Positions 1 through 32,108 of a DNA stretch of 32,108 nt are shown one piece after another. The notes beneath the pieces are model-generated. The model worked only from the letters and a program-made list of their open reading frames with translations. It did no database searches and was not told where the DNA came from. This DNA is from a bacterium (GTDB taxonomy: Bacteria > Verrucomicrobiota > Kiritimatiellia > RFP12 > UBA1067): assembly GCA_030537465.1 (NCBI GenBank), contig JAUNMP010000035.1:1-32108 (forward strand). Reading direction: 5' to 3'. How positions within the stretch are numbered: position 1 is the first letter of the stretch; every line of letters starts with the position of its first letter. A program made the position numbers and the translations under genes.

Positions 1-250
1 AATACATCGTCTCGTATTCGCCCTTCGTCACCTTCTTCATGCACTTGAAGCCCGCCCGCTTCGCACGGTAGTGGAGATCGGTCTCGGAATGCCCGAGTCC
101 CGGCGCCTGGATCACGCGGAAGATCTCCGCGCCGCAGTCCGGACATTTCGTCAGCTTCGGATCGTTGATCGACTGCATGATCTCGAAGCTCTTCGAGCAC
201 TTGGCGCACCCCTTCTCGGGGTCCTTCGCCTCATAGACGTACATCGGCAT
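1..250 (-). CDS. FmdB-type zinc-ribbon protein (3' end cut by window edge)
   Basis: The first 83 residues of a small protein are present; the C-terminus lies outside the window. It begins MPMYVYEAKDPEKG and carries two CxxC pairs, CAKC near residues 15-18 and CPDC near residues 39-42. The surrounding pattern (aromatic start, 'I.DP..TKCPDCG') fits the FmdB/CxxC_CxxC_SSSS regulatory zinc-ribbon family, whose members are small and usually of unknown function. The ATG at 250 lies one base after the stop codon of the methyltransferase gene upstream. A GAGG motif sits about ten bases before it, so the two are probably translated from one mRNA. The family match rests on pattern recognition only; the cysteine pairs themselves are plainly visible. 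Confidence 0.75.
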   Translation of the reverse strand, partial: MPMYVYEAKDPEKGCAKCSKSFEIMQSINDPKLTKCPDCGAEIFRVIQAPGLGHSETDLHYRAKRAGFKCMKKVTKGEYETMY

Positions 251-251
251 T

Positions 252-1529
252 TTATTCGTACCTCGTCAGATATTTTTCCAGCATTTTGGAGAGACGCGTC
301 TCAAGCCACGGCGTCACGTGCCAATAGTCACGGAGATTCAGGTATTCGGAGACCGTCCCCCCCTGCCCGGGCTTCACGCCGAACTCCGCACGCAGCAGAA
401 TGTTGCGGGCCGTCGCATCGGGCGAGACGAACTCCACCACCTGGGTCTTGAAGCCGAGAATGCGCAGAATCATCGCGCGGAAGGAATCCGTGAGGATGTC
501 GCAGAGACGCTCGCGCAGGATGCCGTGGCGCAGAACGCCGGCGAACGGCGAGTTCGCGTCCGGACCAATCGACTTCTGCAGCTCATGCTGGCAGCAGTGC
601 GCCGACACGATGTAGCGCGCCTTCCACTCCACGCCCTTCGCGAGGGCCTCGTCGGTCGCCGTATCGCACGCGTGGAGGGAAATCACCATGTCGGCACGCT
701 CGAAGCCGAGGGAGGAAATGTCAAAGGACATCAGATCCGCCTCCGCGAACACCACCTTGTCCACGAGGTCGAGCTGTTCCGCCATCTTCGTGGCGGACGC
801 AATGACGTCCTGCCGGCGGTCGACGCCGACCACGCGCACATTCGGCATCCCGAGCGTCTGCGTGAGGTAGAAGTAGAGCGCCAGCGTCAGATAGGCCTTC
901 CCGCATCCCCAGTCGACGACGGTGAACGGCAACACCCCCCCCACACCCTTCTCAACCTTCTCACCCAACTCACACTTCTCACACTTCTCTACCTTCTCAC
1001 CCTTCAGCACATCCTCGACCACCTTGAGGAATTCGTTGACCTGGTCGTACTTGCCGCGCATCGAGGCGCGGATCTTCCCCTCGCCGTCGGCAAGGCCGAT
1101 CACGCGCAGGAGCGTGGCGGACTCAAAGGACGTGAGCGGCGTCTTCTTCACGCGGTCGTGCGGCTGTACCTTTACCACGCGGTCCATCTCCGCGCTGCGC
1201 GTCGCCATCACGTGGCCCTTGCGCGTCACACGCACGTGGAGGTCGCCCTTCGCGGTCATCAGATGGAGGTCGCGCGCACCCTTCTGGTCGATGATCTCCT
1301 CAAGACCCTCCGCCGCTCCGTTGGCGTCGAAGTTCTTCACGCGGACCTGCCCGTCGTCAACCATCTCCGCCTGATAGCGCGTCTCGCCGCCGATGGCGAC
1401 GGGACGCATCGAGATGCGGAACGTCTTGCCGTTGCGCCGCACCGTCTGGACGATCTTCATGAATCCCTCGCCCAGCACCCGCGCACGGATCTCCTCCGCC
1501 AATGCGGCGTCCAGTTCTCCTCTTTCCAT
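252..1529 (-). CDS. class I SAM-dependent methyltransferase, METTL25/Methyltransf_32-like
   Basis: This 425-residue protein has an N-terminal region of about 190 residues with the family's HDRVKK segment, then a Rossmann methyltransferase domain. Motif I is VDWGCGKAYL near residues 205-214, the acidic loop is VGVDRR, and the signature LHACDTATDEAL is followed by SAHCCQHEL. This is the pattern of the Methyltransf_32 (PF13679) group, bacterial relatives of METTL25; the substrate is unknown. I chose the ATG at 1529 because the open frame further upstream runs antisense-like through another gene and shows no protein features. Just before motif I there is an odd run of Glu-Lys-(Val/Cys) triplets encoded by short tandem repeats, where relatives have a short plain linker. 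The gene is followed one base later by the FmdB-like gene. Confidence 0.85.
   Translation of the reverse strand: MERGELDAALAEEIRARVLGEGFMKIVQTVRRNGKTFRISMRPVAIGGETRYQAEMVDDGQVRVKNFDANGAAEGLEEIIDQKGARDLHLMTAKGDLHVRVTRKGHVMATRSAEMDRVVKVQPHDRVKKTPLTSFESATLLRVIGLADGEGKIRASMRGKYDQVNEFLKVVEDVLKGEKVEKCEKCELGEKVEKGVGGVLPFTVVDWGCGKAYLTLALYFYLTQTLGMPNVRVVGVDRRQDVIASATKMAEQLDLVDKVVFAEADLMSFDISSLGFERADMVISLHACDTATDEALAKGVEWKARYIVSAHCCQHELQKSIGPDANSPFAGVLRHGILRERLCDILTDSFRAMILRILGFKTQVVEFVSPDATARNILLRAEFGVKPGQGGTVSEYLNLRDYWHVTPWLETRLSKMLEKYLTRYE
934..1003. repeat. 9-10-bp short tandem repeat inside the methyltransferase gene
   Basis: On the plus strand, variants of ACTTCTCAC/ACCTTCTCAC repeat about six times. 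In the gene they read as Glu-Lys-Val/Cys triplets just before the SAM-binding motif I. The main unit is a multiple of three, so the frame is kept. Composition is unlike the flanking coding sequence. Confidence 0.8.
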
Positions 1530-1573
1530 ACCAATCAAACTCCGTCCTTGTAAAAACCAAATCAATCGTCGTA

Positions 1574-1681
1574 TCAGGTGCCAACGGCCCCGCAGACCCC
1601 CGCCCCATACTCGATCACCGAGGCAATCGCGCCGGCGGCCTGCCAGGCGAGCGAAACCAATGCTGTGACAATCGCTCCCAT
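1574..1681 (-). CDS. 35-residue hydrophobic small protein, unrecognised
   Basis: A short reading frame starts at ATG 1681 and ends at TGA 1574. It encodes MGAIVTALVSLAWQAAGAIA followed by SVIEYGAGVCGAVGT. Residues 3-23 form one hydrophobic stretch long enough to cross a membrane, and there is a single Cys near the C-terminus. The case for translation is its ribosome binding site: AAGGAGG lies 7 bases before the ATG, one of the best Shine-Dalgarno matches in the window. It overlaps the stop codon of the upstream beta-helix gene, which ends only 12 bases before this ATG. I do not recognise the family. It could be a membrane micropeptide, a leader peptide or a toxin-like peptide; no antisense RNA or export motif is obvious. 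Confidence 0.5.
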   Translation of the reverse strand: MGAIVTALVSLAWQAAGAIASVIEYGAGVCGAVGT

Positions 1682-1693
1682 CGTCGACCTCCT

Positions 1694-2836
1694 TCACTTC
1701 ATCGGGCAACCCACGTTGTCCTTCAGAATGAACTCCTCGCCGTGACCGCCCAGATCGACGATCTTCTCCTGCATGTACCCGCGGTAGAGCGTGTTGTCCT
1801 TCACCACCGAATAGGCCATGTTCTTGAGGATGAACCCAACCTGCGGCGTGTAGAGCCCTTTGCCGCCATCGTCGCGCCCCGCAAGGCAGGTGTTGCCCAC
1901 CATCGTCAGGCCTCGGCAGCCCTCCAGACGCACCTGGCAGGACTTCTCGCCCTCCGCCAGCTGGTTCGAGTCCTTGCCGCAGCGGCGGAATACGTTCCCC
2001 GTCACGGCGATCGTCTGCGTGCCGATGGCGCAGAGCCCCGCCCCCCAGTTGCGGTCGAACGAGTTGCCCGTCACGTTCCAGTCGTCGCCCCCCACGAGGG
2101 AGAGGCCGTACCCGCGGTTCCACTCCACGCGGTTCGCCGTGAACATGACCGTCGCCCCCACCTGCTCGCAGCCGAACCCATTGCCGCCGTTCGACGAGAA
2201 CTGATTGTCTGTCACGAAGCCATCCCAGCCACGAATGCGCACACCGTCGCCGACGTTCGACATGCACTGGCTGTGCCGGATGATGAAGAGCCAAATGCGG
2301 TTCAGGTAGATGCCATGACCGGAGAACTCCATCACTTTCACGTCATCGAACACGAAGGTGTCCTCCTTCTTGCTCCACTTCTCCGTGTTGTTGAGGAAAA
2401 TGCCGTGCACCGGCTTCGGCGTCTTGCGAATGCCGCGCAGGACGAGCCCGTGCACGCGCACGCCGAAGGCCCCCGTCACGTCCAGCATGCAGGCGGCGTT
2501 CGGGTCGTCGAGCTCGAGGACCGCCCCCACCTTCTCGCAGTGGAAGATCCAGACAGGGTCCGCCAGCAGCGTCACGTTCGGTGGCACCTTGAGGTCATGG
2601 CAGCGGTAGATGCCCGCCGGGAACCAGACCGTGCCGTTCACCGCACCTGCGGCATCCAGCGCCTTCTGGATTGCGACCGTGTCGGACGCCTTGCCGTCGC
2701 CCTTCGCACCGAAGTCCTTCACATTGAAGCGCGAGTCGTTCTTCGCCCCCGCGCACTCCGTGCCCGCGACGGACAGCGGCATCGCCGCGGCCACCGCGCC
2801 CACCCCCGCGCCCATAAGGAAATTTCGCCTGTTCAT
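1694..2836 (-). CDS. Tat-exported right-handed beta-helix protein (pectate lyase 3/GH28-like)
   Basis: This 380-residue protein starts MNRRNFLMGAGVGAVAAAMP, a twin-arginine signal. The mature part opens with FNVKDFGAKGDGKASDTVAI, the classic N-terminus of the Pectate_lyase_3 (PF12708) beta-helix family seen in polygalacturonases, rhamnogalacturonases and phage tailspikes. The rest consists of short repeating strands with Asn/Gly turns (NVTLLADP, GVRVHGLVLRG, NQFSSNGGNGFG), as expected of parallel beta-helix coils. The reaction cannot be assigned: a lyase, hydrolase or epimerase on a uronate-rich glycan are all possible. The ATG at 2836 was chosen because it gives the Tat signal and has AAGGAG at good distance. 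It lies 29 bases after the pseudouridine synthase stop, and the 35-residue peptide gene follows at once. Confidence 0.8.
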   Translation of the reverse strand: MNRRNFLMGAGVGAVAAAMPLSVAGTECAGAKNDSRFNVKDFGAKGDGKASDTVAIQKALDAAGAVNGTVWFPAGIYRCHDLKVPPNVTLLADPVWIFHCEKVGAVLELDDPNAACMLDVTGAFGVRVHGLVLRGIRKTPKPVHGIFLNNTEKWSKKEDTFVFDDVKVMEFSGHGIYLNRIWLFIIRHSQCMSNVGDGVRIRGWDGFVTDNQFSSNGGNGFGCEQVGATVMFTANRVEWNRGYGLSLVGGDDWNVTGNSFDRNWGAGLCAIGTQTIAVTGNVFRRCGKDSNQLAEGEKSCQVRLEGCRGLTMVGNTCLAGRDDGGKGLYTPQVGFILKNMAYSVVKDNTLYRGYMQEKIVDLGGHGEEFILKDNVGCPMK

Positions 2837-2865
2837 GGGGTTCTTCTCCTTTTCGCCTAGATTCG

Positions 2866-3720
2866 TCAAACACCCAGCATCCGCAGCTGGTCCGGACCCA
2901 AATCGCGCCACTCGCCGGGCTTCATCTCCTTGGGAAGCCTCAGCTCGCCCACCGCCACGCGCTTGAGCGACAGCACCACCAGATGCGCCGCACTGCACAT
3001 ATAGCGGATCTGGCGCTTGCGCCCCTCCCGCAGCTTGAAGCAGAGCACCGTCACGTTGTCGCTGCCCGCGGGACGCACCACCTCCACCGGCACGGGACGC
3101 GTCACGTAGCCGTCCGGCATCGTCACCGGTCCCTGGAGGATCCGCAGCTTTTCGTCGTTCCAGCGTCCCGCCGCCCGCACGATGTAGGTCTTCTCGTGCT
3201 CGAAGCGCGGATGCGTGAGCTTGAGCGTGAGGTCGCCGTCGTTGCTCATCAGGAGCAGACCCTCGCTGTCCTTGTCGAGGCGCCCCACGGGAACCAGCCG
3301 CTCCTGGATCTTTCCACGCAGGAGATCGGCCACCGTCTCGCCGCCGAACGGATCGCTCAGCGTCGACAGCACCCCCACGGGCTTGTAGAGCATAATCGTG
3401 CGTGTCTGCTCGCGCACCGCGTCGATGGGGCGCCCGTCCACGCAGATCTTCGCGGTCGCCGGATCGAACTTCAGATAAGGCTCCGTCACGACCTTGCCGT
3501 CCACAGAGACACGCCCCGCCTCGATCAGCTCCGCCGCATGCCGCCGGCTCGTGACGCCCGCATGGCTCAGAATGCTCTGGATGCGCTCGGAGCCGCGGGG
3601 GGAATGTGCCTCTCGCGGAGGCGCGGAGGCGCGGAGATGATCGGAGCCGCGGGGGAAACTCGTCTCTCGCGGAGGCGCGGAGACGCGGAGGTGTTTGTTG
3701 TTGAAATTTCTATCAGCCAT
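2866..3720 (-). CDS. RsuA/RluB-family pseudouridine synthase with repeat-encoded N-terminus
   Basis: This 284-residue enzyme converts a specific rRNA uridine to pseudouridine; the family includes RsuA (16S) and RluB/E/F (23S). An S4 RNA-binding domain (IQSILSHAGVTSRRHAAELI, then G.V.VDGKVV) spans about residues 43-95. The catalytic domain begins MLYKPVGVLSTL and carries GRLDKDSEGLLL, with the active Asp near residue 149. The ATG at 3720 is preferred over an upstream TTG that would overlap the GxxExxY gene, although its ribosome binding site is weak. Residues ~10-45, before the S4 domain, are an 18-residue segment (LRxSAPPRE..) repeated twice. It is encoded by a GC-rich DNA repeat and is not part of the usual fold. 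A Met or GTG after the repeat could in principle be used, but none is obvious. Confidence 0.88.
   Translation of the reverse strand: MADRNFNNKHLRVSAPPRETSFPRGSDHLRASAPPREAHSPRGSERIQSILSHAGVTSRRHAAELIEAGRVSVDGKVVTEPYLKFDPATAKICVDGRPIDAVREQTRTIMLYKPVGVLSTLSDPFGGETVADLLRGKIQERLVPVGRLDKDSEGLLLMSNDGDLTLKLTHPRFEHEKTYIVRAAGRWNDEKLRILQGPVTMPDGYVTRPVPVEVVRPAGSDNVTVLCFKLREGRKRQIRYMCSAAHLVVLSLKRVAVGELRLPKEMKPGEWRDLGPDQLRMLGV
3587..3694. repeat. two tandem 54-bp copies of a GC-rich repeat (core CTCGCGGAGGCGCGGAG)
   Basis: Copy 1 begins at 3587 and copy 2 at 3641. Both start TCGGAGCCGCGGGG and contain CTCTCGCGGAGGCGCGGAG near their ends. The 54-bp period equals 18 codons, so the repeat is read in frame as an 18-residue duplication at the N-terminus of the pseudouridine synthase. 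A third copy of the core in the opposite orientation lies at 4391-4417. Confidence 0.9.
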
Positions 3721-3760
3721 ATACGCTCTTCGAGTCAAGAATCCAGACTTCACAGGGCCG

Positions 3761-4342
3761 TCACCATCCAAGGGCCTCGAAGACCTGGTCGTAATTCACG
3801 CGTTGTGAGTCTTCTGCTTCATCGATCAAATCATCATCCAGCAGAGAATCCGTTCCAAGGACCTGCATGGCCCCACACGTAGAACCATCCTTCGGCAACA
3901 CGATACGCTCGTTGGTTGTGGAGAGCGAGGTCCGACACATCGCGGGGAGCTTGCCGTCAAATTGGTGGACAACACGACGGAACCCGTCCTTGAGAGAATC
4001 CATTCCGAAATTCACCACCAGACCAACCTGAAGACCCGTCAGTACCAGATAAGTTCTGACCTGCTTCATGTAGACGGGCAGAAGTTGTGGCGTCGACTTC
4101 AATTCGACAACGACCTTCCCGTCGACCAGCAGATCCAACCGGAACGCATTCTCGAAGACCACCTTCTCATATTCAAACGACACGGACTTCTGGCGTTCAA
4201 CGACATGCCCACGACGAACAAGCTCTATCATCAGGATGCGTTCATAGACCGACTCCAGAAGGCCTGGTCCAAACATCCTGTGAATCTTGACCGCCGCGTC
4301 AAGCACATCACCCGTTATGTCGTTAATCTCCACTCTTTCCAA
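3761..4342 (-). CDS. GxxExxY protein, predicted PD-(D/E)XK-type nuclease (PDDEXK_3)
   Basis: This protein of up to 193 residues carries the family signature GLLESVY (residues 27-33) after the typical N-terminus EINDITGDVLDAAVKIHRMF. The segment RLDLLVDGKVVVELK provides Asp70, Glu80 and Lys82, matching a PD-(D/E)XK nuclease core. The family (TIGR04256/PF13366) often occurs in many copies per genome and its biological role is not established. No ATG fits the start. TTG at 4342 or GTG at 4333 both give a family-like N-terminus, and neither has a convincing ribosome binding site. The last ~65 residues, after the normal family end at VVHQF, do not resemble the family and may be added sequence. The gene lies between oppositely oriented copies of a GC-rich repeat. 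Confidence 0.82.
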   Translation of the reverse strand: MERVEINDITGDVLDAAVKIHRMFGPGLLESVYERILMIELVRRGHVVERQKSVSFEYEKVVFENAFRLDLLVDGKVVVELKSTPQLLPVYMKQVRTYLVLTGLQVGLVVNFGMDSLKDGFRRVVHQFDGKLPAMCRTSLSTTNERIVLPKDGSTCGAMQVLGTDSLLDDDLIDEAEDSQRVNYDQVFEALGW

Positions 4343-4350
4343 CCCAATAA

Positions 4351-4424
4351 TCCGCGAGAGCCTTTTCCAGCCTCTCTTTTCTCTCTACTCTCTCCGCGCC
4401 TCCGCGTCTCCGCGAGAGCCTTTT
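4351..4424. repeat. inverted copy of the GC-rich repeat plus a 16-bp direct repeat
   Basis: TCCGCGAGAGCCTTTT occurs at 4351-4366 and again at 4409-4424. Between them lies TCTCCGCGCCTCCGCGTC, the reverse complement of the repeat core in the pseudouridine synthase gene. A pyrimidine-only tract (4367-4390) separates the copies. The TAA stop codon of the ThyX-like gene sits at the edge of the second copy, and the start of the GxxExxY gene is nine bases from the first. Confidence 0.85.
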
Positions 4425-4983
4425 ATTCCACGGCCCGGTACTTCTTCACCATCTCCGCGTAGGCCGGCGTGTTGACGAAGCCGCAGCACTTGAATTCGGG
4501 GCAGAATCCGCGGTAGACGCAGTCCGGCACGCAGCAGGCCGCCAGCTCGGGCTCCACCTTCGCGAGCTCGTCCACGACCAGCTTCCACGCGGCCCGCGTC
4601 TCGGGGCTCGCCTGCGAACAGAGACGCCGGCGGCTGATGAACATCACCTCCGCCGCGTTGGCGAAGCACTCGTGCTCCACCGGCGCGTCCTGCACCTTCG
4701 TCGTGCGGTCCTCGCCAGTGCGGTCCGTGCGCTGCGTCGAGACGAAATGCTCGATGCCGTATTTGTGGCGCACGAAGTGGACACTCACCCAGTATGGAAG
4801 GTTGCTCCACTTCCAGCTGACCAGCAGCTTGCGGATCGGAGAATGCTCCGCCAGGAGAATGCGCTTCTTCCACTTGGAGGAGGGCTCCTTCTGCCCCTCC
4901 GGCATGCGGATGGTCGTGCGGGCGGCATCCGCGACATCGCGCCAGCTGCCCATGATCTTGAGATATTTGAGTGTGGTATTCAT
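4423..4983 (-). CDS. thyX: ThyX-like FAD-dependent thymidylate synthase
   Basis: This 186-residue protein resembles the compact phage-like branch of ThyX, which methylates dUMP to dTMP using FAD and methylenetetrahydrofolate. Visible landmarks are EHSPIRKLLVSWKW (residues 46-59) and VRHKYGIEHFVSTQRTDR (71-88). The latter fits the ThyX motif RHRx7S, with Lys74 in place of the third-position Arg and Ser82 at the end. ANAAEVMFISRRRLCSQASP follows, and then a Cys-rich end (CCVPDC, FCPEFKCCGF). Assignment is from motif pattern and recalled family layout. An extended -10 promoter lies 24 bases before the ATG. The gene's stop codon lies in a GC-rich repeat, which suggests the repeat landed at or next to its end. 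Confidence 0.7.
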   Translation of the reverse strand: MNTTLKYLKIMGSWRDVADAARTTIRMPEGQKEPSSKWKKRILLAEHSPIRKLLVSWKWSNLPYWVSVHFVRHKYGIEHFVSTQRTDRTGEDRTTKVQDAPVEHECFANAAEVMFISRRRLCSQASPETRAAWKLVVDELAKVEPELAACCVPDCVYRGFCPEFKCCGFVNTPAYAEMVKKYRAVE

Positions 4984-5006
4984 GACTTCTGAAAATTTGA
5001 ATCCAT

Positions 5007-5015
5007 ATTATAGCA
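5007..5015 (-). promoter_or_regulatory. extended -10 promoter (TGC-TATAAT) for the ThyX-like gene
   Basis: The minus strand reads TGCTATAAT, a perfect extended -10 element, 23 bases before the ATG at 4983. No -35 match is seen at 16-18 bases. The predicted leader is about 17 bases. Confidence 0.6.
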
Positions 5016-5072
5016 TTTATTTAGGACTTCAGGCATAAGTGAGGAACTTCTTACAAGAAATACGAAAATGAC

Positions 5073-5146
5073 GAACATATACTAAGTATGTTCATCCCGT
5101 ACATAGTTCTCAATGGTACAGCCTCCTGTGACCAATGAGAACTATG
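5073..5146. other. two adjacent dyad-symmetric elements in an AT-rich intergenic gap
   Basis: The gap between the ThyX-like and DUF3999 genes is noticeably AT-rich. It holds GAACATA...TATGTTC (arms 5073-5079 and 5087-5093). It also holds a longer inverted repeat with 15-bp arms at 5102-5116 and 5132-5146 (CATAGTTCTCAATGG against its complement, one mismatch) around a 15-base loop. No T-run follows on either strand, so neither is a standard terminator. Operators or an RNA hairpin upstream of the ThyX promoter are possible. Confidence 0.55.
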
Positions 5147-5217
5147 GCGACTTGTCTGACTGAGCACCGCAGATTCCACAACTCCGTAAGAGACTTCTTC
5201 TGGCAAACATCTCTCCT

Positions 5218-6573
5218 TCAGGACTCACTTCCTTGTCTTTCCCCACTATGGAACAAAACGACACAGACAACCAGAAGCACCAGAAATGCGGCAATCAGCG
5301 CGATCATGACGACATTGTCCCGCAGCCATAGGCTGAGCTCCGAGGAATCCGCCACCAGACGGAATTCCCGTTCCTTCGGTAGATTGACGTCCATCAACAG
5401 GGGATCGCGGACGCGATCAATGTACGATCTCACGATCTCGTCGTAACGCGGCACGGTCCCGCCGTCGATGAAACCAACCTCGTAGCGAACTCCTGGCCGG
5501 GCGATGAAAGCGGCATCGTAGATCGGGCACAGAACCGTCAGCGGACATTCCTCGTAGTCGAGTTCGGGATTGTCACCGTTCTCCACTGTCACGCGCAGAC
5601 GTCCTTCGCGGACGTCCTGGTGGAACATGAACTCCACCCGTCTGAACCGTTCCCCCGGAAGGTCAATGGCGGACACCTTCCCCGAATCCACAGGTACCCA
5701 CCCGTTGTGGACGCGCCGCTGAATGCGGATGGAGCGCGAAAAATTGTGGTCTTTCGCGTTGATTCGAATGCCCTTCACCGGCAGTCGGCAGGCGTCGAAG
5801 TCAAACACCGTGGTCTTTCCCTCGGAAACTCCCCGCACACCCACCTCGACCTCACGGGGCGAAACGGGCTTGAAGAGCGACCTTCTCCGGTCGCATGCGA
5901 CCGAAACGCCGTCAATGCGGAAGGCGCGTTCGCGGATGCCACGCCGCACCTCGGTGACATTCGTGGAATCCGTCCCCTTCGAGCGAATCATCCGCTCGAA
6001 GGCCTCATTCTCCGTCTGCGAAGTCGGGCAGGAGAAGGTCAGCGTCAATCGCCGCGCAAACAGCATGGCGAGGGGCATCTCGTTCCGTCGATACCGCGCG
6101 TAGCGACTGTAGTCGCAGAGATGCCCCTTCGCGACGTCCCGTTCCCCGCAGGAGACGGTGAGTGACTGCTCGAAGTCAACCAACGGAGTCGACACCCTGA
6201 GCCGGGAAAAGGTCTTCGGCGCTTCGATTCCATTCGGCCAGACAACCTCCACCCGCAGCCGTCCATTCGTCTCGGCGACCGAGGCGATCTGCAGAGAGGT
6301 CCATTCGGGGACCGTCTCGACGGTCCGTTCCAGACGGGGACGGACCACATAAGGGACAAAAGCCCCCTTTTCATCTCGAATCCGAAATGAAGAACGGAAC
6401 GAATCAACCTCTTCGTGCGGACCCTCGCTCACGAGAGCCGGAGAAAGCGGTACGGCGACGACACATTCGTTTGAGACCGTTCCCTGCACGGGCCACCACA
6501 TCTCCTTGGCGGCAACGGAAAAACACCCCAGAACGACGAGCGCGGCTATGGTCGCAGGATTACGCGTTTTCAT
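5218..6573 (-). CDS. DUF3999-like membrane-anchored periplasmic protein
   Basis: This 451-residue protein begins with a Sec signal peptide (MKTRNPATIAALVVLGCFSV, cleavage near AAKEM). It has a long beta-rich extracytoplasmic region and ends in one transmembrane helix (VVMIALIAAFLVLLVVCVVLF trimmed at both ends, about residues 420-442) and a short basic tail. This architecture, and its place directly after a DUF2339 gene, match DUF3999 (PF13163), which is commonly paired with DUF2339. The function of the pair is not known; a cell-envelope role is inferred from topology. Its ATG at 6573 lies inside the DUF2339 gene, so the two frames overlap by 14 bases and translation is probably coupled. The family call leans on neighbourhood as much as on sequence. 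Confidence 0.65.
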   Translation of the reverse strand: MKTRNPATIAALVVLGCFSVAAKEMWWPVQGTVSNECVVAVPLSPALVSEGPHEEVDSFRSSFRIRDEKGAFVPYVVRPRLERTVETVPEWTSLQIASVAETNGRLRVEVVWPNGIEAPKTFSRLRVSTPLVDFEQSLTVSCGERDVAKGHLCDYSRYARYRRNEMPLAMLFARRLTLTFSCPTSQTENEAFERMIRSKGTDSTNVTEVRRGIRERAFRIDGVSVACDRRRSLFKPVSPREVEVGVRGVSEGKTTVFDFDACRLPVKGIRINAKDHNFSRSIRIQRRVHNGWVPVDSGKVSAIDLPGERFRRVEFMFHQDVREGRLRVTVENGDNPELDYEECPLTVLCPIYDAAFIARPGVRYEVGFIDGGTVPRYDEIVRSYIDRVRDPLLMDVNLPKEREFRLVADSSELSLWLRDNVVMIALIAAFLVLLVVCVVLFHSGERQGSES

Positions 6574-8518
6574 GAGCTTCGAACCTTCCCTTGAATTTCA
6601 TGTAGAGGAATGCACCCACCATCATCAGCGCACCGACGAGGGCGAAGACGGCGACACGCGCGGGGGTGGCGAGTCCAGCCGTGTCGAGCACCAGCAACTT
6701 CGCCACCGCGACACCCAGAAGCCCCAGTCCCGTCAGGCGCAGCGCGCGGAGGCGCGCCAGGATGCCGCCCAGCAGCAGTCCGAACGCCGTCAACGTCCAG
6801 GCCATCGTCACCGTGCCCCCCTTCAACGAAGGCAGAAAGGCCTTTCCGAAGAGATGGGCCTCGCCCGTCAGGAACACGAAGGCGACGATTCCCGCGACGA
6901 CGAGCAGCGGATTCAGACGACGGCGCCACCCGATGACGGCGACCGCGGTCGGCAGGGTCCAGAGACGCAGCAAGCGCAGGACGAACGCCAGCCAGTAGGA
7001 TTCCTCCACCGACTTCCCGGACAGATAGGCATTCGGCGCAATCCAGAAGATGCCAACGGCGCCGGCGATCACCAGCAGCAGTCCCGCGAGAATGCCCAGA
7101 ATGGGCTGTTCCGTACGGGACTCCGCCTCGGACGCCACGAGGGCGATCAGCGACCACGCCACCACGCACCAGGGGTACGAGAGGAGCAGCAGCGGCACGA
7201 TGGCCAGATAGACAAGCGCGAATCCGAGCAGGATGTCGATGGACGCCTGGTCCATCCAGCCACGGCGGATCGCCAGTGCGGCCACGCAGATGTAGGCCGT
7301 GACCAGCAGCAGAAGAACCACTCCCGTCGCCTCGACGGAAACCGCAGTGGAGAATGTGGTTCCCAACCAGCCCAGATAAGTCACCGCATTGAGGGAGAGT
7401 CCCGTCCAGGCAAGGGCGTTACCGGCCCGACCACGCGTTCCCGCCCCCCAGACGACCGCGGCCATGTAGAGCGCATGCACAAGCGTCAGGAACACGAAGA
7501 GCGTCATGACGCCACCCTTGACCGCCGTGCCATTCGCAGCGCACCACACGAAGACCTCGACATATGCCAGCGTCGCGGCAAGGAAATCCAACGCCGACCA
7601 CTGGCGCAGCCGCGCCACGACGAAGGCCCCGACATTGAGGGACAGCAGATAGACGCACATCGGCAGAGGATTGGACGCCCCTTTCCCTACGACCACGGGG
7701 ACGAGATAGCCACCGATCAACCCCATCACGGCGATTGTCGACGACTTGAGCATCACCGCTATGACGCCCGCGACGACCGTGACGAGCACCAGCGACGCGA
7801 ACGCCAGCCCTTGCGATGCGATGACCGGCGGCGTGAAGTAGCGATGACCAAGTCCGAATCCCAGGTAGAGGGCGATGATGCCAAGGGCCGCCATGGCGTG
7901 CCCGATCAGGCCATATCCCGTCTTCTTCACAAGCCACGCGCCTCCTGCCACTCCGACCGATCCCCAGAACACCGTCGCGGCGACACGGGCCTCCGGACCC
8001 ATCCACCCTCGATCCACGGAGAGCTTGACGAAGTAGACGACGCTGGCAATGAGCATCGTAAGGCCCACGCGGACCAACCATCGGGTCGCGACCGCGAACT
8101 CGCGCGTGGTCCCCTTCGGGGCAAAGGCTCCGCGTACGCAGAACCAATCCTCGACCTTCTCCCAGAAGAGATCCAATGCCGCCGGTTCGCAATCGGTGAC
8201 TGCAGTCCTCTCCTCCTCGACCTTCTCCATCGAAGATTGCGATTCTTCCCGAGCATCTGGAACCTCCAAGACCTCGGCCGGAGCAGTCGGTGTCGCCGGA
8301 ATCTGCCGAACGGTCTCGACCGCCGTGTGCTCCACCTCCTCGGAGACCTCCTGTTCGGTGGGTCGCTCTTCCACCTTCTTGCCAATGCCCCCAATGCGTA
8401 CCAGAGTCTTCAGCTCTTCGATGTCCGCCGCCAGCCTTCTGACCGTGGCCAGCGTGCAGATCGGCAGCACCAGCCAGACCAGAACCAGCAGCAGTATGAT
8501 GATGAACGCGATAACCAT
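6560..8518 (-). CDS. DUF2339 polytopic membrane protein
   Basis: This 652-residue protein opens with a transmembrane helix (MVIAFIIILLLVLVWLVLP), then a short charged region with a coiled-coil-like Glu/Val-rich stretch (residues ~45-115). From about residue 150 to the end it is almost continuous hydrophobic helices separated by short loops such as RRGWMDQASID, giving perhaps 18-20 membrane passes. This is the layout of DUF2339 (PF10101), whose biochemical role is unknown. The ATG at 8518 has an excellent ribosome binding site (AAAGGAGGT, six bases upstream) and a promoter about 33 bases further up. Its 3' end overlaps the DUF3999-like gene by 14 bases, forming a two-gene operon that seems to end in the AT-rich gap near 5200. 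Confidence 0.85.
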   Translation of the reverse strand: MVIAFIIILLLVLVWLVLPICTLATVRRLAADIEELKTLVRIGGIGKKVEERPTEQEVSEEVEHTAVETVRQIPATPTAPAEVLEVPDAREESQSSMEKVEEERTAVTDCEPAALDLFWEKVEDWFCVRGAFAPKGTTREFAVATRWLVRVGLTMLIASVVYFVKLSVDRGWMGPEARVAATVFWGSVGVAGGAWLVKKTGYGLIGHAMAALGIIALYLGFGLGHRYFTPPVIASQGLAFASLVLVTVVAGVIAVMLKSSTIAVMGLIGGYLVPVVVGKGASNPLPMCVYLLSLNVGAFVVARLRQWSALDFLAATLAYVEVFVWCAANGTAVKGGVMTLFVFLTLVHALYMAAVVWGAGTRGRAGNALAWTGLSLNAVTYLGWLGTTFSTAVSVEATGVVLLLLVTAYICVAALAIRRGWMDQASIDILLGFALVYLAIVPLLLLSYPWCVVAWSLIALVASEAESRTEQPILGILAGLLLVIAGAVGIFWIAPNAYLSGKSVEESYWLAFVLRLLRLWTLPTAVAVIGWRRRLNPLLVVAGIVAFVFLTGEAHLFGKAFLPSLKGGTVTMAWTLTAFGLLLGGILARLRALRLTGLGLLGVAVAKLLVLDTAGLATPARVAVFALVGALMMVGAFLYMKFKGRFEAHENA

Positions 8519-8550
8519 TCGTGACCTCCTTTGTTTGTAAGCACGCGCTT

Positions 8551-8580
8551 ATTTTAGCACGAAGGCTTTGCTCTCGTCAA
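8551..8580 (-). promoter_or_regulatory. sigma70-type promoter for the DUF2339-DUF3999 pair
   Basis: The minus strand has TTGACG at 8575-8580, an 18-base spacer, and TAAAAT at 8551-8556 preceded by TGC. This combines a good -35 with an extended -10. It lies 32 bases before the DUF2339 ATG and its strong ribosome binding site, and is the most complete promoter in the window. Confidence 0.7.
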
Positions 8581-8587
8581 TGGCGCA

Positions 8588-8622
8588 AATAAAAAAAACA
8601 CGCAGCCGGAATCGGCTGCGTG
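8588..8622 (-). terminator. intrinsic terminator of the aconitase gene
   Basis: A perfect 10-bp stem (CACGCAGCCG, loop GAAT, CGGCTGCGTG at 8599-8622) is followed on the minus strand by eight consecutive T residues (A-run at 8589-8598 on the plus strand). It stands 25 bases after the aconitase stop codon, in the right orientation for that gene. Confidence 0.9.
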
Positions 8623-8646
8623 CCTTTCCTGTCTTGAATGCCCTCT

Positions 8647-10593
8647 TTACTTCAGCGAAGCCAGCAGGCCGCCGCAGAGGAGCAGGTGCTTCTCGCGGTC
8701 GGAGAGCGAGGCCGTCGCGGTGAAGGAGCCCTTCGCCGTCTTGACCTCGACCTTGCCGTCGCCCTCGACTGCCGCCTTGACGTTCGTGAGCTCCAGAGCC
8801 TCGCCGGCGGAGACCGCGTCGTAGGCCTTCGGATCATCGAACACGAACGGCACGATGCCGAAGTTGATGAGGTTCGCGCGGTGGATGCGCTCGATCGACT
8901 TGGCGATCACCGCCTTCACACCGAGGTACATCGGGCAGAGTGCCGCGTGTTCGCGGCTGGAACCCTGGCCATAGCTCTCGCCCGCGACGATGATGTTCGC
9001 GAGGCCCTTCTCCTTGTTCGCCATGCAGGTGTCGTGGAACTTCGGGTCGCACGGCTCGAAGACGAACTTCGCGTACTGCGGCACGTTGGAACGGAACTTC
9101 AGACGCGCGCCGGCCGGCATGATGTGGTCCGTCGTGATCTTGTCCCCGACCTTGATCGCGCAGACGCCCTTGTACGTCTCCGGCATCGGCACGCCCTTCG
9201 GAACGGGGGCGATGTTCGGGCCGCGGACGATCTCCGTCTTCTTCACGCCCTTGCGCGCGGTCGCACGGTAGAGGAACATCTCGTCGTCGATCGGGAACTT
9301 CTTCGGCGCGGGAACGGCCGCGACCGCGTTCTTGCGCGGATCCTCGACCTTGCCCGTCAGCGCGGACGCCGCCGCCGTCTCCGGCGAAACCAGGTAGACC
9401 TGCGCGCTCTTCGTGCCGCTGCGGCCCTCGAAGTTGCGGTTGTTCGTGCGCAGCGAAATCGCGCCCGTGCGGGGCGACATGTGCGCGCCGATGCAGAATC
9501 CGCAGGCGTTCTCGAGGATGCGGCAGCCCGCCTTCACGAGAATCGCGAGGGAGCCGTCCGCCGCCAGCATGTTCACGACCTGACGCGAACCGCAGGCGAT
9601 GCCGACCTCGACGTCCTCAGCCACGTGTTTGCCCTTCAGGTAGAGGGCAACCGTGCGGATGTCGCGGTAGGAGCTGTTCGTGCACGAGCCGATCATGATC
9701 TGGTTGACCTTCGTGCCCTTCATGGACTTCACCGTGACGATATTGCCCGGGGAGTGCGGCGCCGCCATGAGCGGCTCGAGCTTGTCGAGCGCGACCTCGA
9801 AGACGTCGTCATAGGTCGCGCCCTTGTCCGCGACCAGCTCCGTCCAGTCCTTCGCGCGTCCCTGCGCCGCGAGGAACTGCTTCGTCACCGCGTCGGACGG
9901 GAAGACCGAGGTCGTCACGCCGAGTTCGGCGCCCATGTTCGTGATCGTCGCGCGGCTCGGCACGTCGAGCGTCTTCACGCCAGGTCCGAAATACTCGAAG
10001 ATCCAGCCGACGTTGCCCTTCGTGCCATACTTTTCAAGCACCTTGAGGATGACGTCCTTCGCGCTGCAGCCCTTCGGCAGCTTGCCCGTGAGCTTGATGC
10101 CGCGCACCTTCGGCGTGGGGATGTGGAACGCGCCGCCGGCCATCGCGACCGCGATGTCGATGCCGCCCGCGCCGATCGCGACCATGCCGATGCCGCCGCC
10201 CGTGGGCGTGTGGCTGTCGGACCCGAGGAGGGTCTTGCCCGGCTTGCCGAAGCGCTCGAGATGCAGCTGGTGGCAGATGCCGTTGCCGCACTTGGAGTAG
10301 ACGATGCCGAACTTCTTGGCGACGGAGGCGAGGAAGTCGTGGTCGTCGGCGTTTTCGAAGCCAATCTGCACCGTGTTGTGGTCCACGTAGGAGACGGCGA
10401 GCTCGTTGCGGACATGCGGCACGTCCATCGACTCGAACTGCAGATACGCCATCGTGCCCGTCGCGTCCTGCGTCAGCGTCTGGTCGATGCGGATGCCGAG
10501 CTCGGCGTCCTTCGCGGGATCGCCCTCCACCAGATGGGCGGCGATGATCTTCTGCACGACGTTCTGCGGCGTCTTCTTCACGGTCTTCTTCAT
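8647..10593 (-). CDS. aconitate hydratase, compact (Aquifex-type)
   Basis: Aconitase interconverts citrate and isocitrate in the TCA cycle using a [4Fe-4S] cluster. The 648-residue protein shows the substrate/cluster motifs GSDSHTPTGGGIGM, IGSCTNSSYRD (cluster Cys near residue 301) and NACGFCIGAHMSP (two more cluster Cys near 361-364). In the C-terminal swivel domain it has SYGQGSSREHAAL. At about 650 residues it is shorter than AcnA or AcnB (~850-890) and fits the short Aquifex-type group. The ATG at 10593 gives MKKTVKKTPQ. An upstream GTG would fall in the leader between promoter and gene, so I rejected it. The gene has its own extended -10 promoter 52 bases upstream and its own terminator, so it appears monocistronic. 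Confidence 0.95.
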   Translation of the reverse strand: MKKTVKKTPQNVVQKIIAAHLVEGDPAKDAELGIRIDQTLTQDATGTMAYLQFESMDVPHVRNELAVSYVDHNTVQIGFENADDHDFLASVAKKFGIVYSKCGNGICHQLHLERFGKPGKTLLGSDSHTPTGGGIGMVAIGAGGIDIAVAMAGGAFHIPTPKVRGIKLTGKLPKGCSAKDVILKVLEKYGTKGNVGWIFEYFGPGVKTLDVPSRATITNMGAELGVTTSVFPSDAVTKQFLAAQGRAKDWTELVADKGATYDDVFEVALDKLEPLMAAPHSPGNIVTVKSMKGTKVNQIMIGSCTNSSYRDIRTVALYLKGKHVAEDVEVGIACGSRQVVNMLAADGSLAILVKAGCRILENACGFCIGAHMSPRTGAISLRTNNRNFEGRSGTKSAQVYLVSPETAAASALTGKVEDPRKNAVAAVPAPKKFPIDDEMFLYRATARKGVKKTEIVRGPNIAPVPKGVPMPETYKGVCAIKVGDKITTDHIMPAGARLKFRSNVPQYAKFVFEPCDPKFHDTCMANKEKGLANIIVAGESYGQGSSREHAALCPMYLGVKAVIAKSIERIHRANLINFGIVPFVFDDPKAYDAVSAGEALELTNVKAAVEGDGKVEVKTAKGSFTATASLSDREKHLLLCGGLLASLK

Positions 10594-10644
10594 GTCTCTT
10601 CTCTTCCTCGGCCCAAGGGCCACAATCGGTGAAAAACGTCGGAA

Positions 10645-10653
10645 ATTATATCA
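10645..10653 (-). promoter_or_regulatory. extended -10 promoter (TGA-TATAAT) for aconitase
   Basis: The minus strand reads TGATATAAT, 51 bases before the aconitase ATG, in the short gap after the aldo/keto reductase stop codon. No clear -35 hexamer is seen. The predicted leader is about 45 bases and includes AGGAAGAGAAGAG as a purine-rich ribosome binding region. Confidence 0.7.
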
Positions 10654-10663
10654 CAATTCGGGC

Positions 10664-11653
10664 TCATCCGTTCAGGCGTTCGACATCCGCCCGCATACGG
10701 GCGAGATCCGCGGATTCCAGCGAGACTTCCGCCGCCTGGGCATTTTCGGCGGCATTCCTGACCTTGCGCGCACCACAGAGCACGCTGGTGACCCCGGGCT
10801 GCGCCGCAGTCCAGGCGATCACGAGCTGGGCCGTGGTGCAGTCGTATTTGGACGTGAGATCGCACCAGCCATCCAGCATCGCGCAGATCCTCCCGCGCCA
10901 GGCCGGCTCGTACCACTTGATCGCGTTCCGGAACGAGCCCGGGGCGAGTTCGGTCTCGGGACGGATCTTCCCCGTGAGCAGTCCCTGCTCGAGCGGCTGG
11001 TAGCCGAGGAACGCGATTCCGTGCTCGCGGCAGAACGGCAGCACGTCCACCTCTGCCGCGCGATCCAGCATCGAGTACTTGTTCTGGACCGTGTCCACGA
11101 CGCCGCACGCCAGATAGTCCTTCAGCTGAGGCACGGTGACGTTGGAAACGCCAACGGCCCGGATCTTTCCCTCGCGCCTGAGATCCTGCAGCACGCCCAT
11201 CGTCTCGTCGACCGGGACCTCGAGCCCCGGCTGCTGCGAGAGATGGAGTTGGTAGAGGTCGATGACGTCCACACCCAGGTTACGGAGGGAATCCTCGATC
11301 TCGCGGCGGATGAACGGCGCCTGGCAGCACGAGACGACGCGACGTCCGTCCTGCTCGAACCAGAGCGGACCCGGCGCATCCGTGAACCAGGGCAGTCCGC
11401 ACTTCGTCGCGACAACCGCCTTCTCCCGATAGCCGTCCTTCAGCGCACGGCCGACCACCCGCTCGGAATGTCCGAAATAGTAGATCGGCGCCGTGTCCAC
11501 CAAGTTCACGCCGGCATCGAGGGCCGCGCGGATCGCGGCGATGGACTCCTCGTCGTTCGAGGCGCCCCACCAGGGACCGCCCCCGACCGCCCATGTTCCC
11601 AGCGCCACCGGCGAAACCCCGATTCCGCTCCTGCCCAGTTCCCGCATCTCCAT
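10664..11653 (-). CDS. aldo/keto reductase
   Basis: This 329-residue NAD(P)H-dependent oxidoreductase is of the (beta/alpha)8 AKR type. The N-terminus MEMRELGRSGIGVSPVALGT is typical. The catalytic tetrad is visible as Asp and Tyr in VDTAPIYYFGHSE, Lys in VVATKCG and His in DLYQLHLSQQ. VGVSNV and the C-terminal cofactor-binding GARKVRNAAENA follow family order. Members of this branch often act on sugars or small aldehydes, but the substrate cannot be read from sequence. The ATG at 11653 lies eight bases after the WbsX/esterase stop with GAGG in between, so it is likely co-transcribed with that gene. This suggests a role in using the released sugar, which is an inference. Confidence 0.9.
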   Translation of the reverse strand: MEMRELGRSGIGVSPVALGTWAVGGGPWWGASNDEESIAAIRAALDAGVNLVDTAPIYYFGHSERVVGRALKDGYREKAVVATKCGLPWFTDAPGPLWFEQDGRRVVSCCQAPFIRREIEDSLRNLGVDVIDLYQLHLSQQPGLEVPVDETMGVLQDLRREGKIRAVGVSNVTVPQLKDYLACGVVDTVQNKYSMLDRAAEVDVLPFCREHGIAFLGYQPLEQGLLTGKIRPETELAPGSFRNAIKWYEPAWRGRICAMLDGWCDLTSKYDCTTAQLVIAWTAAQPGVTSVLCGARKVRNAAENAQAAEVSLESADLARMRADVERLNG

Positions 11654-11661
11654 ATTGGACC

Positions 11662-13731
11662 TCACTTCTTCAGTTCGGCGAACAGATCGGAGTCATTTCC
11701 CCTGCGGCACGCGACGCCCCTGGACTTGCAGATCTCCTCGAACTTCACGCAGAACATTCCCGCGTGCGTCGGATCGGCTGGCAGCTCGCCTGCCTTCGGC
11801 AGCGCCGGGCAGGTATAGAGGAACACCGGAGCCTTCGCCGCGGTGCAGGCGCGGAGAAGCCCGGCCGGCGAGAACTTCTCGATCCACGGCAGCACGTCCG
11901 CCCGGTGCTCCAGCCAGTCATTGAAGCTGCCATAGCCGAAGGCGTGCGAACCATAGCGGCTATTCGGAATCCATTCCTTCATCTCCTTGGGGTCAATGGA
12001 GGTCTGCGGACTATGCACCAGCAGCGCGCGGATGCCGAGCGCGCAGTCGCCCTGCAGCGACGCGTAGAGCGACGAGCACGCGCCCGCGCTGCCGCCCGTG
12101 AGACCGATGCGCCCCACGTCGATGCCCCATTCGTCCGCATGGGCCTTCACATACTCGATCGCCGCGACCGCGTCGTCGAGGCACGCCTTCACCGGCGGCT
12201 TGATGCCCGCGTCGCGCGCGTCATGCACCATCCGGTAGCTGATCGAGACGAGCGCAATGCCCTCCTTGCGGCACTTCGGCCACATCGAGGCGATGCCCCC
12301 AAGACGGTCGCCGTCGCTCCAGCCACCGCCGTGGATGTTGATGAGGACAGGCGTCTTCCCGCCGGCGGACCGCGCGGGCAGCCACACGTCCAGGCTCTGG
12401 CGCATGTGCGGACCGTACTTCAGGTTCTCGTAGGTCGGCATGTCGACGGTGAACGCCGTGCCGTTCTTCGCCTTCGGGTCCCACCAGTGCTTCATCGTGC
12501 AGGAGGTCAGCTTGTCGGAGGGGTTGTGCCCGAACACGCGCCCGACGCACCGAAGCATCAAGTCGCCCCCGCGCACATTCGGCAGCAGGAAGCAGCCTTC
12601 GGTGTATTCGTTCCAGGCGTTGATGTAGACGGCTCCGGGCTTCTTGGGATCGGCCTCTGCAGCCGCCTTCGCGTCGCGCAGGTATTTCTCGAAGACCTCC
12701 GGCACCGCGTTCGTGAACGTGCCGCAGTAGGGATAGTAGTCGGCTCCATTCCACGGGAACGCCACATCGTTGCGGCAGCGCGCGGTCGCGTCCCACCCCG
12801 TCGGCACGACCGGAATGTACGGCAGCTTCCCCTTCCGCATCTCCGCCCAGTGTTTCTGGAGCACGCCATCAAGCTCCTGGAAGCCGAACACCCGCTCGCC
12901 CGCGTTCCAGCGCGCACGGTAGTTCGGCACCCGCCAGGTGTTCAGTCCGTAGTCCGTCAACGAGTCGAAGCCGAGTTCCTCGACGACTGGAAGCAGCGAC
13001 GCGGGACAAACGTTCTGCCCGTTGATGTGCAGCTCTCCCAGCCCGGCAGCCTTCACGCGGCGCCGCGCCTCGGCGAACGCGTTCTTCACCTTCGCCGCGT
13101 CCTTCCCCCACTTCTCCCAGAGGTAGGGGACATTGTAGACCGAGAGGAACAGCTTGCCGTCCTTGCGCCAGTATTCGGGCTGGTTGAAGTAGTGCGTGAT
13201 CGAGTAGTCGATCAACCCCAGGAACTCCTCGGGCGTATGCGCGAGGTTCATGAGCGGCTTGCGCTCCTTCACATAGGGCGGACGGAACGAATTCACCCGC
13301 TCATGGTAGCACCACATCAGCGCGAACTTCATCTTGCCGCGGTTCTTCGCCTTGAGGAATCCCTGCTCGATCGCCTCCTCCTGCGTCTTCTGGCCGTTGT
13401 ACCAGTAGTAGTCATAGAGGAAGACGTTGATGCCGTTGCCGGACGCGAGCTCGATCTCCGTCTCCACGTCCGCGGGATCCTTGCCGTTCAGATAACCCGG
13501 CAGGGGCTTGAAGACCTTGTGCCCCGGGAATCTGGACTTCATGGTCTTCACGAACGTCCACTCGCCCTCCTTCCAGCTCGGGCCGAACCACTCGTCCCCC
13601 TTTGGATACTGGTGCCAGTGCGGATAGTAGACCGCAACGACGTCGAGCGGCTTCGCCGGCTCGGTTCCAAACAAGCCCGCCGCGGACAAAGCCGCGGCGA
13701 ACGCCCATACGCAGCATGAGGTTGTCTTCAT
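11662..13731 (-). CDS. secreted WbsX/GH99-like domain fused to an alpha/beta-hydrolase esterase
   Basis: This 689-residue protein has a signal peptide (MKTTSCCVWAFAAALSAAGL) and two catalytic-type domains. Residues ~30-400 resemble the WbsX family (PF14307, related to GH99), opening with VVAVYYPHWHQYP and containing FLYDYYWYNG and the signature AWNEYTEGCFLLP near residue 373. Residues ~430-689 are an alpha/beta hydrolase of the BD-FAE/acetylesterase type, with the oxyanion loop HGGGWSDGD near 465 and the nucleophile elbow GGSAGA near 545. The usual C-terminal catalytic His context (HGF) is not obvious; THAGMF may supply it. GH99 enzymes are endo-acting on alpha-mannosides, so cleavage plus de-esterification of one glycan is plausible but inferred. 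A -10 promoter lies only seven bases before the ATG. Confidence 0.85.
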   Translation of the reverse strand: MKTTSCCVWAFAAALSAAGLFGTEPAKPLDVVAVYYPHWHQYPKGDEWFGPSWKEGEWTFVKTMKSRFPGHKVFKPLPGYLNGKDPADVETEIELASGNGINVFLYDYYWYNGQKTQEEAIEQGFLKAKNRGKMKFALMWCYHERVNSFRPPYVKERKPLMNLAHTPEEFLGLIDYSITHYFNQPEYWRKDGKLFLSVYNVPYLWEKWGKDAAKVKNAFAEARRRVKAAGLGELHINGQNVCPASLLPVVEELGFDSLTDYGLNTWRVPNYRARWNAGERVFGFQELDGVLQKHWAEMRKGKLPYIPVVPTGWDATARCRNDVAFPWNGADYYPYCGTFTNAVPEVFEKYLRDAKAAAEADPKKPGAVYINAWNEYTEGCFLLPNVRGGDLMLRCVGRVFGHNPSDKLTSCTMKHWWDPKAKNGTAFTVDMPTYENLKYGPHMRQSLDVWLPARSAGGKTPVLINIHGGGWSDGDRLGGIASMWPKCRKEGIALVSISYRMVHDARDAGIKPPVKACLDDAVAAIEYVKAHADEWGIDVGRIGLTGGSAGACSSLYASLQGDCALGIRALLVHSPQTSIDPKEMKEWIPNSRYGSHAFGYGSFNDWLEHRADVLPWIEKFSPAGLLRACTAAKAPVFLYTCPALPKAGELPADPTHAGMFCVKFEEICKSRGVACRRGNDSDLFAELKK

Positions 13732-13738
13732 GCCGCGC

Positions 13739-13747
13739 ATTATAGCA
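13739..13747 (-). promoter_or_regulatory. extended -10 promoter (TGC-TATAAT) abutting the WbsX/esterase start
   Basis: The minus strand reads TGCTATAAT followed by seven bases and then the ATG at 13731. Transcription would begin at or next to the start codon, giving a leaderless mRNA. The element lies just after the rhamnosidase stop codon (13757). Confidence 0.6.
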
Positions 13748-13756
13748 AATCCCCGC

Positions 13757-15502
13757 CTACTCGCGGACGATCTTCACGCCCTTCGGCGCGTCGATCTTCG
13801 TGTCGATCGTTCCGTCAGGGCGACGCTCGTGCCGCACGCGCACCACGCCCTGCGCCGTCGGCAGCGCGCCCTCCGCCCAGGCGAGATCGCCGAGGAACGG
13901 CTTCACCCGCACGGTCCTGCCGCCGACATCCAGCGCCTCCAGTCCCAGAATGTGGTTGATGCACCACGCCGCCGGCCCCGAACTCCACCCGTGGCAGAAC
14001 GAATGACGATAGCCCGGGTAGCAGAATTCGCCAAAATCGCCGTGGATGTCCTTTTTCCCGACAACGGGCATCTCGTCGAGCCGCGTCGCGTTGTTCGTCC
14101 AGGCGACGCTGAAGTCCTCCCAGAAGCTCGTCGCGCCCATGTCGAGCATCGCGCCCCAGTAGTCGCGCACCGTGTCGAGCGCGCGCTGGTTCTCGCCCGC
14201 CGCGGACATCGCCTCGAGCATGTAGTAGCCGTAGAACGTCGAGACGCCGTCGTGGCCGTTCTTCCCCAGCACCTGGTCGTACATCTCCCGCGGTTCGCGC
14301 AGCCCGCCCAGCGCGAGCAGGGCCGCCGCGGACTTCGCCCCGCACGGGTCCGGTCTCTCAGTGCGCACCTTCGCCGCCGCCTCGCGGCAGCGCGCCGCGA
14401 GCGCCGTCTCCCCCACCACGTCCATCATCACCGCCGAATTGTCCAGCGCCACCGCCACCAGACCGCGCGTCCCCGCATCGACCGCCGGCTTGTTGTGCTG
14501 CGTCGGCCAGTCGAGGAAGCCCTTCGTCATGTAGGCGGACTTCGGACCAAAGGTCTCGGACATGACATGCTCGATGGTCTTCTTCAGATAGTCGCGGCGC
14601 GCTCTCAGATAGTCCGCATCCCCCGTGAAGAAGTACCAGTCGTGCGTGTTGCGCAGGAACCAGAGCGTGTAGTTCGCCATGCCGTTCATCCACGCCGTTT
14701 CGGGCGGTGTCGTGGCGGCCGCGTAGTCCAGGGACTCCGGCAGGACGGAAGCCGCGCCGAAGACGGAGAGAATCGACCTCGTCTCGGGATGCGTGTCGCC
14801 CATCCACACGAGCCGATCGCGCTTGATGCCGTCCCAGAGATAGTCCTGGCAGCAGAGGTGGACCGTCCGCGCCGCGGTCTCCCACACCTGGTTGAGGCGC
14901 GCGTCGGACGACTTGAAGCCGCCCAGCCTCGGCATCACCCGCATCAGCGAGATGGCACGCACATACTCCAGCGTCACCTTCCCCGGCGTCAGCAGGTCGA
15001 TCCGCACGAAGCGGAAGCCCGTATTCCCGATCTCCAACATGCCCAGATGCGGCAGTTCATAGACGCCGTCGCGGACGGCGTGGTCGTTCGTCGCCCCCTT
15101 CTCGCCGACATCGCTCATCGCCTCGCCAACGGACTCGCCGAAACGGATGCGGACCTTCGACCCGTGCGAGAACTCGCTGTTGCCGATCTGCAGCCCGCCA
15201 TGGAGCTCCCGCCCGAAGTCCAGCAGCACTCCCGCAGGGTCGCCATTGTTGGTCAACGTGCATCCGCTCGGCTTGAGCCAGAGCTTCTGCGGAACCTGTC
15301 CGTACTTCGCCTCGAGCAGTCCTCCCGCGTTTTCAACCTTGGAACGGTTGCCGTACGCCCCCGCGTTGGTGCTCGTCCAGACAACCCTCGTAGGCGCCAC
15401 GTAGGACCGCACGCGCGGATCAACCACCTCCGGAACCTGTCCCGCACACTGAACCAGCCCCACTAGGGCACATACCGAACACACAAGCAAATTTCGCGTC
15501 AT
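13757..15502 (-). CDS. alpha-L-rhamnosidase-like glycosidase (GH78-like)
   Basis: This 581-residue secreted protein (signal peptide MTRNLLVCSVCALVGLVQCA) removes, by family analogy, terminal alpha-L-rhamnose from glycans. A beta-sandwich region (residues ~30-195) is followed by an (alpha/alpha)6 barrel that begins LGGFKSSDARLNQVWETAAR. The family's catalytic-region motif DGIKRDRLVWMGD is at about residues 223-235. The C-terminal segment HSFCHGWSSGPAAW and the beta domain ending VRVRHERRPDGT also fit GH78. It is shorter than classic GH78 enzymes (~900) because extra N-terminal domains are missing. The ATG at 15502 is supported by AGGAGG five bases upstream; a Met six codons earlier lacks such a site. 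It follows the DUF4838 gene by 20 bases, so the two probably share an mRNA. Confidence 0.82.
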   Translation of the reverse strand: MTRNLLVCSVCALVGLVQCAGQVPEVVDPRVRSYVAPTRVVWTSTNAGAYGNRSKVENAGGLLEAKYGQVPQKLWLKPSGCTLTNNGDPAGVLLDFGRELHGGLQIGNSEFSHGSKVRIRFGESVGEAMSDVGEKGATNDHAVRDGVYELPHLGMLEIGNTGFRFVRIDLLTPGKVTLEYVRAISLMRVMPRLGGFKSSDARLNQVWETAARTVHLCCQDYLWDGIKRDRLVWMGDTHPETRSILSVFGAASVLPESLDYAAATTPPETAWMNGMANYTLWFLRNTHDWYFFTGDADYLRARRDYLKKTIEHVMSETFGPKSAYMTKGFLDWPTQHNKPAVDAGTRGLVAVALDNSAVMMDVVGETALAARCREAAAKVRTERPDPCGAKSAAALLALGGLREPREMYDQVLGKNGHDGVSTFYGYYMLEAMSAAGENQRALDTVRDYWGAMLDMGATSFWEDFSVAWTNNATRLDEMPVVGKKDIHGDFGEFCYPGYRHSFCHGWSSGPAAWCINHILGLEALDVGGRTVRVKPFLGDLAWAEGALPTAQGVVRVRHERRPDGTIDTKIDAPKGVKIVRE

Positions 15503-15522
15503 CACTGCCTCCTGTCTCATTC

Positions 15523-17823
15523 CTACTTGGTCTTCACAAATTCGATCTTGTCGATCCAGAGCGCCTTGATCGCGCTTTTGCCGTCCTTGTTGAACCGCCC
15601 CGGACCAATCCAGAAGTACTCGCCGTCGTTCGGCACCCAGGTGCAGACGTCGTACCAGGCATAGTCGGCCCCGACCGCGTCAGTCTTCGGATGGATCTCC
15701 CCACGGCCCTTCTTGGCGACCGGATCGTAGACCCCCGCCCAGAACGCCTCACCGGCGGACTCCTTCTCGCAGCGGAGCCGCACGCGCACCGTGTACTTCG
15801 CCCCAGGCTCGAACGCCACACGGTGCATGTAGAACTGGCAGCACCATTCGAAATGCGTGTTGAAGAGCTTCAGCGCCTTTTTGTCGCTTGCCTTCGGGTC
15901 ATCCACGAAGTCCCCCCAGGTGCCTCGCCGGCAGCAGGTGATGAACGACTCCTGGAGTTCCCCACGTGTCTGCCCGTTCTTCAGTCCTGCCGGTTCCTTC
16001 GCAAGCAAGTCTCGCCACCCCTGCACCAGCTGATTGTGGCGGTCGATGCTCTCGGCCAGCCGGATGTTCTTCGCTTCGTCCATCCGGTCCAGCAGGCTCT
16101 TCGCCAGCCGCTTCTGTGCAAAGAGCGGCGACGCGTCCACGGGTTTCGTCGACAGCCACAGCGCCTTGTCGCCCGTGCGGCGCAGACGCTCGAGACGCAT
16201 GTAGTCGACCGCGAACGCCCCCATCCGCACATTGTAGGAGGTCGCCTTGTCGTCCTTCGTCGCGGCGATTGCCTTGTCCCAGAGTCCCGCGGCCTTCTCG
16301 AGGAACGCATCGGGGATCGCCGGATTCTGTGGTCCCACCCAGATGGAAAGAGGCTTGTTCGATGGCGTCGAGTAGGCAATCTGCAGAGCATGAAGCTCGT
16401 CGAAGTAGCGGCGGACGAACGGCGCCCCCTTCCCATAATACCCCTCAAAGAAATCCTTGAGCAGCGGCTCGATCGGCAGTTCGGGATTCCACATCCACTT
16501 CGCCAGCAGCCAGCTCTTGAGTTCGGCGAAGTCTCCATGCCGTCCCTGGTAGGCCCCCTGTTCAAAGATCTCCCTCACGTTGTTGTCGCGGAAGAACTTC
16601 AGATTCCCCTGCAGCGCGAGCACGTTCGCGAACGGCATCGTGTAGTTCGGGAAGTCCGTCGTGTAGTCCCACACGTAGAGCTGCCCGGTCTGCTTCTTCC
16701 AGCCCTCGATGTCGCGGCGGAAGGAAATGTTTTCCTTGTACGGACTCACGTCGATTGGACGCGCGAAGTCGCATTCAATCGTGCAGAGGCACGGCACCAC
16801 GTTGTGCCGCAGCTTCGTCTTCTTCGGCGGTTTGCGCGTGTACTGGTAGGCCAGAGTCTCGATGACGACGTCGGGAAACTCCTTCTCCACCGCCTCCGCC
16901 ACGGCGTTCACGAAGCGGATCATCGTGCCGGCATGGCTCTCCTCCTCATCGTCGACCGCCTTGCACGTTTCGCACTGGCAGTAGTGCAGCCAGTCGTTCT
17001 GGCTCACCCCGTAGAACTTCGCGCCCGGATCCTTCCGGATGCGCGCCAGCACCCGCTCCGTGACAATGCGCAGCACGTCGGGGTTCGTCAGGCAGAGCTG
17101 GCTCGGATGCTTGACCCGCTTTCCGTCCTCGAGGCTGAAGTACTCGGGATGCGCGTCGAAGAATTCGTCCGGCGGCATCAGTGTGTTGAACGTGTGGCAG
17201 CTGCCGAGCCCGCCGCCGAAGCGGAACGAGTCGCCGCCGAACTTCTCCGGCACCCGCGCGCAGTGGTTGTAGCCGTTCACGCGCAGGCGAGCGGAGAACT
17301 CACGATGGACGTTCATGTCGTACCAGAACGGCTCGCGCATCGCGAACGCCGGAACCTGCGTATCGTCCAGGTCGTCCGGCACGACCACACGCGCCTTCGA
17401 GGGAATCACCGAATGCCAGGAGGCATACCATTTGCAGCCCGCATACTTCTCGAGGACCTCGTAGACGCCGTAGAGCGCGCCGCGCCGCCGCGAACCATGG
17501 ATGAACAGGCGCTTGCCGTCCACCGCGAGGCGGAATCCGTCCGTCCCCAGCGACGGCGGCAATTCCGAGAACTTCGTCTCGCCCACCACGACTGCCTTCT
17601 CCGGAAGACTCTGCGCGTCTGTCGCGATCGGCAGCGTCACCCCCGTCACCTTCGCGAGGAAGTCCCGAAGCTCCTCCGCCGCATACTTTTCACTCGGGCT
17701 CGCCTGCCCAGACCGTACATTCGTGTAAGCCGAGGGGCTTCGCGGCTGCACCAGCCCGATCTCACCCGCCAAGGCACCCGCCAAGGCACCCACCGCAACA
17801 ACAAGAAATGTGACGTTCCTCAT
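15523..17823 (-). CDS. secreted DUF4838 glycan-active protein
   Basis: This 766-residue protein has a signal peptide (MRNVTFLVVAVGALAGALAG) and an N-terminal GH67N/hexosaminidase-type domain (YAAEELRDFLAKVTGV ... RRRGALYGVYEVLEKYAGCKW). A DUF4838 (PF16126) core follows, with the hallmark SQNDWLHYCQCETCKAVDDE near residues 275-295. A beta-rich C-terminal domain from about residue 650 resembles a carbohydrate-binding module (VAFEPGAKYTVRVRLRC). DUF4838 proteins are common in PVC and Bacteroidota polysaccharide clusters and are thought to be glycoside hydrolases, but activity is not established. The signal peptide contains a small tandem repeat (GALA-GALA) encoded by a 12-bp DNA duplication. An extended -10 lies six bases before the ATG, predicting a leaderless message that continues into the rhamnosidase gene. 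Confidence 0.85.
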   Translation of the reverse strand: MRNVTFLVVAVGALAGALAGEIGLVQPRSPSAYTNVRSGQASPSEKYAAEELRDFLAKVTGVTLPIATDAQSLPEKAVVVGETKFSELPPSLGTDGFRLAVDGKRLFIHGSRRRGALYGVYEVLEKYAGCKWYASWHSVIPSKARVVVPDDLDDTQVPAFAMREPFWYDMNVHREFSARLRVNGYNHCARVPEKFGGDSFRFGGGLGSCHTFNTLMPPDEFFDAHPEYFSLEDGKRVKHPSQLCLTNPDVLRIVTERVLARIRKDPGAKFYGVSQNDWLHYCQCETCKAVDDEEESHAGTMIRFVNAVAEAVEKEFPDVVIETLAYQYTRKPPKKTKLRHNVVPCLCTIECDFARPIDVSPYKENISFRRDIEGWKKQTGQLYVWDYTTDFPNYTMPFANVLALQGNLKFFRDNNVREIFEQGAYQGRHGDFAELKSWLLAKWMWNPELPIEPLLKDFFEGYYGKGAPFVRRYFDELHALQIAYSTPSNKPLSIWVGPQNPAIPDAFLEKAAGLWDKAIAATKDDKATSYNVRMGAFAVDYMRLERLRRTGDKALWLSTKPVDASPLFAQKRLAKSLLDRMDEAKNIRLAESIDRHNQLVQGWRDLLAKEPAGLKNGQTRGELQESFITCCRRGTWGDFVDDPKASDKKALKLFNTHFEWCCQFYMHRVAFEPGAKYTVRVRLRCEKESAGEAFWAGVYDPVAKKGRGEIHPKTDAVGADYAWYDVCTWVPNDGEYFWIGPGRFNKDGKSAIKALWIDKIEFVKTK

Positions 17824-17829
17824 GCCGAG

Positions 17830-17838
17830 AGTATACCA
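17830..17838 (-). promoter_or_regulatory. extended -10 promoter (TGG-TATACT) abutting the DUF4838 start
   Basis: The minus strand reads TGGTATACT, then six bases (CTCGGC), then the ATG at 17823. No ribosome binding site fits in that space, so a leaderless transcript is predicted. No -35 match is visible. Confidence 0.55.
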
Positions 17839-17865
17839 CAATCCGCGCCGAGACGGTGTGAAGCC

Positions 17866-17901
17866 GAATCGACAGGAGGCGACAGGAATCGACGGGAGTC
17901 G
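17866..17901. repeat. 10-bp tandem repeat between the HzsA-like and DUF4838 genes
   Basis: Three adjoining decamers read GACAGGAGGC, GACAGGAATC and GACGGGAGTC (17871-17900), preceded by a partial unit. They lie in the 101-base gap after the stop codon of the HzsA-like/FGE-like gene and before the DUF4838 promoter. No hairpin terminator is seen here. Confidence 0.75.
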
Positions 17902-17924
17902 TGTACCTTCCGTGGCAAGGGGCG

Positions 17925-20900
17925 TCATTCTTCCACGAGGATGCGGAAGCCGACGTCGTGGACACGCTGCCACGGGCGGTACGTCACATCCCCGCCAAAC
18001 GTCGCCTCCTTCGGCCGGCTCCAGCATGAACCGCCGCGTGCAACCGCACGCCCCTCGCGCCCCGTGTCGCCCGTCCACTCCCACACGTTCCCGTGGACAT
18101 TGCGCAGCCCCCAAGCGTTCGGCGCGAACGCCTCGACCGGCGCCGACACGCGATAGCCGTCGTCGAAGCGGATGTCGGCGGGGCGCCACTCTGGAACCGC
18201 CATGCCTGGCACATTCGCGCGGAAGCGGTCCTGACGGCGGAATGTCTTGTCCGCCAGGTTGGCGACCTTCGAGAAGTCAGTATCGCGCGTCCCGTACCAG
18301 AGCTCGTTCGTCGAACCCGCACGCGCCGCCCACTCCCACTCCGTCCCCGAAGGCAGACGCGCCTTCGCGCCGACCCTCTCCCCGAGAGCCTGGCAGAACG
18401 CCGCGGCCTCGTCGCGCGACACACGCACGACAGGCTGCGTCGGCTCATTCAGCGCGTAGCCGCGCTCCTGCTCCGTGAACTGCATGAACTCGCCCCGCTC
18501 CAGTCCGCTGTCGTGCGTCGGCACCAGCCGGCGATACTGCTCGTTGGTGATTTCGTCCACGCTCATCCAGTAGGACCTTCCACCCGGAATCGCCGGGATC
18601 TTCACCAGCTGGATCTTCACGTCCGCGCCAAGGTCCAGCGAGCGACGAGCAAGCAGCGCGTCTCGCCCCGCGATCGCGGGACTGACGGAGGGTACGGGGC
18701 GGGACGCCCCGCCTACAGAGGTGTTTCCCCTCGGCAGCACAGGCGTCTTCAGCTCCGCCTTTCCATAAGTCCGCTCATGGTCCTCCTCGATGTTTGCGTA
18801 GCGGCGCTGGAGATCGGCGCGGCGCCGGGCGAAGTGCGCCACGCGGTTCGTGCCGACAGTCTCGCTCCAGGTTCCATGCCCCATGCGGTTGAGGTCGATC
18901 CAGGTATTGATGCGGTCCCAGGACTCCGCGTCGAGCAGCACGCCGTGGTGGCCGCGCTCCAGCATCTGCACGAGGGCCGTCGTGTCCGCCGCCACTTCGC
19001 AGGGCGTCAGCACGTCGTTGTCGCCCTCCTGCGTGTGGTTTCGCACATAGGAACAGAGCTCGATGTAGCTCGGCGGGAAAAGTCCGTCCGTCAGATAGTA
19101 GACGTCCTTCGACTTGACGCAGATATCGGGACGGTCCGTCAGGTTCGGCTGGGCGAGCCCGCCGCGGAAGGCGTTCCCCGCCGGTGGCTGTCCCTTCCCG
19201 TCGTGGCAGCAGATACAGTAGCGGTCCAGCACTGGCTGGACCTCGCGGCGGAAGTCGAAGCCGCGCTCCGGACCATACCACGGCTTGATCTTCGACGGTT
19301 CGCGCTCCATCGCCATCAATCTGCGGTTCGGTCCCGCGCTCGCCTGGTTCTCCTCGTGGCACCCGCTGCAGGAGGAGAGCGTCCCCGGCATCGCCTGCGT
19401 CCAGCTCCGCATCAGCTGCAGCGCCCGCCCCTTCTCGTCCAGGGGCTGCATCGAGATCGGCAGATTTGCCGGAATCTCGAAGTAGGCCGAACCATCCGGC
19501 TCCACGGGGACCGTTCCCAGAATACGGTTGATGTCCCAGGGACCATCCAGTCCATGATGGTCCGTCTCGCCGCCCATCCAGCGGTAGGCGAAGGAGTAGG
19601 TGAAGATGCGGAGCGCCTTCACCGTGCCACGCGGCACGCCCCGCAGCCCCAGCCCCTCGTAGATGTCCGTCACCTTCATCCAGGCCTTCTTCTCGCCGGC
19701 AACCGTCTTGTCCGCGATGATCGGCGGCGTCTTCGTCGGCTGGAGCGGCTGCGGCTCGAGATAGACGCTCTCGGCGTCCTCAACGATTGGCGTCAGGTTG
19801 TCGAAGGCGTCCGCGAGGTAGAGTCCCCAGGCGTCCTTCTCCGTCGGACGCGCAGCCACGATGACGTAGTTCTGCGACAGCGGCCAGGGGTGGCAGAACT
19901 TCGGCCACGAATAGTCCGTCAGCCGGTCGCGCACGACCGGCTCCACCGGCTTCCCGCGTTCCGGGAAGCGCTGGACGACGCCATCTGCATGTTTGCGCCC
20001 CTTGTTGACGTCGAAGAGGACCAGCTCGCCGAACCGCGGCTGCCCGTGGTGCCCCGTCACCGTCGCCGTGAAGCGGTCGGGATTGTCAGGGCACACCCGC
20101 GCGTTGAAGAGCGCGTTCGGCCAGTACGAGTCGCTGCCATAGTAGGCGCGCTGGGTCGTGCCGTCCGGATTCATCGTGAAAAGGCGCCGCGACGCGTAGT
20201 GCGTAATTCCCGAGTACTCCCAGTGGAGGTACATCACCCGCCCGTCGGGCATCACGTTCGGGCACCAGTTGTTGTCCTGGTCGAAGGTCAACCGGCGGAT
20301 CCCCCCCGTCTTCTCGCGGCGGTAGAGGCTTGCCACCCAGCTGTGGCCCCGCACACAGGGCACTCCGACCATGGAGGCGTCGGAGAGGAAGATCAGCGCC
20401 CCGTCCGGCAGATAGCAGCCCGCGTAGCAGTTCACGTCGGCGTCCGGGATGAGCTCGATTTCGCGCGGCTTCGCCTCGGGCTGCGTCAAGTCCAGTTCGA
20501 AGACCCTGTGGATCGCCTCGACGGCACGTGTCTTGTCGCCCGTCTTCGGCGGATGGTCCACCCGATCCGTCCGCCGCGTGTACATCGCCCGCGTCGCGTC
20601 CCAGTGCAGACAGACTTCGCCCAGATAGCCATTCGCGGGCGTGGCGTCGAGCACCTTGAAGGTCGGCTTCCCGCGGAGGTTGGAGAGCACGCCCAGTTCG
20701 TTGGTGCAGCCGGCGAAGACGTCGCGTGGCTGGTTCCAGTTCTGGTAGAGCCCCAGCGCGTTCTGCCTGCGCCGGATCACCAGCAGTCGATCGGCGTCCA
20801 GCAGCGGGTTCTGGAGCAGACGCGCACGCAGATCGGCGAGGAACTTCTCGCCGCCGTCGATCGGCGGCAATTCGCCGTAGTAGGGTCCCCAGTCGCCCAT

Positions 20901-21119
20901 GATGGCGTTCATCAGGCGCTTGCGGTCCCGTTCGAACGTCTGAAGCCACTTCGGGCTCGCCTCGAAACGGCCTGGCCAGCGTTTCGCCATGTCCTCCCAC
21001 GCCATCCGCACGTTCGCGGGGTTGACGGATTCCAGCCGCCGCAGCACATGGTCCCTGCGGTCTTCGGCCGCCACCGCGGCAATCGCGGCCAGGCACAAGA
21101 CGAAAACAAGTCGCTTCAT
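17925..21119 (-). CDS. secreted chimera: HzsA-like propeller, c-type haem motifs, FGE/sulfatase-modifying-factor-like domain
   Basis: This 1064-residue protein has a Sec signal peptide (MKRLVFVLCLAAIAAVAAED). The large N-terminal part contains beta-propeller strands of the TolB/PD40 kind (RRLTFDQDNNWCPNVMPDGR) and resembles the hydrazine synthase alpha-subunit-like proteins of planctomycetes and verrucomicrobia. Two CxxCH haem-binding motifs follow, CSGCH near residue 580 and CICCH near 635, consistent with a dihaem c-type segment. From ~831 to the end is an FGE-sulfatase/SUMF1-fold domain (LPSGTEWEWAARAGS, NVHGNVWEWTGD, ARGGSCW, VGFRILVE). The usual active-site Cys pair of true formylglycine-generating enzymes is not recognisable. 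The ATG overlaps the queE stop by four bases (ATGA), so it is the last gene of the trmB-queD-queE cluster. Its role is unknown; periplasmic redox work is a guess from the haem sites. Confidence 0.8.
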   Translation of the reverse strand: MKRLVFVLCLAAIAAVAAEDRRDHVLRRLESVNPANVRMAWEDMAKRWPGRFEASPKWLQTFERDRKRLMNAIMGDWGPYYGELPPIDGGEKFLADLRARLLQNPLLDADRLLVIRRRQNALGLYQNWNQPRDVFAGCTNELGVLSNLRGKPTFKVLDATPANGYLGEVCLHWDATRAMYTRRTDRVDHPPKTGDKTRAVEAIHRVFELDLTQPEAKPREIELIPDADVNCYAGCYLPDGALIFLSDASMVGVPCVRGHSWVASLYRREKTGGIRRLTFDQDNNWCPNVMPDGRVMYLHWEYSGITHYASRRLFTMNPDGTTQRAYYGSDSYWPNALFNARVCPDNPDRFTATVTGHHGQPRFGELVLFDVNKGRKHADGVVQRFPERGKPVEPVVRDRLTDYSWPKFCHPWPLSQNYVIVAARPTEKDAWGLYLADAFDNLTPIVEDAESVYLEPQPLQPTKTPPIIADKTVAGEKKAWMKVTDIYEGLGLRGVPRGTVKALRIFTYSFAYRWMGGETDHHGLDGPWDINRILGTVPVEPDGSAYFEIPANLPISMQPLDEKGRALQLMRSWTQAMPGTLSSCSGCHEENQASAGPNRRLMAMEREPSKIKPWYGPERGFDFRREVQPVLDRYCICCHDGKGQPPAGNAFRGGLAQPNLTDRPDICVKSKDVYYLTDGLFPPSYIELCSYVRNHTQEGDNDVLTPCEVAADTTALVQMLERGHHGVLLDAESWDRINTWIDLNRMGHGTWSETVGTNRVAHFARRRADLQRRYANIEEDHERTYGKAELKTPVLPRGNTSVGGASRPVPSVSPAIAGRDALLARRSLDLGADVKIQLVKIPAIPGGRSYWMSVDEITNEQYRRLVPTHDSGLERGEFMQFTEQERGYALNEPTQPVVRVSRDEAAAFCQALGERVGAKARLPSGTEWEWAARAGSTNELWYGTRDTDFSKVANLADKTFRRQDRFRANVPGMAVPEWRPADIRFDDGYRVSAPVEAFAPNAWGLRNVHGNVWEWTGDTGREGRAVARGGSCWSRPKEATFGGDVTYRPWQRVHDVGFRILVEE
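18691..18715. repeat. REP-like palindrome inside the HzsA-like/FGE-like gene
   Basis: CGGGGCG-GGA-CGCCCCG (18695-18711) is a perfect 7-bp-arm palindrome flanked by GGTA and CCTA. It falls in the linker between the haem segment and the FGE-like domain, at about residues 803-808, and is translated in frame. Similar GC palindromes are normally intergenic, so a coding location is unusual. Confidence 0.6.
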
Positions 21120-21745
21120 CTGATTCCCAGGACTTTATGCATCTGAATCGACAACGACCACGGGGGCAACTGGTCAGGGTTGAGCTTGTTGACCTTCTTG
21201 AGAAGCGTCAGGGCGCGGCGATAGTGGATGCGTCCATCCTGCTCCAGGGGGGAAATGTAGTAGTTCTCCGCCTGGATGCGATCACGCATCACCCGGCAGA
21301 AGGCGACAATCTCGTCCGTCGTCGCCACGATGCGGACCTCGTTGGCCTTGTGCAACATGGTGTCGTCGAGATAGCGCGAGAGGTACTGCGGCTTGGGCGA
21401 CACGGCGATGTAGTCGTAGAGCTCCGGACGGCTCGGCGCGACGACGCCGTTCGTCTCGAGCGCCAGCCAGTATCCCGCCGCCTTCAGCTCCAGAAGCAGT
21501 TCGTCGATGTCCGGCTGGATGGTCGGCTCGCCCCCCGTGATGATCACGCTCTTGTTGCCGAACTCCTTGAGATGCCGCAGAATATCAAACGTCGTGGCCT
21601 GCATCTTCTCGTTCTTGTGGGTGTCGCACCACGAACAGGCGAGGTTGCAGGTCGAGAAACGGATGAACGTCGCAGGACGTCCCACGTTCCGACCCTCCCC
21701 CTGCAGCGAGGAGAAGATCGCATGAAGTCGATAGCGGCTGCTCAT
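21116..21745 (-). CDS. queE: 7-carboxy-7-deazaguanine synthase QueE
   Basis: This 209-residue radical-SAM enzyme converts 6-carboxy-tetrahydropterin to 7-carboxy-7-deazaguanine, a step towards preQ0 and queuosine. The N-terminus has the family signature SLQGEGRNVGRPATFIR, followed by the CX3CX2C cluster motif CNLACSWC (Cys33, Cys37, Cys40). ITGGEPTIQ and LETNG are the SAM-binding motifs, and SPKPQ is typical of QueE. Length is normal. The ATG at 21745 overlaps the queD stop by four bases, and the queE stop overlaps the next start the same way. Translation is therefore probably coupled along the cluster. Confidence 0.95.
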   Translation of the reverse strand: MSSRYRLHAIFSSLQGEGRNVGRPATFIRFSTCNLACSWCDTHKNEKMQATTFDILRHLKEFGNKSVIITGGEPTIQPDIDELLLELKAAGYWLALETNGVVAPSRPELYDYIAVSPKPQYLSRYLDDTMLHKANEVRIVATTDEIVAFCRVMRDRIQAENYYISPLEQDGRIHYRRALTLLKKVNKLNPDQLPPWSLSIQMHKVLGIR

Positions 21746-22155
21746 TCCCGGTACTCCGCACAGGAATCAGGCGTCTCCCACACCCGCACGCTGCAAAGCC
21801 CCGGCAGGTGCGCCTTGAGTTCGCCGAAGAAATAGCGGGAGAGGTTCTCCGCCGTGGAGCGGAACGGAATCGCCACCGTCCGCATGCCGTTCTTCTCGAC
21901 GACCGCCGCGATCTCGCTCTCGCCGGCGGACGAGCTGTCGTAGATGAACGCGTGGTCGAACCGCGAGAGGATCACCTCCTCGCACGTGTGCTTGAGGTCC
22001 TTGAAGTCAATCACCATGTCCGCCGTGTCGCCGGGCTGCTGGCTTACGCTCGCCTCGACACGATACGTGTGGCCGTGCAGGTTCTTGCACAGCCCTTGAT
22101 GGTTCGTCAGCACGTGCGCCGCGTCAAACTTGACGCTCTTCGTCACAGTCAGCAT
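21742..22155 (-). CDS. queD: 6-carboxy-5,6,7,8-tetrahydropterin synthase QueD
   Basis: This 137-residue enzyme makes 6-carboxy-tetrahydropterin from dihydroneopterin triphosphate, the step before QueE. Zinc ligands are visible as His14 (FDAAH), His27 and His29 (LHGHTY), with the catalytic Cys23 in GLCKNLHGH. The segments VIDFKDLKH, FDHAFIYD and PTAEN-like STAENLSRYFF complete the family pattern. The ATG at 22155 gives a family-sized protein starting MLTVTKSVKFDAAH. It lies 32 bases inside the 3' end of trmB, an unusually long overlap for this cluster. An AGGAATGGAGAGAG stretch in the trmB frame could serve as its ribosome binding site. Confidence 0.95.
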   Translation of the reverse strand: MLTVTKSVKFDAAHVLTNHQGLCKNLHGHTYRVEASVSQQPGDTADMVIDFKDLKHTCEEVILSRFDHAFIYDSSSAGESEIAAVVEKNGMRTVAIPFRSTAENLSRYFFGELKAHLPGLCSVRVWETPDSCAEYRE

Positions 22156-22846
22156 ACTTCTGTTCCTCTCTCCATTCCTTGCCCCGGCACACGCGGCGCA
22201 CGATTCCCTCGCGCGGCTCGTCCTCGGGCGCAATCGTCAGCGGCGCCAGCGGCTGCTCGTCCGCGACCGGCAGCGACTTCCAGGCCGCTGAGTAGATCGG
22301 CAGCCCCTGCCCGCGGAACAGCGTCTCGAATTCCGTCCACGCCTCCGGTCCCCGCTCCATCGGCGCAACGCGCTCAAAGCGCGCATCGCCCGCGAAGCAC
22401 TCCTCCACCGTGTGGAAGTACTCCTCGTGGTCCGTCGCGAACTCCAGCTTGCCGCCGATCTCCAGACGCTTCCAGAGCGCGTTCAGGAAAAGCGGACCGA
22501 ACAGCCGATGCGAATGGTGCTTCTTCTTCGGCCACGGATCGGGGAAGAATACGTACACCGTGCGGGCGTGATGCTCCGGCAGCAGATAGTGGAAGGTGTA
22601 GAGCGCCTCGAGCCGGATGACATGGGCGTTCGTCAACCCCAGTCGACGGGTCTTCCCGTCGAACACGTGCACACGCTCGAGCATGCGCTCGACGCCGATG
22701 AACTCGCAGTCTGGATTCTGCGCGGCCCGTCCCGTGAGGAAACGCCCCCGTCCGCAGCCGACCTCGATCTCCAGCGGACGCGACAAGTCGTAGATCGACG
22801 GGCACTCCAAGGGCCTGCAGGGATCCTTTACTCTGATAATCGCCAT
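22124..22846 (-). CDS. trmB: tRNA (guanine-N7-)-methyltransferase TrmB
   Basis: This 240-residue SAM-dependent enzyme forms m7G46 in the tRNA variable loop. Motif I is LEIEVGCGRGRFLTGRAA near residues 25-42, GVERM follows, and the family hallmark FPDPWPKKKHHSHRL lies in the middle. The C-terminal catalytic region has FATDHEEYF and EAWTEFETLF, close to the usual T-x-FE motif. The last ~45 residues extend beyond many TrmB proteins, and their coding sequence overlaps the start of queD. The pairing with queD and queE gives a tRNA-modification cluster. No clear promoter was found in the repeat-rich gap upstream (22850-22946). Confidence 0.92.
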   Translation of the reverse strand: MAIIRVKDPCRPLECPSIYDLSRPLEIEVGCGRGRFLTGRAAQNPDCEFIGVERMLERVHVFDGKTRRLGLTNAHVIRLEALYTFHYLLPEHHARTVYVFFPDPWPKKKHHSHRLFGPLFLNALWKRLEIGGKLEFATDHEEYFHTVEECFAGDARFERVAPMERGPEAWTEFETLFRGQGLPIYSAAWKSLPVADEQPLAPLTIAPEDEPREGIVRRVCRGKEWREEQKYADCDEERQV

Positions 22847-22863
22847 TTCAAATGCCTAAAAAA

Positions 22864-22950
22864 CTCAACCTTGAACTTTGAACCTAAAACTTTGACCCCG
22901 GAACTTGGAACCTGGACCCCGGAACTTTGAACTTTGAACTTTGAACCTAC
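22864..22950. repeat. 7-bp tandem repeat cluster (TTGAACT/TTGGAAC variants)
   Basis: Most of the 100-base gap between the thioesterase stop and the trmB start is made of 7-bp units such as AACTTTG, AACCTGG and ACCCCGG, with three identical AACTTTG units in a row near 22923-22943. The array runs up to the thioesterase stop codon at 22947. No function is evident, and it leaves little room for a classic trmB promoter. Confidence 0.85.
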
Positions 22951-23348
22951 TCATCGATCATCGCGATGAACTTCTCCGGCGGCGGCATCGGATGGAAGGT
23001 TTCCGTCGAGACGAAGCAGTGGCGCGTGAAGCCATCCACCAGCACCTCGGGCGCCCCCTTCACACGCACCTCGCACGAGATTTCAAGCCGAACGCCCTTG
23101 TGCGCGCTGCACCAGGCCGTCACCTCGAGGAGATCGTCATACCGGGCCGGACGGTGATAGTGCACCTCGGCATGGACGACGGGCAGCATCCAGCCCTCCG
23201 CCTCGCACTGCTTATAAGTATACCCACAGGCGCGCATCAGTTCGTTGCGCGCCCGCTCGAAGATCGTCAGATAGTTGCCGTAGTAGACCACGCCCATCTG
23301 GTCGGTGTCCGCATACGGCACACGATAGTCCATCGTTATTTTCCGCAT
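22947..23348 (-). CDS. YbgC/4HBT-family acyl-CoA thioesterase
   Basis: This 133-residue hotdog-fold protein is expected to hydrolyse acyl-CoA or acyl-ACP thioesters in the cytoplasm. The N-terminal active-site motif YADTDQMGVVYYGNYLTIFE carries the catalytic Asp16, as in YbgC and 4-hydroxybenzoyl-CoA thioesterases. The central helix 'ARNELMRACGY' and the strands AEVHYHRPARYDDLLEV are in family order. Whether it serves Tol-Pal-linked lipid metabolism, as proposed for YbgC, cannot be told because no tol or pal gene is here. A -10 element within a hairpin lies seven bases before the ATG at 23348; no ribosome binding site is visible. Confidence 0.9.
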   Translation of the reverse strand: MRKITMDYRVPYADTDQMGVVYYGNYLTIFERARNELMRACGYTYKQCEAEGWMLPVVHAEVHYHRPARYDDLLEVTAWCSAHKGVRLEISCEVRVKGAPEVLVDGFTRHCFVSTETFHPMPPPEKFIAMIDE

Positions 23349-23375
23349 GGCGGGTATTTTATCACACTACCCGCC
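23349..23375 (-). promoter_or_regulatory. extended -10 promoter inside a perfect inverted repeat, thioesterase gene
   Basis: GGCGGGTA (23349-23356) and TACCCGCC (23368-23375) are perfect 8-bp arms. On the minus strand they enclose GTGTGATAAAA, which includes TGATAAAAT, an extended -10. The second arm directly touches the ATG. The arrangement could be a repressor operator or an RNA hairpin at the start codon; without a T-run it is not a standard terminator for the FAD gene upstream. Confidence 0.55.
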
Positions 23376-23386
23376 TGCAGGGAAGC

Positions 23387-25342
23387 TTACACCGGCTCGA
23401 AGGCGAAGATGTGGGCGACGGCTGAATCGAAGACCGTCTCCTTGATCTCGCTGAAGTAGGTCGAACGCGGAATGAGGCGCATCGCGCAGATCGTCTTTCC
23501 GATCTTGCCGCGAACCAGGCGCTGATGGTTCGTCTCCGTCTCGAAGGCCACCGTCCAGGAGCCGTTCTCGTCCTGCGTCTCGACACGGAAGCTCTTCAGC
23601 ACCGTCCGCGGGAACGTGAAGGAGGTATTGTTGTACCCACGCCCGTGGAAAAGCGGCATCGGAATCCAGATGAGGTCCGGATGTCCATCGACGTGCTCGC
23701 GGTCGAGGTCGCTGTCCACCACCAGACGGAACCCATTCACTAAGGTCGGCTTGTCGAATGTCCAGGTGATCGCCTTGTTCGTCTTGCCGAAGTAGCCGTT
23801 GTCGCGTCCCCAGATCCTGCGGTCGACGCCATTGAGCAGTTCGCTCGCGTCGCCATAGTCCGCCGAGAGCTTCGCCTGCTTGGCAAGAGGCGAGAGTTCA
23901 CGCCTAAATCCCGGCAGGAAGCAGTCATCGTCCATCAGACGCTTCTGCAGCTCCTTGAGCAGCGTCTTATCCGTGTAGATGCCACGCGGCAGCACACCCT
24001 TCTCTACCGCCAGCTGCGCCGCCGTGCCAACGGCCTGACCCATGATGCCGATCGTGCCCATCACGCGCGCCGAGGCGAACGAGAGGTGCGTGGCGGAAAG
24101 GTTCCGACCCGCAAACATCAGGTTCGCGACGTCACGGGAGTAGAGGCAGCGGTACGGAATCGCATAGGGCTCGGAGAGGCGGCGCTTCTGCAGATGCGCC
24201 CCGCCTTTGGACTTCAGCCAGAACCCGCCCGGCAGATGGTTGTCGATCTGCCATCCGCCGTAGGCGACCGTGTCCTCAAACTTGCGTCCACCGTCCTGCA
24301 CATCCTCCTGCGTAAGCGTGTAGTCGCCCACGTAGCGACGGCTCTCGCGTTTGCCGGGCAGGAAGCCGAGCCACTCAAGCTCCCAGTTGTCCGCGCCGTG
24401 CTCGCCATGGTTCTTCATGTGATCCCACACGCCGAAGGCGATCTTCAGCAGTTCGTCGCGCAACTTCTCGGCGTCGCCGATCGTGTCCGCCTCTCCACCC
24501 AGCTCGATCCAGTAGAAGTTCGTGTGCGGCTTCAGGAGACACTGGTGGGGCTTGTGGTTCATCGCCTCGTCGTCGGGGAAGTCGTAGGCCCAGTCCGGCG
24601 GCGTGAATTCGACCTTGTGGTCCGTCTCGCGCGCCATGATGAGCAGCGAGGACCCCATCGTCCGGCGATCGGCCTTTTCCAGCCCCCACTCTTCGCCGAA
24701 TTCGCTCTTCGCTTCGCGGCCGACGCGGTACGACGCACCCGTGAGCGGCGCGAGGATCGAGTCGCCCGAGCAGTCGCAGAAGATCTTCGCCTTCACCGTA
24801 TGGCGCTGGTAGGTCGTGAGCTGAAAGCCGGTCACGGACGTGATCCGGTCGCCGGCCATCTCCGCCTCACAGCAGGCGCAGTTCAGCATTAGGTCGATGT
24901 TCGGCTCGAAGCGGACCTTCTCGTAGAGGAGCGCGTCCCAGATGGACCAGTTGCGGGACGGATTGCGGTACATGTTGTCGAGTGCGATCTCCTCCATGAT
25001 GCCCGTCTCCTGCAGGTTGCGCACGCGCGTGCCCGCCCCGCAGATCCACATCTTGATTTCGCTCGACGCGTTGCCGCCGAGAACCGGACGATCCTGCATC
25101 AACGCGACTTTCGCGCCCCGCCGCGCCGCGGAAATCGCAGTCAGCAGTCCGCCGATGCCACCGCCGACCACGCAGATATCGGCCTCGTGCTCGACCACTT
25201 GCAACTTGCCAGGCGTCACGCGCCCCTTCGCCATTTCTGGCGCCATCAGCGTCGTGCCCTCGCCCAACGTTGGACGCACCACCGCCCCCGCCGCCGCCAG
25301 CGAAACACCCTTGAAGAAATCTCTGCGATTGAAACTCAGCAT
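23387..25342 (-). CDS. Tat-exported FAD-dependent oxidoreductase with C-terminal extra domain
   Basis: This 651-residue flavoprotein begins MLSFNRRDFFKGVSLAAAGA, a twin-arginine signal for folded, cofactor-loaded export. The FAD-binding Rossmann motif ADICVVGGGIGGLLTAISAA lies near residues 50-70, followed by ALMQDRPVLGGNASSEI. A second FAD-contact region near residue 420 reads FAGRNLSATHLSFASARVMG. This is the FAD_oxidored (PF12831) family, abundant in PVC polysaccharide clusters. The final ~150 residues form a beta-rich domain of the discoidin/galactose-binding type by appearance (TLVNGFRLVVDSDLD). Substrate is unknown; a sugar or glycoside is plausible because the GH26 gene lies only three bases upstream on the same mRNA. 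The ribosome binding site is GAGGTGACAG. Confidence 0.85.
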   Translation of the reverse strand: MLSFNRRDFFKGVSLAAAGAVVRPTLGEGTTLMAPEMAKGRVTPGKLQVVEHEADICVVGGGIGGLLTAISAARRGAKVALMQDRPVLGGNASSEIKMWICGAGTRVRNLQETGIMEEIALDNMYRNPSRNWSIWDALLYEKVRFEPNIDLMLNCACCEAEMAGDRITSVTGFQLTTYQRHTVKAKIFCDCSGDSILAPLTGASYRVGREAKSEFGEEWGLEKADRRTMGSSLLIMARETDHKVEFTPPDWAYDFPDDEAMNHKPHQCLLKPHTNFYWIELGGEADTIGDAEKLRDELLKIAFGVWDHMKNHGEHGADNWELEWLGFLPGKRESRRYVGDYTLTQEDVQDGGRKFEDTVAYGGWQIDNHLPGGFWLKSKGGAHLQKRRLSEPYAIPYRCLYSRDVANLMFAGRNLSATHLSFASARVMGTIGIMGQAVGTAAQLAVEKGVLPRGIYTDKTLLKELQKRLMDDDCFLPGFRRELSPLAKQAKLSADYGDASELLNGVDRRIWGRDNGYFGKTNKAITWTFDKPTLVNGFRLVVDSDLDREHVDGHPDLIWIPMPLFHGRGYNNTSFTFPRTVLKSFRVETQDENGSWTVAFETETNHQRLVRGKIGKTICAMRLIPRSTYFSEIKETVFDSAVAHIFAFEPV

Positions 25343-25345
25343 CTG

Positions 25346-26596
25346 TCACCTCTTCCTGATCGGGTAGGGTTCGGTCAATACCTGGGGCTTTTTGACAAAG
25401 GCCTTCAAGCCTTCGACGATGCGCGGATTCTCCGGCGGCATCGTGTACTTGCCGCCCCAGGTGTCGAGAAAGGCCGCCTTCACGCCGGGGGCCGTCATCA
25501 ACCGGAAGATGCTGTCGTAGATGTCGTCGCGCGCCCCCTCGCAGCCGCACTCGGTCAAGGCGGCGACCTTGCCGTGGGCATCGGCGTATTCTGTCACGAG
25601 CCGGAGCTTGCGGAGCGTCTCGTTGAAGTTCGCCTTCGCCTGCTCATCCGTCTTGCCTTTGCCAATCGAATAGTCGTCGAAGCCGACAATGTCGACATAG
25701 GCGTCGCCGGGATACCAGGAGAGGAAATTTCCGCCCCCGTCGCCCGGTTGGCCGAGATCCTTCCAGCAGCGGTCCGGCGTATAGGCGAAGAGGATCTGGT
25801 CAGTGCCGCAGAGCCGGCGCAGCGTGTCGGCCTCAAGCCGACTGATCTCGGCGAATTCGTCGGCCGAGCACCAGCCCTTCCCCCACCAGAACCAGCCACC
25901 GTCCATTTCATGCCCGTAGCGGACGATGACCGGAATCTTCTCGCCCTTCTCGTCGACGAGCGTGTTGAAGAACGCCGCGATGTCCGTCAGCTGCTTCATG
26001 AACCACGCCCGCGGCGAGGCGGCCGGCGCGCGCTGAGCCGTTCCGTAGATCTGGCCGCGCCCGCACCCTTCCGGCCACTGTTCGTCTCGCAGAATGGCCT
26101 TCACCACGTTCTTGTGTTCGGCGCACTTGTAGCGATAGGAGCACTGGCGGAACCCATTCGTCGTGCAGGGATGGTCCATGTGCCAGCTGAACACGCACAC
26201 GCCGCGGTAGTCCTTCCACGCCTTGCGGATCACCGCGCCGAATCCGGCCCGGTTCACCTCGTAGTAGCGGTCGGAATGCCAGGTCCCGGCAATGCCGGCG
26301 AGGTCGGAGTAGTAGAGTTTCGGTGCGACGCCGATCTTCTCGGCGATCCCCTCCTTCAGTTCGATCTCGTCGACGGGCTTGGGACGGACCTTGCCGTCCG
26401 TCTCAATGACATGGCGCTGATCGCCCTTGGCCGGCCACGGCGTCATCCACACGTGCGTCCAGGCGAAATAGAACGAGTCCGACTCCGCCTTCGCCTGAAG
26501 ATCCCGCAGAACCTCCTGGGCCAGCGAGGCCGCCCGCACCTGAAACGCGGCCATCGCCAGACTCAATTCCAAACCAATCAAAAGAAATCTTTTCAT
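25346..26596 (-). CDS. secreted beta-mannanase (GH26)
   Basis: This 416-residue protein has a signal peptide (MKRFLLIGLELSLAMAAFQV, cleavage near RAAS) and a GH26 (beta/alpha)8 domain that would cut beta-1,4-mannan. The acid/base Glu is in RYGHEMDGGWFWWGK near residue 225. The nucleophile Glu is in AALTECGCEG near residue 345. VDIVGFDDYS, AYTPDRCWKD and FSWHMDHP are further family landmarks. Length fits a single catalytic domain with no binding module. It lies 16 bases after the frameshifted beta-strand protein gene and three bases before the FAD oxidoreductase gene, so the three probably form an operon. Other GH26 activities (lichenase, xylanase) are possible. Confidence 0.9.
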   Translation of the reverse strand: MKRFLLIGLELSLAMAAFQVRAASLAQEVLRDLQAKAESDSFYFAWTHVWMTPWPAKGDQRHVIETDGKVRPKPVDEIELKEGIAEKIGVAPKLYYSDLAGIAGTWHSDRYYEVNRAGFGAVIRKAWKDYRGVCVFSWHMDHPCTTNGFRQCSYRYKCAEHKNVVKAILRDEQWPEGCGRGQIYGTAQRAPAASPRAWFMKQLTDIAAFFNTLVDEKGEKIPVIVRYGHEMDGGWFWWGKGWCSADEFAEISRLEADTLRRLCGTDQILFAYTPDRCWKDLGQPGDGGGNFLSWYPGDAYVDIVGFDDYSIGKGKTDEQAKANFNETLRKLRLVTEYADAHGKVAALTECGCEGARDDIYDSIFRLMTAPGVKAAFLDTWGGKYTMPPENPRIVEGLKAFVKKPQVLTEPYPIRKR

Positions 26597-26612
26597 GAGT
26601 ACCTTCCGGACA

Positions 26613-27838
26613 TTATCTGAAAATGACGGCTAGTCCAGGCGTCTCACTGACGACTGAAAGGATCTGCTCGCCCTTCTCGACGGACACTTCAAGGTGGAGA
26701 TCGCGCGGCCAGTTATCATTCGCATCGGCCGAGGGTACGCGGGTTTGCGTCATATATCCGCCGAATTCGAACTGGGACGCGTCCAGCGTTCCCGAGCAGC
26801 CCGCCGCCAGCTTGAGAACGGGCGTGCGGCCATGCCACATCCGCCCCGTGTGGTACACGGTGACCTTCGCATTCTGGTTGAAGCTGTTCGTGACGACGAG
26901 AAGCCCCGCAGTCCCCTCCTTCTTGGACGTCGCGGCGACAGGGACAATCAGCGGCGTCGCCGCATCAAATGAAAGGTTCTTCAACTGTGCCGTGTCGGAG
27001 GCCCGTTCGGTGCCGAACGCGCACCCTTCCCGACATTCGACCGAACCATTGAAAACCGTGTTGCCGATCGTCACCCAGCCGTTGGAGCCAAAGGTCCGCA
27101 GACGTCCCAGGTATTCGGAGGCGTCCGCGTCGATGGTGATGCGGGGTCCTGTGATCTCCGCCGTCTGCGCGCCACCCGCGCGGAGACCGACGTCCGGCGC
27201 GCCAATCAACTGTCCGGAGAGGAACATCTGGGAGATGAGCGGAAGTTCGAGATTGCCACCGACAAGGGAGAAATCCGCACCCTGCGGTGAAAGAACCGTG
27301 ATCTTGCCCGTCCAGGTCGACTTGCCAAAGCGTCCTCCGTTGAAGGCAATGCTTCCCTTCTTGAGGAAGAGTCCCTCGTTTTCGATCTGGTTCGTCACCA
27401 CGCCCCTGTAGGAGCATTCAAGCAAACTGCCGCTGGGAGCATCCACTGTCAGACTACGCCCCCGGTAGACATAAATGCCATTGTTCTGCGGCGTTCGCAG
27501 GCCATTGACGACCCGATAGTCGAAGTTCGTAGCCTCCTGCGCGTTCGGCGGGACGGAGATTCCGAGCACCGTATTCGTCCAACACTTCACCTGCTCATTC
27601 AGGGATTCGTTCATTGCCAGCGAGCCCTGAGACGTCATAATGGGGCGGTAGTCGACCACGCCATCGCCCGCAATCCAGTCGCAGGTCTCCTTCGTGTAGA
27701 ACGCGCCCACGACCATCTGCGGCACGCCCGCGACGAAAAGACTGCCGACCGAGAGCGTCCGCCCCGCCACGTGCAGACGTTCCCCGCGACTGCGCCCAAC
27801 GTAACGGCCATAACACCAATCATCATCAGACTTTTCAT
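26613..27838 (-). CDS. secreted beta-strand-rich surface protein with apparent frameshift near 27782-27785
   Basis: The body of this protein (about 385 codons up to 27770) is a chain of short strands rich in Thr, Val and Gly, as in autotransporter-associated or verrucomicrobial surface proteins. It ends in a recurring-type tail (EKGEQILSVVSETPGLAVIFR). No good start exists in that frame, only a GTG. Directly upstream, in another frame, is a proper signal peptide from ATG 27838 (MKSLMMIGVMAVTLGAVAG) with an AGAGAGA site. Adding one G at the run of four (27782-27785) joins them as ...GAVAG-ERLHVAGRTLSVG. That continues smoothly into a VAG.YTKETCDWIAGDG motif typical of such proteins. A sequencing error, a true pseudogene or slippage are all possible. 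No catalytic motif is seen. Confidence 0.5.
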
Positions 27839-27899
27839 CGGTCTCTCTCTTTTAGATCAATTCCTCAGCTGCCGTCCTGTCATTGGAAGACCACACAAA

Positions 27900-29318
27900 T
27901 CACCCCAGATCAACGCCACGGGCGACGAGGGCCGCGCGGACTTCGGATGCCGGAACCTGGCGTGGCGTGCGGTCGCTCTTCGCCGCGAGCGCGGCGGCAA
28001 GACCGGCCGCCTCGCCGATCGCCATACACGGCGTCATCACGCGGTAGCTCGCATGCGCCCGATGCGTACCGGAGATGCAGCGTCCCGCCGTCAGCAGTCC
28101 CTCGACCCCCTTCGGCAGGAGCGCACCGTAGCGGATGTCATACGGCTTCGCCATCTTCGAGTGCCCCTCCGCCTGGCCGCCCCCCTTCGGATTGTGGATA
28201 TCGATCAGGAACCACGCCTGATGGACGACGGCGTCGGGATGGACACGGCCCTCCACGACGTCCGCGTCGACGACCATCGCGTCGCCCATCACCCGCCGCG
28301 TCTCGCGCACGCCCAACGTGCTGGCAGCCGACTTCACGCGGCACGTCTCGAAGCCCGGCACGTAGTTCCGAAGGAAGGCGACGCACGCGTCGATCTGGTT
28401 GCGCAGTTCCACTTCGGCCTTGCCGAGCGCCACGGGATCAAGCACGTCGATGCCGTTCAGCTGCGTCGCGTTCACACTGCGCTCGCCCGGATAGAACGTG
28501 CGGTGCAGCCGGACGATTGTCACGTTCTGCGGCAGCTCCCCTTCGCGGTTCTTCCGCTTGCAGAGTTCGCGGTACTCGAGCGTCTCGCCCGTCTTCAGCG
28601 TCACCTTCACGGGATCCGTCCCGCCCCAGGCCGTGATGCCACGCGTCTCGTCCACACCGTCCACCACGAACTCGAGCGTCGACGGCTGCGTGCCGCCGTC
28701 GGATTCGCGTCCGATCTTCGTCTCGGCCCCCGCGCTCACCGCCACGCGCCCGTCGCCCGTCGCGTCCACGACGACCTTCGCACGAATCGTACGCAGCCCC
28801 TTCGGCGTATCGACGACGAGCCCCGTCACACGGGTACCGTCCATCAGAGCGTCTACGACCGGTGCGCAGAGGAGCACCGTCACCCCCGCCTGCGCACAAA
28901 GACGCGCGAGGATGCCCTTCGCCTCCTCGTGGTCGATGTGTTCCTCCGGACCATTCCGCGTCATCACCTTCTTCGCGTCCTGGTGGTTCGCATTCAGCAG
29001 CGTGCGAATCTCGTCCGCCATCGTCCCCTTCGACGCCTTGCCAAGGACGGGCGAGACGTGTCCAAGCGTGAGATTGCCGCCCAGGCAGCCGAAGCGCTCG
29101 ACGAGAATCGTCTTCGCACCCGCCCGCGCCGCGCTCACCGCCGCGCAGACGCCCGCAGGTCCTCCGCCCGCCACCACGACGTCGGCTTCTAGCCACGCCG
29201 TCGCGGACACCTCGGCCCCCGTTCGCGTCGTCTTCGCCGCGGCCTCGGTCGCCGTCACGCACGTTCCCGCCGCCATCACGGCGGCGCCCTTCAGAAAATT
29301 CCGACGATTGAAATCCAT
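27900..29318 (-). CDS. Tat-exported FAD-dependent oxidoreductase (second paralogue)
   Basis: This 472-residue protein starts MDFNRRNFLKGAAVMAAGTC, a Tat signal. The dinucleotide-binding motif VVVAGGGPAGVCAAVSAARA lies at residues 47-66, LVERFGCLGGNLTLG follows, and the mid-domain VVDATGDGRVAV is typical of the FAD_oxidored (PF12831) family. The C-terminal flavin contact reads LLTAGRCISGTHRAHASYRVM. It is about 180 residues shorter than the paralogue at 23387 because it lacks the extra C-terminal domain. The substrate is not known. The ATG at 29318 has AGGAGA eight bases upstream and lies 15 bases after the PIN toxin stop, so it may be read from the toxin-antitoxin promoter as well. Confidence 0.87.
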   Translation of the reverse strand: MDFNRRNFLKGAAVMAAGTCVTATEAAAKTTRTGAEVSATAWLEADVVVAGGGPAGVCAAVSAARAGAKTILVERFGCLGGNLTLGHVSPVLGKASKGTMADEIRTLLNANHQDAKKVMTRNGPEEHIDHEEAKGILARLCAQAGVTVLLCAPVVDALMDGTRVTGLVVDTPKGLRTIRAKVVVDATGDGRVAVSAGAETKIGRESDGGTQPSTLEFVVDGVDETRGITAWGGTDPVKVTLKTGETLEYRELCKRKNREGELPQNVTIVRLHRTFYPGERSVNATQLNGIDVLDPVALGKAEVELRNQIDACVAFLRNYVPGFETCRVKSAASTLGVRETRRVMGDAMVVDADVVEGRVHPDAVVHQAWFLIDIHNPKGGGQAEGHSKMAKPYDIRYGALLPKGVEGLLTAGRCISGTHRAHASYRVMTPCMAIGEAAGLAAALAAKSDRTPRQVPASEVRAALVARGVDLG

Positions 29319-29333
29319 GTCACATCTCCTGTT

Positions 29334-29774
29334 CTACAAGGACACTTCTTCCGACGAAAACGCACTGGGCAGCAGAACTTGAACAGCGGAGGTACGGTAG
29401 CGGGAAAGATCCCTCGTGTAAAGGCTCCGGCACCCCGCGCGAATCGCGGATTGAATCTGAATGTCATCCTCGAAGTCCGACCCACCCAAGTCCGCTGCCA
29501 GACCCAGCAGGTCTGCATCAACCGGCACGACCTTGAACACCCGCAGGAGTCCGCGAACGACAATCATCGCGGTCGTCGCACTCTTCAACTTCTTCGCGAC
29601 ATAATAGACGTTGTTGACGGTAATGGCCGAGATATAGCCCTCGACGAGACCGCTTTCACAGGACACCCAGAGTTTCAGAGCATCCTGATAGAACCCTTCT
29701 CGTTCCAGGAAGAAGTCCAAAATCACGTTGGTGTCGACAAACACCTTGCGAATCGTTCTCCTCCGAACGCTCAT
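29334..29774 (-). CDS. PIN-domain toxin (VapC-like)
   Basis: This 146-residue protein begins MSVRRRTIRKVFVDTNVILD; Asp14 in VDTN is the first metal-binding residue of PIN ribonucleases. The middle acidic residue lies among Glu40-Glu45, and the C-terminal cluster is SDFEDDIQIQSA (Asp100-Asp104), followed by the LYTRDLSRY strand. VapC-type PIN toxins cleave tRNA or rRNA. The start was chosen at 29774 because it overlaps the antitoxin stop by four bases (ATGA), the usual toxin-antitoxin arrangement. The FAD oxidoreductase gene follows after 15 bases. Confidence 0.88.
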   Translation of the reverse strand: MSVRRRTIRKVFVDTNVILDFFLEREGFYQDALKLWVSCESGLVEGYISAITVNNVYYVAKKLKSATTAMIVVRGLLRVFKVVPVDADLLGLAADLGGSDFEDDIQIQSAIRAGCRSLYTRDLSRYRTSAVQVLLPSAFSSEEVSL

Positions 29775-30040
29775 ACGCCGAATCTCTCCATGCGCGTGTC
29801 GTCGAGGATGTTCCGATAATCCCACTCCTCGGAGATTGGCGTCTCAGGTTTAAGGATGCCCTTCAACTGAGCCGCGACCGGCGGAAGAACTTCCTCCTTG
29901 TCCCGCTCGGCTTCTTCCGCGGTTTCCAGAATGAACGAGACAAACATCTTGGAAATGCTGACACCCCTCTGATCCGAAAGCCAACGGGCCTTTTCAACCA
30001 CAGAGTCATCCATGCTCAAGGACAATCGCGAATATCCCAT
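29771..30040 (-). CDS. DUF6364-type antitoxin
   Basis: This 89-residue protein starts MGYSRLSLSMDDSVVEKARW, a ribbon-helix-helix-like DNA-binding head (beta strand, then helices ending SISKMFVSFILETA). An acidic linker follows and then a tail, LPPVAAQLKGIL ... DYRNILDD, that would bind the toxin. The pattern matches DUF6364, a family commonly found directly before PIN toxins. The ATG at 30040 has GGAGGAG six bases upstream; an in-frame upstream Met would place translation across the operator. A perfect 14-bp palindrome lies 31 bases upstream, consistent with self-repression. Confidence 0.85.
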   Translation of the reverse strand: MGYSRLSLSMDDSVVEKARWLSDQRGVSISKMFVSFILETAEEAERDKEEVLPPVAAQLKGILKPETPISEEWDYRNILDDTRMERFGV

Positions 30041-30071
30041 ACAACTCCTCCATACGCATAGAATCTTAAAA

Positions 30072-30085
30072 ACTATGCGCATAGT
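30072..30085. promoter_or_regulatory. 14-bp palindromic operator of the toxin-antitoxin operon
   Basis: ACTATGCGCATAGT is a perfect palindrome just upstream of the antitoxin gene. A second half-like site, ACGCATAG, lies at 30054-30061, next to the ribosome binding site. Ribbon-helix-helix antitoxins commonly bind such sites to repress their own operon; binding here is inferred. Confidence 0.65.
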
Positions 30086-30135
30086 CTATCATGTTCACCT
30101 TCCTTCGGTCAAGGGACGGTTGGTGCTCGCTTTTA

Positions 30136-30196
30136 GCTTGGAGCTGAGAGGTCGGGACAACAGCTCCAAGCGCCAAGCTCCAAGATCTAAGCTACT
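30136..30196. repeat. hairpin and short repeat (GCTCCAAG units) between FAD gene and antitoxin
   Basis: GCTTGGAGCTG (30136-30146) and CAGCTCCAAGC (30161-30171) are perfect 11-bp arms with a 14-base loop. The right arm continues into further GCGCCAAG and GCTCCAAG units. No T-run follows on either strand, so a terminator role is uncertain. It fills most of the 142-base gap between the FAD gene stop (30228) and the toxin-antitoxin operator. Confidence 0.65.
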
Positions 30197-30227
30197 TATC
30201 TGCATTTGTCTTTCCCAAGAGGCCATT

Positions 30228-31685
30228 TCATCCCAGGAAAGCGCCCTGTTCCTTCAGTTTTGCGACGAGTCCATTCGCATCGAGCGTGCGGGGCGTCGCC
30301 CCCGACTTCACGCACAGGGCCGCGGCCGTGCCGGCGGCCTGGCCCATCGCCATCACAGGCGGCATCACGCGGACGGCTCCCGCCGCCTCGCTCGTCGCCG
30401 ACAGACACCGACCCGCCACAAGCAGATTCTCCACCTTGAGCGGCACAAGGCACCGATACGGCACGCCGTACCAGTTGCCGTCCCGCACCGTGACATACTG
30501 GTTCGACATCGGCCCGAATCGGCCGTGGATGTCCACCGAGTTGGACGCGCAGAGAATCGTGTCCTTCGGCATCCGCCCTTCCAGGCAGTCGTCGACCGTG
30601 AGGCGGTATTCGCCGTAGATGTGCCGCGACTCGCGCACGCCAACGGTCGAACCCGTGCACAGGAGGCGCGCGTCGGCGCACCCGGGAACGTACTTCTTGA
30701 AGAACGTGAAGATCTGCTGGACCTGGCGGCGACCTTCCGACTCGGCATCGCTCCAGCTTTCCGGATCCGTCGAATTGACGCCCATGATGCGGGACGTGTT
30801 GATGAACCACTCGTCTTCCTTCACGCCGCGGAAGAGGCCGATCGAGACGCGCTTCAGATTCCAGTCGCCCGCCGCCTTGGCCTGGGCGACGCGCCAGTGG
30901 AGCGAGCGGTAGTTGACGCCGTCCTTGCGGTAGAAGTTGTCCTTGTTCGCCTCGATGTCCGCCGTGATCGCCTTCAGATCGCAGTTGCCGATGCGGAAGA
31001 ACATCGTCGCAGGCTGGACGCGCTTCGCAGCCGAATCGCCGTATTCCGTCGGTACACCCGTGCGGAACGCCACGTCACCATCACCCGTCGCGTCGATCAC
31101 GATCTTCGCCTTCACCGTCCGGAAGCCGGCCTTCGTGAAGAGACGCACGCCCGTGATCGTGGACCCTGACATCACCGGCTCGACGAAGTCCGCATGAAAG
31201 AGCACCTTCACGCCCGCCTCGGCACACATTTCGTCCAAGACGACCTTGAGCGCCTCCGGCTCGAACGGCGTGCAGTGGTCGTGGCCGATCTTGATCCAGC
31301 TCGTGAACGCCGTTCCCGTGCGGCAGTCGCGCGGGTGGATGGCGCCGCCCTTCGCGACGAGGCGCTCGACGATCTCTTCGAAGAGGCCCTTGATGATCTG
31401 CCGCTCGCCCGTCTTGTCGTAGCAGGTCATGAATGGTCCCACGAGGCCGCGCGTCGCCATGCCGCCCAGACAGTTCCCGTGTTCGACCAGGAACGTCTTC
31501 GCGCCGTTGCGCGCCGCCGCGATCGCCGCGCACACGCCGGCCGGGCCGCCGCCCATCACGGCGACGTCGTACGATCCACCGTCCGCTGTCTCCGCACCTT
31601 TTTCGGCACGTCCTGCGACCGCCACCCCCGCCGCTGCGGAAACGGCCACGCCCTTCAGAAAACTCCGACGATTGAAATCCAACAT
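30228..31685 (-). CDS. Tat-exported FAD-dependent oxidoreductase (third paralogue)
   Basis: This 485-residue protein starts MLDFNRRSFLKGVAVSAAAG, again a Tat signal of the FNRRxFxKG form shared with the two other FAD paralogues here. The FAD motif DVAVMGGGPAGVCAAIAAAR lies at residues 40-59, followed by LVEHGNCLGGMATRG. IVIDATGDGDVAFRTG and the C-terminal LLVAGRCLSATSEAAGAVRV complete the FAD_oxidored (PF12831) pattern. It is closer in layout to the 27900 paralogue than to the longer 23387 one. The ATG at 31685 was taken over a TTG two codons upstream. A TATAAT lies 14 bases before it, giving a very short leader, and a 328-bp inverted-repeat element lies just beyond the promoter. Confidence 0.88.
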   Translation of the reverse strand: MLDFNRRSFLKGVAVSAAAGVAVAGRAEKGAETADGGSYDVAVMGGGPAGVCAAIAAARNGAKTFLVEHGNCLGGMATRGLVGPFMTCYDKTGERQIIKGLFEEIVERLVAKGGAIHPRDCRTGTAFTSWIKIGHDHCTPFEPEALKVVLDEMCAEAGVKVLFHADFVEPVMSGSTITGVRLFTKAGFRTVKAKIVIDATGDGDVAFRTGVPTEYGDSAAKRVQPATMFFRIGNCDLKAITADIEANKDNFYRKDGVNYRSLHWRVAQAKAAGDWNLKRVSIGLFRGVKEDEWFINTSRIMGVNSTDPESWSDAESEGRRQVQQIFTFFKKYVPGCADARLLCTGSTVGVRESRHIYGEYRLTVDDCLEGRMPKDTILCASNSVDIHGRFGPMSNQYVTVRDGNWYGVPYRCLVPLKVENLLVAGRCLSATSEAAGAVRVMPPVMAMGQAAGTAAALCVKSGATPRTLDANGLVAKLKEQGAFLG

Positions 31686-31699
31686 TTTCAAAACCTCAC

Positions 31700-31705
31700 A
31701 TTATA
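31700..31705 (-). promoter_or_regulatory. -10 element (TATAAT) of the third FAD oxidoreductase gene
   Basis: The minus strand reads GACTATAATGTGAGG, with a perfect TATAAT 14 bases before the ATG. The leader would be under ten bases and would include only part of the GTGAGG purine stretch. No -35 match is seen. Confidence 0.5.
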
Positions 31706-31739
31706 GTCTAGTCTTCGAAGTGGTGAGTGGTACATTCAG

Positions 31740-32067
31740 AACGCAGATGCCTTCGGCATACACAGTTTTGCCGAAGACCGTTGTGGCTACAACGCCCTCG
31801 CCAAATCGCAATTCATTGACCAATCGGAGACCCCCATTTACGGCGAGGGCTACGCCACAAACGGTCTTCGGCAAGTTCGTGCATCGGAGAGCCAATCCCT
31901 TCCGGACATAGTGCCGCCGACCATGTAGGCATCTTGGCGAAATCCGATTCCGACGTAGACCGCGCACAAATGAACTGTCGATGATTTCCATTAAATTACT
32001 CATAGCGCGGGCGTCGTAGTCGGATCGAATTTCGCCAAAATCTGCGTATGCCGAAGGCATCTGCGTT
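31740..32067. mobile_element. MITE-like 328-bp element with perfect 22-bp terminal inverted repeats
   Basis: Both ends carry AACGCAGATGCCTTCGGCATAC in inverted orientation (31740-31761 and 32046-32067), and each end contains its own small ATGCC-TTC-GGCAT hairpin. Inside are two further inverted repeats. The first pairs 31768-31802 with 31842-31874 (14-bp and 9-bp perfect segments, 6 bp between). The second pairs 31934-31954 with 32019-32038 (about 90% matched). TTCA occurs directly outside or overlapping both ends (31735-31738, 32067-32070), which might be a target duplication but is too short to trust. No transposase or convincing protein is encoded; an open frame across it merely reads through the arms. 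A structured RNA is the main alternative. Confidence 0.65.
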
Positions 32068-32108
32068 TCACTCAAAACTTTGTGGAACCCACTCGTTGAA
32101 TCATACCT

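Follow-up and report, generated by a model that had tools for sequence, protein, structure and literature searches.

Inverted short repeat arrays around GxxExxY genes point to a candidate mobile unit in bacterial operons

The GxxExxY gene of the window, by which we mean the whole 32,108-nucleotide stretch of bacterial DNA that was analysed, lies between two inverted arrays of short repeats, and we lean toward the view that gene and arms together make up a single copy of a small, autonomous mobile element, whose GxxExxY protein is inferred to act on its own arms and to drive their spread. The layout of the unit, its insertion and the turnover of its sites, arm families that follow nuclease lineage, arms without the gene and co-directional placement were all observed; that the arms serve as recognition sites of the nuclease is an inference, with no biochemical data behind it. 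To our knowledge, no role has been assigned to GxxExxY proteins, which form a common family.

Read along the minus strand, the ThyX-like gene and its stop codon are followed by the upstream arm, the GxxExxY gene, the downstream arm with its duplicate, and rlu (Table 1). TCTCGCGGAGRCGCGGAG was located in three exact copies, two on the plus strand (3611-3628 and 3665-3682) and one on the minus strand (4400-4417), just as the original prediction had described them, with two copies on one side of the gene and a third, oppositely oriented, on the other. With up to three mismatches allowed there were six matches, against a mean of 0.36 in shuffled sequences, none of which reached six. Each window arm has three 8-bp units, and the best ungapped match between arms extends over 28 bp. 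The two rlu-side copies are a 54-bp in-frame tandem duplication of a single arm, and the rlu frame (3588-3771) runs through both downstream arms (...LRVSAPPRE...LRASAPPRE...). The 16-bp direct repeat said to accompany the third copy and to touch the ThyX-like stop was confirmed, its second copy overlapping that codon. The name ThyX-like comes from reading a motif by eye and has no profile support, the protein having no Pfam or NCBIfam model match at E 0.001.

Table 1. Coordinates of the window unit, its host genes and a solo array in the same window
Feature	Position	Strand	Basis or remark
ThyX-like host gene	4423..4983	-	ORF; stop TAA (4423-4425) abuts the unit, gene on the unit's 5' side
Upstream arm CTCTCGCGGAGACGCGGAGGCGCGGAGA, three 8-bp units	4391..4418	-	inverted match to downstream arm, score 25
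16-bp direct repeat TCCGCGAGAGCCTTTT	4351-4366 and 4409-4424 (4351..4424)	-	sequence
GxxExxY gene, predicted PD-(D/E)XK nuclease fold	3761..4342	-	PF13366 / TIGR04256, residues 8-125
Downstream arm copy 1 CTCTCGCGGAGGCGCGGAGACGCGGAG	3664..3690	+	repeat search and arm alignment
Downstream arm copy 2	3610..3637	+	54 bp from copy 1; within rlu N-terminal extension
RsuA/RluB-type pseudouridine synthase (rlu), host gene	2866..3771	-	ORF, profile match; on the unit's 3' side
Solo period-7 array (GTTCAAAGTTC...)	22850..22948	-	resembles arms of the own genome's PF05635 unit (L199)

The GxxExxY protein (193 residues) matched PF13366 (PDDEXK_3) with 117 bits (cut-off 22) and TIGR04256 (GxxExxY) with 120 bits (cut-off 35). 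When 43 homologues were aligned, the invariant residues included G25, G27, E30, Y33, E80 and K82, and D70 was conserved in at least 90%, which bears out the D70...E80xK82 pattern of PD-(D/E)XK nucleases read from the sequence earlier. The AlphaFold2 model, with pLDDT above 90 across most of residues 10-130, adopts a PD-(D/E)XK fold. Its best VIA structure match was SSO0001 (4ic1, Z 9.2); archaeal Hjc (1gef) reached Z 7.2, and the nuclease domains of Wolbachia CinB/CidB were also among the nearest solved structures. By this modelled fold and its D...ExK residues the protein belongs to the PD-(D/E)XK superfamily; cleavage is inferred only. The last ~65 residues had been held to lie outside the family, and the profile match indeed ends at residue 125. 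The C-terminal tail that remains (~68 residues) was poorly predicted in the model, is missing from the closest homologues, which end just past the domain, and had no other match in 59 related genomes. A role as an anti-phage defence gene was set aside, the window protein having no match among the PADLOC models, and two homologues gave only weak Cas4/Csx19-type scores. Carriage by phages was likewise rejected, with no phage record matching and eight plasmid records matching.

Across many phyla, the GxxExxY gene usually stands alone between two inverted short repeat arrays. Arm pairs were scored by comparing each left flank with the reverse-complemented right flank (positive at a score of 14 or more), with same-size intervals from the same loci as controls. 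An inverted repeat spans the gene in 73 of 82 GxxExxY genes of the window's genome and its relatives (89%), against 4 of 492 control intervals (Fisher p 8e-77). The same was seen in 51 of 78 loci from other phyla (65%), including Proteobacteria, Bacteroidota, Planctomycetota, Chloroflexota, Cyanobacteria and Acidobacteria, against 3 of 468 controls (Fisher p 6e-48); 11% of the relatives' genes and 35% of the distant ones have no arm pair at this threshold. In gene-family controls such a repeat spanned 1/25 ThyX-like genes and 0/23 DUF58 genes. The typical arm is made of three units of 8-9 bp. Period-9 arrays numbered 17 within 400 bp of a GxxExxY gene versus 2 out to 6 kb, and in the distant phyla 83 triple CRCRRAG arrays lay within 450 bp of the gene (97 kb) versus 28 farther away (449 kb), with none in the reversed sequence of these loci. 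Six GxxExxY proteins were used for the collection scan, the 43-protein alignment being too diverse, and most genomes analysed were draft assemblies.

The original prediction had tied the repeats to GxxExxY genes. The bracketing proved general, but the repeat is not one sequence, as arm families differ from one nuclease lineage to the next: CGCGGAGR in the window, and CACAGAGR, CGCAGAGR, CACGGAATA, GACAGGATT, TGTAGAACA and CGCGAATGA as further motifs. Arm sequence varies between units and tracks nuclease lineage rather than host genome. Arm similarity correlated with nuclease similarity (rho 0.38, equalled in 0 of 2000 permutations; 0.31 for pairs below 0.6 similarity), and the mean arm score was 15.6 for similar nucleases from different genomes, 8.4 for pairs within one genome and 6.3 for dissimilar nucleases; joint inheritance would yield part of this correlation. 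Only one of the four GxxExxY genes in the window's own genome bears the window repeat. The other three (loci L129, L130 and L131; C116, C336 and C375) are one subfamily, with longer, compound arms of ACGCAGA arrays and inner palindromes. Co-occurrence of gene and repeat beyond chance, which the prediction had named as a check, held both in the bracketing (less than 1% in controls) and in linked presence across 289 genomes of the phylum, where PF13366 was found in 62 of 67 genomes with triple period-8 arrays versus 101 of 222 without (Fisher p 6e-13, not corrected for genome relatedness). PF13366 is missing from the remaining five arm-positive genomes.

In six relatives (loci L071 and L074-L078), the thyX stop lies only ~15-24 bp from the conserved rlu start, and neither repeat nor nuclease is present, whereas the gap in the window is 825 bp and is made up of the ~0.8-kb arm–GxxExxY–inverted arm unit. 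The native rlu start codon is gone in the window; the conserved part of rlu starts near 3588, its 5' extension crosses the arms, and the annotated N-terminus is element-derived or mis-annotated. The ThyX-like gene is kept in 27 of 36 relatives. On this comparative evidence, the window unit is an insertion between thyX and rlu. The moxR-DUF58 gap is similarly variable, measuring 0-64 bp in many relatives. In G015 and G037 it is filled by a GxxExxY unit, in G004 and G006 by a PF05635 unit and in G029 by a PF05635-type unit, and G030 and G031 have array remnants there without a gene. At another site the unit is present in G002, G003 and G005, G004 has a different short array and G006 has neither. 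No clean target-site duplication was seen, the relatives being too diverged at all but one site (flanks ~95-96% identical). Sites with and without the unit thus exist in relatives, and the earlier suggestion that nuclease and repeats form one spreading unit gains support from bracketing, linked presence and these empty or alternative sites. Gene and repeats come and go together in operon gaps, and mobility of the unit is well supported.

We propose a plausible scheme for this spread. The GxxExxY protein would recognise its own arms, whether in the form of folded DNA, single-stranded DNA or arrays, and would nick or cut there; repair or replication might then copy the whole unit, or the arms alone, to new sites. 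The long transcript stem that the arms can form would let the unit be tolerated within operons. Such a system would work in the manner of RAYT/REPIN, with a different enzyme.

Arms are also found without the gene. The window's own genome has 32 matches to the window arm pattern versus 2 to the reversed pattern, including four inverted arm doublets 141-149 bp apart. Because most copies of the window repeat in this genome stand apart from any GxxExxY gene, as solo arms or as doublets, the arms also spread without it. The arm family of locus L094 has dozens of members in G013 and fewer in G004 and G006; they stand alone, form inverted doublets or lie in nested pairs, and in G013 and G004 the arms persist with no cognate nuclease seen. 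At L348 (707-1293) and L345 (682-878) a GGAGTTT-type inverted pair sits within a CGCAGAG-type pair, and at L348 a third, CGCAAAG-type pair lies between the two, as though units insert into one another.

PF05635 genes have inverted period-7 arms in 21 of 24 cases (L172-L201, in protein operons), and the idea that the layout is exclusive to GxxExxY was rejected, as PF05635 units look alike. PF05635 is the four-helix-bundle protein of 23S rRNA intervening sequences and not a nuclease; since it shares the unit layout, the moving enzyme may therefore be shared or external. The main rival explanation builds on this: the unit would be mobile, GxxExxY and PF05635 would be cargo or accessory, and recognition of the arms, which can form hairpins, would fall to an external machine such as a transposase, a reverse transcriptase or replication slippage. 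Two unrelated protein families in one layout, the abundance of gene-less doublets and nested pairs, and the arms that remain without their nuclease are all consistent with it. It does not account for arms that sort by nuclease lineage and not by host genome, nor for the link between the presence of arms and that of PF13366, although joint inheritance could also explain both. We consider an external machine unlikely, while keeping it as a serious contender.

Homing is a different alternative: the nuclease would cut at solo arms already in place, and repair templated by a unit would bring gene and arms into that site. At one site G009 and G011 hold the whole unit where G013 has a single solo arm, the flanks being 95-96% identical, and the left junction of the unit begins with an 11-bp near-copy of the G013 solo arm that may be an arm remnant. 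This is a single site, however, an identical picture would arise if G013 had lost the gene from a unit, and the empty thyX-rlu sites have no solo arm. Homing seems to us improbable.

The placement of the units was also considered in terms of RNA. Fifty of 124 units start no more than 40 bp from the stop of a co-directional upstream gene, while 8 adjoin the stop of a converging gene (p 1.6e-8), and 24 of the 27 units with close neighbours on both sides are co-directional with both; these counts are approximate, since genes were called simply as the longest open frames. The RNA of the unit folded more stably than shuffled sequences did (z -4.7), and in this fold the arms are paired. An element acting at the RNA level, like the 23S rRNA intervening sequences, with an arm stem cut by RNase III and a protein of regulatory or RNA function, would share the inverted ends, the ORF inside and the co-directional placement in transcribed gaps, a layout common to known elements of this type (PMC4990558). 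A location of the units in rRNA was rejected, as the window unit lies between two protein genes and Rfam detected no rRNA at ten related loci, where the sole match was Acido-Lenti-1 RNA. The nuclease fold is moreover unrelated to the intervening sequence protein, and an RNA role alone leaves the spread to new sites unexplained; we give this explanation little credence. Chance, or local repeats of low complexity near an ordinary gene that is fixed, conceivable for repeats that are short and G+C-rich, can be dismissed almost entirely, being ruled out by shuffles, by ~100-fold enrichment over same-locus control intervals, by negative housekeeping-gene controls and a reversed-sequence control of zero, and by the existence of empty sites.

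Returning to the reading that we favour, of a nuclease acting on its own arms, the closest known counterpart is the RAYT/REP/REPIN system (PMC3116915, PMC2817692, PMC8266576), in which one gene also lies between inverted short repeats, singlets and inverted doublets of these repeats exist as well, mostly extragenic, and repeat families are paired with their own protein lineage. Spread of REPINs is thought to be driven by tyrosine transposases (PMC3116915). In contrast to RAYT, a Y1/HUH tyrosine transposase, the GxxExxY protein has a predicted PD-(D/E)XK fold; its arms are arrays of 8-9-bp units and not imperfect palindromes, and its units are co-directional inside operons. The 23S rRNA intervening sequences with an S23/IVP ORF, possibly mobile or selfish and with inverted ends (PMC4990558), are similar in their small ORF, terminal inverted repeats and long transcript stem, but GxxExxY units lie outside rRNA and their ORF encodes a putative nuclease; PF05635 units in protein operons link the two. 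The GxxExxY unit thus fails the defining feature of both, the rRNA location of the one and the tyrosine transposase of the other, since the window protein matched only PF13366 and TIGR04256. Insertion sequences and MITEs likewise have terminal inverted repeats, one gene, gene-less derivatives and empty sites, whereas the GxxExxY unit has no known transposase by profile search, no clean target duplication, and arms that vary widely within one protein family. Homing endonuclease genes also resemble it as stand-alone nuclease genes seemingly invading sites, but the GxxExxY unit occupies a variety of operon gaps and carries its own inverted arms.

No earlier description of a GxxExxY mobile unit was found in open papers, and none of those mentioning GxxExxY describes one; preprints and most subscription journals were outside the search. 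Nor did we find an explanation in the literature for the dispersed 8-9-bp-period repeats of environmental genomes. Considering all the above, we tentatively put forward a wider hypothesis, to which we would not quite commit ourselves. GxxExxY and PF05635 may be two frequent cargos within one very widespread and so far unrecognised class of mobile elements, whose hallmark is a pair of inverted arms built from short tandem arrays. In its GxxExxY branch the mobility enzyme would be the stand-alone PD-(D/E)XK nuclease itself, co-evolved with its arms, and the CACAGAGA-, CGCGGAGA- and GACAGGATT-type repeats scattered through many genomes would be its non-autonomous offspring. Our results join a protein family without a role to a class of dispersed repeats within one mobile system of many phyla, offer the nuclease's own arms as a substrate to test, and connect the nuclease with the unsolved question of where 23S rRNA intervening sequences come from. 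Annotators should also be aware that translated arms (e.g., LRASAPPRE) appear as spurious protein termini.

The solo period-7 array of the window lies between the stop of a thioesterase-like ORF, which it directly follows, and a trmB-like start; an inverted partner for it was looked for in the window and not found. GIY-YIG-like and AAA-ATPase-like ORFs, named by eye, were seen between matched inverted arrays at L170 (4094-4980) and L151 (1889-4277) and are possible further cargos. The Acido-Lenti-1 RNA (RF01687; L134, 3076-3120) adjoins a capsule-type gene cluster that bears a GxxExxY unit.

Follow-up and report, generated by a model that had tools for sequence, protein, structure and literature searches.

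A probable decayed, gene-less copy of a modular mobile element with ISL3-like ends and GxxExxY-bearing ancestry in an uncultured Verrucomicrobia-related bacterium

ISL3 elements carry ends beginning GG-TCTTC and are flanked by 8-bp A/T-rich duplications. REPINs and integron attC sites utilize paired or bulged hairpins as recognition elements, and the hairpins of attC and IS200/IS605 possess an extra-helical base at a fixed place. The accessible part of PMC4133298 uses the term mobile insertion cassette (MIC), and that of PMC4990558 presents the 23S rRNA intervening sequences (IVS) with an S23-type ORF as small selfish elements whose ORF decays. In the family analysed here, the ends (GGCTCTTC...), the 8-bp A/T-rich duplications and the small multicopy units without a transposase recall the ISL3-family insertion sequences and their MITEs; however, the interior is not a deleted ISL3 and consists of a pair of bulged hairpins with a P mini-hairpin on either side, to which the long copies add a GxxExxY gene. 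Similar to MICs, one copy (L035), the only clean case, contains a passenger gene between IS ends and no transposase, but the passenger is bracketed by hairpins that are also situated behind other outer ends (L044) and in other genera; L035 qualifies as a MIC, and the copy in the window does not. A small selfish element with one small decaying ORF also resembles the IVS as the accessible text describes them, but the present family lies outside rRNA, with ISL3-like ends, 8-bp duplications and a different protein. Compared with REPINs and attC sites, with which the paired or bulged hairpins are shared, the stems are much longer, and no tied Y1 transposase or attC core was found. The window copy has the form of a MITE; what is new lies in its origin and hairpins.

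The window, i.e., the whole stretch of 32,108 bp that was analysed, is contig C424 of a 5.19-Mb genome in 438 contigs and has a G+C content of 63%. The stretch 31709-32089 probably represents a degenerate copy, lacking its gene, of a modular mobile element with ISL3-ended, GxxExxY-bearing ancestry (Table 1). In its fullest form, such an element would consist of an ISL3-like end, P, a bulged hairpin X, a leader with the GxxExxY gene, a bulged hairpin Y, P and a second ISL3-like end.

Table 1. Features of the probable element in the window, the neighbouring gene and the GxxExxY reading frames of related copies
Feature	Position	Strand	Remarks
Probable decayed, gene-less element, whole	31709-32089 (381 bp)		Aligned copy flanks
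Left outer end, beta type of ISL3-like terminal repeat, diverged	31709..31730	+	6/22 mismatches to beta consensus
P hairpin of the left end, ATGCC-TTC-GGCAT; forms the outer portion of the 22-bp repeat	31741..31763	+	
Bulged hairpin H1: stem of 20 bp plus one extra A; TACAAC/TAC internal loop	31768..31874	+	
Linker, apparent leftover of the leader that preceded the lost GxxExxY gene, to the CATCTTGG junction	31875..31933	+	By-eye comparison with leaders
Bulged hairpin H3: stem of 20 bp plus one extra A; TACGAC/TAC internal loop; orientation opposite to that of H1	31931..32041	-	
Right end hairpin P	32044..32066	-	
Right outer end, beta type, diverged	32068..32089	-	5/22 mismatches
TAT-signal FAD-dependent oxidoreductase gene, outside the element	30231..31685	-	PF12831 E 4e-127; PF10518 TAT_signal 4.5e-4; ATG at 31685
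TATAAT, outside the element, between element and FAD gene	31700..31705	-	Promoter role unlikely
GxxExxY ORF between hairpins	L017:4608-5063		151 aa
GxxExxY ORF between hairpins	L035:2104-2559		151 aa
GxxExxY ORF between hairpins	L044:2693-3118		141 aa

A sequence-only reading had described a perfect 22-bp inverted repeat at 31740-32067 enclosing two more imperfect inverted repeats, and these pairs lie where it placed them. The arms of the 22-bp repeat (31740-31769 and 32038-32067, 30 nt) are 93% complementary with the first 22 positions perfect, one inner pair (31768-31782 and 31860-31874, 15 nt) is 100% complementary, and the other (31931-31948 and 32024-32041, 18 nt) is 89% complementary. 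The inner repeats, regarded as nested, both exist, but as hairpins that stand next to each other rather than one inside the other. Although it was taken for the terminus, the 22-mer does not mark the end of the transposon, and the element is larger than the 328 bp assigned to it: in the alignment of the copy flanks, conservation extends beyond the 22-mer to ISL3-like terminal repeats, placing the true outer ends at 31709 and 32089. The left outer repeat sits where other copies carry the beta repeat, and the TTC triloop of the left P belongs to the TNC/GNA class. By eye, the 59-bp linker resembles the start of the leader present in L017, L035 and L041. The folding check proposed by the same reading showed folds far better than those of shuffled sequences for RNA of the plus strand (-177.8 kcal/mol, z -11.8), RNA of the minus strand (z -8.5) and DNA (z -9.7), with 0 of 100 shuffles as good in each case; an Rfam search of the window copy gave no match up to E=1. 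The flanks at 31701-31708 (TTATAGTC) and 32090-32097 (CACTCGTT) do not match, and no 8-bp duplication is recognisable in them. Because the flanks are unmatched and the outer ends diverged, transposition of the window copy itself cannot be claimed, and this copy is probably now immobile.

In its own genome, the window element gives 83 BLAST pieces, and the same search gives none in 15 other genomes of the genus. Exact P sites number 63, compared with 0 in the control; the fetched stretches hold 63 motif clusters (one long copy, being split, is counted twice), with P in 54 and an H arm in 46. Most copies terminate in alpha repeats (GGCTCTTCRGGYATAAGTGTGGGTC or the variant GAGGCTTC), found at 61 sites with at most 3 mismatches versus 1 in the reversed control. 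Other copies, including that in the window, terminate in beta repeats (GGYTCWTSGAAGTTTTTAGTGG), found at 11 sites with at most 2 mismatches versus 1 in the control; the beta ends are ISL3-like by the GGYTCWT start of the better-preserved copies, and no autonomous ISL3 parent with beta ends was found. The 8-bp flanks match at at least 7 of 8 positions in 17 of 26 end pairs, versus 0.8% of 650 mispairings under unshifted scoring. Every pair in the fetched loci whose ends each showed 5 mismatches or fewer was scored, which gave the 26; the window copy, with 6 and 5 mismatches, lies above that limit. The duplications are 81% A/T, versus the 63% G+C of the window, and two beta copies are among the duplication-bearing pairs, at 7/8. 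Nine of the 26 pairs have no duplication at this level, of which three are mixed alpha/beta and three are compact copies. Compact copies of 132-133 bp (L052, L053 and L064) consist of ends plus the P palindrome only. In L044, the outer ends are neither alpha nor beta, and the core is thus not tied to these ends alone. Multicopy, dispersed, short and without a transposase, the family has the properties of a MITE; the proposal of a MITE-like non-autonomous transposon is supported by the many scattered copies, the ISL3-like ends with 8-bp duplications in other copies, an intact ISL3 transposase in the source genome, and a full-length ISL3 element with such ends in another MAG. Elsewhere in the window, at 5023-5047 (+), a lone alpha ISL3-type end with 3 mismatches is situated upstream of a gene, with no partner recognised.

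The source genome encodes one ISL3 transposase, intact over 456 codons (PF01610 E 5e-62; NF033550 above cut-off). An alpha-like end is located behind this gene at C377:18430-18450, and no left end was recognisable. A complete ISL3 with alpha ends on both sides is present in L072, a 3.3-kb contig of another MAG (CADAKR010000206.1); its transposase is 73% identical to that of the source genome, and the alpha ends of the family equal its ends. The 8-bp duplication in L035 lies outside the ISL3 ends, indicating movement as one unit, and an ISL3 transposase is therefore the likely mover. Judging from this anatomy, the hairpin/GxxExxY element would be moved by the ISL3 transposase acting in trans. 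Transposase matches occur in 20 of 114 genomes, the source genome included. Related ISL3 ends (CTTCGTGCATGAGTGTGGGTC) are found in several copies in G003, G005, G008, G011, G037 and others, and on contig C127 of G011 a pair of ends of this type surrounds, 1.7 kb apart, a 65% identical transposase.

Each half of the element contains, from the outside inward, the P mini-hairpin and a ~105-bp hairpin of type H1, H2 or H3. The two types differ in all 28 copies in which both could be typed (ten 1-3, nine 2-3 and nine 1-2; two more copies have one side untyped), a figure to which no probability is attached because related copies are not independent. A homotypic unit is a near-perfect long palindrome, and cells tend to lose such sequences. 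Of 51 extracted hairpins, one was not anchored, and 44 of the other 50 have full-length arms. The stem of 20 bp carries one extra purine, located at position 6 or 7 from the internal loop in 42 of the 44 parses, and one of the two exceptions is a mis-parse (L131 minus, where the 3' loop reads AC). For covariation, rows were dropped for this mis-parse, L015 minus, 5' arms not starting with T and 3' arms not ending with A, and L131 was re-entered with the right arms, giving a cleaned set of 41 rows. The 29 distinct arm pairs provide 580 cells, comprising 557 Watson-Crick, 8 G-T, 6 A-C and 9 other combinations, with two-sided Watson-Crick changes at 17 of the 20 stem positions. One arm of the internal loop reads TACRAC or a variant (TACGAC or TACAAC in 26 of 41 rows), and the other reads TAC in 38 of 41. 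Two other genera, represented by G034 and G041, have different stem sequences with the same bulge and internal loop; in L128 and L129 of G034, no more than one end each is present. The weak matches G102 and G018 were discarded, containing no P-H unit on reading. Taken across the three genera, the constrained geometry suggests that the hairpins persist because of their structure as DNA. The nearly equal counts of G-T and A-C and the inverted, symmetric placement of asymmetric hairpins favour a role in DNA over one in a single RNA strand, although they are not proof.

The triloops of P are GNA or TNC in 59 of 70 sites, versus 9 of 138 hairpins with a stem of 6 that served as background, from 257 kb of source-genome contigs, related P copies not being independent; closing pairs were removed, and 8 of the 78 P sites in total have other loop lengths. 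GNA loops are unusually stable in DNA. An origin of the P loops from target duplication, as direct repeats, was rejected: left and right loops agree, by eye, as inverted copies and not as direct ones, and P therefore appears to be retained as part of the repeat. A recurring insert of ~67 bp, a string of GAA/GCAA-loop mini-hairpins, is situated inside H2 or H3 in L019, L022, L024 and L035, and probably also in L018, L020, L033, L037 and L039, where the hairpins are longer or only partially in view.

Three copies carry a GxxExxY gene between their hairpins. All three ORFs exceed the curated cut-offs of TIGR04256 and PF13366 (PD-(D/E)XK superfamily), and the D, E-x-K and Q-x-x-x-Y residues to be expected are invariant across 11 aligned proteins. 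L035 is a complete unit of 1,011 bp with alpha ISL3 ends, an 8/8 duplication and one passenger gene. Between L017 and L035, the dN/dS is 0.14, the only reliable value since dS exceeds 1.4 in five of six pairs; it suggests that purifying selection has acted on the protein between these two copies. A PDB sequence search with the GxxExxY protein gave nothing up to E=10; among viral contigs, seven stretches fit the peptide pattern and none was confirmed as a homologue. The window copy lacks the gene and retains just the start of the leader; L041 keeps the leader plus a promoter-like word without the gene, and L039 keeps a 65-residue remnant. By its sequence, the window copy appears to be a gene-deleted derivative, MITE-like in form. 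In L035, the word GGCATCTTGG occurs, by eye, in the leader and again at the start of hairpin H3, so that gene loss between direct repeats is plausible. The deletion, probably by way of direct repeats of CATCTTGG, would have removed everything from just within the leader up to where H3 begins, and the gene-less, MITE-like form would have continued to spread after the gene was lost. Hypothetically, the hairpins would most likely be sites that the GxxExxY protein binds or cuts.

The left end of the element is 24 bases before the FAD start codon. According to the sequence-only reading, the FAD-proximal end was the right-hand one, 35 bases from a TATAAT; the distance holds when counted from 31740, but the gene lies left of the element and is read from the minus strand, so the proximal end is the left one. 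The TATAAT (31705-31700, minus) is 3 bases from the true outer end at 31709. As a -10 box, it would start the transcript within the ribosome-binding site, and a sigma-70-type promoter search across 31600-32108 found none. The P end-hairpin motif is absent from the 1.7-kb stretches around the starts of three FAD orthologues (G010, 84% identical; G009, 83%; G003, 81%), and the element is therefore probably an addition in this lineage. A single copy kept in place, which the same reading had named as grounds against its proposal, is not what was found: copies are many, and the three orthologues lack P. In addition, a second FAD oxidoreductase, 39% identical to that adjacent to the element, is encoded at 27903-29318 (-) in the window.

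The main alternative is an ordinary ISL3-derived MITE in which the gene came along by accident, the hairpins are no more than the usual product of inverted repeats, and template switching, by rewriting one arm from the other, keeps the arms complementary. We regard this as possible but rather unlikely. It would account for the ISL3 ends and duplications and for the compact copies of ends plus P palindrome; furthermore, both arms change together in blocks (CCCTCGCC/GGCGAGGG to CTTCGGCC/GGCCGAAG), and template switching during replication can also keep paired arms alike. However, template switching would tend to erase a bulge and an asymmetric loop, yet both keep their place in nearly all hairpins and across three genera, and the P triloops, predominantly GNA or TNC, also depart from the background. 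Another proposal, that the P-hairpin core is an independent mobile unit inserted into older MITEs of alpha, beta or L044 type, with the ISL3 ends as mere hosts, draws on the same core behind three unlike outer ends and on its different flanks in G041. It is weakened by the lack of a visible duplication at the P boundary, by triloops that agree by eye more often as inverted than as direct copies, and by the presence of P already inside the compact copies, and we consider it improbable.

A different kind of single-strand mobile element with bulged hairpins, either a REPIN with a Y1/RAYT transposase or an integron attC-like site, would be consistent with the fixed extra-helical base and with two weak Y1_Tnp matches in the source genome. 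Nevertheless, L046 has no P-like word and L047 only one-mismatch decamers, the GTTRRRY core of attC is absent, by eye, from the stem base of the printed arms, and the 8-bp duplications lie outside ends of the double-strand type, which makes this origin very unlikely. The REPIN/RAYT candidate was rejected, as no P hairpin was found beside the two weak Y1 genes, the only ones found in this incomplete genome. Also very unlikely, and the least probable of the alternatives, is an RNA explanation: a structured RNA, the other option of the sequence-only reading, or a leader belonging to the FAD gene. Strong folding on both strands, the position 24 bases before the FAD start codon and the stem covariation fit such an RNA, but dozens of copies lie at unrelated places and the P motif is missing upstream of the three orthologues. 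The Rfam search was negative, there is no bias of G-U over A-C cells (8 versus 6), and the asymmetric hairpin recurs in inverted orientation at either end, a layout expected of DNA termini but not of a single transcript.

Among other GxxExxY genes, that of G041 is 80% identical to that of L044 and is directly followed by P hairpins; it is located outside the two-hairpin block, not between the hairpins. Inverted repeats were scored around ten further GxxExxY genes, namely the second one of the window and nine from PLSDB records, with control maxima of 13 among 500 placements and 12 among 19 other genes. The score exceeds 13 in five of the ten: the window (25), Bacteroides (21), Bernardetia (16), Gemmatirosa L203 (45) and Gemmatirosa L202 (70, probably coding sequence). 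Scores in Treponema (11), Fusobacteria (11), Prevotella (10), Persicobacter (9) and Sphingomonas (8) are not above the control. The Gemmatirosa L203 gene possesses a full hairpin on either side. These scores support, without establishing, hairpin or inverted-repeat bracketing of GxxExxY genes as a wider pattern. The second, distant GxxExxY gene of the window, at 3761-4342 (-), encodes 193 aa and is flanked by the inverted repeat CTCTCGCGGAGGCGCGGAGGCGCGGAGA. In a Sphingomonas plasmid (L139), a GxxExxY gene with no visible inverted repeats around it is situated between fabD and fabG of the fatty-acid synthesis cluster, in the same orientation.

A literature search, from which subscription journals were mostly excluded, found no role for GxxExxY proteins and nothing relevant on the repeat words or on PDDEXK_3. 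One paper, in its accessible part, mentions GxxExxY a single time, for a gene adjoining a reverse transcriptase. The link of GxxExxY genes to repeat- or hairpin-flanked units is new as far as this search reached. As a tentative and doubtful extension, GxxExxY proteins, a widespread PD-(D/E)XK family, might belong to an unrecognised class of small selfish DNA units, each combining the nuclease-like gene with repeats that form hairpins; the protein would recognise the extruded hairpins by their fixed extra base, asymmetric internal loop and GNA mini-loops, and so copy or protect the unit. Here, the unit would have been captured between ISL3 ends and would have spread mostly in gene-less form, with the heterotypic pairing of the three hairpin types filtering out perfect palindromes. 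GxxExxY genes exist in many phyla, and a hairpin-bracketed mobile unit would supply a concrete candidate substrate for their products. Meanwhile, on the reading preferred here, of decayed copies of an ISL3-ended, GxxExxY-bearing element, a MITE family may be seen in the middle of its formation: cassettes with the gene, copies with part of it deleted and copies without it occur side by side in this uncultured lineage related to Verrucomicrobia.
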